Below, in pieces: positions 1-64,000 of a DNA stretch of 64,000 nucleotides. The notes under the pieces were generated by a model that saw only the letters and a list, made by a program, of their open reading frames with translations, searched no databases and was not told the origin of the DNA. Positions within the stretch are counted from its first letter, which is position 1. The number at the start of each line of letters is the position of its first letter. This stretch comes from a virus: the IMG/VR virus record IMGVR_UViG_3300050033_000890, positions 1-64,000 of that record, one strand, 5' to 3'. The position numbers and the translations under genes were made by a program.

Positions 1-1203
1 TCAAACCGCTACTTTTTGTTGCTCCATCTGGGGTAGTTCCCGTGCGATCACCATTTGTACGACCTTTGAGTTGGCTTGCTGCTTGGCTCTCAGACTCGCG
101 TTGCCATACACGTTCATGGTCGTGGCCACGTTGCTGTGCCGCATGAGCTTCTGCTGGACCCCTATCGGGGCACCCGTTTCGTCCAAGAAGGAACGATACG
201 TGTGCCTGAAGACGTGCCAGCCGATTCCAGAAAGTCCGACTTTTTCTCCGGCAGGTTTCAGGATTTGTCGCTGTATAACGCTTGCGTGGTAGCAGCGGCC
301 CGTAATATGAGACGGGAAGACAAGCCCACTCGAACGGTCCCCTTTCCAGCAACGTAGGATTTGAGCAAATTCCGGGTCGAGAGGAATGTAATCGTTGGAC
401 GCCTCGGTTTTCACCTTCCCGATTCGGCCGTTGACGGCACCCTGCTGAACCAACATCGCTCCGGCCTCGAAGTCGATATGCTCCCAGCGGAGGGCCAGAA
501 CCTCGGACACCCGCATCCCGGTACACATTGCGACAATGGCCATCGTCCTGTAGGGTTCATGCAGCATGGAAACCAACTCCTGAAACTTCTCAGGGGTGAG
601 GATTTGCGGCTTTTTCAGCCGCTTGCTCGTACCCTTCAGCTTCACCAACTCCATCAGGTTTCGCTGAACGTCCATCAAGCCCCACAGCATGGCCCGCTCG
701 AACAGGAGATGCAGGAGGGCTCCGACATGGCCGCGTGTCTTCGGTGCCAGGGGCAGGGACTTCAACCACTCAGAGATTTCGAGCGATCTGACGTCTGTGA
801 GTAGAGTGCTACCCCATTTGGGCCGGATGTGCTTCTTGAGGTTGCTGCGGTAGCTGGCAGCAGTGCTCCAGGAAAAACCGTCTGTGATGGAGGTTTCTCC
901 CGGCGGTTGTGTGACGATTTCCTCCAAACGCTCCTCCTTTATGAACCGGTCGATGACCAATCCCAGCGTTGGCTTGTTGTGCGCCTTGAAGGCTTTCGAA
1001 TCGTTGATTCGGAGCACGTCCTCTTGCAGACGGACAAGGGCTTTTGTTTCGGTTGGATACTCCAATGCACTGAGCGTTATCTGGCGCATAGGGCTTCCCG
1101 GCTCCGCATGGTTGCGAAACCTGTACTCCCAAACCTCAGCTCCAGACTTGCGCCGCACTTTTCGTAGACTTCCTTTTTGATACCGATTACGCGTGAATTT
1201 CAA
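1..1203 (-). CDS. int: tyrosine-recombinase integrase
   Basis: This 400-aa protein is a phage-type tyrosine recombinase that would integrate or excise the phage genome at an att site. The catalytic set is visible: Arg231 in the segment TGMRVSEVLALRW, His330 and Arg333 in WHVFRHTYRSF, His356 in LMRHSNVATT and the nucleophile Tyr366 in NVYGN. Residues 70-190 fit a core-binding SAM-like domain, and the basic first 40 residues fit an arm-binding domain. The stop codon is the first three bases of the window, so any att site next to the gene's 3' end lies outside it. The Xis-like gene lies upstream on the same strand. The gene looks intact. Confidence 0.95.
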   Translation of the reverse strand: MKFTRNRYQKGSLRKVRRKSGAEVWEYRFRNHAEPGSPMRQITLSALEYPTETKALVRLQEDVLRINDSKAFKAHNKPTLGLVIDRFIKEERLEEIVTQPPGETSITDGFSWSTAASYRSNLKKHIRPKWGSTLLTDVRSLEISEWLKSLPLAPKTRGHVGALLHLLFERAMLWGLMDVQRNLMELVKLKGTSKRLKKPQILTPEKFQELVSMLHEPYRTMAIVAMCTGMRVSEVLALRWEHIDFEAGAMLVQQGAVNGRIGKVKTEASNDYIPLDPEFAQILRCWKGDRSSGLVFPSHITGRCYHASVIQRQILKPAGEKVGLSGIGWHVFRHTYRSFLDETGAPIGVQQKLMRHSNVATTMNVYGNASLRAKQQANSKVVQMVIARELPQMEQQKVAV

Positions 1204-1436
1204 GATGCTCTCCTGATCACTTCACGCGGAACGGCTGGCTGAAATGATTGTGCTGTGAACGCATCCATGAGGTCAAGTGCGGATAGGCAGAAACGCCAAT
1301 ATCCGCCCAACCGCCGAGCATTCTGTCGTTGTCTCGCCAAGGTCTCCATCCCGTTCAGTTCGCGCTTACGATTCCCCAGCCGCAAACATTCGTAACGATG
1401 CAGTGTTCGAACAACCAAGGTTTACCTCTTGCTCGG

Positions 1437-1688
1437 CTACGGGCACGAGTAGTTGGGAATGGTGGACACCGGCGTGGCGCTAGAGCCAGTCATCTGTACG
1501 GCCTCGTCCACCCAGTTGGAGAGATCAGATGCCCTGAAGCGCCAGAGCTTGCCAATGCGATACCCGTGAACGCGACCGATCCGTGCCAGGCGTTGCAGGG
1601 TCTTCGGGTGTATTTTGACCAGAGCCGCAGCTTGTTCACTATCGAGGAACGGCTCGAATGATTCAAGAGAATGAGGAAAGTCGACCAT
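1437..1688 (-). CDS. excisionase-like HTH DNA-binding protein
   Basis: This 83-aa protein has a MerR/excisionase-type helix-turn-helix (HTH_17-like) at about residues 13-62: FLDSEQAAALVKIHPKTLQR, then GRVHGYRIGKLWRF, then an ASDLSNWVDE helix. An AGGAG motif precedes the ATG. Its place directly upstream of the integrase on the same strand suggests a recombination directionality factor or a small regulator of int. The Thr/Ser/Pro-rich tail has no recognisable feature. The 233 bases between it and int hold no convincing gene. A plain regulatory HTH protein is the main alternative. Confidence 0.7.
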   Translation of the reverse strand: MVDFPHSLESFEPFLDSEQAAALVKIHPKTLQRLARIGRVHGYRIGKLWRFRASDLSNWVDEAVQMTGSSATPVSTIPNYSCP

Positions 1689-1932
1689 GGTTCTGACGCT
1701 CCTGTAGCAAAATCGGACTCTGAGGCTTGGGCTGTGGCTCTACCGCCAGTTCTACAGCGGCAACGAGTTGAGTTGTTTGTCTCCAATTGCAGCCTCTGTG
1801 ATGTGTTCAGTCTGTACGCTGAAGCGCCTTCACTGAATACAGGAAATCACCTAGTTTCGTATGAAGGATTCCTTCAATAAGGCTTCCGTTATTCAAGAAA
1901 TCGACCGAATGCTTTACTAAGACTCCTGAGCC

Positions 1933-1961
1933 TTTGGTACATATTTTTGCTCTCGCAAGCT
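1933..1961 (+). promoter_or_regulatory. candidate plus-strand promoter TTTGGT-N17-CAAGCT
   Basis: TTTGGT at 1933-1938 is followed after exactly 17 bases by CAAGCT. This matches, with one base off at the fourth position, the TTTGGT-N17-NANACT pattern found four times on the minus strand. It would start transcription near 1968, at the ATG of the RNA ligase gene, which implies a very short or absent leader. The rest of the 279-base int/ligase divergent gap (1689-1967) shows nothing else I can name. Confidence 0.35.
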
Positions 1962-1967
1962 TGTTGC

Positions 1968-2672
1968 ATGAGCGAATACCACAAGATTGAAACCCTCTAC
2001 GAACGTGACGAGCACTTCAAAATCGGACCGGATTTGGTCCTGAGAAATCGCGTCTACGACACCCTCAAAACCTGGCGCTGGACTGAGAAGATTGACGGCA
2101 CGAACATCCGCGTGATCTGGCAGGGCAGCAAGCTGAGCTTCGGCGGCAAGACTGACAATGCCTCGATCCCGGCCGACCTGGTGAAGTGGCTCTACGAGAA
2201 CGTCACCCCTGAGAAACTGGCAGCCTGTTTCCCCGACGGCGGCGACGTCGTCATTTACGGCGAAGGGTACGGCGCCGGCATCCAGCGTGGCGGCCTCTAC
2301 GGGCCGACCAAGAAGCTCATCGTCTTCGACGTGTTCGTGATCGACACCGACATCGAACACACGCGCATGGGTGGCTGGTGGCTGAACGACGAGAACATGC
2401 GCGACGTGGCCGGCAAGCTCGGCCTGGATGCAGTTCCCTATCTGGGTGAGATGACCCTCGAAGACGCCACGGACAAAGTCCGCGCCGGCTTCCGCTCATC
2501 TTTCAACGGCGGTCTGGCTCAGGCCGAGGGAATGGTCGGCCGTCCGATCGAGACCCTCTTCGACAAGAAGGGCCACCGGCTCATCGTCAAGCTCAAGACG
2601 AAGGACTTCGCCAGAACACCGGCCAAGGTTCTCACCATGCCTGCTCTGATCGAACTTCCACTCGCTGCCTAA
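1968..2672 (+). CDS. RNA ligase (nucleotidyltransferase, PF09414-like)
   Basis: This 234-aa protein is a stand-alone RNA ligase domain that would seal nicked RNA through a lysyl-AMP intermediate. Motif I is WTEKIDGTN with the nucleophile Lys41. Motif III is VVIYGEGYG, motif IIIa is LIVFDVFV, motif IV is AEGMVGRP and motif V is [10 protein letters not shown]. No kinase/phosphatase partner is seen nearby. An in-frame TTG at 1947 would add seven residues, but ATG 1968 is preferred; neither start has a clear ribosome binding site. It shares a plus-strand island with the lysozyme. Family role by analogy: repair of tRNA cut by host anticodon nucleases. Confidence 0.85.
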
Positions 2673-2687
2673 CCGGACTGGAGCATT

Positions 2688-3242
2688 ATGAACCTTGCTC
2701 TCATCAAGAAGTGGATCACGCGCTGGGAATCAACCCGCTTCGCCGCCTACGACGACAAGACCGGCAAGCCCATCACTCCAACAACGGTCCTGGTGGGCAA
2801 AGCTCACATCGGCGTTGGCTTCGATCTGGAAGCGCCTGGCGCCCAGGCTATTGTTACCGGCCTCCATCTTGACTACGCGGGGATCAAGGCCGGCAGAGTC
2901 ATCATCACCGCCGACCAAGTGGACGAACTGCTCGACACCACGGTCACCCTGGCTATCACGGGAGCCAAGGACCTGGTTCCCAATTTCGATGCCCTGCCTG
3001 CCGACAAGCAGCTCGTGCTTGTCGATCTGGTCTTCAACATGGGCGAGCATGGCTTGTCCAAGTTCGTGAACACCCTGGAGGCTGTGAAGACCGAGCATTG
3101 GACCGTCGCCGCGGCCGCTCTTCAGGACTCGTCCTGGTTCCACGAGGTCGGTTCCCTTCCCACCCAACGGGGCGGTGCCGATGTAGCCGTTCTCGCTGGC
3201 ACTGCAACGGCGGCTAGCATCTTGGCTAATAGAGGAAAGTAA
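2688..3242 (+). CDS. GH24 lysozyme (endolysin)
   Basis: This 184-aa protein resembles phage T4-type lysozymes, which hydrolyse the MurNAc-GlcNAc bond of peptidoglycan. The catalytic Glu14 is in TRWESTRFAAYDD, with Asp22/23 spaced as in T4 lysozyme, followed by KAHIGVGFDL. LVDLVFNMG and LPTQRGGADVAVL match the family's conserved C-terminal blocks. No signal peptide is seen, so a holin would be needed for release. GGAG lies five bases before the ATG and 15 bases after the ligase stop, so the two genes are probably co-transcribed. A bidirectional terminator follows. A second cell-wall enzyme (M15 peptidase) is encoded at 58 kb. Confidence 0.88.
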   Translation: MNLALIKKWITRWESTRFAAYDDKTGKPITPTTVLVGKAHIGVGFDLEAPGAQAIVTGLHLDYAGIKAGRVIITADQVDELLDTTVTLAITGAKDLVPNFDALPADKQLVLVDLVFNMGEHGLSKFVNTLEAVKTEHWTVAAAALQDSSWFHEVGSLPTQRGGADVAVLAGTATAASILANRGK

Positions 3243-3270
3243 TTGACATCTATGATGAGTCGATACAGAC

Positions 3271-3302
3271 AAAGATGCCTGGGCGTTGGCCCAGGCATCT
3301 TT
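3271..3302. terminator. bidirectional intrinsic terminator
   Basis: A perfect 14-bp stem (AAAGATGCCTGGGC / GCCCAGGCATCTTT) with a GTTG loop lies between convergent genes: the plus-strand lysozyme ends at 3242 and a minus-strand ORF ends at 3304. A-rich and T-rich ends let it work in both directions. It separates the plus-strand island from the long minus-strand structural operon. Confidence 0.9.
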
Positions 3303-3303
3303 G

Positions 3304-3555
3304 TTATGCACGCAGTCTGTGTTCGCAGGTCACGGACCTTTCACATATCCCGCAGCTGGCATGCCCTCGCGGACAGCGCGCCACCGATAAAGGGTTGGTG
3401 AAACAAAGCCGAGGTCCTGCGTGGGAACTATTCGACGTGCTCTCAATTGTCGCGCCAAGAACTTGCCGCAGGCCATCGCGCTTCTCATAAAGCGCCAGTA
3501 GCTGCGCTTCAACTTCCTGAAGTTCAGTCTTCAGGTGAGCCACGATACGAACCAA
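3304..3555 (-). CDS. small hypothetical protein with coiled-coil N-terminus
   Basis: An 83-aa ORF begins with a TTG codon. Residues 5-35 form a probable coiled coil (LKTELQEVEAQLLALYEKRD). The C-terminal part contains six cysteines, including CPRGHASCGICE, which could bind metal. Its stop abuts the bidirectional terminator, as expected for the last gene of the minus-strand operon. I do not recognise the family. A possible alternative start is the GTG 12 bases further in. The 132 bases upstream (3556-3687) hold only a short weak hairpin and no gene. Confidence 0.5.
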   Translation of the reverse strand: MVRIVAHLKTELQEVEAQLLALYEKRDGLRQVLGATIESTSNSSHAGPRLCFTNPLSVARCPRGHASCGICERSVTCEHRLRA

Positions 3556-3687
3556 AGTAACCTCAGAGTGTTACGGATTTTAATCCAAACTACTCTAACA
3601 GGTGGAAATCAGGTCAAACCATAAGGGGAACACCCTATAAGCTGTTTCATAACCTGGTTTTGAAAGGACACGGTTTCAGCCGTACAA

Positions 3688-3951
3688 CTAAGAGGTCACT
3701 GACAGGCCGAGAAGCTGCCGGACGGATGTCGTGAATGTCGCAATGCCGCTCTTGAGCGAAGCGAGCTGGCTCTCCAGGTTGGTCACGACCTGACGGATCT
3801 TGGTGTCGACGCCATTGGCCCGAGCTGTCAGGACCGGCACCTGTCCCTGTGTACCTGCGGGCAGTCCAATCCCATCGAGGGTAGTCACCCTCGCCGTCAG
3901 TGCATCCATCATGGAACTCAGTTGGGCTGTGGAGTACGGTGTCGTTGACAT
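3688..3951 (-). CDS. small hypothetical phage protein
   Basis: This 87-aa protein starts at an ATG with AGGAG seven bases upstream. It is Ser/Thr/Gln-rich with a long predicted helical segment at about residues 45-80 (VDTKIRQVVTNLESQLASLK), which suggests oligomerisation through a coiled coil. It lies 14 bases downstream of the glycine-rich membrane protein gene and is probably co-transcribed with it. No family recognised. Confidence 0.7.
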   Translation of the reverse strand: MSTTPYSTAQLSSMMDALTARVTTLDGIGLPAGTQGQVPVLTARANGVDTKIRQVVTNLESQLASLKSGIATFTTSVRQLLGLSVTS

Positions 3952-3965
3952 ATCTTTCTCCTGTT

Positions 3966-4700
3966 CTACTGATGCATCAGGGCAGCTTCCTTGCCCAGGT
4001 ATTGCCGTGCGTTGAGGGCGCTCGATCCCATCTCTTGAACGGCACGCTGCCTCATCGTCCAGGCGATTTCGGTGTCATGGTATTCGCCGCCGAAGTTCAA
4101 GTGGTATGCCTGGTGGCCGAGATCCTCGATAGGCTTCAGCGTGGAACCGATCTTTTCTCCTACCGTGCCACCGATGATCTGTCCTGCGATTTCACCCGGC
4201 ATACCAAAGAGAAGACCACCCACGGCGCCACCCATGGCCTGGCCTGTAAGCATGCCAATGCCTTCAGCTCCGCGCTTGATCATCTCGCCTTTTGGAGCCG
4301 TGGCCACACCGAGAACGGTGAGGGGAACGCCAAACGTCAAGCCCATCTTGGCTTGCTTGCCCCAAAGGTTGTCAGCAAACTTCCCGTAACCGTACATGCG
4401 GCTGCCGGTCATGACGCCCTTAGGCATCCAGGTCTTGCCGCGCGCCATGTTGCGCGTGATCTCTTTTTCAACTGTCCCGCGGAGGAACGGTCGGTTCCAG
4501 GCAGGACCGTATCCTTCTTTCTCAAGCCGAGCCAGCGCCCGGTAATCCCCGGCCTGGGCATCCTGGAAGAACTCGGGGCTCCCAAATGTCCCGCCGTTAC
4601 GCCCTTCGTACTCAGGAACTTTCTTGCCGAACAAGCCGCCGCTGTACCGGGCAACCAGCCCGAATACGTCATCGGCAAGTCCTGCGAGCGGGCCAATCAT
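3966..4700 (-). CDS. glycine-zipper membrane-associated phage protein
   Basis: This 244-aa protein starts at an ATG with GGAG. Residues 125-190 are hydrophobic and glycine-rich (GIGMLTGQAMGGAVGGLLFG, then GEIAGQIIGGTVGEKIGS), typical of glycine-zipper membrane helices. The flanks are charged and soluble-looking. The Gly/Ala-rich style recalls the membrane segments of the giant virion proteins encoded at 37-46 kb, so a role as an internal or ejected virion protein is possible but unproven. It lies 18 bases after the Vsr-like gene. Confidence 0.75.
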   Translation of the reverse strand: MIGPLAGLADDVFGLVARYSGGLFGKKVPEYEGRNGGTFGSPEFFQDAQAGDYRALARLEKEGYGPAWNRPFLRGTVEKEITRNMARGKTWMPKGVMTGSRMYGYGKFADNLWGKQAKMGLTFGVPLTVLGVATAPKGEMIKRGAEGIGMLTGQAMGGAVGGLLFGMPGEIAGQIIGGTVGEKIGSTLKPIEDLGHQAYHLNFGGEYHDTEIAWTMRQRAVQEMGSSALNARQYLGKEAALMHQ

Positions 4701-4718
4701 GGTGTCTCCAGTGATGTC

Positions 4719-5117
4719 TTAGGGTTTGAGATTACGCAGCAGCGATCGAATCCATTCCCGATCTCGCTCGATCTCACACTCCCAGATCACGACGACCTGA
4801 TAGCCCTGAGCCTTGAGGTAAGCGAAGCGATCGCTGTCCCTGGCTTGAACGGCCAGATCCTCGTGCGTCCAGCCGGCCTTGGGCCGGTGGCAGGAGTGCT
4901 TGTGCCAGTAGCATCCCTGGATCTCCACGACCGCACGCGGCTCGATGAAAACGTCCACATGACAACGGCCGATCTGCTTCTCTTTGGTAAAGGGAATCTT
5001 CTCGGCCTTGAGCAAGGCATAGACTGCCTTCTCAAGCTTCGAGGCCGGCCGCTTCTGGTTGTGCTTCCGCCGGACCGAATAGGAAACCAGCTTCCGCGTC
5101 TTCGTTGCCACAGGCAC
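4719..5117 (-). CDS. Vsr-like PD-(D/E)XK endonuclease
   Basis: This 132-aa protein resembles very-short-patch-repair endonucleases. CHVDVFIEPRAVVEIQGCYW runs straight into HKHSC, which matches the Vsr core (DF.f....vaifvdGCFWHgH.C), and VVVIWECEIE matches the later W-E-C-E motif. True Vsr nicks T:G mismatches left by Dcm deamination, but no cytosine methylase is seen here. Phage relatives can act as homing endonucleases. The start is GTG 5117 or GTG 5111, with GGAGG upstream and a TATACT promoter-like box at 5138-5143. The gene is a likely accessory insertion between the tail fibre and the end of the operon. Confidence 0.8.
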   Translation of the reverse strand: MPVATKTRKLVSYSVRRKHNQKRPASKLEKAVYALLKAEKIPFTKEKQIGRCHVDVFIEPRAVVEIQGCYWHKHSCHRPKAGWTHEDLAVQARDSDRFAYLKAQGYQVVVIWECEIERDREWIRSLLRNLKP

Positions 5118-5137
5118 GCTGCCTCCAAAAGCTGTCT

Positions 5138-5143
5138 AGTATA
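5138..5143 (-). promoter_or_regulatory. TATACT promoter-like box of the Vsr-like gene
   Basis: The minus strand reads GGCTATACTAGACAG. The CTATACTAGA core recurs in gaps at 30241, 52907 and 55599. It sits about 20 bases before the Vsr-like start, right after the tail-fibre stop. No conserved -35 element is seen 17 bases upstream. Confidence 0.5.
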
Positions 5144-5152
5144 GCCAGCCGT

Positions 5153-8100
5153 TTAGTAGCTGCCGCAGACGTAGGTGAAGTAATAGGTGGTCGACGCGGT
5201 CAGGGCCGCATCCAATGTCACCACAATGGTGCTGGTGGTGGAGTTGGTGAGTTCGTAGGTAAGGATGTGGCCAGTGCCAGGGAGCCAGAGATCGCTCGAG
5301 CAGTCGAGGATATTGTTCTGCGTGTGATTGAGGTTGATCGTCACGAGAGTACCGGTCGTGGGACTGGTGCCCGTCTTGATGCTGTAGGTGCCCTGGATGT
5401 TGGTGCAGGTATGTGTAGTGGCGCAGGCAATGGTAGGGCTGGTGCCTGCCGCCGCTCCGGCGGTATAACTGGCCGTGTAGTTGCCGAACCATCCCTTCGA
5501 AGAGAGGTAGCCTGTGGCCGTCGTGTTGCCAGATCCGGTGATCTGGAACTCAGTTGTGGGACTGCTGCCTGTGCCGTTCTGGACAACGAAACCGCTGGTG
5601 CCGGTATTGTTGTCGCAGTTGATGCAAACGTAGTAAGCCCCAGCCGCCGCGTCCAAATGCATGTTGCCGCTGGAGACAATGGTCTCTGTTGGCACCGTAA
5701 CCGTACCACTAAAAGTTGGCGAGGCCTTCGGCGCGTACGTGCTGGAAGCCGAAGAAATGGTCAGGAAGCCGCCGGCTGTGATGGATGCATTCACAAAGAC
5801 ATCCGTTGCCAGGGCAGTTGTATTGTCGCCGGTAGTCTGCGTTGGTGCGGAGGGTGTTCCGGTGAATGTCGGCGAAGCCAGCGTAGCGTAGTTGGCGATG
5901 ATTGCAAAGGCGCCCGTGCCAATGGCGGTGCCATTGGACTTGAGGCAAGTGAAGGCGCCTGCAGCTGACAGCGTGCAATCTCCGGATGCTGTCTCAGGCG
6001 CATAGGCCGTCGCCGACTGCGCGATGAGGATCTGGCCGGCGGAGGGTGCCGTAGCTGTGTTCAGACCGCCGTATCCCACTCCGATCGCGGTGCCTTGCCA
6101 GACACCTGTGCCGATCGTGCCAACCGTGGTCAGTGAAGAGGTCACCACGGTCGACGCCAGAGTCGTGCCTGTCAAGGTGCCGGCTGGCGCAATGACTGCT
6201 GTCGAGCCTGCTGCTGTGATAAGCCCTTTGGCATTGACGGTGAAGGTCGGGATCGCCGTCGACGAACCGAAGCTCCCTGGATTGCCATTCACTGACGCCA
6301 GTGTCAAGGCGCCGCCGTAACCCAGAGTTGCATCCCCCGACATGGTTTCGGCAAGCAGATCTCCGCTGCTGTCGCTCCCGATCAGATATGCAGAAAGAAC
6401 GCCCGTGTCCTTGACCGTAGCGGCAGTCAGGGTGGTGGTGATCGTCGTGGCGTTTGCTGTAAGAGTTCCTGTGACCGCGGCGTTCCCGTTACTGGCCACA
6501 CTGAAGGCGATGGTGTTGTAATTTGTGCCTCCTTCGTAGACGATGAAGCCGCCCGTGCCCGATGAGCTTGTGTTGTTGATAGCCACAGAAGAAGTTCCGC
6601 CTGAGCTGATCTCCGTCTGGGTGCCGGCGTACTGAATGAAACGATCCACCGAGTTGACCGTGTCACGAATTCTGAACGTGTTGCTTGCGTCCTTGCGGAT
6701 CTCCCATTGGCTGGTGCCCGCGTAGTTGGCGAACTCCAGAGCACCGATGTAGTCGGTGCCGCCTGTGCCTGGCTGGATGATCACGTAGTCCTGGCTGGCA
6801 GCATTGTTCGCGTGTGTCGTGACGTTGCCCGTGAATGTCGGTGCGTTCACCAGCGCGACTGCTCCGGTTCCACTCGTGCCGTTGCTCAGGTTCGCCGCGG
6901 CGATTGCGCAGGATGATCCAAGCACGCAGCTCTGGCTGGCCACCGTCACCGATGAGTTGGCCAGATAGGCATTCGCAACAGGCGTGCCCTGCCAGATGCC
7001 GGTGGTGATCGTCCCCACTGCCGTCAGATAAGAGGTCACGACCGAACTGGGAAGGCTCGTGCCAGAAAGAGAAGCTGTGATCGTGCAGGCGCCGCCGAGA
7101 GCACATGGCTGGCCGTTGACCGTGGTCGAGGAATTGGCCAGATAGGCGTTCGCAATCGGAGTCCCTTGCCACACCCCTGTAGTGATCGTTCCGACACTGG
7201 TGAGGTAGGACCCGGTCACTGTGCTGGGGAGTGAAGTGCCAGAGAAAGTGCTGGTGCTCACCGTGCAAGGAGAACCCAGTGTGCAGGTCGTTCCGTTGAT
7301 GACGATCGTTGAATTGGCCAGGTACACGTTCTGGATCGGCGATCCCGACCAGCTGCCTCTCGTGATGTCACCGGCCATCCCCATCTCGAAGACAATCGTG
7401 CCGTTCTGCCAGAACTCCATGAGATCGTAAGCTCCAGAGTTCGGAGCCACGATGCCAAAGTAAGTAGGCATGATGAACATCGGCACAACAGCACTTGTGT
7501 CTGCAATGAGGAACTCAGGAGACGATGCATACGGCGCGCCGCCGATCTCGGCGTAGCCTGTCATGGCCAGATTATTGATGACCGGACTGGCCGAAGTCAC
7601 CAGTTGGTTGCCAGTGCCGGTCACGCTTGTCAGCTTGATGCCGAGGTTCCCGGAGGAAGTGACAGGGCTGCTCGTGATGGTGAAATAGCTCGAACTGTCC
7701 GTCTCTGTCAGCCCGACGCTGGTGACTGTTCCGCCCGTCGATCCAGATCCGCAAGCTGAGCCGGTGTTGGTGACCCAACCCGAGTTGTCGATCTGCAAGC
7801 AGTTGTGCCCGCTGCTCGCGGCAAGCCCAGGGATCTTGACAGCATTCGCTGCTGTGAGGCTGAAATACAAAGTCGAGCTGTTGCCACCGTAGACAGCAAA
7901 ACCGGAGCCAGAACCACTCTCGTAGTTGATGCGAACATTTGCACCGCTACCCGCATCGATGTAATCATCTCCGTTCTGGTAGGCCTTGAAGTGATCAAGG
8001 TTGTCGATTGCGGAGTTCAACACCCAGTTGTTGTACTGGTCCTTCTCCATATACCACTGGCTGTTGCCGTTCCAGTCCTTGTAGGTGAGAGACTCCTTCT

Positions 8101-10243
8101 GAGCGGTCGTCAGACCAGACCACAACGAGAAGTCCGACTCTGCATCAACACCGTTTCGCACCTCAGCAGAGGATTGAAAGACCGTCTCGCCTGCCACAGT
8201 CAGAGTGCCTTGGAAGGTGGCGTTGCCATGGCCATCGATCAAGCCAACAGTGGTTTCACTTGAACCGCCAGACCCAAAGATGACGCCGCCAGTACCGGAG
8301 TTGTTGGAACCATTGAGCACAATCGCGCCGGTGCCAGCAGCATTGAGCACGGTCTGGTTGTTGGTACTTCCAGAAAGGGTGATCTCGGCCAAGGCGTTCG
8401 GCGCCTTGGTCTGGTTGGGTCCAGTAAATGTGACCGTAGGCGCGCTGGTGTACCCGGCCCCGTTGTTGGTCATGGTAACTGAAAGCACGTACCAACTGGT
8501 GCCGCTTCCATACATGACAGCGGTGCCGGCGGCGCCTGTCCCGCCTCCACCCGAGAATGTGATCGTCGGCGGTGTCGAAGACGTGTAGGTCCCGCCGTTG
8601 TTCAGGGACACACCCACAACGGAGTTCCCGTTCGCGCTGAGATATTGTCCGATCGAGAGCCTGTACACACTGTTGAGCAGATCCTGAACGTAATACATCT
8701 GCATGCCCGACGTGCCATCACCGAGACCGTAGATCCAACGGTATCCATAATCGGTTTGGACTTCGGTCAGTCTGCCGCGCTCGTTGCCCACGCCAATGCC
8801 AAGCCGTTGGTGATCTTCGATGGTCACATCTTGCTGGCTGGCGTACCAATCACCTTTCATCCCATTGGAAGCACGGTGAAACGCATCCTCGAAGTTGTTG
8901 CGGCTGCCGTTGTCGATCAGGTCGCCAGTGAAGAAGGTGCCACCGTTGATCACAGAGTTAAACTGGGAGCCTGAGTCAGCCTGGTACTGAATGGTGGAGA
9001 CTTCGTTGCGCAGGCCCAGGATCGTGTTGTTCTGTGCGTGCGAGCCAAGATGGAACATCGTTCCACAGCCTTCAACGTCGCCGCCGATGAAGGTATTCCC
9101 ATCGCCTGCCTGCAGGTTGATGCCGTAGATCCCTGTGATCGGATTGCCATTACTCTCCGGGCAATCGATGTGAACCCTGATGAATGTGCTGGCGTTCATC
9201 CAGTCTGTCGTGGCTGCATTCGAGATCAGATGGCCCGTGCCATTGATCGCCTGTCCGAAGCCAGTGAACTCCATGTCCTCGAAGGTGCCACCGGCATAAT
9301 TGCCGGTGCCGTCAATGGTCATGCCAGTCTGGTTCTGATTGCCGAGGAAGTAGCTGCTCTCAAGGCGGATCTCCTGCGCGCGATAGGCATAGAAGCCGGT
9401 CGCCGCGCTGGTCGATCCTGTGGTGTTGATGGCCACGTTGTCCATCTTGAAGCCCATTGTGTTCTGGGCATACGTGGTGTCTCCGACCTGAACAGCATTG
9501 CTCGGACCGGAGTACAGAAGAACAGTACCTCCCTGGCTTCCACTCGCGGTGCTAATACCTCGCAGAGAACAGCCATGCAGAACCACGTTGCGCACGGCCG
9601 CCGGCACAATGATCTGACTGGCCGTCGAGATCGTGGCGCAAGGCAGATAGATCACGGCGTTGGTCGTCGAGATCGTCAGGCTCAACGCCATCGACAGCGT
9701 TCCCACGAAGTTCCGCGCATCGCAAGTGCCTCCGTAGGTCTGATTCAACCCACTCAGGCAATTGGCAATCTTGACTCCGATGTCCGAACCAGAGAACTGA
9801 TCGACCTGGTAGACACCGCCGATCTGCTTTGCATCCAGAATCGAGCTGTTCCCCGAACTCAAACCAGGGACGGTAGGAGGAAGCGTTGTCAGAGGTGTGT
9901 TCAGGTTCGCGGCCGGAGTCGTGAACATGTACGGCCGCGTCCAGATCAGATTGCCGGAAGCGTCCGCCAGTGTGACCTGGTAGTAGTCTGTTCCGATGCA
10001 CTTGAAGCTGTGGTTCCTGGGGATCTCTGCATTGATGTATCCGCCGGAAGTGGTGATCGCTACATCAACTGGATTCGTCGGTGCAGATGATCCGCAGTTC
10101 GTCAGGACGAACGTCACCGTGGCATTCGGCACGGCCGCATTGGCATTGTTCTTTACAGGCCCGGAAAGCTGCGTGACTTGGCCGTAGGCCAGAACAGGAA
10201 GGAGAACGAGCAGGAATGCAAGGATGGATTTAAGCTGGCGCAC
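5153..10243 (-). CDS. giant tail fibre/spike protein with signal peptide
   Basis: This 1696-aa protein starts at a GTG with GAGGG five bases upstream. Residues 1-22 (MRQLKSILAFLLVLLPVLAY, then GQ) look like a Sec signal peptide, which is unusual for a virion protein. Residues 23-110 resemble a carboxypeptidase-regulatory-like beta-sandwich. About residues 140-470 look like a pectate-lyase-type right-handed beta-helix, as in phage tail spikes. The rest is Gly/Ser/Thr-rich beta structure with fibre repeats of the type VGTITTGVWQGTPIANAYL. It is the far end of the tail operon, the usual place for receptor-binding fibres. Confidence 0.8.
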   Translation of the reverse strand: MRQLKSILAFLLVLLPVLAYGQVTQLSGPVKNNANAAVPNATVTFVLTNCGSSAPTNPVDVAITTSGGYINAEIPRNHSFKCIGTDYYQVTLADASGNLIWTRPYMFTTPAANLNTPLTTLPPTVPGLSSGNSSILDAKQIGGVYQVDQFSGSDIGVKIANCLSGLNQTYGGTCDARNFVGTLSMALSLTISTTNAVIYLPCATISTASQIIVPAAVRNVVLHGCSLRGISTASGSQGGTVLLYSGPSNAVQVGDTTYAQNTMGFKMDNVAINTTGSTSAATGFYAYRAQEIRLESSYFLGNQNQTGMTIDGTGNYAGGTFEDMEFTGFGQAINGTGHLISNAATTDWMNASTFIRVHIDCPESNGNPITGIYGINLQAGDGNTFIGGDVEGCGTMFHLGSHAQNNTILGLRNEVSTIQYQADSGSQFNSVINGGTFFTGDLIDNGSRNNFEDAFHRASNGMKGDWYASQQDVTIEDHQRLGIGVGNERGRLTEVQTDYGYRWIYGLGDGTSGMQMYYVQDLLNSVYRLSIGQYLSANGNSVVGVSLNNGGTYTSSTPPTITFSGGGGTGAAGTAVMYGSGTSWYVLSVTMTNNGAGYTSAPTVTFTGPNQTKAPNALAEITLSGSTNNQTVLNAAGTGAIVLNGSNNSGTGGVIFGSGGSSETTVGLIDGHGNATFQGTLTVAGETVFQSSAEVRNGVDAESDFSLWSGLTTAQKESLTYKDWNGNSQWYMEKDQYNNWVLNSAIDNLDHFKAYQNGDDYIDAGSGANVRINYESGSGSGFAVYGGNSSTLYFSLTAANAVKIPGLAASSGHNCLQIDNSGWVTNTGSACGSGSTGGTVTSVGLTETDSSSYFTITSSPVTSSGNLGIKLTSVTGTGNQLVTSASPVINNLAMTGYAEIGGAPYASSPEFLIADTSAVVPMFIMPTYFGIVAPNSGAYDLMEFWQNGTIVFEMGMAGDITRGSWSGSPIQNVYLANSTIVINGTTCTLGSPCTVSTSTFSGTSLPSTVTGSYLTSVGTITTGVWQGTPIANAYLANSSTTVNGQPCALGGACTITASLSGTSLPSSVVTSYLTAVGTITTGIWQGTPVANAYLANSSVTVASQSCVLGSSCAIAAANLSNGTSGTGAVALVNAPTFTGNVTTHANNAASQDYVIIQPGTGGTDYIGALEFANYAGTSQWEIRKDASNTFRIRDTVNSVDRFIQYAGTQTEISSGGTSSVAINNTSSSGTGGFIVYEGGTNYNTIAFSVASNGNAAVTGTLTANATTITTTLTAATVKDTGVLSAYLIGSDSSGDLLAETMSGDATLGYGGALTLASVNGNPGSFGSSTAIPTFTVNAKGLITAAGSTAVIAPAGTLTGTTLASTVVTSSLTTVGTIGTGVWQGTAIGVGYGGLNTATAPSAGQILIAQSATAYAPETASGDCTLSAAGAFTCLKSNGTAIGTGAFAIIANYATLASPTFTGTPSAPTQTTGDNTTALATDVFVNASITAGGFLTISSASSTYAPKASPTFSGTVTVPTETIVSSGNMHLDAAAGAYYVCINCDNNTGTSGFVVQNGTGSSPTTEFQITGSGNTTATGYLSSKGWFGNYTASYTAGAAAGTSPTIACATTHTCTNIQGTYSIKTGTSPTTGTLVTINLNHTQNNILDCSSDLWLPGTGHILTYELTNSTTSTIVVTLDAALTASTTYYFTYVCGSY
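6940..7335 (-). repeat. tandem fibre repeats within the tail-fibre gene
   Basis: Three direct repeats of about 180 bp encode a unit with ANAYLANSS, a Cys-containing turn (CALGGACT-like), SGTSLPS, then YLT.VGTITTG.WQGTP. Related phrases anchor near 6955, 7132 and 7313, and a more divergent fourth copy (VGTIGTGVWQGTAIG) lies near 6080-6130. Such units usually form trimeric shaft segments. Repeat number could vary by recombination. Confidence 0.8.
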
Positions 10244-10278
10244 GGAGTCCCTCGGAAGTCAGCAGTTGTGCGTACCGA

Positions 10279-10289
10279 CTAACAGTTAG
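10279..10289. promoter_or_regulatory. CTAACNGTTAG palindrome
   Basis: An 11-bp palindrome, CTAACAGTTAG, overlaps the stop codon of the 10286-11026 gene in the gap before the tail fibre. Closely similar sites occur at 52127, 56346 and 61308, each just after a structural gene. Function unknown; it could be an operator or an RNA element. Confidence 0.5.
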
Positions 10290-11026
10290 GCAGGAATGGC
10301 GATGGCATGAATGGTGCCGGTGTGGGCTGCGGCGGAGTCGGTGTTGCTCACCTTGACGGTCACGCCTGCCCCGCCAGCGTTATAGAACCAGGAGTCGATC
10401 TGCAGGAAGCCGGTCGAATCTTCCACCGAAAGGGTGACGGTGTAGTTGTTGCCGGTGAAGGAACTGGCCCATCCCACAACGACATTCGTATGGCTCGATG
10501 CCACTATCGAGGGCGTCACCACCTGCGCCGTTGTGGCCGCGTTGTTGTTGACAGCAGTCTGAAGAGCATTGAGAGTCGCAGTCGTCGTGTTCAGCACCGA
10601 CTGGAAGTTCTGCAATGCCAGTGAAATGTCGTTCTGGTTGGTGGCTGACAACTGCGACGAGAGGACCGCCACCTGTGTGCTCAGGCTGGTCATCTGGCCC
10701 TGCAAGTTCGTCTGCAGGTTCTGCAAGTAGTTCAGAGACTGGGCGACCGTCAGAGGTGTCGAAGTCAAAGCGTTGAAGCACAGCGCCGTCAGGTTGGTGG
10801 AGTCTGTGTTGATTGCGCGGCCTTCGAGGCCCGCGGTCGCGGCCAGACCAGGCAACACCTGCAGCAGTGGAATGAGTGTCCCATTGATGAACGAGACGAT
10901 CGAGGTGAGATCAATCAGTCCATCGTTCTGGTCATCGTTATAGTCCTGCGACGTTGGGGAACCGTTCAGTGGAACGGTTCTCTGCGTGGAGACCAGCGCC
11001 AGGGAGGTCAGCGGAAGAGTGGCCAT
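10286..11026 (-). CDS. tail/baseplate-periphery protein with coiled coil
   Basis: This 246-aa protein starts at ATG 11026, which overlaps the upstream stop as TAATG. About residues 85-155 are a long amphipathic helix region (NLQTNLQGQMTSLSTQVAVL) typical of trimeric coiled coils. The last 85 residues are a beta-rich domain. This resembles small fibre or fibre-connector proteins, but I do not recognise a named family. Codons further upstream extend the frame to 11113 but overlap the preceding gene and lack a ribosome binding site. Confidence 0.7.
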   Translation of the reverse strand: MATLPLTSLALVSTQRTVPLNGSPTSQDYNDDQNDGLIDLTSIVSFINGTLIPLLQVLPGLAATAGLEGRAINTDSTNLTALCFNALTSTPLTVAQSLNYLQNLQTNLQGQMTSLSTQVAVLSSQLSATNQNDISLALQNFQSVLNTTTATLNALQTAVNNNAATTAQVVTPSIVASSHTNVVVGWASSFTGNNYTVTLSVEDSTGFLQIDSWFYNAGGAGVTVKVSNTDSAAAHTGTIHAIAIPA

Positions 11027-12369
11027 TACATCTCCTGCAGCGACGCGCCGGTGAAAGTGGGCGTCACGGTTCGATCTGAAGTGGACAATTGAACTTTGAG
11101 TTGCACGGACCAAGTGATGGGAATCCAGTTCGCAGTAACTCCTGAGTAGGAGACACTGTAGGTCTTCCCTGAGAAGGTGTTGGTAGGGTTGCCGGGGATC
11201 AGCATCAGACCGTCCCCATACCCACCCTGCGCCACATAGTCGTGAGTCATTCCAGGGATGGGCCCGTACCTCTCAGCATTTGTACCGAGCGGATTGGCAA
11301 ATGCAGGGTTCAGCCCCGGTGCCACTCTAAGAGGAAGCCCCGTTGTCAGGTCAGTGACTTGGATCGAGTTCAAGAAGATCGTTTCAAACTCACGGGTGCC
11401 GCTCGGCATGTTGAGGCTGTAACCGCCATACTCCGGCGCGCCCGACATAGCCGACACGGTGACACCAGTAGCCGAAACTGTACCTGTGTTGGGAACAGGA
11501 ACCACGCTGCCGGCCGCGTACTCCTGCCAAAGGCCCCCGTTGAAACTGAGGAAGTAAAGAATGCCTGGAGTCGCAGGCGCGACCAGTTTCAGGTTGGCGC
11601 TGGCGGGAGTGAAGAAGATGGGCTTCGTCACCATCTCGGACACCATCTCGAATTCTGTCTCAGTCCCGGCGAAGTCCGTAAGCCCGAAGGTGTACGAGGT
11701 ACCTCCCAAGGTGTCAGGCGCCGCCGGCATGATCGCCAAGGTGATGTAAAGCATCTCCATCGGTGCGAACCAGGCTGTCAGGCGATACCCGTTCATGCTC
11801 ACCTGTACGGCTTGCGTGAATGTGGTTCCGTCAGGTGATGCTGAGACCTTGAAAACCGGAGTCGGCGGCATGGCAGCCAGGTCAAAGGTCAGCACTGTCA
11901 TGTTCAAGGACTGAGCCAACTGCACCGTGAATGTGCCGGTTGGAATTGAACCGTCCGTCGTGTTGACGCGAAAGAGCGAATTGTCAGTCGAGATGGCTTC
12001 TGCCGTTCCATCCGATGTTGCAAAGGTCTGGTTCCGGATGACGGCATTGGTTGTCGTGGATCTCTCTTTGAGAGTGACGGCCTGCGCATCGGCGCGAACT
12101 GTGGCCGATGTCTGAGTCTGATCGATGTCCAGAAAGTCCGTGGTGACGAAGTTCACGGTCGTGTAGGGCGGGCTGATGCGATTGGCCCGTTGCAACCGGC
12201 TGTTCAGGGCCTCGACCTGCTGCTGGAAATCCACCAACGACAGATTGCGATAGTTGGTCAGGGCATTCAGAATGTTCTCTCCCTGATTCCACAGAACATT
12301 GAAAGCAGCCATCAGCTGCGATGCCGAAGCAACTTCACCGAATTGGAATGTAGGAAGGGATGTGCTCAT
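11026..12369 (-). CDS. virion structural protein (baseplate/fibre network)
   Basis: This 447-aa protein begins with a helical segment (FGEVASASQLMAAFNVLWNQ, then a QQQVEALNSRL coiled coil) and continues as beta-rich Ser/Thr/Pro-rich domains. One block near residues 130-230 resembles a discoidin-like sandwich (NMTVLTFDLAAMPPTPVFKV). It sits in a TAATG-coupled run of similar beta-rich proteins (10.3-18.1 kb) that probably build the baseplate periphery. No specific family recognised. Confidence 0.7.
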   Translation of the reverse strand: MSTSLPTFQFGEVASASQLMAAFNVLWNQGENILNALTNYRNLSLVDFQQQVEALNSRLQRANRISPPYTTVNFVTTDFLDIDQTQTSATVRADAQAVTLKERSTTTNAVIRNQTFATSDGTAEAISTDNSLFRVNTTDGSIPTGTFTVQLAQSLNMTVLTFDLAAMPPTPVFKVSASPDGTTFTQAVQVSMNGYRLTAWFAPMEMLYITLAIMPAAPDTLGGTSYTFGLTDFAGTETEFEMVSEMVTKPIFFTPASANLKLVAPATPGILYFLSFNGGLWQEYAAGSVVPVPNTGTVSATGVTVSAMSGAPEYGGYSLNMPSGTREFETIFLNSIQVTDLTTGLPLRVAPGLNPAFANPLGTNAERYGPIPGMTHDYVAQGGYGDGLMLIPGNPTNTFSGKTYSVSYSGVTANWIPITWSVQLKVQLSTSDRTVTPTFTGASLQEM

Positions 12370-12371
12370 AA

Positions 12372-13850
12372 TTAGACTGCCTGGAAACTGGCTTCGTAGA
12401 GAAGTGGGGAGTAGTAGCCCTGCAACGAAGCAAGAGCCGATGCGCCCAGTGCGGACGTCTGATAGGAGATGGTCACCAGAGATTGCGTAGCAGTGAAGGT
12501 CAGAGTGTTGCCTGTCAGCGTGAAGTCGGAAGTGTTCTTCAAGAAGAGCGATCCCACCTGCGCGCTCAGGCTGCCGGTGAGCGGTGCGTCCTGAAAGACC
12601 ACAGGGCCTGTGACATTGCTCAAGACGATTGTCTGCTCGACCATCCCGTTGTTCAAAGTCGTGGTGGTCTGGCTGATGATCGTGTACGGCGTATTTGCAG
12701 CCGCACTCGATGGCAGCGGCAACAGCGGCGAACTCTGTTGACTGAAGGCGCTATCGCTGCGATTCAGGATCGCCCGATACCAGAAGGGCTGTGACACAGC
12801 GACGACCCCAGGTGTGATGCTTACGAAGTTCACACCATCCGTGGAGATCTGGTGGGTGATGGAAGTGTACGGGCTGGTGGTGACCTGCTCGGCGGCGAAC
12901 TCGGCCGAGGTGCTGGAGAGATAGATCGGCTGGCTCGTCACCATACCCGACGATTGGTAGGACCGTTTGTAGGCATTGAACGAGCGCAGAGCAAAGCTCG
13001 TCTGGCCCGCGCGGCAGGCAATCACCACCCTCATCTGTTGAACCAGACGGGGCGGAAAGTCGATGATCACATCGCCAGAGCATTTCCCCGAAGTGGCATC
13101 CAGAATGATCATGGGCACATCGAGGTCTGCCAGCACGTCGTTGAATACCAGACCATCGGGAGAGCTGGTCAAGTTGGTGATCTCGAGGCCGGCGTAAGTG
13201 TCCAGAGCGATCTGCAACCTGTTGATGATCGTCGGACTGGGAAATGACAGGAGCAGCTCCAAGGAAGATCCAGACCATTGGAAGGAATTCCCCACCGATG
13301 TTGAAGACAGGTTGCTGATGGCATTGACGGCGCTCCCTGAGCTGCCGATACCTATCGAGAAAGTCGGCGAAAGCAGAGTCTGTGTGCCCAGCGGAAGTGT
13401 TGCCAGACCAGCGTTGTAATCAAGCGTTGCCGTGTAACCCGGCTGGAGAACGGAATCGTCAATGAACGGCGCCAGGAACTGCTGCTGGTTCGAGATGTAG
13501 ATCGACTGGCGGATCAGCTGGCGCAGTGCGTTCTGGGAAGCAGCCGCAAGGTTGTAGAGGTCGCCGGCGCTGTTCTCGATCCGCAGGATCTCGGCAGCGA
13601 TGTCGTTGGAGTCCTGATTGAGCAAGGTCAGGTTCTGAGACAGATCACCGACAATGGCAGGCTTCGACCGGATCTGCGCCAAGGTCTGCATGTTGTCACC
13701 CAGATTCAGAACCGTGTTGACCATGGAATACACTGCGGCCTGGTATTCCTCGCGCGTTGAGAGGGTAAGCCCTCGCAGGGAATCCTGCAGCCGGGAAAGC
13801 CGGTCCGCGATGACGCTGTCGTTGCTGTCGAGAAGAAGCGAATTGAACAT
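12372..13850 (-). CDS. virion structural protein (baseplate/fibre network)
   Basis: This 492-aa protein has a helical N-terminal third with coiled-coil character (residues 1-125, for example LSRLQDSLRGLTLSTREEYQ) followed by beta-sandwich regions. Residues 190-290 (SLELLLSFPSPTIINRLQIA, then SPDGLVFNDV) have the look of a discoidin/F5-F8-type carbohydrate-binding sandwich. Its layout resembles the flanking 447-aa and 727-aa proteins, so they may be distant paralogues. Two bases separate its stop from the next ATG. Confidence 0.7.
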   Translation of the reverse strand: MFNSLLLDSNDSVIADRLSRLQDSLRGLTLSTREEYQAAVYSMVNTVLNLGDNMQTLAQIRSKPAIVGDLSQNLTLLNQDSNDIAAEILRIENSAGDLYNLAAASQNALRQLIRQSIYISNQQQFLAPFIDDSVLQPGYTATLDYNAGLATLPLGTQTLLSPTFSIGIGSSGSAVNAISNLSSTSVGNSFQWSGSSLELLLSFPSPTIINRLQIALDTYAGLEITNLTSSPDGLVFNDVLADLDVPMIILDATSGKCSGDVIIDFPPRLVQQMRVVIACRAGQTSFALRSFNAYKRSYQSSGMVTSQPIYLSSTSAEFAAEQVTTSPYTSITHQISTDGVNFVSITPGVVAVSQPFWYRAILNRSDSAFSQQSSPLLPLPSSAAANTPYTIISQTTTTLNNGMVEQTIVLSNVTGPVVFQDAPLTGSLSAQVGSLFLKNTSDFTLTGNTLTFTATQSLVTISYQTSALGASALASLQGYYSPLLYEASFQAV

Positions 13851-13857
13851 GGTTTGC

Positions 13858-16041
13858 TTACTGGCCTGTCACCTGCAGCATGTAGCGTTGAACTATGGCC
13901 GATGCCTGCCGGTGAACGATCTTGATGTAAAAGTCAACGTGATCGACTGAAGAAAGGGCGCCAGAACCTGTGGTCCATCCGTTGATGAACGGGTAGGTGA
14001 AGGAGAAGCACTGTCCGCTGCTGCCTTGTGGCAGCAGATAACCCGTCAGATTCTGTTTGATCACCGTGCCCGTGTTGTCGAAGGCTTGAAAGCAGAGATA
14101 GAAATCTACCGCTTGTCCTGAGGTGTCATTTGACATAGCCCAGGAAAAGCCCACCAGCGACGCCAGTACACCTTCTGAGTTAAGAGCGGAAGCTATCTTG
14201 TTGACAGTATTCGAGGTACTGGCCGTGTAGGCCGTACCAGACGAACCAGCCGCGAAGTCCGCATCGAACCGGATCAGTTCGGGAATCCCCACGAATCGCA
14301 CAGGACCCGAAACAAAGACACCTGAAAGGGCCGTCCAGGATTCTCCGGAAACATCTGCCACCCCAAACTCATACTGAGCGCCCGTGTAGACAACTGCCGG
14401 CGGTGGAACCACATTGCGGGCGTTGAAGGGAAGAACTGCCTGCAGCTGGCTCATGACGTTCAGGCGCAGGGCATCAGGAGGGGTGACTGTTTGCTGCTTC
14501 AGGGAGTAGTTCGGCTGGTAAAACGTCAGGAACGCCTTTGAAACCAGCGGGTTAGTTCCCAAAGTCTCGTCGAGGTGGAGAGCAGTTGGCTGGTCGATCG
14601 GCGTCGAACCACTCCACACTGTCTGTCTAGTATTGGTTGTTATCCCCTGAATCTCTACTTTTGTCAGAATCATGGGGAAAGTTGTGAATGGAGTCACCCG
14701 GAGGACCGTCAAATAGCTGAGCTGGGCGAAGTCGACTTCAAGAACTGCCGTGGCTCCCACAGTGTTTGGAGACGCCTGACCCACCGCCTGCAGAAGATAG
14801 GCCTGTGTGGGAGCCGCAGATCCGATCTCGATATACATCCCTGTCGGTGTCCCGCGCTCATCGGTAACGGGCAGGGCCCGGTTTCCTTTGCTGTCTACAC
14901 TCCAGGCGATCGGCGGGAACGAGGTGGCTCCGTCTGGATACGGCCGAGCCGGGTCCAGCATGAGCAAAGGCGACCAGTTGACCTGGTCGATGGAGCACTG
15001 GTACGCCGGGAATTCTTCCTCAAAGAAGATGTCGACAGTTGTGGAGGCCGCGGCAAGTGTGATGGGTGTGAAGTTGCCATACCGATCCACCGTGTAATCG
15101 GTGACCGAGGAAAGCAACTGCTGATTGGTAGTGCCGTAGCCGACGAAGACGTAGACTTCGTCGGTGTCCACCGTGTAGGGAGACAGAGAAAGTGTCGTTC
15201 CATTGGTGGCAGAGGCGGTGGTGTGTCTTTGCCCCCCGACAAAGGACGTCCGAATGTAGACCGGAAGAGAACCGAGGTTCGAAGTGCCAGTCACAACAAA
15301 CGGGCTCGCCGCGGGGGTGACGCTCGGCGTCGAGGAGAAGTTGATGAGAGGTTGGGGTTCCAGCAGGGTCAGCTTCGTCCAGTTGTCCTGGTTCAAAACC
15401 TCGACCTGCGCATTGCCTGCGGTATACGTCCAGGTCAAGTTGTTGACTGGTACGCTGGTGATGCTTTGAGGAGGTGTCAGCCCGGAAGACGGGGCAGTCG
15501 TGCCCGGAAGAAGCACCGTCGCCAGATTGGAAGCCAGCGTCGGATTGTTGCTGTAGGTCGCGCTCGTAGCAGGATCGGTCCAGATTCCTGTCAGGATGAG
15601 CGGAGCGATCGGACCGTAACCCACTCCGAAATCCCACATGATCTGAGCGGCGCCGGTCACGGCAGGGATAGTGCTGGCCCATGTCTGAAGGTCGGCTTCA
15701 GCCAGAAGCTGATCGATGAGAGCAGTGTCTTTGCTCAGGACAGAGAGCAGGGCGGTCAGTTGAGTAGCAAAGGCATTCGACTCGTTCAACAACGCCGCAA
15801 ACTGGGCAGCCAGCAGGGTGAGAGGATTGTTGAAAGACTCGTCCGTCACGACCTGTCCGGCAGAAGGTTGTGGCAGCGTGGAGAAGTTCTGCGCCTGCTT
15901 CTGAAGGGCCACCAGGGCGGCCTGGTCGAACACCTGACCGCCGCCGAAGTCGCCGGCCTGGATCGCCTGCTGCAAGAGCGTCACGAGCTGCTGGTAGTAG
16001 GACGAGCTGAGTGTGGACTGGTAGTTCCCGAGGAGTTGCAT
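13858..16041 (-). CDS. large virion structural protein (baseplate/fibre network)
   Basis: This 727-aa protein has an N-terminal helical region of about 130 residues (SSSYYQQLVTLLQQAIQAGD; AALVALQKQAQ) followed by several beta-rich domains. These include a putative discoidin-like segment near residues 395-500 that again places a hydrophobic strand pair around SPLLMLD and LRVTPF. It shares the helix-then-sandwich plan of its two downstream neighbours. No enzymatic motif seen. The ribosome binding site is weak. Confidence 0.7.
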   Translation of the reverse strand: MQLLGNYQSTLSSSYYQQLVTLLQQAIQAGDFGGGQVFDQAALVALQKQAQNFSTLPQPSAGQVVTDESFNNPLTLLAAQFAALLNESNAFATQLTALLSVLSKDTALIDQLLAEADLQTWASTIPAVTGAAQIMWDFGVGYGPIAPLILTGIWTDPATSATYSNNPTLASNLATVLLPGTTAPSSGLTPPQSITSVPVNNLTWTYTAGNAQVEVLNQDNWTKLTLLEPQPLINFSSTPSVTPAASPFVVTGTSNLGSLPVYIRTSFVGGQRHTTASATNGTTLSLSPYTVDTDEVYVFVGYGTTNQQLLSSVTDYTVDRYGNFTPITLAAASTTVDIFFEEEFPAYQCSIDQVNWSPLLMLDPARPYPDGATSFPPIAWSVDSKGNRALPVTDERGTPTGMYIEIGSAAPTQAYLLQAVGQASPNTVGATAVLEVDFAQLSYLTVLRVTPFTTFPMILTKVEIQGITTNTRQTVWSGSTPIDQPTALHLDETLGTNPLVSKAFLTFYQPNYSLKQQTVTPPDALRLNVMSQLQAVLPFNARNVVPPPAVVYTGAQYEFGVADVSGESWTALSGVFVSGPVRFVGIPELIRFDADFAAGSSGTAYTASTSNTVNKIASALNSEGVLASLVGFSWAMSNDTSGQAVDFYLCFQAFDNTGTVIKQNLTGYLLPQGSSGQCFSFTYPFINGWTTGSGALSSVDHVDFYIKIVHRQASAIVQRYMLQVTGQ

Positions 16042-16044
16042 TCT

Positions 16045-16572
16045 TTACACCACGTCGCAATCGACTTGCAGTTGAACGTCGAGAACCTTGGTCAGAGAGA
16101 CCGATGGAGGGATGACATACCGCACCAGCATGTGAGCTGTGTCGAAGGCCCCGATCTGGCCGGCCGTGCCGACAGAGCCAACCGCTTCCTGAGGAAGCGG
16201 CAGCCATGTAGAGGGAGTGCTTTCGAGACCGACCGTGTTCGAGAAGCGGTTCCAGGTCAGGCCGTTGTCGAAGCTGATCTCAACACCGCCAGTTACCGAT
16301 GCCGTCGCGTTGCCATAGGCATCGGTGATGTAAGGCCACTCGCCTTGCACCGTGGGCGCATCGCTGCCTGTCAAATAGAAGGCGACGTTGATTAGTGTCT
16401 CGAACGTCAGATTGACGCTGGCAGAGGAACTCAGCGAGAGCGCCAGCGGCGTGGTCGTGATGCCGGGGAACACAATCGGAAAGGTCAACTGACCATCGAT
16501 CCAGTTGGCGCCGTCGTAGCCTTCAAGGACGGTTGTTCCTTCCTGCCAGATGAGATAGAAGGGTTTTGCCAT
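16045..16572 (-). CDS. small virion structural protein
   Basis: This 175-aa, mostly beta protein starts at an ATG overlapping the upstream stop as TAATG, so translation is coupled to the 516-aa gene. It contains GGVEISFDNGLTWNRFSNTV, a pattern of short Asp/Gly turns seen in baseplate and fibre proteins. No family recognised. It ends three bases before the start of the 727-aa protein. Confidence 0.7.
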   Translation of the reverse strand: MAKPFYLIWQEGTTVLEGYDGANWIDGQLTFPIVFPGITTTPLALSLSSSASVNLTFETLINVAFYLTGSDAPTVQGEWPYITDAYGNATASVTGGVEISFDNGLTWNRFSNTVGLESTPSTWLPLPQEAVGSVGTAGQIGAFDTAHMLVRYVIPPSVSLTKVLDVQLQVDCDVV

Positions 16573-18122
16573 TAGACTGATTCGTTTCCTTCCGGATCGT
16601 AGTAGCGGATCGCGGCAATGGATCCCATGGGCAGAACGGAATTGACGATGCCGGCAACCACATCACGGGTCATTGTGTTCAGAATGCGCGTTGGCAGGTA
16701 GACCACCAAAGCTCCGCCGACCGGATAAGGCCGCCCATCAAGGTAGCCAAGATCCCAGAAGTTGTCCGCCTGGGGAATGGTCTGATAGGCCGGCGCGAGC
16801 CCGCCGCCGCGAGTGCGGACGTCGGTCATTTCAAAGGTCGCAATGCCGAAGGAGACACCAACCACCATCTCGGCGAAGACAGTCCCACTCGCCGGGGTCT
16901 GTCCGCTCCAGGCCGGAGGGTTGGGATCGTTGGTCATCCCGGCAATAGGGCCTGAATCGTTGAAGACCTGGTGGTAAATCTCCTGCAAGGGATTGCTTGT
17001 GGCACGGTAGTAAAAGCAGATGACCGTGTTCTTGATGCTGGGGTTGGTGACGGGATTCACATCCAGCGCCGTGTAAACGACGTCCGGCTCAAAGTAGGAG
17101 TAGAACCCATAGACGGTGTCGGTGGTGAGCACCGTGGGCACAACAGCCACTCTGCCCGTGAAAGGATCGACATCCGAGATCTGATTGCGCTTCCAGGGAT
17201 AGAGCGTGCCGTGCGTTTCAGGCTCTCCATTTGCAGAGCCGTCCATCGCGTACTTGATCTCCTGGTTGCTGTCGAATACAACGATGTCGGGCAGATGGTT
17301 GGGGTCGTTGTAGATTCCATGCCTGTCGAACTGAATCAGGTTGGGCCCGAGGACCGTGCCTGGAATCCAATAGCCCAGCAGATACGGCCGGGTGGGCAGG
17401 AAACTCTGGATGGGATATTCCAAAGCCGGAGGCTGCAGCGAGAATCGCACGCGCGGGAACCATGGCAGATAGGAGGGCGCTTCGTAAGGAGGCAGCGCCT
17501 GGTAGCCGTTCTGCACCAGAAAGCGGATGGAGTATGAGACGACCGCGCTGGCAAGCTCGATCATTCCACCCGTGAAAGCGTAGCCCTTGGAAGTGTCTCC
17601 ATTGGTGCTCAGAGGCATCACCTGGTTGTAATGCAGCAGGCTGATCTTAACCCGGCCGGCACTGTCCACATAACGCACCTGAAAGGCGAGCGTAGAAGGA
17701 ACATCGTGGTACATCCAATTGCCGCTGAACAACACAGTTGGGGCCGGTGTGACCACTGATCCGTCCAGATTGAGGATCGTCGCGCCAGACACCGACTGCC
17801 CGAAGTTGTGGTAGAAGTAGAGCGGCGTCACTCCATCGGCGGCGAACTGATTGGTGATTTGAAAGAACTGGTTCTGGACCATGTACAGAACATCGCCTGT
17901 GATCGTCACCGATTGGTTGTAGTCAGGAGCCGTGAAGTTCGGAGAAGTGGCAAGACCTTCCGATGCCGTCCAGATGCCCAGCGAACCGGGCAGGTACGGT
18001 GTGTTCACAATATCGATCAGGTCGGCTGGACTCACGTCTTCGGCCGTCACATGTGCAATGGCGATGGCACGGGCCGGCAGGTTCTTGCCATAGTAGAAAG
18101 TCTGGATTCCAGTTGGCGGCAT
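16572..18122 (-). CDS. virion structural protein downstream of IS insertion
   Basis: This 516-aa beta-rich protein starts at ATG 18122 (MPPTGIQTFYYGKNLPARAI) with GGAG six bases upstream. A TTG at 18134 also lies in frame but overlaps that ribosome binding site. Segments such as NMTRDVVAGIVNSVLPMGSI near the C-terminus suggest a structured C-terminal domain. Its upstream region was cut by the IS insertion, leaving only 17 bases of native sequence after the TSD. Transcription from upstream now has to cross the IS, so this and downstream genes may be affected. Confidence 0.7.
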   Translation of the reverse strand: MPPTGIQTFYYGKNLPARAIAIAHVTAEDVSPADLIDIVNTPYLPGSLGIWTASEGLATSPNFTAPDYNQSVTITGDVLYMVQNQFFQITNQFAADGVTPLYFYHNFGQSVSGATILNLDGSVVTPAPTVLFSGNWMYHDVPSTLAFQVRYVDSAGRVKISLLHYNQVMPLSTNGDTSKGYAFTGGMIELASAVVSYSIRFLVQNGYQALPPYEAPSYLPWFPRVRFSLQPPALEYPIQSFLPTRPYLLGYWIPGTVLGPNLIQFDRHGIYNDPNHLPDIVVFDSNQEIKYAMDGSANGEPETHGTLYPWKRNQISDVDPFTGRVAVVPTVLTTDTVYGFYSYFEPDVVYTALDVNPVTNPSIKNTVICFYYRATSNPLQEIYHQVFNDSGPIAGMTNDPNPPAWSGQTPASGTVFAEMVVGVSFGIATFEMTDVRTRGGGLAPAYQTIPQADNFWDLGYLDGRPYPVGGALVVYLPTRILNTMTRDVVAGIVNSVLPMGSIAAIRYYDPEGNESV

Positions 18123-18142
18123 TGCATTCTCCAAACGAGTTA

Positions 18143-18160
18143 GAGCCTATCCGCAAATAA
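18143..18160 (+). repeat. IS terminal inverted repeat (left, outer)
   Basis: GAGCCTATCCGCAAATAA is the left end, next to the orfB stop. It matches the inner right repeat in 16 of 18 positions. Confidence 0.9.
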
Positions 18161-18975
18161 TGACAGTCTGCCTCCAACAAATCATGGCACAGGCAAGTGA
18201 AAGAAGAGCAACGTAGCTTGCCTCTGTCTTCTCGAAGCTGACCAGTAATTTGCGGAATCGATTGATCCATGAGTGGGTTCTCTCCACTACCCAGCGGCGC
18301 GCCTTGAATCCAGGTGTCGTGAGCTTGTCATGGGCTTCTTCGCGTCGTTGCTTGATGTGCGGCCTATAGTCCCGTTCGACGACTGCGTTCAGTGCAGGTG
18401 CGCCCTTGTAACCGGCGTCGGCGCAAAGACTGTTCTGTCCAGCTCGGCCCGGCATCTCCATCACGACTTGGTCCAACGTAGCTTCAAGTAGTTTTACATC
18501 ATGCGTGTTTGCGCCGCTGACGACGAGCGATAGCGGGACCCCAATCCCGTCGACCAGTAGGCTTCGTTTGCGCCCATTTTTTCCCCCGATCCGTTGGGTT
18601 GGGCCCAACGCATTCGGTTGCAAGTGGTGCCTTGTGCATCGCGCCGTCGATGCTCTGCCAATTCCATGCAATGGCTTCCATCTCGTCATACTCGGCCAGA
18701 CCCGCACGCCACAATCGAAGAAAGAAACCTGCTTCCTGCCACTTCTGGAAGTGCAAATGCACGGCACTGGCACTGCCATATTCACGCGGAAGAGCCTTCC
18801 ACTGACACCCCGTGCGCAGAACATAAACGATGGCCGAAAAGATTTGGCGGGGCGGCATGGGCTTGCGGCCGCCGCCTGGCTTGCGAAGATATTGGCGGTC
18901 CTCGGAGCGACTTACTACAGGAATCAGTGGCTCAACTTTGGCCCAAAATGCATCTGAGATTGCCCAAGACTTCAT
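18147..18975 (-). CDS. IS5-family transposase in two frames (orfA/orfB)
   Basis: DDE transposase split into orfA (ATG 18975, 158 codons, to 18499) and orfB (to 18147). OrfA has the DUF4096-like N-terminus (AFWAKVEPLIP, RQIFSAIVYVLRTGCQW) and the first catalytic Asp in QSIDGAMHKA. OrfB has the second Asp in SLCADAGYKG and the Glu in WVVERTHSWINRF. The frames switch near a run G5A6 at 18577-18587, and a +1 (or -2) shift there yields the fused enzyme. This may be programmed frameshifting or slippage, as in IS427/IS1031-type members, or a plain mutation. The orfB reading upstream of the A-run is out-of-frame shadow. Confidence 0.88.
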
Positions 18976-18991
18976 GCTGTTATGCTATCAG

Positions 18992-19009
18992 TTATTTGCG
19001 GATAAGTTC
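18992..19009 (-). repeat. IS terminal inverted repeat (inner right)
   Basis: The minus strand reads GAACTTATCCGCAAATAA, pairing with 18143-18160. It is the 5' (orfA) end of the complete element. It is followed by TAAGAAG, not by a TTA copy, so this inner end has no matching target duplication. Confidence 0.88.
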
Positions 19010-19048
19010 TAAGAAGTTATAGGTAAATAGCGACAAGGCGAATACCTG

Positions 19049-19185
19049 ATTGAACGGTATGTTCATTGGGCTGGATTTGTTCGACGATGGATGCATGTTT
19101 GGGATGGGCGGCTACCTGGCTCTGCTGCAAATGGTCGCCGCCCAGATTTGCAGCAGACAGACAATCGCTATTCGCGGACAAGTTC
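19049..19185 (+). pseudogene. remnant of a second IS5-family transposase
   Basis: The plus strand encodes IERYVHWAGFVRRWM in one frame and then, after a frameshift near 19105, YLALLQMVAAQICSRQT in another. These align with the minus-strand IS's VERTHSWINRFRKLL and YVALLSLACAMICWRQT. It ends in a diverged terminal repeat (19168-19185, minus strand GAACTTGTCCGCGAATAG). The 5' part of this element is missing. It lies inverted relative to the complete copy. Confidence 0.75.
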
Positions 19186-20796
19186 TTAGTTACCGACTGC
19201 GATCCAGTAGACGGTCCGGGCAGAAGGCGGTCCGCCAACGTAGGCTGTAAAGCCGTACGTGCTGGGAGTGTCAGAGAGAACAAAGAATCCAGAATCGAAT
19301 CCTGGAGGGCAAACTGCCACTCCATACACCCCGAAGCAGTTGTTGGGAAACGCCGGATTGAAGGAGAAGGATGAACCAGGTGCGCTGTTCCCCACAGATG
19401 CCATCGTGCCCCACTGAATCATGAACACGTTGGTTCCCATGGCAAACTTGATGTAGCCGTTGTTCGCCACGAAGTCGTATGAGATGGTGAGACCGAGATC
19501 GGGCAGCGTGATTCCGTGTGGGTTCTTGTGGCTGACCTTGTTGACGTGCCCCACGAGAATGCTGGCGATTGCGCTCATAAGACCCAGGGAAGTTGTAGTT
19601 ATGGCGCCGTCGCCGTCCACTGCGCCGGGGTAGGCGGTAATGCCCTGGCTCAAAATCCCATAGACATCTCCGTTGTGCAGCAGCCCTGACTGAAGGACGT
19701 TGGCCATGAGAATCCCGAAGCCGGGATCCATGGCAGCAGCCGCCGCTCCCGGATCGCGGAGAACCTCAAAGCCGCCTGAATCAGCGTCGACCTCCGGGGG
19801 ATGGGAAGTGGAGAGTCCAAGCACCTGGCCGACGTGGCTGGCAGGAGCTGCCCCAACTTGGGATGCGGTGGGCATCTGATGAACGCCGTTGCCGAGAGGC
19901 GCCGGCGCGTGGGCCGCAAAGGCTGCCTGAGTGGCATTGGCCAGCGCGCGCACTGCCTCGATGACTACAGCCCCTGTCTGGCTGGTTGGAACGTGAACGA
20001 GTTTGGCAGTGGAAATGCCACCAGGATCTTGTCCCGCTCCTGTGCCGATCGGCAGCGTATTGCTTCCGGAAAGCACCGGCACGCGCACAGCGGCGTCCGT
20101 CACACTCAGCGGATTCGGGTTGCGGGAGTTGGTTACACTCGGATCATCGGACGACAGAGCTTGGCCGCTCGATGTCGCGGTGGTCAAAGAGACCATGCCG
20201 GCCTTCGCACCAGACGCCAATGCCTGAATCTTGACACCTGAAGAACTCACCACCGTGAGAATGCCTGTCCCGGATGCCACAGCAAAAGAGAACAACACAA
20301 TCGGGTTCGAGTTCTGCTGGAAGTAAAGGGAGGTATTCAACGTCGTGGTAGACGTGTCTGCCGCTGCCACCTGCAACACCAGCTGCCCCATCTCGGCCGT
20401 AGGCTCGCCTGTGGCGGAATCGACCAGCGATGGATCAACGGTGTTGTTGACGATGACCAGCTGCCAGTTCAGATAGAGGTTCGTCTGTCCCGACGTCAAG
20501 GTAACCGGGGTCGCCTCGCTGGTCTGCAGGATCTCCCAACGGCCGCGAACGAACACCAGCATCGGCTGCGAGGAATTGGTCGCCGTCAGGGTCACGGTTG
20601 TTCCTGCGACCGTGGGGGTCACGTTGAAGGTCGCGCCTTCCTTGTAGATCGCACCCAGATCCCAAGCCCAGCGTGTGATGTCATCGGGAGCAACACCCTG
20701 CATGATCTGCTGGAGCCTGTCCAATTCGCTGGCTTCGAGAATGCGCTCAGCAATCCAGTCGATATAGCGATAGCGTGCTTGATTGAAAGTGGACAT
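19186..20796 (-). CDS. virion structural protein (tail fibre-like)
   Basis: This 536-aa protein starts at ATG 20796 (MSTFNQARYRYIDWIAERIL) with GAGG upstream. Residues 1-45 are helical; the middle is Ala/Ser/Thr/Gly-rich beta. The C-terminal 110 residues (NNGYIKFAMGTNVFMIQWGT through VYWIAVGN) closely resemble the gp53-like/DUF-type C-terminal tip domain of phage tail fibres, which ends in a short aromatic strand. Its stop codon TAA doubles as the right TTA target duplication of the IS insertion, so the protein itself is intact. Confidence 0.75.
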   Translation of the reverse strand: MSTFNQARYRYIDWIAERILEASELDRLQQIMQGVAPDDITRWAWDLGAIYKEGATFNVTPTVAGTTVTLTATNSSQPMLVFVRGRWEILQTSEATPVTLTSGQTNLYLNWQLVIVNNTVDPSLVDSATGEPTAEMGQLVLQVAAADTSTTTLNTSLYFQQNSNPIVLFSFAVASGTGILTVVSSSGVKIQALASGAKAGMVSLTTATSSGQALSSDDPSVTNSRNPNPLSVTDAAVRVPVLSGSNTLPIGTGAGQDPGGISTAKLVHVPTSQTGAVVIEAVRALANATQAAFAAHAPAPLGNGVHQMPTASQVGAAPASHVGQVLGLSTSHPPEVDADSGGFEVLRDPGAAAAAMDPGFGILMANVLQSGLLHNGDVYGILSQGITAYPGAVDGDGAITTTSLGLMSAIASILVGHVNKVSHKNPHGITLPDLGLTISYDFVANNGYIKFAMGTNVFMIQWGTMASVGNSAPGSSFSFNPAFPNNCFGVYGVAVCPPGFDSGFFVLSDTPSTYGFTAYVGGPPSARTVYWIAVGN

Positions 20797-20835
20797 GAAA
20801 ACCTCGTTTGGAAATTGGAAATTGCGGACCAACGA

Positions 20836-23800
20836 TTAGCCGGGAGGCAGTGATGTAGGGCCGGATGACGAACCTGCATTGGACTGGCCGAGCCTGTACT
20901 GGGCCAGGTAACCCTGAATGGCGTCGCTGAGAACGAGCCACGGATTCTCAATGATCAGAGGCGGATCGGCCATCTGCAGCAGGACCGTGTTCGAAGACAG
21001 ATTCGAGTCGACGACTTGAAGATTGATCTGGACGCGCTGAAGGAACGTCAGGAAGTAAGCGCCCGTTGTGGTGGAAGACGGGATCGGCTGGGCATAAACC
21101 AGAGCCACAACCTCGCCGGTGAACAAAGACGAGGTGTAGTTGTTCCCGTTCACATCCAACGCCTCGATCGGTACGATCGGGCCTTGCGCGGTCCTGGGCG
21201 GATAAATCAGATCGCCGACGGAAATGGCTGCCGTGATGCCTGTGACCCCTGTCAGGGCCGTCGCGGTCTTGCTGGTGTAGGCAACGATCATGTTGTCGAC
21301 AACGGCTGTTCCGGATGCCGGAAAGTTGCCTGTCTGATTCAGAGAAATACTCGATGCGCCGATGGCGGCAGCCAGTGTAACTTGTGCGGTGTTGGGACCG
21401 ATCCATGCCACGAGTTGGCCATTGGTCTTGTAGTTCGCTTCACCGGGTGTTCCCGATGTTGTCCATGGAACCTGGCCCTGAATGGTGTTGGCGCCGATCA
21501 TCCCGTAGATTGGGCTGTTGTCCAGCACGGAGTAGAGAGTGACGAGCCAGTTGGCGCCATCCCACACCTGTGGGATCGGCAGAGCTTCTGGAAGGACAAC
21601 CGTGTCGCTGGCCTGGAAGGTTTCTTTGATGCCCGCCAGGCCACTGCCGGCGGCCGTCGTCGGAACGTAGACACCCCAATCGGCCTTGGGCGTGTAGATC
21701 ATGTTCACAACGCCGTCCGCGCCGGTGGTGACTGTGACTTCTTCCGCGGTCGGATCTTGGTAATTGATCAGACCCGACCAGGTGTCCGTGTCCACCACAA
21801 CCTTCATGGTCACGTTGGGAACGACCTCTCCATTGAGAGGGCCATGAGCCGTTGCACTCAGGAGGGAATAGTCTCCGTTGAAATAGACCGGACCGTAGGC
21901 AACCAGATCGATGATCGACTCAAGAGTCGCAGGAATCGCAATCAGCGGCTTGTCGCAGGCCAGAGAGATTGAGACGGGAGCGAGCTGCCTGTGTTGGAGG
22001 TAGACAAACCCGCTGGTGATGCCGGAGAAAGCCGGATTCAAGTCAACCGGAAGCTGCCGCGTGTTCGTGGTCGTGTTGGCTGCCGAAGGAATCACAGGGG
22101 TGTTGATGCCCGGAACATTGCCGGCGGTGATGGTCAGCGGGATGCACAAAGACGCTGTCGGATCGTTGTCGCCCGAACCCTTGTAATACTCCAAGCCGTT
22201 TCCATATCCAATCCCCGGAATACCCACGAGGATGTAGGCAGACTCCGCGCAGAATGCCGCAGATGCGTAAACCGGGCCTCCTCCGCAGTTCCGAATGGCA
22301 GCAAGCAAATCAGGAACCAGCCGATTGGACTGAGGATCACCATAAGACACAATGATGACGATCTTGCTCGAGTCCAGACTGTTCAGGAAGTTGGCCATCA
22401 CTTCGGCTTCAGCGGCCTGGCTTCCCATGATCTCGAACGTCGTGAAGGACTCGTTCACCATCGTTGCTCGGTCGACGACCAGGACGTTGTAGGAAGCCCC
22501 AAGGTTGTAAGCGAGAGCACCATCAACCCAGATGCCGGCCGAATATGTCTGACTCGGGTTCAAGCTGGCCAGGGCTTGGACAAGCCCCTGACCCGCCGTC
22601 GAGAGCCTGTAGGTGTGCGACGTGGCATAGGTCTGAGCCGCCAGCTCGTACTGGAGGGCAATCGCGGGATTGCACACCGCATAGACGGGCTGTCCTTGTG
22701 TGTAGAGGCCGCCCGGTGTCGAGGTGACGGAGACCGTGCCATCGTCGGAATCGAAGTCGAAGCTGTTGAGCGCCGCAGTCCCCAGGTCTCCGCCCAGCGC
22801 GATGTACATATTCTGAATGGAATAGATCGGGTACACCGGCAGGTTGAACGTGTCGTTTCCTGTCCCGCCGAGAACTCCGAGGAACAGAGTCTGCTGAGCC
22901 AGAGGCTGATTGATCGTGATCGTCTTTGTCGCCTGGCTCAACTGGAACTGCGGGCTGCCGTCGTTCACAAAGGCGGATGCCTGGTAGCGATAGCTGGTGG
23001 CGACTGAATAGAAGCCGTCGGAATCCTGCTGCCAGGTTCCCACGAAGATCGGCTTGTTGGGATTAGGCTGGTTTGCCAGAACGTGTGTGAGCACCGTACC
23101 GGGATGAAACTCCAAACCCGGTGTGCCCGGCAGGAAGTAACGCACGGGCCCGGCAAAGTACGAACCGTCCTGTATCTCGAGGAAGACGGAGTTGGCGTCG
23201 TTGCCCGTGCCTTCCACAAACTCCAGCGGCTGGAGATCGTTGTTGTCGCCAATTCCGCTGGTGAACTTGTCGATCCCGATCGCGTCTACATCTGCATCCC
23301 ATTCGATGGGCACAAGCGCCGCGGCGTTGATTTCGTCCTCGTCGCGCCAACGGTACTGGCCAATTACAAAGCCGGGAGTTGTGGCAGATACCTGACGGTT
23401 GGATGGCAACAGACGAGCTGCCAGAGGAACCATCTGGTCACGGCGGATCATATAGCCGGCAGCCATCGGAACAACACCAAGGGCTGTCGTTGGAATGGCT
23501 GAGGTGTTCCCCGACTGGTACGCGAAGAACGAACTCGTCGACACTCCCCAGTTGGTGAACTCCTGCTGCACACCCGGCGGAACTGTCACGCTGATGTCGA
23601 TGCGCATCATGTTCTCGGCACCGGCGGGGATCGATTGAGCCGCGGAGATGTACGCGCCACCCGCAACTCCGAAGGCCGTCGTTCGGCACGAAGCTGAAGG
23701 GTTTGTGGGAACCCCAAACGCCACCAGCAGGTTGTTAGGCACATCGGAACCGGAGCCGAAGAACACCACATTGCCGCGCGAGCGCCACACGATGTTGGGT

Positions 23801-24141
23801 CGGATCAGGTACTCGTCGCCGATGGTTTGGGTGATACCTGTAACCCCGGTGAGGCTGTTGTTGGTTGTTCCGGTATAGCTGATGACCATCTGGGAAGCAG
23901 CGGTCGATCCGTTTGCCGGGACGTAGACAACCGCGGAACCCGATGCCGGAAACTGGAAAGTCTGATCCAGAGATACCACGGCCGCGCCGATGGCAGCAGG
24001 TGCAGTGACTGTCGCCGTGTAAGGGTCGCCGAGATAGAGGGTGCCTGGCTTGACACCGCCGGCGAGGGGCAACAGGAACCGCTTTGGCGTGGCCGCCACA
24101 GCCGGATCTTGAAGTGCTGCGTCTTGGTAGAAACCGATCAT
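20836..24141 (-). CDS. giant virion protein with ILEI/PANDER-like domain
   Basis: This 1101-aa protein is beta-rich. Residues about 530-665 resemble the ILEI/FAM3 (PANDER) fold: GIWVDGALAYNLG, SYNVLVVDRATM, FTTFEIMGS, KIVIIVSYGDPQSNRLVPDL, ILVGIPGIGYGNGLEYYKGS. In animals this fold occurs in FAM3 cytokine-like proteins and as a sugar-binding stem in POMGNT1. Two copies of a 60-residue module (AAIGA..SL.QT..FPASG.AVV...M..YT....LTGVTGIT) lie near residues 48-113 and 922-984. A role in host-surface glycan binding is inference. Its ATG overlaps the upstream stop (TAATG). Confidence 0.75.
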   Translation of the reverse strand: MIGFYQDAALQDPAVAATPKRFLLPLAGGVKPGTLYLGDPYTATVTAPAAIGAAVVSLDQTFQFPASGSAVVYVPANGSTAASQMVISYTGTTNNSLTGVTGITQTIGDEYLIRPNIVWRSRGNVVFFGSGSDVPNNLLVAFGVPTNPSASCRTTAFGVAGGAYISAAQSIPAGAENMMRIDISVTVPPGVQQEFTNWGVSTSSFFAYQSGNTSAIPTTALGVVPMAAGYMIRRDQMVPLAARLLPSNRQVSATTPGFVIGQYRWRDEDEINAAALVPIEWDADVDAIGIDKFTSGIGDNNDLQPLEFVEGTGNDANSVFLEIQDGSYFAGPVRYFLPGTPGLEFHPGTVLTHVLANQPNPNKPIFVGTWQQDSDGFYSVATSYRYQASAFVNDGSPQFQLSQATKTITINQPLAQQTLFLGVLGGTGNDTFNLPVYPIYSIQNMYIALGGDLGTAALNSFDFDSDDGTVSVTSTPGGLYTQGQPVYAVCNPAIALQYELAAQTYATSHTYRLSTAGQGLVQALASLNPSQTYSAGIWVDGALAYNLGASYNVLVVDRATMVNESFTTFEIMGSQAAEAEVMANFLNSLDSSKIVIIVSYGDPQSNRLVPDLLAAIRNCGGGPVYASAAFCAESAYILVGIPGIGYGNGLEYYKGSGDNDPTASLCIPLTITAGNVPGINTPVIPSAANTTTNTRQLPVDLNPAFSGITSGFVYLQHRQLAPVSISLACDKPLIAIPATLESIIDLVAYGPVYFNGDYSLLSATAHGPLNGEVVPNVTMKVVVDTDTWSGLINYQDPTAEEVTVTTGADGVVNMIYTPKADWGVYVPTTAAGSGLAGIKETFQASDTVVLPEALPIPQVWDGANWLVTLYSVLDNSPIYGMIGANTIQGQVPWTTSGTPGEANYKTNGQLVAWIGPNTAQVTLAAAIGASSISLNQTGNFPASGTAVVDNMIVAYTSKTATALTGVTGITAAISVGDLIYPPRTAQGPIVPIEALDVNGNNYTSSLFTGEVVALVYAQPIPSSTTTGAYFLTFLQRVQINLQVVDSNLSSNTVLLQMADPPLIIENPWLVLSDAIQGYLAQYRLGQSNAGSSSGPTSLPPG

Positions 24142-24929
24142 TATTGTGCCCAGTAGGAGGGGTCCGCATTCATCACGGCCTGCACGACTTCGCGGAGTTG
24201 GTAAGCAAGCACGTTGTCAGAGCTAACGCCCACAGTAGCCAGAGAAGGTTCGACCAGGCCAAACAGGCCCAGCTCGCTGCACACGATGTTGTAGGGCATG
24301 GCGGTGTACTGGTAAGCCACGGACAAACCGGCCGGCAAGGTGCTTGAGAAGATCAGCTCTCCGGTTTGAGGATTGAACACATAACTACCTGGCGCCACAC
24401 TGAATGTGAGAGAGGACTCGATCACATTGGCGTGCGCCAGCATCTGATCGGTCATGGTGATGGCTTCACTGGGAATCGTGAACTGGTTGCTCTGCTTGGC
24501 GATCTGAAGCGCCGGCCCATCCGGGCCGAGCAGGGTTGCCGTCACACCTGTGATGGCATTCAGATCGTTCACGACATCGCTGATCTTTCTCCAGACCCAG
24601 TAATCATCGGGAGCCATCGTCACCGTAGGGATGGTGTAAGCGACACCATTCAGAACGACCGTGACCAACCCGATGCACACCGTAATGGTCATGCTGAGAG
24701 ACGTGGAGCTGACAGAGATCCCTGCCCACTGCGTCAAACTGAGCTGCAAACAGACCTGATCCTGCTCGCCTTCATAAGTGCTGTCCTGGCGGCATGTCGT
24801 GGCCAGATAGCAGCGTTCAAGGAAAGCAACGGAGTCCTCGCCCTGCATACGAGTGAGGCCGACATTCAGGCCCGCGACGTCCGCATAGGTCAAGCTATTT
24901 ACGCGCTGAATCTGCGTGGAAGTGTTCAT
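24141..24929 (-). CDS. virion structural protein
   Basis: This 262-aa protein starts at ATG 24929 (MNTSTQIQRVNSLTYADVAG). It is mixed alpha/beta with strands around VVLNGVAYTIPTVTMAPDDY and TFSVAPGSYVFNPQTGELIF. No family recognised. It is coupled by TAATG to the 1101-aa gene downstream and lies three bases after the Ig-like protein gene upstream. Position between baseplate J and the fibres suggests baseplate or fibre attachment. Confidence 0.7.
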   Translation of the reverse strand: MNTSTQIQRVNSLTYADVAGLNVGLTRMQGEDSVAFLERCYLATTCRQDSTYEGEQDQVCLQLSLTQWAGISVSSTSLSMTITVCIGLVTVVLNGVAYTIPTVTMAPDDYWVWRKISDVVNDLNAITGVTATLLGPDGPALQIAKQSNQFTIPSEAITMTDQMLAHANVIESSLTFSVAPGSYVFNPQTGELIFSSTLPAGLSVAYQYTAMPYNIVCSELGLFGLVEPSLATVGVSSDNVLAYQLREVVQAVMNADPSYWAQ

Positions 24930-24932
24930 CGG

Positions 24933-26813
24933 TTACTCAAAGGAAACGCTGTCGTAGGTGTCGGTCAGATAGATGGCCAGACTGTTCGGATCAAGAATGT
25001 ATCCGTCGTATCTCGGCTTGACTGCGACTGCATTGCTGCCAGTCCACAACCAGAGCCTTCCCATCACGTCATAAGCAATGCCTTGAATCGCGGGCACGAT
25101 GTTGGAAAGGTCGTAGGTGTTGATGACTGGAGTTGCAAGGTTCGGATAGGGAACTTCATCGGCAGTAGCTGTCTGGCCGTTTCCCATGCACTCCAGCATC
25201 AGGACATAAGTCCCGATCATGGTCAGAGCCAGAGAAACTGGTGCTGGGGTGGAAAGTGTCCCGGATTGCCATCCGGCGCTTCCCGAATACGCAACGAGCG
25301 TTCCATCCGGAAGCAGAACTTGAAAGTTGCCGTCAGGAGTCATGACGAGGTAGCGCCAGTTAGAAGCCGTTGATGCGGAGCCGTAAGGCACCGGCAGCAG
25401 GATCGCGTACCGAGTCGCTCCTGGCTTGGAGATGTCGTACTTGACGTTGAGTCCATACAGAGGTTCGGTCGTCATCGCCGGCGCAGAGAGCTGGCCGGGA
25501 AGCGGTTCGCGCCTATCCCAGTAAATGAGGCTCGTTCCTGCCGCTCCCAGAATGCCCCATGTGTTCGGTTCCACAGCGATCGCGCCCAGAGGCGTGGTCA
25601 TGGCGTAGGACTGGATGTATTCGAGGGTGCTGAAGTTGTCCATCATGTACAGCTCTTTGAGCAGGTTCTCGACTGTCGAGATGAGCCAGTACCTGTCGAA
25701 CAACGTGTCCCGGAAGATGGGATGGGTGTACGGCCGCGTGCTGTCTGGGACTGCCGGAAGGTTGAACGGCATCTGCCAGCAGCGCAACCTGACGCCGGCG
25801 GGAAGCCCGCGGACGATGATGCTGGAGATGTTCTGCCAGGTTTTGATACCGGTGAAGACGCCCTCGTTCGACGAGGTAATCGTCTCGCTGGCGCCTTCCT
25901 GTTGGTCGGCCCAGACGGGCAAGGGATATTCCTCGCCCTGCACAAAGATGCTGAGCGACATTTGGCTGCCTTGGACACCTTCGACCCAGAAGGTCAGGAT
26001 GTTCGGAATGGGCAAGGAAAACGGACCCAGACTCTGGGGATTCCAGATGCTCACCGTAGAGTCGCCGCTGCCGGTCACGTCGAAGAGGACCGGATCGGTC
26101 ATGGGAACCTGCGCCTGCGAAGAATCTGCGATGTAACCGGTGGGAACCGGCAACCTATCGTCGTACGGTTGAATGGCGATGTTCTGCGAGGTCGAACCGG
26201 AGGTGATGGTTCCCATCACCTGGTTCAAGAGGGTCTGCCCTGGCGCCAAGGGAAAGTCACTCGGCAGCTTCACCATGTAGTAGACACCGCGGTTGTCGAT
26301 TCCTGTCGGACACGTTGCCAGAGTGCGCGAAGCGATCTCCCGTGCAATGCGCTGCTGGCTGTCGTCAAGAGCGATGGCTGCCGTATTCAAGAGTTGCGCA
26401 TCGATCGAGTAGGGCTCTTCGCGGACGCGTTGGTCAGTGATGTCGAAGTAGTTCAGCAGAACCTGAGTCCGATGGGATCGGTAAGAAGGCAGCACAGGTG
26501 TGGCCGCCGCAGTTGTACCCACCACGATCGAGATCGCCATCGTGCCTGTGATCCCGTTGAGTGTGGCAGATACCGTCGTGGTGAACTGCGGCCGCGCGCC
26601 GTTGGTCTGAGGATTGGGCGCTCGGACTGCGATGACCGTGCCGCCGCTGGTGACCGACAGGCATGCAGTGTTCGTTGACCAGGTGCAAAGCGCCGTCACA
26701 TTGAGCGTCGACCCATCGCTATAAGTAGCGGTGGCCGTCAACTGCTCCTGACTTGAAATCGACAGGGCCGTCCGTGGACCGGAGACTGCGATCGAGACAA
26801 GTGTGGCCGGCAT
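24933..26813 (-). CDS. tail/baseplate protein with BIG2 Ig-like domain
   Basis: This 626-aa protein has an N-terminal bacterial Ig-like (BIG2) domain at residues 3-97: LVSIAVSGPRT, QEQLTATATYSDGSTLNVTA, LCTWSTNTACLSVTSGGTVI. The remaining region carries a discoidin/tail-protein-I-like block (QVLLNYFDITDQRVREEPYS). Its position right after baseplate J fits the tail protein I or gp7-like slot, with later repeats acting as a periphery platform. The native ribosome binding site lies 12 bases after the 3' copy left in the HNH gene. No enzyme motif seen. Confidence 0.72.
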   Translation of the reverse strand: MPATLVSIAVSGPRTALSISSQEQLTATATYSDGSTLNVTALCTWSTNTACLSVTSGGTVIAVRAPNPQTNGARPQFTTTVSATLNGITGTMAISIVVGTTAAATPVLPSYRSHRTQVLLNYFDITDQRVREEPYSIDAQLLNTAAIALDDSQQRIAREIASRTLATCPTGIDNRGVYYMVKLPSDFPLAPGQTLLNQVMGTITSGSTSQNIAIQPYDDRLPVPTGYIADSSQAQVPMTDPVLFDVTGSGDSTVSIWNPQSLGPFSLPIPNILTFWVEGVQGSQMSLSIFVQGEEYPLPVWADQQEGASETITSSNEGVFTGIKTWQNISSIIVRGLPAGVRLRCWQMPFNLPAVPDSTRPYTHPIFRDTLFDRYWLISTVENLLKELYMMDNFSTLEYIQSYAMTTPLGAIAVEPNTWGILGAAGTSLIYWDRREPLPGQLSAPAMTTEPLYGLNVKYDISKPGATRYAILLPVPYGSASTASNWRYLVMTPDGNFQVLLPDGTLVAYSGSAGWQSGTLSTPAPVSLALTMIGTYVLMLECMGNGQTATADEVPYPNLATPVINTYDLSNIVPAIQGIAYDVMGRLWLWTGSNAVAVKPRYDGYILDPNSLAIYLTDTYDSVSFE

Positions 26814-26824
26814 AGAGTTCCTGA

Positions 26825-27637
26825 TTACGACGCGGAAGTCAGAACGATCGGATTCGAGATGGAAGTTTCAACCACGATGCGTTCGCCTGTCTGAGGCTTA
26901 TGAAGCCTCTTCTGGGCAATGCGCGCAATTCGATTCAGAAATTGATCTTTAGTAAGAGTCCATTTCATGTGGTTACAAATCGCACAACAAGGAACACAGT
27001 TCACAAAGTGGTATCCAAGATCGTTGTCAAGCCTATCAATGCCGTTATACAGAAAGACGCCATACGTTCTGGCGAGATTCGCACCTTGGGCCGGAGGTTC
27101 ACCGCAATAGTGACAGTCTCCCGACACTAGGCTCTTGAATTCCTCACGAGTCAACGAAAACTCAAAACTGCGTTTAACGGACTGACGTTGGTAGTCCCCG
27201 TAGAGTTTGTTGAATGCTGATTCGGAATACTGTTTCTTGTAATGCCCGCAATATCTACACGCGGTACTGGCGCCATGAATCAGGTTTGACTGATAGACTG
27301 TGTTGTCTCTTCCACAGTCGCACCGGCACAACCAGTGCAACCCCTTCTTTGTTGTAGCTTTACTGACAACGATAAGTTTTCCAAAGCGTTGCCCAATCTC
27401 GACTTCTTGATGAGGATACTTGCAACCACAGCAAGTAGTATGCTTTCCAGTGAGCCAGTTCGTCGGCACGAGTCGATACCGTCCGCAGTCGCACTCACAA
27501 TTCCAGAGCACACTGCCACTGGAATTGAGACCCACCCAGTTCTTGACAACCAAATCTCCGAATCGCTGTCCGGTCAGATCCTTGGAGCGGAAACTAAGTG
27601 TATCGATAGTCCGATCGAGTTCGCAAAGTCTGGACAT
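26825..27637 (-). CDS. HNH homing endonuclease fused to a structural-gene 3' end
   Basis: This 270-aa protein probably starts at ATG 27637 (GAGG six bases upstream). Residues about 20-130 hold two zinc-binding repeats of the type GQRFGKLIVV, W.C.CDCG, T.CCGC. The C-terminal domain is HNH: GDCHYCGEPP, NGIDRLDNDLGYHFVNCVPC, CAICNHMK. It looks AT-richer than its neighbours. Its last 23 residues (QTGERIVVETSISNPIVLTS) nearly repeat the C-terminus of the upstream J-like protein, so the gene appears to have entered the 3' end of the J gene and fused to the displaced native end. A TATACT box lies at 27650-27655. Confidence 0.88.
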   Translation of the reverse strand: MSRLCELDRTIDTLSFRSKDLTGQRFGDLVVKNWVGLNSSGSVLWNCECDCGRYRLVPTNWLTGKHTTCCGCKYPHQEVEIGQRFGKLIVVSKATTKKGLHWLCRCDCGRDNTVYQSNLIHGASTACRYCGHYKKQYSESAFNKLYGDYQRQSVKRSFEFSLTREEFKSLVSGDCHYCGEPPAQGANLARTYGVFLYNGIDRLDNDLGYHFVNCVPCCAICNHMKWTLTKDQFLNRIARIAQKRLHKPQTGERIVVETSISNPIVLTSAS

Positions 27638-27656
27638 GCTCATCCTCAGAGTATAC

Positions 27657-28856
27657 CTAACCAACAGTAAGTACGATAGGGTTGTTGATTGATGTTTCCA
27701 CTACCAACCTCTCACCTGTCTGAGGGGTATAATTCGAAACTAAATACCGACTGTACCTCGTGCCATCATCACGGCTTCGCCAAATGAATATCTCGTTGAT
27801 GGGCTGGTCCGGTGACCCAATGTCCAGGATGTTCGGGTCGGCGTTCTGAATCTGATCCGCCAGCTGATTGATGACAAACTCCTGGCCCATGGCCAGGTTG
27901 TTGATGTAGCTCTGCGCAGCGGACATTGCGTTGGCGATCGCATTCTGCTGATCGGACGAGTTCGCACTGCTGACAAATGTAAGTGTCGTCGAGAAGGAGA
28001 TGCCTACCAAAGCTGGCGAAGTCGCAGTACCCGAGAGCGGATAAGAAGTGAGGTTGTCGAGCGTGCCCTGAACCAGATTGATGAGCGACGGCGGAACTAC
28101 CGGCGAGATGCCGTAGACGTAGCAGAGGAAGGTGCCAGCCTGTCGTACAAAATCAAGATCCTGGATTCCAGGGAGTACAAGAACCGCGAGACGAAGGTCC
28201 GATTCGGCGGCGCCGCCTTTGGATTGGATCCAGAGGTTGATGCGATAGCGATAGTCGTCGTCGGATTCTGCATCGCGGCCCCCAATCAATCCATAGTTGT
28301 TGGTCACCAGGAGTGAGCCGTATGCGGAATCGGCATAGTTGGTGAAGTTGCTGTTCGTGAACACGCCGGCCGCGGCGTTGCCGGCGGAAGCCGCCTGGAG
28401 GTTCGTTACTGCAAACGGGGCACTCGACTGGGAAGCTTTGCAGGTCACCGGGTTGGCGGTCAAAACTACCTGCCCACTGAGGCCCTGTGCCGTGTAGATC
28501 TGAGTGCCGGCAGGAATCGTGATGTCCTGGCCGTTGTTGATCGTTCCGAAAGTCCCGCGCGCAACGTAGAACTCGAAGTTGTTGTCCAGAGCCGAGCTGC
28601 TCACATCGGATGCCTGCAACCTGGGGATGCCGAACATCTGGCCAATGAAATCCAGATTCGATCCGGTGGCATAGGGCAGCAACGTCTGCGCGATCGATGT
28701 GAAGCTGTTGGCTTCCGACTGGCCAATCTGGTCGCCCACGGCATCGGTGAAGGCGCGCGCCTTGGCGCCCGGAGACGTGTTGGTGATGCCGGTCAACTGG
28801 AGAGACGCCAGAATGTTGGCCTGGTAGGTTGATGCGGTACTGGGTGTCTGGATCAT
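27657..28856 (-). CDS. baseplate J-like protein
   Basis: This 399-aa protein matches baseplate assembly protein J / T4 gp6-like wedge proteins. Diagnostic blocks are ATGSNLDFIGQMFGIPRLQA near residues 65-85, IPAGTQIYTA near 112, GGRDAESDDDYRYRINLWI near 190-210, and LAVLVLPGIQDLDFV with GTFLCYVYG near 222-250. It forms part of the wedge ring around the hub. The last 23 codons are recoded relative to the diverged copy at the end of the HNH gene, as expected for a replaced 3' end. Confidence 0.88.
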   Translation of the reverse strand: MIQTPSTASTYQANILASLQLTGITNTSPGAKARAFTDAVGDQIGQSEANSFTSIAQTLLPYATGSNLDFIGQMFGIPRLQASDVSSSALDNNFEFYVARGTFGTINNGQDITIPAGTQIYTAQGLSGQVVLTANPVTCKASQSSAPFAVTNLQAASAGNAAAGVFTNSNFTNYADSAYGSLLVTNNYGLIGGRDAESDDDYRYRINLWIQSKGGAAESDLRLAVLVLPGIQDLDFVRQAGTFLCYVYGISPVVPPSLINLVQGTLDNLTSYPLSGTATSPALVGISFSTTLTFVSSANSSDQQNAIANAMSAAQSYINNLAMGQEFVINQLADQIQNADPNILDIGSPDQPINEIFIWRSRDDGTRYSRYLVSNYTPQTGERLVVETSINNPIVLTVG

Positions 28857-28860
28857 CGGT

Positions 28861-29232
28861 TTATGTGCTCGCCGGAGTGCTTACCGTGGTGCTTGCCACC
28901 AACTGGTTCTGGATGAAAACGAAGACCTGGTAGGCTTGGTCGCCCACCTTCAATGTGCTGACCGTAAAGGAACCCATGGGCAGGAAATCCTGGCTCATGG
29001 ACGACTCCACTTGGCGTTGAATCGTGGTTTCCAACTCGGCCGCGACTGTCGATCCGATCACGTTCTCCAGGTCCGCCCCGATCTGGTAACTTTTCCAGCC
29101 ATCGAAGGCCGCCTTGAGGCGTGAGTTCGCCATGCTGCGCAGGCATTCCCAGGGCGACTGTGTGAACGACACATCGCCGGTGCTGTCGAGCAGTACGCCG
29201 CCCCGAGACATCCATCGAAAATCAACGGCCAT
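28861..29232 (-). CDS. gp25-like baseplate wedge protein
   Basis: This 123-aa protein has the compact gp25/gpW layout: an N-terminal strand-turn (GGVLLDSTGDVSFTQSPWEC), a helix (CLRSMANSRLKAAFDGW), a conserved GADLENVIGS segment, then strands (FTVSTLKVGDQAYQVFVFI). In contractile tails the gp25 protein joins J in the wedge, and here it is directly upstream of J with four bases between. Its start overlaps the upstream stop as TAATG. Confidence 0.65.
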   Translation of the reverse strand: MAVDFRWMSRGGVLLDSTGDVSFTQSPWECLRSMANSRLKAAFDGWKSYQIGADLENVIGSTVAAELETTIQRQVESSMSQDFLPMGSFTVSTLKVGDQAYQVFVFIQNQLVASTTVSTPAST

Positions 29233-29630
29233 TAGGCAGCATCCGAATTGCTGGTCAGGAAGGACATGCAGGAAGTCAGCGTGTCACTGCCGGTCAGGAG
29301 ATTGGGAGTGTCCTTGACCAGCGTGGGGATGGGAGTGGGGGTGGTGGAGGGGAGGCACGTCAGAAGCAGTGGGTTGAGACGGTAGTAGCCTCCCCCGAAG
29401 GAGACCTGTTGAGGCATTGCCGACAGGCTCAGATTCCCGGAAAGCAGAACACCGAAGTCTGGATCAACCCGGATGACGTTGTTCGAGTCGCCGGCCAGGA
29501 TGATCTCATCCTCGGTAACGGCGACGGACGGCTGGCCCTGATACGAGTCCCCGGCATAAAGCGACTTCGGCTGGAGCTCATAGGTGCCATCCTGGTTTTC
29601 CCGATCGTAGACGAGAGGCTGGCTGGACAT
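29232..29630 (-). CDS. small baseplate-region protein
   Basis: This 132-aa protein has an N-terminal part that looks like a short beta-barrel (EDEIILAGDSNNVIRVDPDF, then GVLLSGNLSLS), which could be an OB-fold or spike-like hub piece. A Pro/Thr stretch (STTPTPIPTL) links it to a C-terminal tail. TAATG coupling on both sides places it in the baseplate cluster. Family not recognised. Confidence 0.65.
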   Translation of the reverse strand: MSSQPLVYDRENQDGTYELQPKSLYAGDSYQGQPSVAVTEDEIILAGDSNNVIRVDPDFGVLLSGNLSLSAMPQQVSFGGGYYRLNPLLLTCLPSTTPTPIPTLVKDTPNLLTGSDTLTSCMSFLTSNSDAA

Positions 29631-30232
29631 TACGTTCCTGCGGGACAGAGGTCCTTATTCAGGGGCGTCCTCGGGTGGTTGAAGATGAAGTTGACCTTCT
29701 GGGCAAAGCCATCAATCAAGACCGGCAGCGCGCTACCGTCCGTCGTCATCTGTTGCCGCGCCGAAAGGGTCACTTCCAGTTGGTCGTTCGCAGCGAACGC
29801 CCCCTTCTGGAAATAGACCGCTTCGTTGTCACGGGTCGTAACAGGGAGCGAATGGCACTGGATGTAGGATGTGTTGAAGCTGGGGTCGAGGAGGTTCGGA
29901 CAGAGCTGATTCCCCTGGCTGTCCAACACGCCGCCGTTGTCCTCAAGAAGGGCAATCCAGATGAGAATGGCGTGCAAGTTGTCTGAATAGACGGGGTTAA
30001 GGTAGGAACCGTTGCCCGCCTGCGCGGCGCCTTCCGTGCCGTACAGCGCCAAATGCTGGACGCCGGTCGTATCGATGCCGGCGCTCTGCATGTACTGAAT
30101 GTTCTGTTGAGCGACGCGCCGTGGGCAGGCCGGCATCCCGTCATGACTAACAGTCAGTTGGTTCTGACAGGACGAGCAGGGACTCACGATCGCCAGATGA
30201 ACCGGATTGGGAGTGCTGGTATCGGGCTTCAT
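29630..30232 (-). CDS. baseplate-region protein with Cys motifs
   Basis: This 200-aa protein contains an N-terminal PCSSCQN pair and a later CP motif (GMPACPRR), which may bind metal. The rest is mixed. A promoter-like site (TTTGGT-N17-TATACT) ends eight bases before its ATG, so it is the first gene of the baseplate-fibre transcription unit after the AAA insertion. Function not recognised. Confidence 0.65.
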   Translation of the reverse strand: MKPDTSTPNPVHLAIVSPCSSCQNQLTVSHDGMPACPRRVAQQNIQYMQSAGIDTTGVQHLALYGTEGAAQAGNGSYLNPVYSDNLHAILIWIALLEDNGGVLDSQGNQLCPNLLDPSFNTSYIQCHSLPVTTRDNEAVYFQKGAFAANDQLEVTLSARQQMTTDGSALPVLIDGFAQKVNFIFNHPRTPLNKDLCPAGT

Positions 30233-30240
30233 TTCTCTCT

Positions 30241-30269
30241 AGTATAGGAACCCACGTCCTTCTACCAAA
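30241..30269 (-). promoter_or_regulatory. promoter-like site TTTGGT-N17-TATACT
   Basis: On the minus strand TTTGGT (30264-30269) is followed after 17 bases by TATACT (30241-30246), within the longer motif TTCCTATACTAGA. It combines both recurring elements of this genome. It sits between the AAA ATPase stop and the 29630-30232 start, giving the baseplate-fibre genes their own promoter. Confidence 0.65.
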
Positions 30270-30320
30270 GGTTCGACAGTCGGAGGACCCGACATCCGCC
30301 CGGAACCAGGATTTCGAGCG

Positions 30321-31460
30321 TTAAAAAGACAGGCCATTGATGAACTCTTCCAGAGGCTCAAAGCGTACGGAGAGAGGGCCATAACTCCGAGTAAATGTAC
30401 GTTTCACGTCCTCGGCCAGAACGACATTCTCACCCGTCGGGTGTTGCCGGCGGAACGCCCCAAGATTCACCGGATCAAACTTGTCAGCTGACCATTTGCA
30501 TTCGATGGCGATCGGATGTTTGCGGCGTCCCGCCAACACAAAATCAATCTCATGTCCGCGCTTATCTCTCCAGTAACCGACATCGCGACTCTGCAAATGC
30601 GCCATCATTTCATTGAGCACAAAGTGTTCCCACAATATCCCCAGGTCTTCATGTCGCAGATCCTGCCAGCCGCGGTAGTAGCAGATAAAACCTGTATCGA
30701 AGCCGTAGACCTTTGGCGCGGAAATGATTTCCGTCGGCTTGCGCAAACTGAAAGGGCGAACGATATGGGCGACGAAGGTGGCTTCCAAGACACGCAAATA
30801 GTTTGCAATGGTCGGACGGCTTACTTCACACGGACCGGTGAACCGCGTCGCCTCGAAGATGCCGCCGCTCTGTGCAAGGATGAGTTCGGTAAACTTCTGA
30901 AAGGAATCGCGCCGTTCCAGCCGGAAAAGTTCCTGAATATCTTTGGCCCAATAGGCATCGATCCATTCCTGAAAATCCCTCTCCTCAATATCTTTCGCCA
31001 GAAAGAATGGAGGCAATCCGCCGCGCAAAAGCCTGTGCTTCAGATTCAATTGTTTTGCGTCGGAGAGGTCGCGCAGGCACATCGGAGTGAGCCAGAGATC
31101 GCGCTTGCGTCCTGCAAGGGTGTCTTTGAATTTGCTCGACGCACTCAGCGTAGAAGAACCGGTAGCGATGATTCGAACGGTAGGGTAGTGGTCCGCAGCG
31201 ATCTTCAGCAGTTCGGAGGGATTCTCCAGACGATGTATTTCGTCAAGGACAATGCGCTTTCCACGTAAAGTGTCCAGGAATCCTTCCGGATCTTCCATCA
31301 TCCGGCGAACGCGCGGCAACTCACAATCGAAATACTCAATTTCTGGAAGACTTTGGCAAAGGTAAGTCTTGCCAACGCGCCGGACTCCAGCGAGCCAGAC
31401 GACCGACCGCTTTCCCCAAGCCTCCTCAATGCGGTTTATCCAATAGTGCCGTTCTACCAT
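30321..31460 (-). CDS. AAA ATPase with DUF4143 C-terminus
   Basis: This 379-aa protein is a typical bacterial AAA_14/DUF4143 ATPase, not a virion component. The Walker A motif is GVRRVGKTY, Walker B is RIVLDEIHRL and sensor 1 is IIATGSSTLS. The C-terminal half holds a winged-helix region (SRPTIANYLRVLEATFVAHI) and a PD-(D/E)XK-like core (KRGHEIDFVLAGRRKHPIAI, then ECKWS). Start ATG 31460 is preferred; GTG 31478 is possible; neither has a good ribosome binding site. It interrupts the tail operon between hub and baseplate genes, so it is an acquired cargo (moron) gene. Function unknown. Confidence 0.85.
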   Translation of the reverse strand: MVERHYWINRIEEAWGKRSVVWLAGVRRVGKTYLCQSLPEIEYFDCELPRVRRMMEDPEGFLDTLRGKRIVLDEIHRLENPSELLKIAADHYPTVRIIATGSSTLSASSKFKDTLAGRKRDLWLTPMCLRDLSDAKQLNLKHRLLRGGLPPFFLAKDIEERDFQEWIDAYWAKDIQELFRLERRDSFQKFTELILAQSGGIFEATRFTGPCEVSRPTIANYLRVLEATFVAHIVRPFSLRKPTEIISAPKVYGFDTGFICYYRGWQDLRHEDLGILWEHFVLNEMMAHLQSRDVGYWRDKRGHEIDFVLAGRRKHPIAIECKWSADKFDPVNLGAFRRQHPTGENVVLAEDVKRTFTRSYGPLSVRFEPLEEFINGLSF

Positions 31461-31589
31461 AAGAAGACATGATTGCACATCGTGTCACTAAATGCAACCG
31501 TACCTTCGTTTAGTATTATCCGTCCAACAGCACTTCCGGCCACCCGGTGACCCAAAACTCATTCTCAAGGCAGCCTCAGAAACGGGCGC

Positions 31590-34500
31590 TTATGGAGCCG
31601 ACAGGCCCCAGGAGGGCTGGGGAGTGGGAGGAATCTGGGCCGGGTAGCCGTGGAAGGCCTTCCAGGCGTCGATCAGCGGGAAGATCTCGTCGGCCACAAA
31701 CTGCATCGCCTTGTTGTTGACCACGCCCACCAGATCGTTGATGGACCAGCCTTCGATGCCACCGACCCACGGCCGCCCGAACTTGGTGCAAGGGCAGATC
31801 ACGACGGGGTTGAGCTTGGCTGTGCTGTCGGTGAACCACCAGACGGCGGCACCGACCGCCGCGATCGCGCAGAGGCCCAGGATGATCCAACCCGGAGGGC
31901 CACAAAGGAAGGCCGCGCCGGCAGCCGCCCACTCGGTCGTTGCACCTGCAGCGAGGGCCACCAGGCCGGTGCCTTCCGCTGCTGTGGCCACTGCGCCGCC
32001 TGCGTAACTCAATCCGGCCACCACCGCACCGGCGCCAACCGCCGTGGTTGTGGCGACGGCTGCTCCTTCCATCCATGAGTAGACGGAAAGATTGCTCAGA
32101 CGGTGGATCTCAGGGATCACGGTTCCCATAGCCATCATCAGCATTCGGAAGAAGTTGGCCGATGCAGCTTCGTTGATCGTGATGACTGCGCGCGGCTTGA
32201 TGATGGTGATGAACCCCGATTCCAGATTCATCACATGGGTGACGGTCTCGACCTCGATGGGCCCAACCATTCCCGTGGACGGATCAGTGATTAGAAGAAC
32301 GTCCTGCGGCTCGATCTCGGGGATGCAACGCAACACAATCTCGCCCCTGTACATCTTGCCCAACTCTTCCCTCAGGAAGCTCTGGCCGTAGGCCATGATC
32401 AGCCCGGTGTTGCCGGAAAGGGATTGGTCGATCACATTCTGCTTGGGATCGTTGATCTGGTCTGTGACATCGAGAGCACGCACATGGTTGGGAGGAATGC
32501 TGGCGTTGGCCAGGATGGGGTAGGTCTTGCCGTTCTTCTCCGGATCGCCGATGCGGATGCAGTTGTAGATCTTGTCGTTGACCCTCATCCCGTTATGCAC
32601 GATGGACTGATGGTCGATGAAGTGGTAGCGACGCACCGGCTTCAGGAAGTCGGTCGACTTCTGATCCCCCGCCAGGATGGAAGCGTAGTACGCGCTCTGC
32701 ACCGCGTTGATCTTCTTCTGGAGATTCCGAAGAGCCTCTTTTTCTCCGGGAATGATGGTGTAGATGAGCTTGCCAGGAAGAGCCAGCCAATCGTTGGCCG
32801 TCTGTGAACCCGTATCGACACCATCCACCGCGATCGTCAACAGCGACTGAAGTGCCGCGGCAAGCCCAGACGGACTCGCGCCTGCTTGTTGGAGCAGCTG
32901 GTTCTTGTAGAGAGCCACGGTGACAGGCATGGTGCCGTCCCCCATGACATCGAGGAACATCTGTTTCCCGCTGGCACTCCACCACTGGGTGTATGCCTGG
33001 TTGTTCTGGTTCAGCGCGCGCACACGTTCCGTGTCGCCGAGCATCTGAGGCCGTGCTGTGTACCAGTCGAAGGGATGGCCAAAGACCAGGGTCGCGTCAC
33101 AGCTGTAAGGGAAACCGTACCACTTCTCCAGCAACAGATATTCCGGATAGCGCCTGGCGATGTCCTGAATGAGTTCCCACACCGTCAACGTGGTCTTGGA
33201 ATCAACATAGTAGGATGCCGGCGCCCAGGGATACTTCCGCTGATCCATCCAACTCCGGGATTGGGAGTGAGTCTTGGGGTCCGTGCTGACCGACGTCCCA
33301 TCATACTGAACGGCCGTATCGACCATGATGTTCTCGTCGCACCGGTCGTAGACGTTCTGAAGCGCGGTGGCCACGTTGTCCATACCGGCAACACTGGCGG
33401 CTCCAGCGGCTGGCGCGGCGGCCAGTTCCTTCCAAGAAAAGCCCTTGAGCAAGGAATTGGCAGGACTGTTTACCTGCCAGTGACCGAAGTGCTTGGCTCC
33501 GGAGTTCTTGAGCATCATCCAGATCACCGTGCCCACATCGCCGGCATCGCCGAAGATGGTGACGCCTCCGTAGGCAGGCCCTTTGGACATGCCACCACCC
33601 GATCCTGGAATCAGGATGTTGACTGTGTTCTGAAGCAGCGATCCGAGCTGGAACCAGGAGTTCGAGTTCATCTTGTCACCGCTCAAGGACGCAAGCTCAA
33701 GCAGGTAGCTCTGGGCAGTAACGGTCAGGATCTCGTTGCCCTCGATCTCGGTGACCTCGCCACAGAAGACAGGTGTCAGTTTGTCCGGATTGTTGGAGAA
33801 ACCCACGCGAAGCTGGATCTTGCTGCCCGTCTGAAGAGGAAAGTATTGGAGCGGAATCCTGCGGTTGGACATGTCGCCGCCGGCGTAGCCTTCGGTGTTG
33901 TCCTTGCCCATGATCTGATAGGGCGCGCCACCAATGCCGTTCCGGCCGACGAATCCTTTGGTGGGAACATCGAAGCCTGTGGCCGCGGCCGTGCCGCCTG
34001 TGTTGATGGCGAATCTGTCGAGCGATGCCTCCCACTTGCCGGCCAGCGAAGCATCATAGAGCTTGTGGCTCAACAGGTGTGTGAGATTCATCAGCTTCAT
34101 GCGTAGGGTTGCCGGCTTGTTGGTTGGCCGCTGCACTTCGATGTCGATCACCGCACTGTAGCTGTAGAAGTTGTCGAATGCGTAATAGATGCCGCTGTTG
34201 GCGTCCTCCATGAAGAACAGCTTGAAGGTCGGGAATGCCTCGGTCATGCTGTAACCCGGAACATTGATCATCTTCATGATCGAGTCCATGTTGCCGGGAA
34301 TCGAGGTCGTCGTGGACAGAGGAATCGTTCCCGCAGGAACCTGGTATCCGTTGCTGTCGCTGTTCAGTTGGCTTGAACCTGAGGCAATTTGTGCCGTGAT
34401 GTTCCCGAGGGCTGTCCTCGTCTTGGCCAGGTAGGTCGTCTTGTCGCTGGTGAAGTACATCCCGGGGTTGAAGTCTTCGCCATCGAGAACCTGGCTATTC

Positions 34501-37136
34501 AGACCCATGTCGCGGTATGCCCCGTGATCGGAATTCGAGAGGGCGGGGTCGCTTGCAGAGACGGAGTTCTTGATGCTTGCGCCAAGCGTTGGGCTCTGCA
34601 TGATCTGGTTCAGGGCGTTGCGCAGGCTCGGATCGTTCTCCGCGAAGTAGGGAAAGAGCCGCGAATACACATCGCTGACCATCTTCTGCCGACTCAGATC
34701 GGTGTCGGCCGCCAGACCCTGATCGATGCTCGACACAAGTGATGTGATGGCGCCAGTTCCCGCCGCGTCATAAGCGCAGGACTTGAACATCAGGTAATCG
34801 GCCATCGTCCACTGCGTTGTATTGCCCGACTGCTGAAGCTGCTTCACGCGCGCCGCGGCGACCGGGTAACTGGAAGACTTTTCCATAAACTCGTTCGTCA
34901 ACGCATCCGCATCTGTTTCGCTGACAAAGAAGGACTGGGCTCCGTTCATGAATCCGAAGGGCGACGAGTCAGAGGGGTTTTCGGCTGCATTGAGAAACCG
35001 TGCGCTCATATCGTTCTCGTCGGAGCTGGCCATGTGCTGGCGATAGGTGAAGGCCGCACCCATCAGTGCCCTCTCGTCAGGCGACGCCGCCGTTGCTGCC
35101 TGAGCAAGGGTGTCCCCTTGCAACACGGTCTGTTGCAGGGCAGTCATGTAGACGCCATCAATCGCATTGACTTTGTAGGAGGTGAGTTCTTCGAACTTGT
35201 TCTCGTACTGGCAGGCCGTGAGCTGGGCCATGGCCATGTCCGAGGAATCAGGCACTGTCTCGGTGGTCACCTGGTCCAGCATCAGCCCGAAGATCCCGAG
35301 CATGTTGAGAACCTGGTTCTCGACGTAGATCGCGTGCATTCTGTGAACCGAAGCGATCGAACGGAATTGCGTGCGCAGGCGCTGGTACTGCTGTTCCAGC
35401 ATGTGAGCCATCGAGGTCAGGGTCATCAGGCCGTTGTGGATTGGTTCATCCGTGTTCGGGTTGTCGCGTGTCCCTTGGGAACCGAATGACACCTGCACAA
35501 GAGAGCTGCAGGGCCCGACATGCTGGTAGGTCGGATACTGGAAGCCAGCCAGCGGGATCTGCGCCAGGTTATTGACGAAGAGAACCGAGATGCCCTCCGG
35601 CCAGAGGCCCGGCTGCACACCGCCTGAATTGGAGTCTTGAGGAGCAACCCGGAGTTCGTTCTCCTTGTACAGGAAGAGAACGCCGACGCCACCGGGATCG
35701 GCCCGGTGATCAACACTCCAGCCTTGAGCCACAAGATTGGTTACCTGTGCTTCAAAGGCAGCTTCGGTGCTCGAACTGGTCGTAGTTGTCGGGTTTGACC
35801 CTGAGCTGGCCGGTGTCGTCGCATTCGTTGCCGGCGCAGGGCTGGGCGCTACGGTTGGGGTTGTAGATGCGGCGGTGCCGTTATAGCCAAACGAGGACTG
35901 CGCGATACTCATGACCGTCGAGATGTACTTCGGCACGTTCTCGCCTGCAGGAACACCCGCTGGAGGAATCCCGCCTGTCATCTGCTTGCCTGGATTGATA
36001 ACTACACCACTTTTCAATGTCTGACTGGTTCCGTTCAGATAGCACTTGACGTAAGCAGATCCTGCATTGTAAGCAGCTATGGCAAGCTCGTACGAGCCGA
36101 ACTGACGATACAGCTGGGACATGAGTTTGCAGGCCCCGGTTGTATTCTGGGTCGGGTCATAGGAGTTTGTGACTCCCATGGCCTTTGCAGTTCCATTGAG
36201 CAGTTGAAAGAGACCTGTGGCAGTCGAGTTCGGACTCTTGGCGTTGGGATTGCCTTTGCTTTCGTACCAGCAGATTCCTTGCATTATTGCAGGGTCAAGA
36301 CCAAACTGCGGTGCGATCTGCTGAATGAGCTGAGCGATTGCAGGCGGAAGCGCAACCTTCCCCTTCGGAGCCTTCGACGTCACTGTGGATGGAACAACCG
36401 TTCCGCCGATGGTCGCCGGTGCGTTGAGCTGGCCGGCGTAGTCCGGCACTTGCCCAGATTGGATTGGAAGGTAGGTCCTCCACTTGAGAGCCAGCTCGCC
36501 AGGATTCTGGGCCAGCCACAAGGGGCAGATCGGGTCTCCTGGGTAACGGAAGGCCCGCTCCATGTTGATCTGGCGCCACTGGGAAATGTACTTCTTGAAC
36601 TTCTGTGACTGGTAAGCACTCACACTCTGTCCGGAATCACCCTGGTATCCGAAGTCCTGGGTATAGGGCAGGCAGTTGAAGTAGGTCATCGTCAGGGTGA
36701 CCTTGAGTGCGTCGATGACATCAGGATGGTTGTCGACGCGAAGCTGGCGGAGGCCCATCGAGAGGCGTCTGGTGGAGAACTCCGGATCATGAGCAGCCAG
36801 CATCTGGCGCAGGTGCGGAGACTCCACCTCCACGAAAGGAGCAGCCTTGAAGATGGCGACCATATTGCGAAGGTCTTCCCACTGCTGATACCTGGTGACC
36901 TGATCGGCGTCATTCAACAGGGCCGTCCAGCTCACGGTCACATCCCAGCGGGCTTGCCCCGTCTTCTGGAACATCTCGTTCATGCCACGGAGAGGCGTGA
37001 TCTTCTCGTTGTTCACAACACGCGAGGTCACAATGTCCTGTGGTGGGATCTGCAGGGTGACAAACCCGACGCGGAAGTAGCCCGCATCGAGTGGGTTGTT
37101 CGTGCTGTAATCCTTTTCGGTGGTGATGACGCTCAT
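31590..37136 (-). CDS. giant baseplate hub protein with GH23 transglycosylase
   Basis: This 1848-aa protein combines several tail-hub functions. Residues about 270-430 are a soluble lytic transglycosylase (GH23) domain: catalytic Glu292 in CWYESKGNPN, then ATGLFQLLNGTAKAMGV and YELAIAAYNAGSAYV. Residues about 985-1150 resemble a phage protein D/gp27-like hub domain (LQTGSKIQLRVGFSNN, VFCGEVTEIEG, LTVTAQSYLLELAS). Residues about 1690-1770 hold hydrophobic Gly/Ala-rich membrane segments ending in WIILGLCAIAAVGAAVWWF. It would locally open peptidoglycan during DNA entry and may insert in the membrane. The start lies three bases after the RNAP-like gene. Confidence 0.85.
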   Translation of the reverse strand: MSVITTEKDYSTNNPLDAGYFRVGFVTLQIPPQDIVTSRVVNNEKITPLRGMNEMFQKTGQARWDVTVSWTALLNDADQVTRYQQWEDLRNMVAIFKAAPFVEVESPHLRQMLAAHDPEFSTRRLSMGLRQLRVDNHPDVIDALKVTLTMTYFNCLPYTQDFGYQGDSGQSVSAYQSQKFKKYISQWRQINMERAFRYPGDPICPLWLAQNPGELALKWRTYLPIQSGQVPDYAGQLNAPATIGGTVVPSTVTSKAPKGKVALPPAIAQLIQQIAPQFGLDPAIMQGICWYESKGNPNAKSPNSTATGLFQLLNGTAKAMGVTNSYDPTQNTTGACKLMSQLYRQFGSYELAIAAYNAGSAYVKCYLNGTSQTLKSGVVINPGKQMTGGIPPAGVPAGENVPKYISTVMSIAQSSFGYNGTAASTTPTVAPSPAPATNATTPASSGSNPTTTTSSSTEAAFEAQVTNLVAQGWSVDHRADPGGVGVLFLYKENELRVAPQDSNSGGVQPGLWPEGISVLFVNNLAQIPLAGFQYPTYQHVGPCSSLVQVSFGSQGTRDNPNTDEPIHNGLMTLTSMAHMLEQQYQRLRTQFRSIASVHRMHAIYVENQVLNMLGIFGLMLDQVTTETVPDSSDMAMAQLTACQYENKFEELTSYKVNAIDGVYMTALQQTVLQGDTLAQAATAASPDERALMGAAFTYRQHMASSDENDMSARFLNAAENPSDSSPFGFMNGAQSFFVSETDADALTNEFMEKSSSYPVAAARVKQLQQSGNTTQWTMADYLMFKSCAYDAAGTGAITSLVSSIDQGLAADTDLSRQKMVSDVYSRLFPYFAENDPSLRNALNQIMQSPTLGASIKNSVSASDPALSNSDHGAYRDMGLNSQVLDGEDFNPGMYFTSDKTTYLAKTRTALGNITAQIASGSSQLNSDSNGYQVPAGTIPLSTTTSIPGNMDSIMKMINVPGYSMTEAFPTFKLFFMEDANSGIYYAFDNFYSYSAVIDIEVQRPTNKPATLRMKLMNLTHLLSHKLYDASLAGKWEASLDRFAINTGGTAAATGFDVPTKGFVGRNGIGGAPYQIMGKDNTEGYAGGDMSNRRIPLQYFPLQTGSKIQLRVGFSNNPDKLTPVFCGEVTEIEGNEILTVTAQSYLLELASLSGDKMNSNSWFQLGSLLQNTVNILIPGSGGGMSKGPAYGGVTIFGDAGDVGTVIWMMLKNSGAKHFGHWQVNSPANSLLKGFSWKELAAAPAAGAASVAGMDNVATALQNVYDRCDENIMVDTAVQYDGTSVSTDPKTHSQSRSWMDQRKYPWAPASYYVDSKTTLTVWELIQDIARRYPEYLLLEKWYGFPYSCDATLVFGHPFDWYTARPQMLGDTERVRALNQNNQAYTQWWSASGKQMFLDVMGDGTMPVTVALYKNQLLQQAGASPSGLAAALQSLLTIAVDGVDTGSQTANDWLALPGKLIYTIIPGEKEALRNLQKKINAVQSAYYASILAGDQKSTDFLKPVRRYHFIDHQSIVHNGMRVNDKIYNCIRIGDPEKNGKTYPILANASIPPNHVRALDVTDQINDPKQNVIDQSLSGNTGLIMAYGQSFLREELGKMYRGEIVLRCIPEIEPQDVLLITDPSTGMVGPIEVETVTHVMNLESGFITIIKPRAVITINEAASANFFRMLMMAMGTVIPEIHRLSNLSVYSWMEGAAVATTTAVGAGAVVAGLSYAGGAVATAAEGTGLVALAAGATTEWAAAGAAFLCGPPGWIILGLCAIAAVGAAVWWFTDSTAKLNPVVICPCTKFGRPWVGGIEGWSINDLVGVVNNKAMQFVADEIFPLIDAWKAFHGYPAQIPPTPQPSWGLSAP

Positions 37137-37138
37137 GG

Positions 37139-40100
37139 TTATCTCTCGTCCATTGCCTCGCGGATCCGTTCTTTGGTCCGCAAGCTGTCAAGGCGCGTGG
37201 TGTCGCGGTAGGTGATCGAGATGTGGGAGTTGCCTGCTGGAGCTGCCAGACGGGTCGCTATCTTCGAGGCTTCTGCAGCCCTTCCGCGATCATCCGCCTG
37301 CATGTGGACTTCAAGCTCCGTCGTGCGACCGATCGGCGCGACGACTGCGGTTCGTACACCCCCCTGGGCGGGCCTGATTCTACGAGGAGGGTTGGCAGGC
37401 GCCATAACCCCAGTCTCAGGTTCTCCTGGAACATGGCCATCCACGCCGATCTTCTCTTCCGGGCGAAAACGGTTCCCGGATGGAGCCAATGCCTGTCCCT
37501 TTCGGGGACTGCGCAAGGAGCCGAACAGGATGCCAGCTCCAACCGCGACGGCCGCTCCAACGCCGAGCGCCTTCATTGCGCCGGTCCCGCGCGCCGCCTG
37601 CACGACCTCTTCGACAGAGCGAGCTGCCTGGTTGAAGACGCCCTCGGCGGCCTGGCCTGTCTTCTGAGCGAACTTTCCGGCGGCCGTACGGGCGTTCTCC
37701 GCACCCAGAGTGGCAGCCGAGTAGTCATTGGCGCCCCGGTGGGCAAATGCCTGAACTGCAGGCACCTGATTGTTGAACAGGGTGACGATGTCGCGTTTGG
37801 CGTACTTCGCAGCATTCTCTCCAGTCACGGTCATGATCTGCTGGATCTCGCTGACCTTGGAGTCGTGGCCTCGCCACAGTTTCTCCAGCAGGTCGCGCCG
37901 TTGCTGCGCGAACTCAAGGTACGGATTGATCTCTGCGGTCTCGTCGGCAATCTTGAAGAATGCCTTCTGGGCATCGTTGACCGCGATCTCTTTGCCGAAG
38001 TTCTGTGCGCCCTCCGTCATGGCGGTGATGAACCGGTTCATGCCCTTTTCGCTACGGTCATTGAGCGCCGAGCGAAGAGAGTTGTTCCATGCCATCAGTG
38101 TGGTCAGATCCTGGTACGCGCCGCCGCCCTTCAGCTTTGCCGCGGCGATCGATGCCTCGCGCACGATGTCGTAGGAGAACTCATGGGTGATCAGCTTCTC
38201 GAATGGATCGCGGAAGAGATCGTTGTGGGCCATGGAGGTTTCGAGCAGATCGAAGGTATTCGACAGCATGCCCACATCGGCCGCTGCGGTGCGAGCCTGG
38301 ATCGCTTTGCGGAGATCCCTTCCCGCGAACTTCCTGACATTGGAGAAGACATCCGTCATCGAACCCTTCACGTATTCACGAGGGTTCAATTCGTCGCCTT
38401 CAAAGACGCGACGGAAAGCTCCGAGCCTGCCTTGCAGGCTTTCGGGATTGTTGATCTGTTCTGAGAACCTTTGCCAGCGCGCATACTCCGCCGCGCGCTC
38501 GCCTTGGAGAACAGCAGGATCGGCGACATCCTCGGCCCATTTCACGGCCTGGGTGTTGGCCATGTGGAATGACAGGCGGTCACCATCAGCGTCCATGCGC
38601 ATCATGCGCTGCATCACGGGGTCGGCTCCGACCTGCCACGATCCGTTGAGGTTCGGATCGTATCGCACCTCGGCCATAACCACAGCGTTGATCGGATGAC
38701 GAACTGAAACAGCCTGCACGCGGCCGCCGCCTCGCAGGATCTCGGCGTGTTCCTTGGACATCAGGTCCAGGTACTCTTTGCCGACGCCAATCTCGAAGGG
38801 GTTGACGAAACCGTCGGCATAGCGCAGGGTTGAGGCGCGCGCAGTCGCCCGGCCCTCAAATCCCAGAGGATCGATCGTGGGAGCTCTCCAAACGCCTTCC
38901 TTGCCGACGCCGTAGGATTCCCGGACCTTCTGAACGTAGTTGGCGAGCACGTCCTCGAAAGGAACCTTGGTGCCGAAGCCCTCGTTCACATCGTTGGCAG
39001 TCTGCAGCACGTTGCGCAGTTCGTTCTCCCACTTGTTTGCCGAGTAGCCCATCAGGTCGTGAGCATTGGCCTTGCCGCCGTATGCCTCGCGCCCAAGCAC
39101 CGGAATGAAGTAGTCCTTGCCGGCGACACTCGCTTTGATCGAGTAGTTCCTCTGCGCCAGTTCGTGGGCCGGGTCGAAGATCGTCGGTTTGATTCCAACC
39201 TTGCCGTCAGGCCCGGTCGCTTTCATGACGCGGCTTTCGGCAGTACCCAGCCTGTCGATCAGGCTGTCGCCCACTGCTTCATCGATCGAGATGCTGGCGT
39301 CCCCAAACGGCTTCGAGAAGTCGCGCACACTGGGATCGGTGTGTTGCATGAAATCCCAGGTCATGCCCGTAGAACCATCTGCTTCCAGCCGGCTCAGGAT
39401 CTCGCGCGCCGTTTCGTGTTCCCCGGCCAGAGACATCTGCTGGAGGGCATCGCGGGTGATACCGACACGGGAAGCGTGGTTGAGCACCATGTGATCCGAC
39501 ACGCTCATGGACTCAGGCAGCGCCCGCTGCATCAGGTATTCGAGGTAGGTTCCGTCTTCATGCTTAAACGACCAGTCGATGTAGCTTTCCATGAACCGAT
39601 CGCCGGCGATCTGTTTGTTCTTGATGCGCGCCCCAACCTCATCCATCAGGTCGCGGATGTAATCAGCGGCCTGAGTGTAATCGGCGGCTGACCCTTGAAG
39701 GTCGCGCAGGTTGCCGGTGTGCGTGATCAGACGGCCATTCTCGTAGGAATAGCCCAGCTCGGCCAGGCGGTCCAGGTGACTGCGGCCGGAGAACTTTGCT
39801 TCGGTCAGGAAGGCAGGTGTGTTGCCGGCACCGTAGATGCCGTCAAGCCGGCGGAACGTGTCTCCCAGAGAGTCGTTAAGGACCTGCAGCGGGTTGTTCG
39901 CTTTGGCACTGTTGAACTGTTCCAGGACCACACTGTCGACTTCGTCGGCCACGGCGCCACCCTGGCCCGAGACCCTGAAGTAGTTGTTGAAGCCGCGGAT
40001 CACTCGATCCATCTCGACGTCTTCGAGCGCACGGCTCACAGTCTGCTTGCCCAGGTTGTGGGTCTTCATCCCCTGGACGCCCAGACGCTCTTCAACCTGG

Positions 40101-42178
40101 AGGAGGATCGTTCCGTCCGCCTCGTTGACCGAGTGGTTGATGATGCGGTTGCTGTCGCCCTGGGCAAACATGGAGGTGCCGTACTTCATTCCGAGAACTT
40201 GAACGCGCCCAAACGTCCCTCCCTTGAGGAGGTCCTCGGACAGCATGTTCTCGTGAACGACGTAGTTCACATGGCGCACAGCCTCGGCGCCCACGTTCTT
40301 CTTCATGATGCGTGCGCCTTCACCGATGTAGCCGACGTTGCGCATCGCTTCGTAGTTCTTCCGATTGGACAGGAAGGGCAGGAGTCTGTCCCACATGTCC
40401 GCGGCTATCATTTCGTTGACGCCTGCATCCTTGGCGATGTACCCAACCGCCCGCTGCTTCGCGCCGATCTTGCTGAGAGCCATGTCGAGCGAAAGGGCTC
40501 GAGCTGAATCTTCAAGTGCCAACCGGGAATCGAAACCAGCGCCTGCAACCTGCTCCCACTCCGGCAGGTCGCCGAACAGCGCGCGCTGGCTGGGAGTGAT
40601 CTGGAGGGAGTGAACGCCAAACTCAGGAAGGTCGGTGTAGTCCGTCGCGGAGAAACCGGCATGGCCTTCGGCCACATCCGCCCAGATCGACTTGTTCATC
40701 GACTTGATGCGCAGGCTTTCCTTCTCGCGGTTGTGAACACCCATAGGCTCAATGAACCGAGTTTCCGCCCGTTCCAGGGTGTCGATCTTCGTGCCGCCCG
40801 TGGTCCGGATCTTGCCGCCGGAATCAACCTGGTGGGTGATCTCGGCAACCTTGCGCTCCGGGCGCATCCGGCCCCAAACACCGCGGTCCTCGCCGTCCAC
40901 GGGGAACGATCCCGGCATGTCGGCAAAGACACCTTGGTTGCTGTAGAACTGTTGCTGGCGGCGCGTCGCCTGAGAGATCCCGGCTTCGTCAACCTGGAAA
41001 GGATTTCCATTGAGAGGATCGCGGCCAACGACGAACTGGGCCCGGCTCAGCTCGTCGCGCACGAAGTCTTTTCCGTAACGCAGACCGCGCACACCGTATA
41101 CATCGGCACTGATGTCGCCGCCGTGTTGCATGAAGAAGCGCGAGACTCCGGAGTTCTCGAAGGAGCTTCCCAACCGGATGCCGCCGTTGCCGTCGATGAC
41201 TGGGATGGTCAGGTCAGCGTCGATGCGCAGACCTACGATCTCGTTGATCGGCCGGTTCCGGCCGGCGGGCAGAGTGATGACCTCGATATTCTCGGCGCGA
41301 TAGCCGTACTGCTTGACGGTGGCTGAGTCCTTCAGCAGGTCATCGATCTCTTGGGCCAGAGCAGCGTGCTGTTCCTCAAGTAGAGCGCGCCCGCGGCCCG
41401 CATAACTTTCGGACGTCATGAACTCGGCGTTCGTGGAAGCCAGATCCTTGAGCTGGGGAACTACAGCTCCTTCGCCGGCAACCTTGGCTTCGGATGCTTC
41501 ACGAAGACGGAAGTTCATCTCCCTGATCCAATCGATGTCCTTGGAGTTGGCATCGATGACGTCGCTCATCTCGTTCGCCGTCATCGTCGGTGCCACAGCC
41601 GTCAGGCCCTGCCAACCCAGCTTGTCGGCGGCGCCCGACTGTTTCAGTTGGGCGTGAAAGAGCGCATTCTCCAGGAGGCGATGCTTGGTCGGATCTTCAT
41701 ACAGACGATTGAAATGAGATGTCAGAGCGGAGAATTCACGCTCGATCTGGTTGCTCGTGATCTCTTCGATAGGCAGGCCGGCATAGAAGCGGCTCTGTCC
41801 GGCGAGATATTCGTTGATCGAGATGCGGCCTTCTTCATAGGCGCTGCGCAGCTCGGCGATGTTCACTGCTCCGGTGGCGGCCTGGTAAACCCCATCGCGG
41901 AACCCGTAGTCCGTGGGAACCTGCTTGACGACATCGATGATGCGTTTGCCTTCACTGACCGCCGTGGGGATGATGCGCGGGGCCACCATGGCCGCGGCGA
42001 CGATTGCCGGCGTCGTCATGGTGGACGTCTTGAAGTAGCCCCGTTCGTCGTTCTTCATGAACAGGGGCGCAGCCAATGCGGCCGCACCGGCGCCGAACAT
42101 CAGACCAGGCCGTTGTGCAGCCCAGCCGTAAACCCCGGTCAGGTTCTTGAAGATGTCACGAGGGTCCATAAGGGTCAC
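37139..42178 (-). CDS. probable virion-associated RNA polymerase (DxDGD two-barrel type)
   Basis: This 1679-aa protein sits between the tape-measure-position gene and the hub gene. Residues 1160-1212 carry VRHPINAVVMAEVR and then MRMDADGDRLSFHM. DADGD (Asp1196, 1198, 1200), the downstream His and the upstream R-x-P match the catalytic barrel of two-barrel RNA polymerases (bacterial beta-prime, YonO, crAss-like gp66, RDR). Lys705 and Lys711 in GMKTHNLGKQ could be first-barrel lysines, but that is speculative. Residues 20-75 contain two hydrophobic segments. The inference is a packaged polymerase ejected with the DNA. The start is GTG 42178 or ATG 42169; neither has a Shine-Dalgarno sequence. 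A large unrelated ejection protein is the alternative. Confidence 0.6.
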   Translation of the reverse strand: MTLMDPRDIFKNLTGVYGWAAQRPGLMFGAGAAALAAPLFMKNDERGYFKTSTMTTPAIVAAAMVAPRIIPTAVSEGKRIIDVVKQVPTDYGFRDGVYQAATGAVNIAELRSAYEEGRISINEYLAGQSRFYAGLPIEEITSNQIEREFSALTSHFNRLYEDPTKHRLLENALFHAQLKQSGAADKLGWQGLTAVAPTMTANEMSDVIDANSKDIDWIREMNFRLREASEAKVAGEGAVVPQLKDLASTNAEFMTSESYAGRGRALLEEQHAALAQEIDDLLKDSATVKQYGYRAENIEVITLPAGRNRPINEIVGLRIDADLTIPVIDGNGGIRLGSSFENSGVSRFFMQHGGDISADVYGVRGLRYGKDFVRDELSRAQFVVGRDPLNGNPFQVDEAGISQATRRQQQFYSNQGVFADMPGSFPVDGEDRGVWGRMRPERKVAEITHQVDSGGKIRTTGGTKIDTLERAETRFIEPMGVHNREKESLRIKSMNKSIWADVAEGHAGFSATDYTDLPEFGVHSLQITPSQRALFGDLPEWEQVAGAGFDSRLALEDSARALSLDMALSKIGAKQRAVGYIAKDAGVNEMIAADMWDRLLPFLSNRKNYEAMRNVGYIGEGARIMKKNVGAEAVRHVNYVVHENMLSEDLLKGGTFGRVQVLGMKYGTSMFAQGDSNRIINHSVNEADGTILLQVEERLGVQGMKTHNLGKQTVSRALEDVEMDRVIRGFNNYFRVSGQGGAVADEVDSVVLEQFNSAKANNPLQVLNDSLGDTFRRLDGIYGAGNTPAFLTEAKFSGRSHLDRLAELGYSYENGRLITHTGNLRDLQGSAADYTQAADYIRDLMDEVGARIKNKQIAGDRFMESYIDWSFKHEDGTYLEYLMQRALPESMSVSDHMVLNHASRVGITRDALQQMSLAGEHETAREILSRLEADGSTGMTWDFMQHTDPSVRDFSKPFGDASISIDEAVGDSLIDRLGTAESRVMKATGPDGKVGIKPTIFDPAHELAQRNYSIKASVAGKDYFIPVLGREAYGGKANAHDLMGYSANKWENELRNVLQTANDVNEGFGTKVPFEDVLANYVQKVRESYGVGKEGVWRAPTIDPLGFEGRATARASTLRYADGFVNPFEIGVGKEYLDLMSKEHAEILRGGGRVQAVSVRHPINAVVMAEVRYDPNLNGSWQVGADPVMQRMMRMDADGDRLSFHMANTQAVKWAEDVADPAVLQGERAAEYARWQRFSEQINNPESLQGRLGAFRRVFEGDELNPREYVKGSMTDVFSNVRKFAGRDLRKAIQARTAAADVGMLSNTFDLLETSMAHNDLFRDPFEKLITHEFSYDIVREASIAAAKLKGGGAYQDLTTLMAWNNSLRSALNDRSEKGMNRFITAMTEGAQNFGKEIAVNDAQKAFFKIADETAEINPYLEFAQQRRDLLEKLWRGHDSKVSEIQQIMTVTGENAAKYAKRDIVTLFNNQVPAVQAFAHRGANDYSAATLGAENARTAAGKFAQKTGQAAEGVFNQAARSVEEVVQAARGTGAMKALGVGAAVAVGAGILFGSLRSPRKGQALAPSGNRFRPEEKIGVDGHVPGEPETGVMAPANPPRRIRPAQGGVRTAVVAPIGRTTELEVHMQADDRGRAAEASKIATRLAAPAGNSHISITYRDTTRLDSLRTKERIREAMDER

Positions 42179-42199
42179 AGGAAGGGGGTTGGGCGGATG

Positions 42200-42266
42200 C
42201 TTCCAATCGAGGCGAGGAGCACGAGGATGGGTGTGCTTGCGTGGAAGTCCAGGTTTTGATCCGCCC
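42200..42266 (-). promoter_or_regulatory. structured leader of the RNAP-like gene
   Basis: In the 177-base gap, GGGCGGAT (42191-42198) pairs with ATCCGCCC (42259-42266), and an inner TTCCA/TGGAA pairing is also possible. The leader of about 105 bases lies between the promoter-like site and the RNAP-like start and lacks a Shine-Dalgarno sequence. Folding could control translation of the giant gene. Confidence 0.4.
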
Positions 42267-42291
42267 GGCAGGGGCCGATGAGGCTGTTACG

Positions 42292-42320
42292 AGTCTCCCT
42301 GTTGGCAGGGATCTACCAAA
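42292..42320 (-). promoter_or_regulatory. promoter-like site TTTGGT-N17-GAGACT
   Basis: On the minus strand CTTTGGTAG (TTTGGT at 42315-42320) is followed after 17 bases by GAGACT (42292-42297). The spacing and the ACT end match the other sites of this class at 30241, 56732 and 59600. It starts 36 bases after the stop of the 1337-aa gene and would drive the RNAP-like and hub genes. Confidence 0.5.
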
Positions 42321-42355
42321 GCCTCATTCGACCACATAGGAACGGTCTACTTGCA

Positions 42356-45300
42356 TCACTGGTAATCCTCTGGATTCCGGCGAATATCTCTCAGCAAGTC
42401 CTCTGTCTGATCTATATCGGCGCGCACGCGAACATTCGTGTGATTCACATGTCCTGCATGAACGGAGGTTCTGACGTCCGCCTTCTTGTCGTTGGCTGCC
42501 AGCATGATCTGTTCCACCGCACGCCGAAGCTGGTCGGGAGAACGGTCATCGCCGCTGGTCAATTCACGAACAGCTCCATCGATGTAAGGCTTCCGCCACA
42601 GGAGGGAAGCCCTGTCGTCAAAGATGTTGAAGTCGTGTGCATCATACCCCTCCTGCTGGATTATCTTCAGCTCAACATCCTGGTAATCCAAAGCCTCATC
42701 AAACGCTTCAGAGCCGTGCTCAGGGAGAGCGAATCCAGTCCGGGAGAAGAAGTCCGCAATCTCTTTCGAACGCAGCCAGTTGCCGTAGTCGAGGCCGGTG
42801 TCAGCCTTCTCGAACTCTTCAACGTCGGCTTCGTCGTACAGCCGTCCGCCCTCGCCGATCTCCTCGTGATCCTTGCCTTCCGCCTCGGCAATGCGGGACT
42901 TTTGCACTGCCCATTGGGCGGACAAAGCGCGTTGCATCTCTGGAGATGCAACCTTCAGGATATGGGATATCTTGCTCGGATCGGTCTCAGCAAGAAACTC
43001 ACGGAAGTAGTGGGATTCACGAGCGGGAAGGGTGGAAGCAACGAAGGTCGGCGCGGCAAACAGGTTGGCGCCGATCGATGTCCTCTGTCCCTTATTAGTA
43101 TAGGAGCCTGACGCACGACCATCCAGATCGCGCAGGTAGGTCATGACGTCGGCTAGAGTGTTGAGATCCCGGCGTTTCTGAACGTCGCCAGGCAGCACAG
43201 TTTGGCCGGTCAGGCGCTCGACCAGACCGCGGGCATAGGGCATGAGGAAGTCGTGGATCGGGCGCTCCCAACGCCGCATCCTCGTGCCTGCAACCTCGTT
43301 GTTGATGTACTGGGCCAGCGGGGTGCGTTCCTGCCAGAACTTGGTGTGGGCCGGTGAGGGCACATACCTCATCGGATTCAATGCACTGGAATCTCCCTGG
43401 AAGGCCAAACCCTCGGCCATGCCGCCGATGGCGCGCCCCAGTTTGCCGTGCATGGAACGAGCTTCGGCCCCGCCGAGATCCTCGCGGTACTGGCCGAAGC
43501 CTTGATCGATCAGCTCCCGGTTGACATTCTCTCCATTGGCCAGGATGACAGTTCGAATAGACTCGGCACTGTCCGTAGCTCCTTTGGGAACAACAGCCCG
43601 GATCGATGTTCCTTCGGCCAAATGATCGGCCAGATACTGCTGCATGGCATCACGACGGCGGTCGACTTCGAGGGCCACCTCGCTGCGGGTCATGTCGTTG
43701 TTCTCGCCGAGGATCTTCGCCGACAGGTCTGCCGCGCTCATACCCACGGAAGAGAACTGGAAGCGCCGGCCGGGAAACTCCTTGAGGGTGACGCCCCCTG
43801 GAGAAACCTCATCGACGGTGCCAGAAATCTCATCGACAGGGGCGGTGAAGTGCCTGTCGTTCATCCGGATGATCGATTCCCGGGTCTGCTTCACCCGGTT
43901 CATGATCTTCTCGTATTCGATCTCCAGCTCGGTGTCGCCCTTGGCTTGCTGGGCTACGCGCTGCCTGATGTTGTGGTACTCGCGTGAGTAGGGAGCCACA
44001 TCGGCCAGGATAGCCATCTTGTTGATATCGGGATAGTCTTCTGGGTCTACGTCTTTCAGCTCGGGATGGAGCGCCGCGTAGCCGGCGCCGGGCAGGCGGG
44101 CAAAGCCCTGATCGACCTTAATGAAGGGATCGCCGACATGGAAGTTGGTGTAGTAATCATCACCAGGGAGCCAGCTTGCGGCCGTGTTGGGGATCTCGTT
44201 GGCCTGAGGAGAGAAGCTCTCACGCTGGACAAATCGGCGGAAGGGTTCTGTATAGCCAAAGTGTTCTGTGCCTGAGAGGGATGGACCAATGCCGGCGCCC
44301 AGCTCCTTCTCGTAGTAGCGACGGGAGAAGTTGTCGATCTGACGAGATCCTTGATAGTCGACCTCTTTGCCCAGACTGTTGGTGTTGGGAAACAGTCCCT
44401 GATAGCCACTCTTGGCGATGAAGCCGTAGAGTCCGGTGTACTCGGCGAAGATTGTAGCTTCCTTCTTGAGGGCGTTGCCGATCGAGAATTCATCCTTCGG
44501 CAGTGGCGGAGGAAGAGCCTCCGGACCTTTGGGCTCGATGCGTGTCGAGTAGAGGGTGTACTCCTTGCCATCCCAATCCTCTTCGTGCATTCTGATCGTC
44601 GGCTTGACCAGCTTGCCGATCGTGGCGCCAAGCAACGGGCCGATGAGCGGCACATTGGTAAATGCCGGCGACGCCACTGGGTACGGGCGGTCCTCGTAGT
44701 GCAGTTTTTCGAGGTAATATGGGTCCTTCAGCCAGCGGATGGGGTGCAGGATCGGGTTGTGCTTCCACTTCTCTTCTTCCGATCCGAACATCGAGATGTC
44801 TTCCGCGCGGCTCTTGTGCAGGGCGCTCCAGTGAGGCCGCCATGCCTTGATGCGCGCGCCTTCAAAGGGGGTTGATCCCAGCTCCCACCAGCGTCCACTT
44901 CGGATTGGAACCTCGTCCAATCCGGAATAGACATCGCGCAACTCATTGCCAGTCTTGCGAGAACCAAGCATTTCAGGCAGGAAAGGCAACGCTGCCACCA
45001 GACCAATTGCCGCTCCTCTGCCGGGTGTGCCCAGACCTTTCCAGATCTGAGTCAGGCCTTCGATGGATGCCAGCTTCTTACCGCTGGTGCCGGCCCATGT
45101 CCGCAGAGCCCTCACATCCGGCAGAAGATGTGAGCCTGCTTTTCGAAGATCCTCGGTGGCGAACTGGCCACGCACGACGCGCGAGTAGTGCAGCAGGCCC
45201 CCGGCAAAGGCACCGGCCGCGGGAAGTGCCAGCGGACCGTACTGTGGTCCCGGGACTGTATTCTCGTAGAATTCGGTGACCTTGCGGCCGCCGGGAAGCA

Positions 45301-46369
45301 TGTCTGTCAGATCCGCCCGGAGGACGTTGGCCTTGAGGCCGAGATCGATGACCTTGTCGCTGGGATGCCCAAGCTTGTAATCCAGCCAGCCAGCGGCGGT
45401 CGCGGCCAGCGCGATCGGCAGTACGCGCTTGGTGAGCATCTGGTTGACGATGCCACCTTCACCGGCGAAAGGAAGATGGAAGGTCTTGTTCCAGGTGCCT
45501 GCCTTGAGACCGAAACCTGCTTCGGCAAAGAGCCGTTGAGGGCGCTCCACTGCTTCGAGAGATTCAACCTGAAAGCGCGACCAGACGTTGCGAGCTGTCT
45601 GCGCAGCTTCCTCACCCAGATTGCCTTCGACATGAGCCCGGCTGTGGAACGGCCGGAACTTCGGATCAGAAGCATCCTTGGAGGCCTCTCTCCAGGGAGA
45701 CGCGTTGGTGATGCGCTGCGAAGATCTGTATGTCTGGAAATTCTCCCACATCCGCTCGCGAAAGTTGGGATTCGTGGACCAATGGAGGGGCGGCTGGTGC
45801 AGGTTCTGGCCGAGGCGGGAAGCAGTGCCGGCGAGACGGCCTTCCGATGGAGTGAACCGAGTCTCGAAGTCGATCCCGTCCCGGCCCACCAGTTTCATGT
45901 AGGCAGAGCCAGCGCGCCGACGGCCCTTGAACAACAAGGGGTTGCCTTCGGTGACCTGCTGGAGGACTTCGAAATCGACGCCTGCAGCTTTGAACTGACG
46001 TTGGAATGTCTCGCCGACGATGTTGAGCGACCCGTCCAGGTTGGTCAGCATCGACCGTGTGAACTTCAACTCTTCGGGAGTTGTGTAGGAAGAGAGCCGT
46101 TCGGTAAACGCGAAGGTCCGGCCAATGTGGAAGGGAGTCTGATTCTCGAACTTCTGCGCCCAGTTCTGAAGCGTCGGGGCATACTCCGGCACCGTCGCCA
46201 GCATCGTCCGATGCGTGGCATACAAAGCCGTGCCCACAACCCCGACTCCGATCGCTCGGACCCAGGGATTGTAGGCCTCTTCACTTTCCAGTTGAAAGGA
46301 TTTGTCGGAAGCGAAACGAGGACGTCCGGCTGTGGTTTCGATCACGGGTTGCGAGGAATCCAAGGGCAC
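42356..46369 (-). CDS. 1337-aa tape-measure-position virion protein, SNase-like domain
   Basis: It follows two chaperone-position genes, the slot of a tape measure. It lacks the long repetitive helix of classical tape measures and instead has several hydrophobic Gly/Ala segments (IGVGVVGTALYATH; VLPIALAATAAGW; LALPAAGAFAGGLL; GRGAAIGLVAALPFL; PLIGPLLGATIG). Residues about 845-965 resemble a staphylococcal-nuclease-like fold (SGTVDEVSPGGVTLKEFPGR; AEGTSIRAVVP; ILANGENVNRELIDQGFGQY), but the catalytic Arg/Glu set is not evident. It may be an ejected channel or internal protein that works with the RNAP-like protein. Confidence 0.75.
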   Translation of the reverse strand: MPLDSSQPVIETTAGRPRFASDKSFQLESEEAYNPWVRAIGVGVVGTALYATHRTMLATVPEYAPTLQNWAQKFENQTPFHIGRTFAFTERLSSYTTPEELKFTRSMLTNLDGSLNIVGETFQRQFKAAGVDFEVLQQVTEGNPLLFKGRRRAGSAYMKLVGRDGIDFETRFTPSEGRLAGTASRLGQNLHQPPLHWSTNPNFRERMWENFQTYRSSQRITNASPWREASKDASDPKFRPFHSRAHVEGNLGEEAAQTARNVWSRFQVESLEAVERPQRLFAEAGFGLKAGTWNKTFHLPFAGEGGIVNQMLTKRVLPIALAATAAGWLDYKLGHPSDKVIDLGLKANVLRADLTDMLPGGRKVTEFYENTVPGPQYGPLALPAAGAFAGGLLHYSRVVRGQFATEDLRKAGSHLLPDVRALRTWAGTSGKKLASIEGLTQIWKGLGTPGRGAAIGLVAALPFLPEMLGSRKTGNELRDVYSGLDEVPIRSGRWWELGSTPFEGARIKAWRPHWSALHKSRAEDISMFGSEEEKWKHNPILHPIRWLKDPYYLEKLHYEDRPYPVASPAFTNVPLIGPLLGATIGKLVKPTIRMHEEDWDGKEYTLYSTRIEPKGPEALPPPLPKDEFSIGNALKKEATIFAEYTGLYGFIAKSGYQGLFPNTNSLGKEVDYQGSRQIDNFSRRYYEKELGAGIGPSLSGTEHFGYTEPFRRFVQRESFSPQANEIPNTAASWLPGDDYYTNFHVGDPFIKVDQGFARLPGAGYAALHPELKDVDPEDYPDINKMAILADVAPYSREYHNIRQRVAQQAKGDTELEIEYEKIMNRVKQTRESIIRMNDRHFTAPVDEISGTVDEVSPGGVTLKEFPGRRFQFSSVGMSAADLSAKILGENNDMTRSEVALEVDRRRDAMQQYLADHLAEGTSIRAVVPKGATDSAESIRTVILANGENVNRELIDQGFGQYREDLGGAEARSMHGKLGRAIGGMAEGLAFQGDSSALNPMRYVPSPAHTKFWQERTPLAQYINNEVAGTRMRRWERPIHDFLMPYARGLVERLTGQTVLPGDVQKRRDLNTLADVMTYLRDLDGRASGSYTNKGQRTSIGANLFAAPTFVASTLPARESHYFREFLAETDPSKISHILKVASPEMQRALSAQWAVQKSRIAEAEGKDHEEIGEGGRLYDEADVEEFEKADTGLDYGNWLRSKEIADFFSRTGFALPEHGSEAFDEALDYQDVELKIIQQEGYDAHDFNIFDDRASLLWRKPYIDGAVRELTSGDDRSPDQLRRAVEQIMLAANDKKADVRTSVHAGHVNHTNVRVRADIDQTEDLLRDIRRNPEDYQ

Positions 46370-46378
46370 AGCATCCCC

Positions 46379-46954
46379 TTACTTACGGGAGTTGACTACG
46401 CGATTGACAACTTTCTGTTGTGCCGGACTCAGCTCACGCTTGGCAGGCTTCGGAGGGCCTTCAGGGTGACCAGACTTCTTACCAGGATGCTGGGCATCCA
46501 GCTTCTCCGGGTCTCCCGGCTCGAGCTTGCGCCCAGAGACGAACTCGGCGGAGGCGAGACGCTCGAAGAACATCTCCGCATCCCACTGCTCGATCTCCTC
46601 GAAGGTGTAACGGAAGATCCCGGCGATGATCGACTTGGCGGAGTTCAACCAGCTTGACTTCAGTTCGATGCGCTTCATTTCGAGCGCGCGTTTGACGTCC
46701 TTGTATTCTCCGTTGAACGGATTAGAGTCCAGCAATGCTCGGGCAATCCATTCGACGAGTCCGGCCGGCGCCTGGTAAACAGGGTCGCCATCCAGAGGAG
46801 GGCCATCAAGCACAACTGCCCGGTATACGTCGCAGTAGACGGAAGCCGGGCAGTCATAATCGAGTTGTCGATCAAACTTCTTGAACTCTGCCCAGGTGAG
46901 TGAACGCCACTTCACTTTACGGCCGCTCGGCCAACGGGCAAAGAATACCTGCAT
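46379..46954 (-). CDS. probable tail assembly chaperone-position protein
   Basis: This 191-aa protein lies between the 142-aa protein and the tape-measure-position gene, where tail assembly chaperones are encoded. Residues 1-130 are mainly helical (YKDVKRALEMKRIELKSSWL); the C-terminus is Lys/Pro-rich and probably disordered (KKSGHPEGPPKPAKRELSP). It does not overlap its neighbour in a frameshift arrangement, so the pair is encoded as two separate genes here. The assignment rests on position. Confidence 0.6.
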   Translation of the reverse strand: MQVFFARWPSGRKVKWRSLTWAEFKKFDRQLDYDCPASVYCDVYRAVVLDGPPLDGDPVYQAPAGLVEWIARALLDSNPFNGEYKDVKRALEMKRIELKSSWLNSAKSIIAGIFRYTFEEIEQWDAEMFFERLASAEFVSGRKLEPGDPEKLDAQHPGKKSGHPEGPPKPAKRELSPAQQKVVNRVVNSRK

Positions 46955-46962
46955 GGCGCTCC

Positions 46963-47391
46963 TTACAGATCGGCGCTGAAGCGGTTGATGTCCATCGGGT
47001 CCATGTAGTCAGAGAGCTGATAGATGATCTCTTGCAGCGTCTGGGGAAGGCCGGCGCCCGCCCCCTTCAGTGCGAGATCGGACAGCTTGTGATCGATGGT
47101 CGAGCTGGTCCACACGCAACAGCGGATCGCCATGAGGATCTGGACCTCGGCTTGCACCTTCTCTGGCGGGATGTTCGGAGGAAGGCTCGCCTGCAGCTGC
47201 CCCAGTTCCTGGCCGCCGATGGCCCGCAGCACATAAACGCGCTTCCCGTCCGTCGAGTGCCAGATACGGAGGCGCGCGCCTGGCGCCTGCTGCTTCCACT
47301 GTTCGATCTGCTCCAGGCTCGGAGCCTCCGGAAACGTCTGGAGGAACTCGAAAGGGGTGATTTGGGGTTGTTCTTTGATCTGATCGGACAT
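46963..47391 (-). CDS. probable tail assembly chaperone-position protein
   Basis: This 142-aa protein directly follows the tube-like genes and precedes the 191-aa protein. A QIKEQPQITPFEFLQTFP start and a helical middle (PPEKVQAEVQILMAIRCCVW) fit small cytosolic chaperones. A good ribosome binding site (AGGAG) precedes the ATG. The family is not recognised by sequence. Confidence 0.6.
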   Translation of the reverse strand: MSDQIKEQPQITPFEFLQTFPEAPSLEQIEQWKQQAPGARLRIWHSTDGKRVYVLRAIGGQELGQLQASLPPNIPPEKVQAEVQILMAIRCCVWTSSTIDHKLSDLALKGAGAGLPQTLQEIIYQLSDYMDPMDINRFSADL

Positions 47392-47418
47392 GAGTCGATG
47401 CTCCTAAAGGTTGGTCGG

Positions 47419-48240
47419 TTAGTTTGCAGAGCGGGCAACGAAGCCATAGCAGTCCAGCAGTGTCTGGCCGGATTGGTCGTAAACCTGCTCGTTCGAGATC
47501 AGCAGGCAGTTGCGGAGAATCCTCTCCACCGTGCGGCCCGCGCCTGTCAGTTCGCAGTGAATGTCGAACGGGATGTTCAGCACAATCGCGTTTGGAGTGT
47601 CGCTCTGAACAGTGGCGGATTGCTTGGCGGCGTTGATCGCGTCCGGGCCGCCCTGGGCGGCCAGAGACTGGATCTGCTGGCTGATGATGTTCAACTGCGC
47701 CTGGTAGCTTGCGGTGGCAGACGGCGACAAGGCGCCTTGCATGGCGTTGGTGATCTGCTGACTCTGCTGCACCAGAGAAGCGATCTGCGCGCCAGCCTGT
47801 CCTGTTGCTGATGCCTGAACCGGCTGGGTGTATATCTTCGCGAACTCTTTGAGGACCGTGTACAGGTAGCCCTCAGTCACGAAGTTAATCGCGATCTGCC
47901 CTTGTACCAAAAGCCTGCCGGTCCCAAACGCATCCGCGCTTCGTGAACAATACCCAAACATGGGAATTCGGTTGCCCTGATAGGCAAACTGCAGGTTCAC
48001 CAGTTCGTCGATGAACAGGTTGCCGATGTACATCTGGGCCTGTGTGGCGGTGAAATACTTGCCATCCGTCGAGTTGGGATAGATCCACTCGTAGCTGGGA
48101 GCAAGCGAGGGGATGACGATACCGCCGGGAGTGTTCTGGGCATTCGCTGCAGCCGGAGTGGCCGATCCCGGAGCTGGGGGCTTCTGAACGGCGTTGGAAC
48201 TTGCCGTTGGCGCCATCGGACTGCCGGCGATAATCGTCAC
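47419..48240 (-). CDS. tail tube-like paralogue 3
   Basis: This 273-aa protein shares the tube-like plan with the next two genes upstream: ELVNLQFAYQGNRIPMFGYC, then GRLLVQGQIAINFVTEGYLY, and a closing strand block (IVLNIPFDIHCELTGAGRTV). Between them is an inserted helical region (QQSQQITNAMQGALSPSATA) of about 80 residues. An Ala/Pro-rich N-terminus of 40 residues is probably disordered. It could be a tube initiator, terminator or minor tube ring. Confidence 0.65.
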   Translation of the reverse strand: MTIIAGSPMAPTASSNAVQKPPAPGSATPAAANAQNTPGGIVIPSLAPSYEWIYPNSTDGKYFTATQAQMYIGNLFIDELVNLQFAYQGNRIPMFGYCSRSADAFGTGRLLVQGQIAINFVTEGYLYTVLKEFAKIYTQPVQASATGQAGAQIASLVQQSQQITNAMQGALSPSATASYQAQLNIISQQIQSLAAQGGPDAINAAKQSATVQSDTPNAIVLNIPFDIHCELTGAGRTVERILRNCLLISNEQVYDQSGQTLLDCYGFVARSAN

Positions 48241-48249
48241 GTCGATTCC

Positions 48250-49260
48250 TTACTGAGCTGCCTGTTGGTTCAGGACCGTGCCCACGGTTCTCTGCGGCGC
48301 CGTCACGGTACTCCCGGCGGCGGCTCCGTAAAGGCTGCTCTTGTTGAGAGGCATCAAGGGCGTGAAGTCCGCGGCAACGTAGGAGATTGTCTGTTCGCTC
48401 AACATATCCTGGATGGAGTAGACGTCACCCGACGTCACAAGCTCGACACCCAGCAACCGCTGAGAGCTGATGTTCCCATACTCATCGGCGAACAGAAGAG
48501 TGAGATTGAAGGGAGGAAGCTGATCCACCTTCATGTAGGTTGTGTCTTTGGAGAGGTCGGATGTGAACGCGCCGGAATTGAGGAAGGCGTAAAGGACGTC
48601 CGTGGTGAACTTGGTCATCACCAAGGTGCCGGCGATTGTGCGCCGGCCGCGCGCCCAGCCTTTTGGATTGATGTAACCACAGGCCACCGCGGGAGACTTC
48701 ACACGATGGACGGATACCGTAATGGTGGTCAGCTCCACAAGCTGCTTTGCCTGGCGCGCAGGCTTGGAAGTCGCCTGCTGGGAGACGCTGTTGGAGTTGG
48801 TGGTTGTCGACAGGCCAGTAGGATTGGTCGTGTTGGTGCCGTCATTGGCCACCTCGATCAGCACCTTCAGGTTCGATCCCGTGTAGGATGCCTCGTGATA
48901 CAGTCCGTTGCCTGGATTCAGGTTGTGCTGTTGCGCGGGATTGTTCGCCGGCACAGACGAGGACTTGAGAGCAGAGCTGATCGGGTTGAAGGACGAAATG
49001 GGAGGACCGGTGATTCCGCCGCCGGCAGAAACACTCGATGCCGGATAGTAGTTGCCGTCGCTGCCCAGAACCATTCCTGGCTGGGTGGAATCGGTATAGC
49101 TGGTCGATGTTTCCGAGGCGTTCGGCAGCGCAGGCGCCGGACTGGCGTCGGTCTGGAGACCTCCAGACACAATGGGAGTAGCTTGTGACGAGAAGGACTC
49201 GACACCGCTGGTTACCATGCTTTGGTCGGGGGAGACGTAACTGATGGGAGGGATGCTCAT
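48250..49260 (-). CDS. tail tube-like paralogue 2
   Basis: This 336-aa protein starts at ATG 49260 (MSIPPISYVSPDQSMVTSG) after an intrinsic terminator; a TTG at 49311 is less likely. About 140 residues of Ser/Thr/Pro-rich linker precede a tube-like domain: ELTTITVSVHRVKSPAVACG, GRRTIAGTLVMTKFTTDVLY, PPFNLTLLFADEYGNISSQR, LLGVELV. The same block order occurs in the 231-aa protein upstream, which supports duplication. No good ribosome binding site is seen. Confidence 0.65.
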   Translation of the reverse strand: MSIPPISYVSPDQSMVTSGVESFSSQATPIVSGGLQTDASPAPALPNASETSTSYTDSTQPGMVLGSDGNYYPASSVSAGGGITGPPISSFNPISSALKSSSVPANNPAQQHNLNPGNGLYHEASYTGSNLKVLIEVANDGTNTTNPTGLSTTTNSNSVSQQATSKPARQAKQLVELTTITVSVHRVKSPAVACGYINPKGWARGRRTIAGTLVMTKFTTDVLYAFLNSGAFTSDLSKDTTYMKVDQLPPFNLTLLFADEYGNISSQRLLGVELVTSGDVYSIQDMLSEQTISYVAADFTPLMPLNKSSLYGAAAGSTVTAPQRTVGTVLNQQAAQ

Positions 49261-49272
49261 ATCTGAATAAAA

Positions 49273-49326
49273 GGGCAGCTTCCAGCATGGCGGAGAAGAA
49301 TGAAGAGCCAAAGCCAGAAGCTGCCC
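49273..49326 (-). terminator. intrinsic terminator between tube-like genes
   Basis: Arms GGGCAGCTTC (49273-49282) and GAAGCTGCCC (49317-49326) pair over 10 bp around a 34-base loop. On the minus strand the stem is followed directly by TTTTATT. Partial termination here would make the main tube protein in excess over the paralogues downstream. Confidence 0.6.
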
Positions 49327-49347
49327 AGAGAGCGAAAGGGGAAGCGA

Positions 49348-50043
49348 TTACAGTGTGAAGGATGTGCCGCCGATGCCACTCGCAGACTGGAACGGACTCG
49401 GAACGGCCGACATGGGCTCGACCACGCGGGCAACGAAAGTCGCCTGCATCTCGGTCACGGCATCGTCGATGGAGATGCCCATTCCCTCGTTGAGGATCTC
49501 AACGCCGAAGATCTTGGCCGCGCACATCGCGCCGTACTCATTGGCGCCGCTCAGCGTCACGTCGAAGGGCAGGATCTGATCGGAATACCAAGGCGTCGCC
49601 AGTTCGCTGTTGGAGGCGCTGCTGGTCATGGTCATCTGATCGAGCTGACTGATGGTCGAAGAGATCGAGGGACCTGTGTCCCGAACGACCGAGGACTGGA
49701 AGACAGCTGTCCCGTTGGCCACATTCGAGAACTGAGGCCGGATCTCATCGGCATCGGCCACAAAGGTGCCGAGAGCCATTTGGAAGAGGTTGAGCAGCGC
49801 ATGGCGATCGAAGTTGATCCAGACGAGCGAGCCGGCGATGCCGCGCTTGTTGCGCGAGTATGCACGAGGATCACAAGAACCCATCGTGTAGATTGGTGCC
49901 TTTTCACGAGTCACGGAGTAAGAGATAGCCTGGAGCTCTGCAAACTGGAACTGACCAATCACAGCAGTAATGTCAGCACCAGCAAACGAGTTGTAGGAGC
50001 GGCTGATCTCGCTTGCAAGGACGCCGCCGGGAAGAGAAGACAT
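49348..50043 (-). CDS. tail tube protein (main candidate)
   Basis: This 231-aa protein lies directly after the sheath gene, the classic tube position in myophages. It is mostly beta with a short helix, as tube proteins are. Blocks shared with its two paralogues are ELQAISYSVTREKAPIYTMG, RGIAGSLVWINFDRHALLNL and LPFDVTLSGANEYGAMCAAK, then IFGVEIL. AGGAG precedes the ATG. A terminator follows the gene. Family match is by architecture and position, not by a named motif. Confidence 0.72.
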   Translation of the reverse strand: MSSLPGGVLASEISRSYNSFAGADITAVIGQFQFAELQAISYSVTREKAPIYTMGSCDPRAYSRNKRGIAGSLVWINFDRHALLNLFQMALGTFVADADEIRPQFSNVANGTAVFQSSVVRDTGPSISSTISQLDQMTMTSSASNSELATPWYSDQILPFDVTLSGANEYGAMCAAKIFGVEILNEGMGISIDDAVTEMQATFVARVVEPMSAVPSPFQSASGIGGTSFTL

Positions 50044-50089
50044 GTTTACTCCTTGGGAGGATGAAACTCACGTAAGATCGTGAATTGCA

Positions 50090-50123
50090 GCTCCGCGGGG
50101 ACCAGGGCGATCCCCAGCGGAGC
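50090..50123. terminator. stem-loop between sheath and tube genes
   Basis: GCTCCGC-GGGGA pairs with TCCCC-A-GCGGAGC (12 bp with one bulge) around a nine-base loop. It lacks a strong U-tract, so it may be an attenuator or an mRNA-stabilising hairpin upstream of the abundant tube message. Confidence 0.45.
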
Positions 50124-50161
50124 CAGACCGCGGCAGGTTAGCTGCGGTAGGTGAGGTTGGC

Positions 50162-52093
50162 TTACGAACTCAGGCCGACGTAGGCGCTGAGCTGAACGAG
50201 CTCATCAGCCGGATGGAAGGTGAGGAACAGGTTGGCATGCCCAATCAGAGATTCGGCAGCGGTCGTGGTAATGGTCACCTGCGGATTCGAGATGTAACCA
50301 CGTTGCTGCAGGGCCACCAGGCCGTTGTCCAGAGCGGTCTTGAGAGACACGAGCTGGAGGCCATCGAGCGAGCTGGCTCCGACAAACGGATCGCCGATCG
50401 CAAGCATGGTCGCAATGACCAGGCCCTTGATGCGAACACGAAGCAGTTCGGTGTAATCGCTGATGTCCGTGGCGCAGGTGAAGTCGTGCAGCAGTGCGGG
50501 GTTGCTGTAGGAACCCTTGGTGCGGAGCACGTTGATGTTCGCCTGGGTCAAGGAGTCGAGCTGTCCGGGTGTGTAGATCAGACCCGGCAGCTGCTTGAGC
50601 GGCACCTTCTGGTTGGTCAGCGCGGTCTTCTCGTCGAGAGCCGAGCAGAAGCCGGCGACATAGTTGGCCAGATTGCTCACATAGTTGGTGGCATATCCAT
50701 TCGACATGATGGCCTGATCGGCCACAACGTGCAGGTACGCACCGATGTCGATGTTGTTCTGGTTGATGTCCTGCATGACGGTGCCGTCATACTGTCCGTT
50801 CTCGGTCTGGAAGAAGCCAGGTTGGCGATAGCCAGAGCTGTAGTCAAAGCAAAGGGCGTTCAAGCCGCTGGCGTTGGTCCCGACGGTGTAGGGGATGCCG
50901 AGCAGGCCGGCGCCGGGATTTTGCACGTCGTCATTGGCGTTGTAAAGGGGCAGGAAGCCGACCCACCGGCGGACATCCACCAGCTTGTAGGTAGCGGGGA
51001 CGGACGTGCCGATGAAACCGATGCAGGTCTTGTCCAGCGTACTGATCGATGCGCAGAAGCTGGCGATTGCATAGCCCCAGTTGACTTCGGCAAAGCCGAG
51101 CGCCTGGCGCGCGGAAGCGGTCGCAACCGTCCCGGGCATCGCCGTAACTGCGCCGGCCGTGATCGGAATCGAAGTTCCGGCCACAGTCTGAGCGGTAAGT
51201 CCGGCGGGGAAGGTGGTAACTTGGGCACCATTGGCCCAGGCATTGGCTTCCGAAGCCCACTGATAGGTCTGGTCGCCGTAGGCATCGCGCGCGATCAAAA
51301 GCCAATCGAGCGCGTTGGGGTTGGTTGCCGGGTTGTTGGTGGCTGTCGCTGTGTTGCCAGCCGAGTAGAAAGCCACATTCGGCGCATCGAACGTCGCGGC
51401 GGGAACCACAACTTCCTCAACCTGGAACCCTTGCAGAAGGTTGATTGCATCCAGAAAGGCAAGGTAGGTCTGACGGCCCGTCAAGCCGATGCCGGTGATG
51501 GCCGCGGTCAGGGTCGGAGGAGGAGTCGAAGTTGCACCGACCAACGCAGCTGCAGCCTGCACCGTGATCGCATTTGCGAAGGTGGCGCTGGCGCCCGTGC
51601 CGAGTTGAAGGCCGGTGTTGCCGGAGATGGTGCCGGCAATGGTGATGTCACCGTTGTCCGTGGTCTGGAGAGGATCGTTCGAATACTCCAGATCGCCCTG
51701 GTAGTACACGGCCACAACGCCAGACTTGTACCAGATCTTGTAATCGGTGGCAGATGTCGCGGTGGCCTGCCCAAAGCTCAGTGAAAAGCCAGCAGTCGCA
51801 CCGGTACCAGTCTCCACACCGATGCCCGCCAGGACTTGAGGCTGAGCGCCCATACGGAACAGAATGACGTTGTCGGAGTTCGCAGCACATTCTTCCATCG
51901 AACGGATCAGGTTTCCGTTCAGACCGAATTGGAGAGCCGCCATCGCGCGGTTGGTGACCTGGTATGGCTGATTGATCACGCCCTGGTCGCATGTGCCGAT
52001 AATCAGGATAGAGTGGTCCTGCGGCGGAGCGGCAGAGACGAGACCTCCGTCAACCGTGTTGACGATAATCCCAGGCAGGTTATTGAAGGCCAT
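50162..52093 (-). CDS. tail sheath protein
   Basis: This 643-aa protein has the conserved sheath N-terminus (LPGIIVNTVDGGLVSAAPPQ, DHSILIIGTCDQG, PYQVTNRAMAALQFG) and the C-terminal subtilisin-like-core-associated region (YTELLRVRIKGLVIATMLA, DPFVGASSLDGLQLVS, ALQQRGYISNPQVT). The middle contains an inserted Ala/Thr-rich domain (about residues 150-220). It forms the contractile outer tube. AGGAG precedes the ATG. The gap to the upstream gene holds a CTAACNGTTAG palindrome. Confidence 0.88.
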   Translation of the reverse strand: MAFNNLPGIIVNTVDGGLVSAAPPQDHSILIIGTCDQGVINQPYQVTNRAMAALQFGLNGNLIRSMEECAANSDNVILFRMGAQPQVLAGIGVETGTGATAGFSLSFGQATATSATDYKIWYKSGVVAVYYQGDLEYSNDPLQTTDNGDITIAGTISGNTGLQLGTGASATFANAITVQAAAALVGATSTPPPTLTAAITGIGLTGRQTYLAFLDAINLLQGFQVEEVVVPAATFDAPNVAFYSAGNTATATNNPATNPNALDWLLIARDAYGDQTYQWASEANAWANGAQVTTFPAGLTAQTVAGTSIPITAGAVTAMPGTVATASARQALGFAEVNWGYAIASFCASISTLDKTCIGFIGTSVPATYKLVDVRRWVGFLPLYNANDDVQNPGAGLLGIPYTVGTNASGLNALCFDYSSGYRQPGFFQTENGQYDGTVMQDINQNNIDIGAYLHVVADQAIMSNGYATNYVSNLANYVAGFCSALDEKTALTNQKVPLKQLPGLIYTPGQLDSLTQANINVLRTKGSYSNPALLHDFTCATDISDYTELLRVRIKGLVIATMLAIGDPFVGASSLDGLQLVSLKTALDNGLVALQQRGYISNPQVTITTTAAESLIGHANLFLTFHPADELVQLSAYVGLSS

Positions 52094-52126
52094 TCTGTTT
52101 CTCCTCGTAGATCTCGGGTCAACAAA

Positions 52127-52137
52127 CTAACGGTTAG
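52127..52137. promoter_or_regulatory. CTAACNGTTAG palindrome
   Basis: CTAACGGTTAG lies nine bases after the stop of the 52146-52868 gene and 34 bases before the sheath start. It is one of four near-identical sites. Confidence 0.5.
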
Positions 52138-52145
52138 TCTGCAAC

Positions 52146-52868
52146 CTACACAGGGTTGGACACGGGGAATCGGAAACGTTCGTGTTCCGCGTTGTGTTGT
52201 TGAGCGGTGTCAAGTTCAACGGTTTGAACGTCCCGCTTGATCTTGAAATTCAGAGTCAGGTCGGTAAGCTGCCGCTCTGTGAAGGTGTCAAGGAACTCCA
52301 GGCGGAATGAGTACCGAAGCCGACGGATTTGGAGTTCTTGATTCTCTTTCTCGTCGGACTTATCTTCCTGGCGCCCTGCGAACTTGAATTGCTGGACTCC
52401 GAATGCCTCGAAGAACTTGTAGTAATAGGCATACCGAATCAGAAAGCGATGAAACCATACGGCCAGGGAATTGGCCACAGAGTTGCTCTTCGACCAAACC
52501 TCAAACTCGACGGTGTAGTTCTCCCACCAGCCGTACTGCGCCAGGTTGTACCCTGCCTGGCTCGGAATTCTTGCGACGTTCCGAAGCATCGGCGAACGGG
52601 GGACGGTAGCGCCGTCATTGCTGGTTGGCGCCATCTCCCCTGTGACTACGTGGAAAAGGATGACGTCGAACGCTGTGTCCGGCGCTGAAAGCCGTTCCTT
52701 CGGGAAGGTCTCCACGTATTGGGGAGCTGTTCCCTCAGGAGCACCTTCGGTCTTGATGAACTCAGCGAGCGCCTGCCCTACGATCTGAAAGAACCCGTTG
52801 ATGTCTGCTGCAGGCTTGCTCGATCGCAAAGGAGGCATGATCGAAGATGGCCTGAGAATTGCAGACAT
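52146..52868 (-). CDS. tail completion / terminator-like protein
   Basis: This 240-aa protein starts at ATG 52868 (MSAILRPSSIMPPLRSSKPA) with GAGGAG upstream. Residues 15-50 form a helix, then a mixed alpha/beta core (YTVEFEVWSKSNSVANSLAV, FRFLIRYAYYYKFFEAFG) and a long charged segment. A protein just before the sheath gene, with this kind of helix and beta core, usually completes the tail or neck. A TATACT promoter-like box lies 40 bases upstream. Specific family not recognised. Confidence 0.62.
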   Translation of the reverse strand: MSAILRPSSIMPPLRSSKPAADINGFFQIVGQALAEFIKTEGAPEGTAPQYVETFPKERLSAPDTAFDVILFHVVTGEMAPTSNDGATVPRSPMLRNVARIPSQAGYNLAQYGWWENYTVEFEVWSKSNSVANSLAVWFHRFLIRYAYYYKFFEAFGVQQFKFAGRQEDKSDEKENQELQIRRLRYSFRLEFLDTFTERQLTDLTLNFKIKRDVQTVELDTAQQHNAEHERFRFPVSNPV

Positions 52869-52906
52869 GCACACTCCTCGCGGGAAAAGCCCCGGCAATC
52901 CTGTCT

Positions 52907-52912
52907 AGTATA
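52907..52912 (-). promoter_or_regulatory. TATACT promoter-like box before tail genes
   Basis: The minus strand reads TTCCTATACTAGACAG, identical over 13 bases to the site at 55599. Its start would be about 30 bases before the 52146-52868 ATG. It restarts transcription downstream of the HNH insertion. Confidence 0.6.
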
Positions 52913-52939
52913 GGAAGACACGTCCAGACTGGTGATTGG

Positions 52940-53554
52940 CTACGCGGCCTTAGTTAGAGCGAGGGCTCGGCCTGCGAAGTTGTCGGTCCTTTGATGGTGA
53001 TCTTTGCACAAGCACTGACCATTGGAGAGCTCGTATCGCAGCTCTGGAAACTCGGTCCAAGATTGAATGTGATGGGCCTGAAGAGGTCCAGAACACGTCT
53101 CATCTTCCAACGCACAGATGTTGCCAGCTTGATTGAAGACGGATTCCTTCCACAGTCTGTATTCCACAGTCTGCATGGCGTTTTGGCGTTCGCGATAGTG
53201 TTCTTTCGAAAGTCCACCCTTCCAAAGATGGGACTTCTCACCACGCCTGGCCTCTGCCATTTTGAGACGAGTTTCGATAGATTTAGGTCGACCAAGGTTG
53301 ATGAGGCGCCGAGATTCGCGAAAAGCTTCCGTTGTAGGCCGAAGTGAGTGCCAGGGTTTGCGACCTTTCATCTTTGCGCTGGCTTTTGCACGAGCTTCTA
53401 GCGAACGGGAGTTGGCATAATGTTCTTCTGAGCGGAGCTTTGCTGCAACAGACATCCTTGCTCTTGTTTCAGGAGAACGTGTTCGACCCTTCTGAAACTG
53501 GCGAATGAGGTCTTTGGCTTCCTCACTCATCGGTATTCCCTTTGGTCTTGCCAT
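52940..53554 (-). CDS. HNH homing endonuclease with NUMOD3 repeats
   Basis: This 204-aa protein starts at ATG 53554 (MARPKGIPMSEEAKDLIRQF) with AAGG upstream. Residues 8-110 contain several NUMOD3-type DNA-binding segments (RTRSPETRARMSVAAK; GRPKSIETRLKMAEARRG). The C-terminal HNH reads LQAHHIQSWTEFPELRYELS, then NGQCLCKDHHQRTD. It looks AT-richer than its neighbours and lies between two structural genes without disrupting either, as a free-standing homing endonuclease would. A consensus TATAAT lies a few bases before the start, suggesting its own promoter. Confidence 0.88.
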   Translation of the reverse strand: MARPKGIPMSEEAKDLIRQFQKGRTRSPETRARMSVAAKLRSEEHYANSRSLEARAKASAKMKGRKPWHSLRPTTEAFRESRRLINLGRPKSIETRLKMAEARRGEKSHLWKGGLSKEHYRERQNAMQTVEYRLWKESVFNQAGNICALEDETCSGPLQAHHIQSWTEFPELRYELSNGQCLCKDHHQRTDNFAGRALALTKAA

Positions 53555-53582
53555 CGCCTTATTATACCATATCACGTTGATT

Positions 53583-54167
53583 CTAAACGTTTTCTTTTTC
53601 CAATCCAAGCTCCCAAAACTCGACACGCCCGTTGTCGCCGTGTGTCGGCACTACCGAGAGGACCTTCCATTTGACCGTCCGGGTAAAACGCCCGCTGGAA
53701 TCGGTGATGGAGTTGCCTTCCGGATCGACCTTCGTTTCATAGAGTTTGTCGTAGGCCTTGGCAGTCTGGAGGGTGTACCTTTCGTAGTCGGGATAGACCT
53801 GGCTGCCGTCATCCCGAAAGACTTCCACATAGGCGGTGCATCGGTTCTGATCGGTGTAGCCCATGGCATTCTGGGGATACTCACCAGTGGCCAGGACTCC
53901 AGGCTTGTAGACAGGAGCCACGCCGCGGTAGAGCGCCATGAGCTCCTGGGTCTCAAAGAACTGCCAGCCTTCGCCTTGGCAATACCGACAGTTGGGCCGG
54001 ATGCTGCCTCCTGTCTTTGTGTCCCAGCAGCCGGGGCAGGATGTGTTGGTCATCCGGCGCAGAATTACAGTGCGGCCCTGGCCGACGATCTCCTCGCTGC
54101 CATGAATGACCGAGTGAAGCTCCTCGCGCAGATCGATGGTGGCCGAGATGTCCCGGTAGAAGTCCAC
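53583..54167 (-). CDS. head-tail connector protein with zinc-finger motif
   Basis: This 194-aa protein has a Cys4 motif (CPGCWDTKTGG, then CRYCQGEGW) near residues 44-70, as found in some phage neck or head-closure proteins. The remainder is beta-rich (TAYVEVFRDDGSQVYPDYE, RFTRTVKWKVLSVVP). It follows the 243-aa protein by 18 bases and precedes tail completion and sheath genes, the usual position for head-tail joining proteins. Confidence 0.65.
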   Translation of the reverse strand: MDFYRDISATIDLREELHSVIHGSEEIVGQGRTVILRRMTNTSCPGCWDTKTGGSIRPNCRYCQGEGWQFFETQELMALYRGVAPVYKPGVLATGEYPQNAMGYTDQNRCTAYVEVFRDDGSQVYPDYERYTLQTAKAYDKLYETKVDPEGNSITDSSGRFTRTVKWKVLSVVPTHGDNGRVEFWELGLEKENV

Positions 54168-54185
54168 AGTTCCACTCCAGTCCTC

Positions 54186-54917
54186 TTACTGTCCCATCGC
54201 GTACGGATAGAACTGGGAGACGGGAAAGCCCGGCTGGTAGACGCCGATGCGCATAGAGGACATTGGCGGGGAGCACGTCGGGGATGCGAAGAACTTGATA
54301 GGCTTGCCGCGGCCGCCGGTCGGAGATCCGGGGTCCATCGAACTGGCATTGGCTCCCATGCCGTTGGCGAACCAGGTGCGTGCCGGTGTGCGCTCAGCCC
54401 AGTCCAGAACGCCTTTTGCTGCGAAGTGGAAGTCTGGACGGCCGCCGGGCATCACCCGACCGCCGCTGCGGAGAACCACCTCGTAGAGTTTGAGAGAATC
54501 CTCGAACTCTGCCAGACGCTGCTTATTGTCCGCCTTGCGATCGACGGAGAAGTTTGCCAGCACATGAGCGCCGGGGCCCAGCAGCGAGACTACGTTCAAC
54601 ATCAGATCGCGGGATGCCAGGGCCGTCACGTACTGCAAGCGGCTGCCTATCAGGCGAGTGTGCTGCAGCCCGGAAAGCGGGACGCGCGCCGCAGTGATCA
54701 GGTCCGCTTCATTACTGGACCGGTAGATCTGGCAGGCGATGGTGATGTCGGAAAGCTTCTTCAGTGTCGGGCCTGCGGCCAGACGGACCATATCGATGGT
54801 CGAGTAATACGGGGTGATCTGGCTGATGAAGTCGAAGGTCACGTCCTTCATCAAGGTCGCGCCATTCATCAGCTTGATGCCCTTGGGCAACGAGATGTGG
54901 AAGATCAGATTCTGCAT
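54186..54917 (-). CDS. head completion-region structural protein
   Basis: This 243-aa protein starts at ATG 54917 (MQNLIFHISLPKGIKLMNGA), two bases after the upstream stop. Longer in-frame extensions overlap the 54920 gene and are shadow. It has a mixed alpha/beta content, a basic middle (DRKADNKQRLAEFEDSLKLY) and a Pro/Gly-rich C-terminus. Role inferred from position between capsid-region and neck genes. Confidence 0.65.
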   Translation of the reverse strand: MQNLIFHISLPKGIKLMNGATLMKDVTFDFISQITPYYSTIDMVRLAAGPTLKKLSDITIACQIYRSSNEADLITAARVPLSGLQHTRLIGSRLQYVTALASRDLMLNVVSLLGPGAHVLANFSVDRKADNKQRLAEFEDSLKLYEVVLRSGGRVMPGGRPDFHFAAKGVLDWAERTPARTWFANGMGANASSMDPGSPTGGRGKPIKFFASPTCSPPMSSMRIGVYQPGFPVSQFYPYAMGQ

Positions 54918-54919
54918 AG

Positions 54920-55225
54920 TTAGGAGCTCGTGGGCAGTGTGATCACCATATTGAATTGGAAGACAATCACCGTCCCACTCCCATTCATGAGCACGAGATT
55001 GTAGGTATTCGGCAACAGGTTGAGAAGCCAGTTTCCGGTCGAATCCAACTGGTAGGCTCCTCGAGCATAGGCCGGGTCGGTGTTGCCAACACACCAGTCT
55101 GAGCTGAGGAATGCGTAGAGGACGAAGCTTGGAAGGTTGGGATAGGAGGGTCTGAGCGCCCCGCTCGCGCCGTAGTCCTGGCTGACAGGAACGGTATAGG
55201 AAAGCGGGCTGCCAACACTGCTCAT
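54920..55225 (-). CDS. small beta-rich structural protein
   Basis: This 101-aa protein starts at ATG 55225 (MSSVGSPLSYTVPVSQDYGA), overlapping the upstream stop as TAATG. The composition (Ser, Tyr, Asn, beta strands such as YNLVLMNGSGTVIVFQFNMV) suggests a small Ig-like or decoration-type protein. No family recognised. Confidence 0.65.
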   Translation of the reverse strand: MSSVGSPLSYTVPVSQDYGASGALRPSYPNLPSFVLYAFLSSDWCVGNTDPAYARGAYQLDSTGNWLLNLLPNTYNLVLMNGSGTVIVFQFNMVITLPTSS

Positions 55226-55542
55226 TACAGTCTCCAGAACTCCGGAATACGCAGAAACCCGGTCGTGACTGGACCTGATGGAACCGCAGGAACCAGTTTC
55301 TTGATCTCCAGCACAGCGTTCAGAAGGTGTTCGAAGTGATAGGCGATGAAACCCAGAACGATTCCACCTCCGGTCAAGACCCACTGAAACCGTTCGGTCA
55401 CGCGAAGCCGCTTGCCTTGTGCATGTACTGTTGCTGTCAGGTCCTGAAACCTGCCGGGCTGGCCTTCGATACCAATGAAGACTGCGTGAATCTCTCGAAC
55501 TTTGGTCAAAAGCTCGGTTTCAGCTGCTTGAGAAAGGGCCAT
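55225..55542 (-). CDS. XhlA-like small membrane protein
   Basis: This 105-aa protein has an N-terminal helical region (TKVREIHAVFIGIEG; DLTATVHAQGKRLRVTERF) followed by one transmembrane helix (WVLTGGGIVLGFIAYHF) and a short tail. This layout matches XhlA/haemolysin-type or holin-helper proteins. A TATACT promoter-like box lies about 57 bases upstream. Its role in lysis is inferred. Confidence 0.6.
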   Translation of the reverse strand: MALSQAAETELLTKVREIHAVFIGIEGQPGRFQDLTATVHAQGKRLRVTERFQWVLTGGGIVLGFIAYHFEHLLNAVLEIKKLVPAVPSGPVTTGFLRIPEFWRL

Positions 55543-55598
55543 GGGTGGACGTCCTAGAGGGAGGATGGAGGGAGCACACCGCTCCCTCAGTCGTGTCT

Positions 55599-55604
55599 AG
55601 TATA
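55599..55604 (-). promoter_or_regulatory. TATACT promoter-like box
   Basis: The minus strand reads TTCCTATACTAGACAC in the gap after the 55619-56266 gene. It would drive the XhlA-like gene and the neck genes after it. Confidence 0.6.
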
Positions 55605-55618
55605 GGAAGATGGCTTCT

Positions 55619-56266
55619 TTATGCGCTGACCGTGCGCGCGGCGGAATTGTCGTCCTCGGTCACCGTGAAGGTGGCGAGATTGCTTCCGTCAAGCCGCAAA
55701 AACGACAGGACTTTCGGATTCTGTGTCTTGTCGACAATCCAGGTTCCCAAAACAGTGTCGTGAATGTCGGTGAGAAATTGAACCAGCGCGGTGACATCGG
55801 ACTGGGCGGCGGGAATAGCCGGCAAGTTGGCCGTCTTGGCCTGGATGGCCAGGATGACGGACGATGTATTGGGGTTGATCGTCGCCAGATCCGTGAGATG
55901 AGCTACGGTCGCGTCCTTGGCGACGGTCGCATTGAGAGCCGCGGTGGCGTTGAGTGCCACCGGCCCGGGGATGTTGGTGTCACCCAGCCGGATCTGATCA
56001 AGGTACTGGCCATTGACGGTGTTGCCGTCGGCAGCGTAGGAAACAACTGCCAGATAGTCACCATTCAGCATGCCGGCCGTATTCCACGCATAGGAGTAGA
56101 CCAGGCAGGTTCCGGCAACCAGAGTCATCGCCGCGGCCGTCACAACAGCCGCACCTGTTGTCAGGTTGATCACCGTGACGAGGGGCGCCGTGGTCACAGA
56201 AGGAGTCGTGCCGTTTGCGTGCGAAAGGGAGAAGACGATTTGGTGTGTATCACCTGGATAGATCAT
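55619..56266 (-). CDS. phage structural protein, Ig-like N-terminus
   Basis: This 215-aa protein starts at ATG 56266 (MIYPGDTHQIVFSLSHANGT) with GGAG six bases upstream. An ATG at 56284 is possible but would sit on the foot of the terminator stem. Residues 1-95 are beta-rich like a small immunoglobulin-type domain (PLVTVINLTTGAAVVTAAAM; CLVYSYAWNTAGMLNGDYLA). Residues 100-165 are Ala/Thr-rich and probably helical. No family recognised. Confidence 0.65.
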   Translation of the reverse strand: MIYPGDTHQIVFSLSHANGTTPSVTTAPLVTVINLTTGAAVVTAAAMTLVAGTCLVYSYAWNTAGMLNGDYLAVVSYAADGNTVNGQYLDQIRLGDTNIPGPVALNATAALNATVAKDATVAHLTDLATINPNTSSVILAIQAKTANLPAIPAAQSDVTALVQFLTDIHDTVLGTWIVDKTQNPKVLSFLRLDGSNLATFTVTEDDNSAARTVSA

Positions 56267-56288
56267 GAAGGCTCCGGTGGACATGAAA

Positions 56289-56316
56289 CAAGAGGGCGGG
56301 ATTAGCCGCCCTCTTG
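56289..56316. terminator. intrinsic terminator
   Basis: CAAGAGGGCGG pairs perfectly over 11 bp with CCGCCCTCTTG around a six-base loop; TTTC follows on the minus strand. It separates the 114-aa gene from the 55619-56266 gene. Confidence 0.75.
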
Positions 56317-56345
56317 CTTGTTGAAGATCACTGCACGCGATCCAC

Positions 56346-56356
56346 CTAACTGTTAG
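56346..56356. promoter_or_regulatory. CTAACNGTTAG palindrome
   Basis: CTAACTGTTAG lies nine bases after the stop of the 114-aa gene and before the terminator. One of four near-identical sites. Confidence 0.5.
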
Positions 56357-56364
56357 GCCGGTCG

Positions 56365-56709
56365 TTACTTCTTGGACACGAGGGATGCGATGAAGCCGCC
56401 GATCGATCCGAAGCCCTTCACGGCTGCTTCAATGGCGGTGATCACACTGTTGTCCAGACCTGCGTCCGAGAGCGACTGCTTCTGGGCAGCAGTGCCTGTG
56501 GTGATGACCGAAGCAATCTCGCCCAACGCGGCATAGCCGAGATCGGCCAGAGAGGTTGCAACCCCACCGTATGTCGGGACTTCGGGAAGAACCTCATCCA
56601 CAACGGTCTTGGTGGCTTCGATCTTGGCAATGTCGGCGGGCGCATTGTTGGCCACCCATTTGAAGGCGGTGGCGAAGGCGTGTCCGAGGGACTTGAATGA
56701 AATGCTCAT
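56365..56709 (-). CDS. small Ala/Gly-rich phage protein
   Basis: This 114-aa protein starts at ATG 56709 (MSISFKSLGHAFATAFKWVA). The in-frame extension to 57027 overlaps the membrane-protein gene and is shadow. It is helical and Ala/Val-rich (VVDEVLPEVPTYGGVATSLA) and ends GFGSIGGFIASLVSKK, which may contact membrane. GGAG lies upstream, and a promoter-like site ends 22 bases before the start. Function not recognised. Confidence 0.65.
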   Translation of the reverse strand: MSISFKSLGHAFATAFKWVANNAPADIAKIEATKTVVDEVLPEVPTYGGVATSLADLGYAALGEIASVITTGTAAQKQSLSDAGLDNSVITAIEAAVKGFGSIGGFIASLVSKK

Positions 56710-56731
56710 AACGGGTGTATCTCCTATCGTG

Positions 56732-56760
56732 AGTGTGGCGCGTTGGTCCGAACTACCAAA
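56732..56760 (-). promoter_or_regulatory. promoter-like site TTTGGT-N17-CACACT
   Basis: On the minus strand TTTGGT (56755-56760) is followed after 17 bases by CACACT (56732-56737), starting directly at the stop of the 284-aa gene. It would drive the 114-aa gene, ending at the terminator at 56289-56316. Confidence 0.5.
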
Positions 56761-56761
56761 G

Positions 56762-57616
56762 CTACTTGGCTGCTGGCCGGCGAGTGAGGGGTTTGGCGAT
56801 GTGCGTGACAGCTGCTTTGACGGTCTGGACGGTTGCACCTGGGGCGACTGAGGACAGGTAGTAGTGCATCTCGATTGCGTCGGTGGCGAGTTGGGCCCCG
56901 AACACGGTGTAGGCCTTGACGGCTCCCCAGAATCCAGGGTGAAGCATCTTGTCGACCTTGCGATCCAGATTGTCAGCAGTGTGAGCAACGGAACCAGCTG
57001 TGAGAGCAATTTGATGAGTACCGTCATTGATGTTCTTCAGAGTTGCCGGAATATTTGGATCGGCAAGATCCTTGCTGGCCTGCTGGGCCATGTTCGATGC
57101 GGATGTGGCGGCGGCGGCGGTGGCGACCAAGGCTGGTTTGAGCGTGGTCGTCGTGTCAGTAATGTCGTTCGTAATGGTGGTCAGATCGGCGTCGAGACCG
57201 TCTGAGGTCTTGCGGAATGAGGCAAGCAGCGCATCGGTGCGGTCAAAGGTTCCGTTCGCGCGGGCAGCCAGGATAGGAACTTCGTTATCCCAGAACTGGC
57301 GTTGGGAAGTAGCGGCCAGGCGCGCTTCCTTCGCGGTGAGACCTGCCTCAACAATGAGGTGGTTAGTGTTGTTGCCCACAACATGTACCTGCTGTTGGGT
57401 GTCAACGATGAAGTTCTTGGCCGCCGCGTCAGTGGCTTCCAGGCCAATGGTTGCCTTGCGAGCTTCGAGGCCGGCCAAACCGAGACAAACACAAAGGAAC
57501 GCAAACGGAACTGCGAAGACGGCAACCTTCACAAAAGGCATGAACCACGCCGGAAGCTTGAACTTCTGGCGGGATCTCAGTGCTCGTTCTTGAAAGCGAG
57601 GATGAAAGCGTCTCAT
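56762..57616 (-). CDS. membrane-anchored coiled-coil protein
   Basis: This 284-aa protein has a basic N-terminus followed by one transmembrane helix (residues about 26-50, FVKVAVFAVPFAFLCVCLGL) and a long Ala/Asp/Thr-rich helical domain of about 200 residues. A short C-terminal segment is basic. The anchor plus coiled coil recalls spanin-like or MlaD-like topology, but no lipobox or family motif is seen. Its ATG overlaps the holin-candidate stop (TAATG), tying it to the lysis cluster. Confidence 0.65.
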   Translation of the reverse strand: MRRFHPRFQERALRSRQKFKLPAWFMPFVKVAVFAVPFAFLCVCLGLAGLEARKATIGLEATDAAAKNFIVDTQQQVHVVGNNTNHLIVEAGLTAKEARLAATSQRQFWDNEVPILAARANGTFDRTDALLASFRKTSDGLDADLTTITNDITDTTTTLKPALVATAAAATSASNMAQQASKDLADPNIPATLKNINDGTHQIALTAGSVAHTADNLDRKVDKMLHPGFWGAVKAYTVFGAQLATDAIEMHYYLSSVAPGATVQTVKAAVTHIAKPLTRRPAAK

Positions 57617-57849
57617 TACGCGCCTGCCACTGCGGGTGTTGGGGGTGTTGGGGTGTTGCCGCCGCTCGCGTTCAGAGCGAGCATCAGCGCGCCGTTGGTG
57701 CCTGCAAACAGGCCCCAGAGCTTCGTGCTCAAGTCTGCAAATGCAGGTTGAACGGAAGCCCCGATCGCGGCGGCGAAGAAGAGAACGTCCAAACCGAGAA
57801 CGATCGCAATGGAAGCGTTCCGGGTTGTCAGATCGATCCTGTATGCCAT
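57616..57849 (-). CDS. holin candidate
   Basis: This 77-aa protein has two hydrophobic segments (ASIAIVLGLDVLFFAAAIGA and WGLFAGTNGALMLALNAS) and a Pro/Thr-rich tail. GGAG precedes the ATG. Size, topology and position next to the M15 peptidase fit a class II holin that would release the peptidase. Small membrane proteins of other kinds cannot be excluded. Confidence 0.6.
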   Translation of the reverse strand: MAYRIDLTTRNASIAIVLGLDVLFFAAAIGASVQPAFADLSTKLWGLFAGTNGALMLALNASGGNTPTPPTPAVAGA

Positions 57850-57858
57850 GAAGGTCTC

Positions 57859-58311
57859 CTACTTGACTTCCACTGGGGTGTACACGGTTGCGGCGCCGGT
57901 GTGGCCGATGAATGCCTGGCGCCTGGGTGGATTGAGGCGGTCGATCTGAATGTGAACGCAGGCCGGAACTTCAGCCTTGTTCTTCTCGAGGATGACCTTG
58001 TCGAAGGGAAGCTTGCTTTCGAGACGCAGCCAGTCGAACAGAACTTGCATGGAGACTGCGGGCGCATCGACATCGACGGCGGCGTGGCCGCCGATGCAAA
58101 GGTGGAAGGAAGCTGTCTTGCCGCCGACCTGGGCGTTGTGGTCAGGATCGCGGTAGCTGTCATGAACGCGGACAGTTCCGAACTTGTCGTGGATGGGTTC
58201 GAGAACCTTCTCGCAGAGGAAGGTGACGTTCTCGATGACGTGCGAGTCAGCGCCTGCCAGGACATTCAGTCCGGGTTCAGTGTCTGCGAAGTGCGGTGTA
58301 AGTTGTGACAT
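57859..58311 (-). CDS. M15-family D-Ala-D-Ala peptidase (endolysin)
   Basis: This 150-aa protein starts at ATG 58311 (MSQLTPHFADTEPGL) with AGGA upstream. It matches zinc peptidases of the M15A/VanY type: VRVHDSYRDPDHNAQVGG, then SFHLCIGGHAAVDVDAP with the metal-binding His and Asp, and a final VHIQI with His. It would cleave peptidoglycan cross-links during lysis. The spacing SFHLCIGGHAAVD is slightly longer than the common SxHxxGxAxD. A holin candidate follows nine bases later. Confidence 0.8.
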   Translation of the reverse strand: MSQLTPHFADTEPGLNVLAGADSHVIENVTFLCEKVLEPIHDKFGTVRVHDSYRDPDHNAQVGGKTASFHLCIGGHAAVDVDAPAVSMQVLFDWLRLESKLPFDKVILEKNKAEVPACVHIQIDRLNPPRRQAFIGHTGAATVYTPVEVK

Positions 58312-58319
58312 GTCATTTC

Positions 58320-59024
58320 CTAACTTGACGGCCAACCTGTGACCGTGATCTGGATTTTGTTACCGGTGATGACAGCTGCATACTGCAGAGCTTGCGGCAC
58401 AGATACAGTAGGATCCCCGAGGAGAGGCTCGATGCTCATGTAAAGGTCCTCGACCGAAAATGAGGTCGGATCGATGTCATCTGGAAACAGAATGTCGAAC
58501 GACTGACTCAAATCCTGGCCAATCCGCCGTCTTGGAATGACCTTGATCTGATCGAGCTGAAGGGCTGGAAATGCATCCAGAAGAGGAGAAACAGGTGGAG
58601 GTGTCAGCAGGTTCAAAATGCCGGTGGTGAATGTCCACTGGTAGCTGACATTCATCGATTCGCCGGCGGGGTTCATCACGTCTTCGGTCGAAAGGGACGC
58701 ATCAGCGCCCAGCAGCATCGCCGTGTAGAGCGTGTTCTCCTGGAAGTGTCTGGTGGGTGTGAAGGTCGCAATCGTACGACCTGTTGAGTCATCTGCGAAC
58801 GACCAGGCTCCTTCAACATTGAATGTTGAAGGAGCGGCCTCGCCAGCAACGAGCTGGCCTGATGTGAGAACTTGAGTTGGAGTAGGGAACGTCAACGAGA
58901 ACGTGCTATCGTTCAGCGTCGAGGTGTCGAGCGCCTGGTCGAAAGCGACGATGATCGCCTGGCCAAGAACCACATCAGTTTCTTGATCGGACGGCGTTGC
59001 CTGAAGTACGACGGGTGCGGACAT
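58320..59024 (-). CDS. Ig-like (Big_5-type) decoration protein
   Basis: This 234-aa protein has an SbsA-type Ig-like domain at residues 1-135: LQATPSDQETDVVLGQAIIV, AFDQALDTSTLNDSTFSL, TIATFTPTRHFQENTLYTAM. The C-terminal third is a second beta region. Such domains often decorate capsids and tails. The start overlaps the upstream gene by 50 bases in another frame, which is longer than other overlaps in this operon. Confidence 0.68.
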   Translation of the reverse strand: MSAPVVLQATPSDQETDVVLGQAIIVAFDQALDTSTLNDSTFSLTFPTPTQVLTSGQLVAGEAAPSTFNVEGAWSFADDSTGRTIATFTPTRHFQENTLYTAMLLGADASLSTEDVMNPAGESMNVSYQWTFTTGILNLLTPPPVSPLLDAFPALQLDQIKVIPRRRIGQDLSQSFDILFPDDIDPTSFSVEDLYMSIEPLLGDPTVSVPQALQYAAVITGNKIQITVTGWPSS

Positions 59025-59583
59025 TCTTCTTGACCTTCTTCGCGGGCTTCTTGACAGGCTGTTCGCTGGATTCCACTACCTCTTCGGTAATGGCGCAGAG
59101 ACCTGTGGTCTCGGTCTCAAAGTCAACGCTCTTGAGCGTGCCAGTCGTCCGGATTTCGCGCTCGAACCGCTTGGCTTCAGTCTTGGATCTTGGAGTTGCG
59201 ATGTAGAGGTTGCCGCGGCGATCGCGGCCGACGAATACCTTCTTGCCGGTGTCTTCTTCGGTGATTGCCGAGGTCTGGCCGCCGGTTCCCTTGAACCCTT
59301 TGGTGGCCATCTCCTTGCCGGTGACGTCGATCAGCTTCTTCTCTTCCAATGCCTTGTGGATCGGAATCTGCTGAGACTGCTCGTCCACAATACCGATGGG
59401 CCTGTTCGGGCCCAGGACGAAGCCGCCACACTGGAAGGTCTTGACCAGGGCGGTGTTCAGCATCAAGGTGTGACCTATGAGGTCGACAGGTTGTACAAGC
59501 TTCCGGCGGCTCGGCGCCTTTGCTATCGAGGCCAGCGTTTTCTTGAACTCTTCGCTGCCGGGCATCACGATCAGACTGGACAT
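58975..59583 (-). CDS. head-region protein with basic C-terminus
   Basis: This 202-aa protein starts at ATG 59583. The N-terminal 150 residues are mixed (EFKKTLASIAKAPSRRKLVQ; ITEEDTGKKVFVGRDRRGNL). The C-terminus is very basic (KKPAKKVKKNVRTRRTSG), suggesting nucleic-acid contact. A promoter-like site 17 bases upstream and a terminator before it suggest separate control from the capsid gene. Function not recognised. Confidence 0.65.
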   Translation of the reverse strand: MSSLIVMPGSEEFKKTLASIAKAPSRRKLVQPVDLIGHTLMLNTALVKTFQCGGFVLGPNRPIGIVDEQSQQIPIHKALEEKKLIDVTGKEMATKGFKGTGGQTSAITEEDTGKKVFVGRDRRGNLYIATPRSKTEAKRFEREIRTTGTLKSVDFETETTGLCAITEEVVESSEQPVKKPAKKVKKNVRTRRTSGNAVRSRN

Positions 59584-59599
59584 AGGATCTCCACTTCTG

Positions 59600-59628
59600 A
59601 GTGTCTATAGAGATGGATATCTACCAAA
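59600..59628 (-). promoter_or_regulatory. promoter-like site TTTGGT-N17-GACACT
   Basis: On the minus strand CTTTGGTAG (TTTGGT at 59623-59628) is followed after 17 bases by GACACT (59600-59605), just downstream of the capsid-gene terminator and 17 bases before the 202-aa start. Confidence 0.5.
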
Positions 59629-59643
59629 GGTTCCCTGACACGA

Positions 59644-59667
59644 ATGGCGGCGGTTTCCCGCCGCCAT
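59644..59667. terminator. stem-loop after the major capsid gene
   Basis: ATGGCGGCGG pairs perfectly over 10 bp with CCGCCGCCAT around TTTC. It lies 26 bases after the capsid stop. The U-tract is short, so it may also protect the abundant capsid mRNA. Confidence 0.7.
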
Positions 59668-59692
59668 CTGGTTGAACAGAACTGACTGTTGG

Positions 59693-61018
59693 TTATGCGT
59701 TGACGTTGAGCGGGTTGGCCGGATCGAAGATCGGCGCCGTGCCCAGATCGGTGTAGGTGCTGTCCGAATCCGACAGGTTGTACACGGTGCGGGCAGGCAT
59801 CACGAACTCGTTCGGGCGGATCTTCACGTTGCGGGCGACCGCGATGGCCTGGCCCTCGTTGAGGATACCGAAGCCGTAGGTCTCTTCGATCGACATGTTC
59901 TGGATGTTGTACTGGCCGTCTTCCCAGCTCTTGACATGAGGCTCTTCAGCCACGATCAGGGCGCCGAGGTTGCGGCTGTTGAACATCATGATGTCGGTTG
60001 TGCGCTGCTCGGGATCGAAGTTCACGAACGGGCTGACCAAAATCCGGAAAGGAATGCCGAGGTAGTTCGGCAGGATCGGGGCCGACGTCATGTTCTGGTA
60101 GTTGCCAGAAGTCGCCTGCGACACTTCTCCGCCGGTGAGCTGACCGTTGGTGTACTGCCCGGTCTGGCCTTGGCCGATGCCGAGTCCGCCGTTGTTGTAG
60201 AACTTGTTGCCAAGCACCGCGGGGTTGCCGGTGAAGTTGGCGAAGAAGCTGCCGCCGCCTGCCTGGATGGCAAACTCGCGGAGGACAGGATCCTTGACCC
60301 ACATCAGCCACGCCATCGGGTGGACCAGGAGCGTGTCGGGCACGAAGCCGTTGAGCAGCACAGCCGCGTACATGTCGAACACGTCGTCCACTGTCATGGA
60401 GCCGTTCAGCACGCCCTTGTAGTTACGGCCGGTCGTGACGCCCTTGATCGGCTGCAGCGGGGAGCTGGACAGACGGGAATTCGGGTCGTTGTCGAAGACC
60501 AACGTGCCGAGCTTCGTGATGAAGTCGAAGATGTACTCTTCCTTGTGACGCGCGAGAGCATTGCCGGCCAGACGCAGCCAGAAGTTGATCCAGGGATAGG
60601 CCGATTCCTCGACGAACCGCTTGGCGATCTTCAGGCGAAGGCCGTGACGCTTGACGGTCACGCCGAAGGACTGCGCACCACCAATGTTGATGTTGTAGAT
60701 CGGCAGATCCATGCCGTCACCGGTTTCCTCTGCACGCAGAGGCTCGACGGCCGGGAATACGGTCATCATGCCGGGCTTGTATTGGATCTTCTGAAGCAGG
60801 TGGGTGCCGATCAACATCGGCTCGATGCCTTCCTGCACGATGGTCGTCATCGCCTTCGGAATCATGAAGGCAGCGTTCTGGATGTCCAGGGCATCGTTGA
60901 TGTCGACAACCTTGTCGGCGACGGGGTCCCACCCGTTCGTGCGGAAGATTGTCGCAAACCGATCCTGCAGTTCAAGTTCTGCCTTGAATTGTTCGGGAGT
61001 GACCTTGGTCTTTGACAT
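59693..61018 (-). CDS. major capsid protein (HK97-fold)
   Basis: This 441-aa protein starts at ATG 61018 (MSKTKVTPEQFKAELELQDR); the frame upstream to 61147 overlaps the zinc-ribbon gene and is shadow. It shows features of HK97-type capsids in large phages: an N-terminal helix, an E-loop-like extension, DNDPNSRLSSSPLQPIKGVT, a VLLNGFVPDTLLVHPMAW segment and ILPNYLGIPFRILVSPFVNF. GAGGAGG lies upstream. A strong hairpin follows the gene. Identified by length, motif style and position. Confidence 0.82.
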   Translation of the reverse strand: MSKTKVTPEQFKAELELQDRFATIFRTNGWDPVADKVVDINDALDIQNAAFMIPKAMTTIVQEGIEPMLIGTHLLQKIQYKPGMMTVFPAVEPLRAEETGDGMDLPIYNINIGGAQSFGVTVKRHGLRLKIAKRFVEESAYPWINFWLRLAGNALARHKEEYIFDFITKLGTLVFDNDPNSRLSSSPLQPIKGVTTGRNYKGVLNGSMTVDDVFDMYAAVLLNGFVPDTLLVHPMAWLMWVKDPVLREFAIQAGGGSFFANFTGNPAVLGNKFYNNGGLGIGQGQTGQYTNGQLTGGEVSQATSGNYQNMTSAPILPNYLGIPFRILVSPFVNFDPEQRTTDIMMFNSRNLGALIVAEEPHVKSWEDGQYNIQNMSIEETYGFGILNEGQAIAVARNVKIRPNEFVMPARTVYNLSDSDSTYTDLGTAPIFDPANPLNVNA

Positions 61019-61095
61019 GTGGAAAATACCCTCCTCAGGGCGGTTTGGTCCAACGTGGGCCGGCGGATTGTAAAGGCGTGCGTCAGAGACCGCAG

Positions 61096-61296
61096 TTATC
61101 GTCTGGTCTCGACTTGGATATGCTGGCGACACCGGCGATCGGGGCATTGGAATGCTCCGGCGATCTCACCTGCTGGGTTCTTCTTGACCACAAGCTTGTC
61201 GCAGACTCGGCCTGTGCCATCGGAGCGTTTGGCCATGCACCGCAGACCGTCGCCCTTGACATACGCTTGCCCCTGGGTGATCACGATCTGCGGCAT
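61096..61296 (-). CDS. small zinc-ribbon protein
   Basis: This 66-aa protein carries a treble-clef or ribbon-like pattern (LRCMAKRSDGTGRVCDKLVV, then FQCPDRRCRQHIQ), resembling Com-like small phage regulators or capsid-associated zinc proteins. The start has only a weak ribosome binding site. It lies between the capsid and the 598-aa capsid-associated gene. Its longer C-terminal frame is not part of the capsid protein. Confidence 0.6.
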   Translation of the reverse strand: MPQIVITQGQAYVKGDGLRCMAKRSDGTGRVCDKLVVKKNPAGEIAGAFQCPDRRCRQHIQVETRR

Positions 61297-61307
61297 GGAT
61301 TATCCAA

Positions 61308-61318
61308 CCAACTGTTAG
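61308..61318. promoter_or_regulatory. CTAACNGTTAG-like palindrome
   Basis: CCAACTGTTAG differs in one base from the palindrome at 56346. It lies in the gap between the 598-aa gene stop and the zinc-ribbon start. Confidence 0.4.
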
Positions 61319-61337
61319 TAGGGTGTGTGCGCCTGAA

Positions 61338-63134
61338 TTACAGGAGCACGCGGACCAAGACGTAGGTGCCGTACTCGGGCCGGGCCCGAGTCTTCTGCAG
61401 CTGAGAGGCCTTGTAGATGCCGTCAGTCGTCAGGTTCAGGTCGTATGGCAGGCCGGCAGTGGCCGAGCCGCCCATCATGATGGCCGCCGGATTCGGATCG
61501 GTCATCGGGCCAACCATGCGAGACGGATCCCACAGGGTCTTGATGCGGTTCGAGAACCCGATCTTGTTGATCATGTTCACGACGCCGATGATGCGACCGA
61601 CCAAATCAACCGGAGAGTTGACTGCCGGGTTGAACACCGTGTAGTTGCCCTGGTCGTTCTGGAACTGCGAGAAGGTTACGCCTGCGCCGGTGGTGGGAAG
61701 GCCTGTGAAGTGGGCGAAGGTGCGTCCATAGCCCTGCACGTAGCCCTGAATGCCGTCGGTCGTTGCGTCTTGCTGCAGCGTGTTCGGCGTAGCGCCGATC
61801 CACGGCACCTTCAGCACATACTGGGTCTGGATGGCCGTGCCCATCTCGTGCATGTAGTTCATGACCTGGAAGCCGATGGGATTCAGGCCTTCGAGACGGT
61901 ACAAGATGCCACCTGCGAGCGAAATATCGATGATCTTCACGCCGCCGATGTACTGGAAGACGTTCCGAGTGCAAACGCCGATCGGACGGGCTGTGCCGTA
62001 CGAGTAGGGGACTGCCGTGCCCACATGGCCCACGTCGTCGATGTCGCTGGTGAAGACGAAGGAGTTGGTGCCGGCAAGGAGCGCGCCGTCTACCACGCCC
62101 GTGAGGGTCAGTGTGGTCGTGGTGGCCGCAACGGTCACAGCGTTCAGGTTGAACACAGCGGTGTAAGCGTTCTGTGCCGCAACTTGGGTGGTCTGGGCAG
62201 TCGCCAGGTTGGCCAGAGCGGTGTTGTAGGCCGCCAGAGCCGCAGACTGGTTGGCAAGATCCGTCGCCGTCACTGTGATGCCGGCCGTGGTCACAACCAC
62301 ATTCGCGGCGGTGAGGGCGGTGTTGGCAGTCGTCACGGCGGTGTTGGCCGTGGCCAGGGCGGTGTTCGCCGCGGTGAGGGCCGCATTCGCAGCAGTCACA
62401 GCAGCAGCAGGTGCCTGAGCGGTAACCGCGGCCGCGACAGCTGTTGCAGCCGCTGCCAGCGTTCCGTTGAACTCAACCGTCACCTGTGTGCCGGCCACGC
62501 CGACTTGGAATGCCAGCTGACCTGCAAAGGTGTCACCGGCCACAGCGATCGTGTAAACCAGGGTCGACGCAGTCGCAGCAGCGGAGGGAGTGAGCACCGG
62601 AACCAGGGGGACATTGGTGGCCGAGCCGGACACTGTCGTGCCGGTCGTCACGCTCGGGAACAGGGTGCAGTTCCAGGCCCAGTTGATGTCGGTCCAGTTG
62701 ACCGCAATCACGGTGCCATTGGTCAGGGTGACGTTGCCAGGCGCGGCATCGGCAGGAGCTGCCAGAACGCAATGGTCGCCAGGAGTCACGGCGTTGCCGG
62801 TGCGAGGATCAATGGTGAACTGATCGATCGATCCCGCTCCCCACTGAATGATGCACCACACGTTGGAACCGGCGGGAGTCTTTCCGCATTGCAGGCCGGA
62901 AGGAACGAGCGCGCCGCTCTTGTCTTGCCCAATCAGATGCTGCGAGCTGAGCACGACAGACGCCAACTTCGGATGGCCTTGATCCTGACGCAGACCCGGC
63001 AGATAGGGCGCCGGATACGGAACAGGCAGCCAGGGCTTCAGGGGCTCAGAGAGTTCCAGGTCCGGGGTCGTCTGACCGATACGGTCCTGCCCGAACAGTT
63101 TGCCGGTGTACTGGTTATTGAGATCGACTGGCAT
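61338..63134 (-). CDS. capsid-associated protein with heptad-repeat insert
   Basis: This 598-aa protein lies just upstream of the capsid gene. Residues about 1-200 and 320-598 look globular (QYVLKVPWIGATPNTLQQDA; AIMMGGSATAGLPYDLNL). Residues about 235-315 are a low-complexity helical insert of 7-residue units (TAANTAL, ATANTAV, TTANTAL). The corresponding DNA near 62318-62380 repeats with a 21-bp period. A capsid vertex, decoration or maturation role is inferred. AGGAG precedes the ATG. A 6-bp hairpin lies between it and the upstream gene. Confidence 0.65.
   Translation of the reverse strand: MPVDLNNQYTGKLFGQDRIGQTTPDLELSEPLKPWLPVPYPAPYLPGLRQDQGHPKLASVVLSSQHLIGQDKSGALVPSGLQCGKTPAGSNVWCIIQWGAGSIDQFTIDPRTGNAVTPGDHCVLAAPADAAPGNVTLTNGTVIAVNWTDINWAWNCTLFPSVTTGTTVSGSATNVPLVPVLTPSAAATASTLVYTIAVAGDTFAGQLAFQVGVAGTQVTVEFNGTLAAAATAVAAAVTAQAPAAAVTAANAALTAANTALATANTAVTTANTALTAANVVVTTAGITVTATDLANQSAALAAYNTALANLATAQTTQVAAQNAYTAVFNLNAVTVAATTTTLTLTGVVDGALLAGTNSFVFTSDIDDVGHVGTAVPYSYGTARPIGVCTRNVFQYIGGVKIIDISLAGGILYRLEGLNPIGFQVMNYMHEMGTAIQTQYVLKVPWIGATPNTLQQDATTDGIQGYVQGYGRTFAHFTGLPTTGAGVTFSQFQNDQGNYTVFNPAVNSPVDLVGRIIGVVNMINKIGFSNRIKTLWDPSRMVGPMTDPNPAAIMMGGSATAGLPYDLNLTTDGIYKASQLQKTRARPEYGTYVLVRVLL
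62318..62380 (-). repeat. 21-bp tandem repeat (heptad-coding)
   Basis: Three 21-bp units built around GCGGTGTTGGC or GCGGTGTTCGC encode TANTA-type heptads. They sit within the 598-aa gene and are a protein repeat, not a CRISPR array. Confidence 0.75.
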
Positions 63135-63167
63135 GATAGTTTCTCCTGCAACCTAAGTCTTGGTTGC

Positions 63168-64000
63168 TTAGCTGAGCTGCACACGGCCGTAACGAACATC
63201 GGCGATATACCGCTCGCGGTCCGTTGCGTCGTGAATGTAGGTGAGCATGCGCTGAAGCTTTTGGGTGTCTTGCACCGTGAGCGCAGGGATCAGGGCCGGC
63301 TCGCGGTCCGTACCATCCACCTCATCTACGTGAGCGTTGTCGTTTACCGTGGTTCCCTGGTCGGTGCCAGCTTTCCCCGGTTCGGCCGCGGTGTTCCATT
63401 GCAGCTCGGCGAAAAGATCGGTCACAGCGTCTTTCAGACTCTGGATATGGCGTTTGGCGAACTCGGCAATCTTGTCCTGGATCTGCGTGGGATTGAGGCC
63501 GGTGTAGCCATCCTTCTTCCGCAGGCAGTTGTGCATGACCAGGGTTGTTGCCAGACTGGTCTTCGAGTCCATGAGAACGGCGGCGAGCACACGATCCTTC
63601 GTGGCGACCGATGTCCTGATCGCGGCCAGCTCGTCGGTCAGGCCGAGGACGGCCTCGTCCTTCTCGGCCAGCTCGTCCTTGGAAACGAACAGGGAATCCT
63701 TGATATGCTCGGCCAGCGACTTCTTGGCCCATGCGACCCAGCGGTCTTTGCCCCACCGTTCGGCCAGAGCATTGTGAAGATCCTCAATCTTGTACTGCAG
63801 ATCAGGCTCACAACCTTTGTGATGAACATCCAGGGCATGGTAATGGCCGAGTATTTCCTTGATCTGAGCCCGCTTTTCGTCCTTCAAGGCTTCTTCGGCT
63901 GAGACTGCATCGTATCCATCCACCGAATCGATCAGTTTGACGTGAACAGCCAGGGCCTTCAGTTCGTCACTGATCTCGGTGCCCCCGGCGGCCGTGGTAT
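63168..64000 (-). CDS. acidic helical protein cut by window edge (scaffold candidate)
   Basis: The reading frame is open to the right edge, so the 5' end is outside. A GTG at 63923 is in frame but not evidently the start, since the frame continues upstream (ISDELKALAVHVKLID). The visible part of about 277 residues is acidic and largely helical (LKDEKRAQIKEILGHYHALD; FVSKDELAEKDEAVLGLTDE), typical of prohead scaffolds. Position two genes before the major capsid supports this. The family is not recognised by sequence. Confidence 0.55.
   Translation of the reverse strand, partial: TTAAGGTEISDELKALAVHVKLIDSVDGYDAVSAEEALKDEKRAQIKEILGHYHALDVHHKGCEPDLQYKIEDLHNALAERWGKDRWVAWAKKSLAEHIKDSLFVSKDELAEKDEAVLGLTDELAAIRTSVATKDRVLAAVLMDSKTSLATTLVMHNCLRKKDGYTGLNPTQIQDKIAEFAKRHIQSLKDAVTDLFAELQWNTAAEPGKAGTDQGTTVNDNAHVDEVDGTDREPALIPALTVQDTQKLQRMLTYIHDATDRERYIADVRYGRVQLS

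Follow-up and report, generated by a model that had tools for sequence, protein, structure and literature searches.

A probable intron-less homing element with a replacement 3' end and an HNH endonuclease gene in a phage baseplate J gene, and similar layouts in other phages

The window analyzed here, a stretch of 64,000 nucleotides, belongs to an 81,818-b virus record of IMG/VR and contains a baseplate J-like gene directly followed by an HNH endonuclease open reading frame (ORF). The features of the locus are as follows:

24933..26813 (-): next gene, 626 aa, weak match to a tail protein; native neighbor of the displaced J end, as seen in L003-L006
26825..26890 (-): native J end, displaced together with its own stop codon and now forming the HNH C-terminus; identical to L003 from 26890 to the stop
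26825..27664 (-): HNH endonuclease ORF (phrog_374, phrog_1035), fused in frame with the displaced J end
26886..26896 (-): 11-b direct repeat CCTCAGACAGG at the junction of HNH gene and displaced end, right end of the element; last L003 mismatch at 26891
26900..27217 (-): HNH catalytic domain, PacI-like, residues 150-255 (Foldseek, family alignment)
27245..27397 (-): zinc-binding module 2, residues 90-140
27419..27580 (-): zinc-binding module 1, residues 29-82, CxC..CGC pattern, in a confident region of the structure model
27657..27789 (-): foreign (donor) J end including the stop codon, as judged from the L003 comparison and GC content
27657..28856 (-): baseplate J-like gene, 399 aa (PF04865 Baseplate_J, E 7e-19; phrog_6 baseplate wedge, E 2e-27)
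27666..27725 (-): duplicated segment, donor copy ending J; agrees with native relatives in 39/60 b
27715..27725 (-): 11-b direct repeat CCTCAGACAGG, copy inside J

Amid the tail genes, an ORF resembling AAA-type ATPases by eye is located at window 30321-31478; as the alignments with L004-L006 are interrupted near 30325, this ORF may be a further insertion.

The 20-residue end of J is present twice at this locus, as PQTGERLVVETSINNPIVLT at 27666-27725 (-) in J itself and as PQTGERIVVETSISNPIVLT at 26837-26896 (-) at the C-terminus of the HNH protein, with J terminating in PQTGERLVVETSINNPIVLTVG and the HNH ORF in PQTGERIVVETSISNPIVLTSAS. The sequence-only reading had described the HNH C-terminus as a repeat of the J end, and this was confirmed: the two copies are identical in 18 of 20 residues, and their protein match scores 93 as compared to a maximum of 61 in 1000 shuffles. 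Its description of the DNA as identical at the start and synonymously diverged thereafter was likewise accurate, since CCTCAGACAGG is exact in both copies and 11 of the 13 differing codons are synonymous, with an overall DNA identity of 43/60 b. The 11-b repeat has no other occurrence in the window (0.07 expected). Moreover, the GC content of the foreign J tract (44%) and of the HNH gene (48%) is lower than that of the remainder of J (58%).

Four IMG/VR phages (L003-L006) carry J genes 97-98% identical to that of the window without an HNH gene at the J end. In these phages J ends in PATGERIVVETSISNPIVLTSAS and is followed by the same spacer and the same next gene as in the window. Their J-end DNA agrees with the HNH-fused copy in 54-56 of 60 b as compared to 39 of 60 b for the copy now ending J. 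Thus, all four HNH-less relatives end like the 26.8-kb copy, as had been predicted, and uninserted J genes ending like the 27.7-kb copy, which had been named as the refuting outcome, were absent among them. The proposal that the copy beside the downstream gene is native holds for its match to L003-L006, but not for its first 8 b (CCTCAGAC), which are foreign: the relatives have CCGGCAAC (PATG, not PQTG), and the L003 J end differs from the HNH-fused copy in these 8 b only. Similarly, the copy ending J was rightly taken to be foreign; however, the foreign part exceeds the 60 b of the duplication, its start lying at 27789 or slightly before it.

The comparison with L003 also delimits the exchanged DNA. 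Only 1 mismatch was found over 33000-27790 (5.2 kb), followed by 28 mismatches within 27789-27702 and then the insert; on the far side, the block closes with a mismatch at 26891, after which only 2 more (26817 and 26148) occur in ~740 b. Both flanks of the insert continue as the same genome in this alignment, and because both are near-isogenic with L003, the direction of the event is clear: a foreign J end and the HNH gene came in and the native end was displaced, which is in accordance with the earlier suggestion that the mobile gene had brought a replacement J end. From the mismatch pattern on both sides, the foreign DNA is a single block, 27789-26891, consisting of a J end of ~130 b and the HNH gene. 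This block took the place of ~100 b of native DNA and pushed the native J end onto the HNH gene, and J is now a chimera with a 5' part from the recipient and a foreign 3' end. The foreign J tract extends ~65 b upstream beyond the duplicated part, which indicates that it came in by homologous exchange with the J locus of another phage and not by blind insertion. Two hallmarks of homing elements were observed, namely presence/absence polymorphism at one site between the window and the near-identical L003-L006, and co-conversion of target DNA beside the insertion (J 27657-27789). A donor of the J end was found neither in the scan of the IMG/VR J alignment, including a degenerate DNA pattern, nor among J genes of GTDB and of phage records; an HNH scan in IMG/VR and in phage records gave no close relative of the window's HNH, and no second copy of the insert was detected.

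Some further observations concern the surroundings of the J end. Past 26148, ~740 b beyond the element, the identity to L003 drops from near 100% to ~96-97% (22000-26148), and this is a second, separate recombination boundary beside the homing gene. The uninserted L003 possesses two more HNH genes of the same family (L179, L226) elsewhere on its 178-kb contig. In the distant relative L007, a GIY-YIG gene (L007:2427-2963) lies between J and the next gene and overlaps the J stop; it was rejected as an instance of the same layout because no displaced end is present, and homing genes of more than one type may share the J end as a hot spot.

The window HNH protein matched the HNH endonuclease phrog_374 (E 4e-26) and endonuclease VII phrog_1035 (E 2e-13). 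Translation more likely starts at ATG 27637 or 27643 than at TTG 27664, as judged by eye; ATG 27637 or 27643 is preceded by a GAGG, and the TTG reading overlaps the J stop. In the structure model (mean pLDDT 85), the two zinc-binding modules and the HNH domain are of high confidence and the J-derived tail is of low confidence; since relatives stop about where this tail starts, it is regarded as an appendage. The first zinc-binding module is likely used for DNA recognition. PacI is a restriction enzyme and a stand-alone protein without two zinc modules in front. It represents the closest solved fold (Foldseek top match PDB 3ldy, probability 1.00, E 1.8e-3, followed by the HNH nickase 4h9d) and shares with the window enzyme the active-site pattern GxDRxD..GY..N. 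All residues defined as invariant from a family alignment of 28 sequences are retained in the window enzyme (C184, Y186, C187, G208, D210, R211, Y218, N222, C227, C230, N231, and K234). With the conserved HNH and zinc residues and the fold of a PacI-like His-Me finger protein of the phrog_374/phrog_1035 group present, the enzyme looks intact and PacI-like.

Approximately 160 related HNH loci were screened for a repeat of the 3' end of the upstream gene directly after the HNH gene, which yielded four more IMG/VR cases (L012, L193, L192, and L229). In L012, an N6 methyltransferase ends in DYYNKGIERLKNHISQQKINFDI and is followed by the HNH gene and then by the displaced EYYDKAIQRIQNHVSQQKLF; the displaced end is identical in 59/63 b to the uninserted L083/L084, and 72 of 76 relatives are closer to it than to the present end of the methyltransferase. 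The target in L193 is a T4-type portal gene (PF07230, E 5e-32); its displaced end, like that in the window, forms an in-frame fusion with the HNH protein. Its five closest uninserted relatives (L244-L248, 79-85% amino acid identity) end like the displaced copy, and the insert was also found on a second contig, L243. In L192, the displaced end of an exonuclease gene (phrog_298) overlaps the HNH stop. In L229, an RNA ligase gene (PF09414) is accompanied by two HNH genes in the opposite direction; this tandem pair antisense to the ligase gene occupies 2477-3710, with the end duplicated across the pair and the displaced end overlapping the start of the next gene. The direction of displacement was determined via uninserted relatives for the window J, the L012 methyltransferase, the L193 portal, and the cultured phage phi93 described below. 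In a control of 1100 ORF tails in HNH loci, the remaining repeats were weak or between paralogues. Most screened HNH loci lack a duplicated end, so most are ordinary free-standing genes or have lost the trace. The frequency of end duplication, ~3-4% of the loci screened, is a lower bound, as the screen sees only recent events with a displaced end that is still readable. Other candidates were rejected: L045 and L069 are whole-gene methyltransferase paralogues, and the repeats in L238, L196, and L228 are HNH paralogues. L202 and L264, in which the repeats are unconnected to the gene end beside the HNH gene, were not counted, and L017, L015, and L182 were excluded from the count of cases.

The same architecture was found in cultured Lactococcus phages. 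In phi93 (KM091443.1), a methyltransferase gene (781-1629) is followed by an HNH gene (1684-2247), the product of which shows 40.5% identity to the L012 enzyme, and immediately after it by an unannotated displaced methyltransferase end. Alignment with Phi155, which lacks the HNH gene, revealed that the two differ at 3 positions within 700-1472, that the end is foreign from 1473 on, and that, past the HNH gene, 599 b beginning at 2252 are 100% identical. Thus, presence/absence at one site is seen here as well, with a co-conversion tract at phi93 1473-1629. PhiM1127 carries the same insert as phi93. In Phi40, the foreign methyltransferase end is kept and the HNH gene is absent; in phi145, the foreign end is joined to the terminal residues of the native one (LPLL-ERISENE); and Phi109 has a frame-broken junction inside AATACTGAACGAAATT, which is common to both copies. 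Judged by their sequences, these three look like products of HNH loss or excision. FB14, in which a diverged methyltransferase carrying the foreign end immediately precedes the large terminase gene, is a donor-like allele. Taken together, the Skunavirus relatives of phi93 form an allelic series of empty, filled, HNH-lost, and scarred states. Published data show that this methyltransferase shields the DNA of Phi93 and Phi145 against HphI (PMC4190342), which indicates that the chimeric methyltransferase of phi93 is functional. Cloned Phi93_03 was reported to be without effect on sk1 in a 2025 study (PMC12724721); sk1 possesses no methyltransferase gene between its terminase genes, so the target was missing from the published test, and the null result can be explained by its absence from the test phage.

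Based on these findings, the window very probably carries a homing element that is neither an intron nor an intein and that combines an HNH endonuclease gene with a preceding stretch replacing the 3' end of the target. We propose that, upon co-infection, the enzyme of the donor would cut or nick J site-specifically close to its end (native CCCCGGCAACAGGCGAACGC), in the vicinity of native GGCAACAGGCG. Repair would use the donor locus as template, whereby the HNH gene would be copied in together with ~130 b of the donor's J end; in such a homing step, the right-hand crossover would occur at the cut, so that the J end of the recipient remains downstream and becomes the HNH C-terminus, while J would stay whole as a chimera. 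The site would be lost twice, since J then carries diverged sequence and the insert cuts off the native remainder, and the recoded J end is predicted to resist the enzyme. The sharp right junction fits a crossover at the cut, and one-sided co-conversion is known for I-TevI (PMC2988022). Furthermore, the element is bounded on either side by a copy of the 11-b repeat, and recombination between the two copies might restore a whole J.

It is unlikely that a free-standing HNH gene was instead spread by general homologous recombination, with the J-end duplication as a by-product of unequal crossing-over and no cut by the enzyme. HEGs are often located at recombination boundaries between phages (PMC10448857), the right flank of the window shifts from near identity to ~3.5% divergence from L003 past 26148, and cleavage by the window HNH is a prediction; however, the same precise layout with HNH genes of one family recurs in five further loci (L012, L192, L229, L193, and phi93), the old end always lies directly past the HNH coding end, and the other repeats in the control over ORF tails were weak or among paralogues. 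Alternatively, the J end could have been duplicated locally in tandem in a single lineage, after which one copy diverged and the HNH gene inserted between the two; this would agree with the 18/20 identical residues and the 11 b in common. Nevertheless, this scenario is already contradicted by the present data and is given very little probability: the copies differ in 17/60 b while the flanks differ by ~0.02-0.3% from L003, which makes divergence in place impossible, and the divergence runs on into unduplicated J at 27726-27789.

HNH genes are commonly carried by self-splicing introns or inteins. Such a carrier is extremely improbable here, as the stop codon of J itself precedes the HNH gene, a search for mobile group I/II introns around the HNH gene gave no Rfam match and thus no sign of an intron, and no intein family was matched. 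A metagenome assembly chimera of two phages has to be considered since the window is an IMG/VR contig for which a second copy of the insert was not found; yet both flanks belong to the same genome by comparison with L003, the L193-type insert is present in two separate contigs, and phi93 and PhiM1127 are cultured phages that were sequenced separately and show the same arrangement. An artifact of this kind is therefore very improbable as well.

The homing element proposed here resembles the WHO elements of Torulaspora and Lachancea yeasts (Coughlan et al., 2020; PMC7282813), in which an endonuclease gene is accompanied by a replacement 3' end, the target combines a 5' part of the recipient with a 3' part of the donor, and the recipient's former 3' end persists as a fragment behind the endonuclease gene. 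In the scheme proposed for WHO elements, FBA1 receives a new 3' end at every homing event, and the previous one is shifted downstream (PMC7282813). The window shows this layout of replacement 3' end, endonuclease gene, and displaced recipient 3' end, whereas the protein differs: WHO elements encode an intein-related zinc-finger protein of the HO family and target nuclear FBA1, whereas here a PacI-like HNH enzyme is found at baseplate J and, in other phages, at several target genes. The J element thus works like a WHO element but is none. In fungal mitochondria, mobile ORFs are known in Allomyces atp6 and in Glomus atp6, atp9, cox2, and nad3 (Beaudet et al., 2013; PMC3630166). These too comprise a foreign C-terminal end, an endonuclease ORF, and a displaced native C-terminal end, the copies diverge mostly synonymously, and the native copy resembles uninserted relatives. 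By contrast, they encode LAGLIDADG or GIY-YIG enzymes in organellar DNA, whereas the window carries an HNH gene in a record of a dsDNA phage, and the displaced end is sometimes in frame with the enzyme here, unlike in the fungal ORFs. An HNH enzyme in a phage places the J element outside both groups, while a likeness in working remains. SegF, SegG, and MobE, free-standing enzymes of T4-type phages, share with the J element a phage-borne, intron-less organization, a recoded target, and flanking co-conversion (PMC2988022). They sit between genes, and displaced gene ends are absent from that review; in the window, the displaced J end at 26825-26890 is at variance with a location between intact genes. 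No earlier phage description of the displaced-gene-end layout was found in the open-access literature. Phi93_03, described in a survey of Skunavirus HNH proteins, is PacI-like, of the same family and of the same architecture; the displaced methyltransferase end is without mention there, and PacI-like HNH proteins were found to be rare in lactococcal Skunavirus phages (2/268; PMC12724721).

From the sequences compared, the end-replacing layout appears to occur in several unrelated phages, cultured dairy phages included. If true, a homing strategy of fungal mitochondria and of the yeast nucleus has also arisen in bacteriophages with a different enzyme family, and it recurs over baseplate, portal, methyltransferase, nuclease, and ligase genes. 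This would explain how a homing gene can reside inside a gene without splicing and would provide a concrete engine for the 3'-end mosaicism of phage genes. We consider it fairly likely that recurrent end-replacing HNH homing elements represent, besides introns and inteins, a third way into essential coding sequence of tailed phages, that their repeated gain and loss swaps the 3' ends of structural and DNA-modification genes, and that the chimeras outlast the HNH gene, as in Phi40 and phi145. The lactococcal series makes this directly testable, as its members are dairy phages in culture for which a host and an expression system are established.

Two loci of the screen deserve mention on their own. 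In L182, an HNH gene is located within a tandem run of small zinc-finger genes (L182:1829-3195), which could be a cluster formed by repeated homing or simple paralogues. In L109, a methyltransferase gene breaks off at YAKENDK and is joined to the gene that in L012 lies downstream of the element (L109:2501-3079); this fusion may be a scar left by repair at an HNH target.
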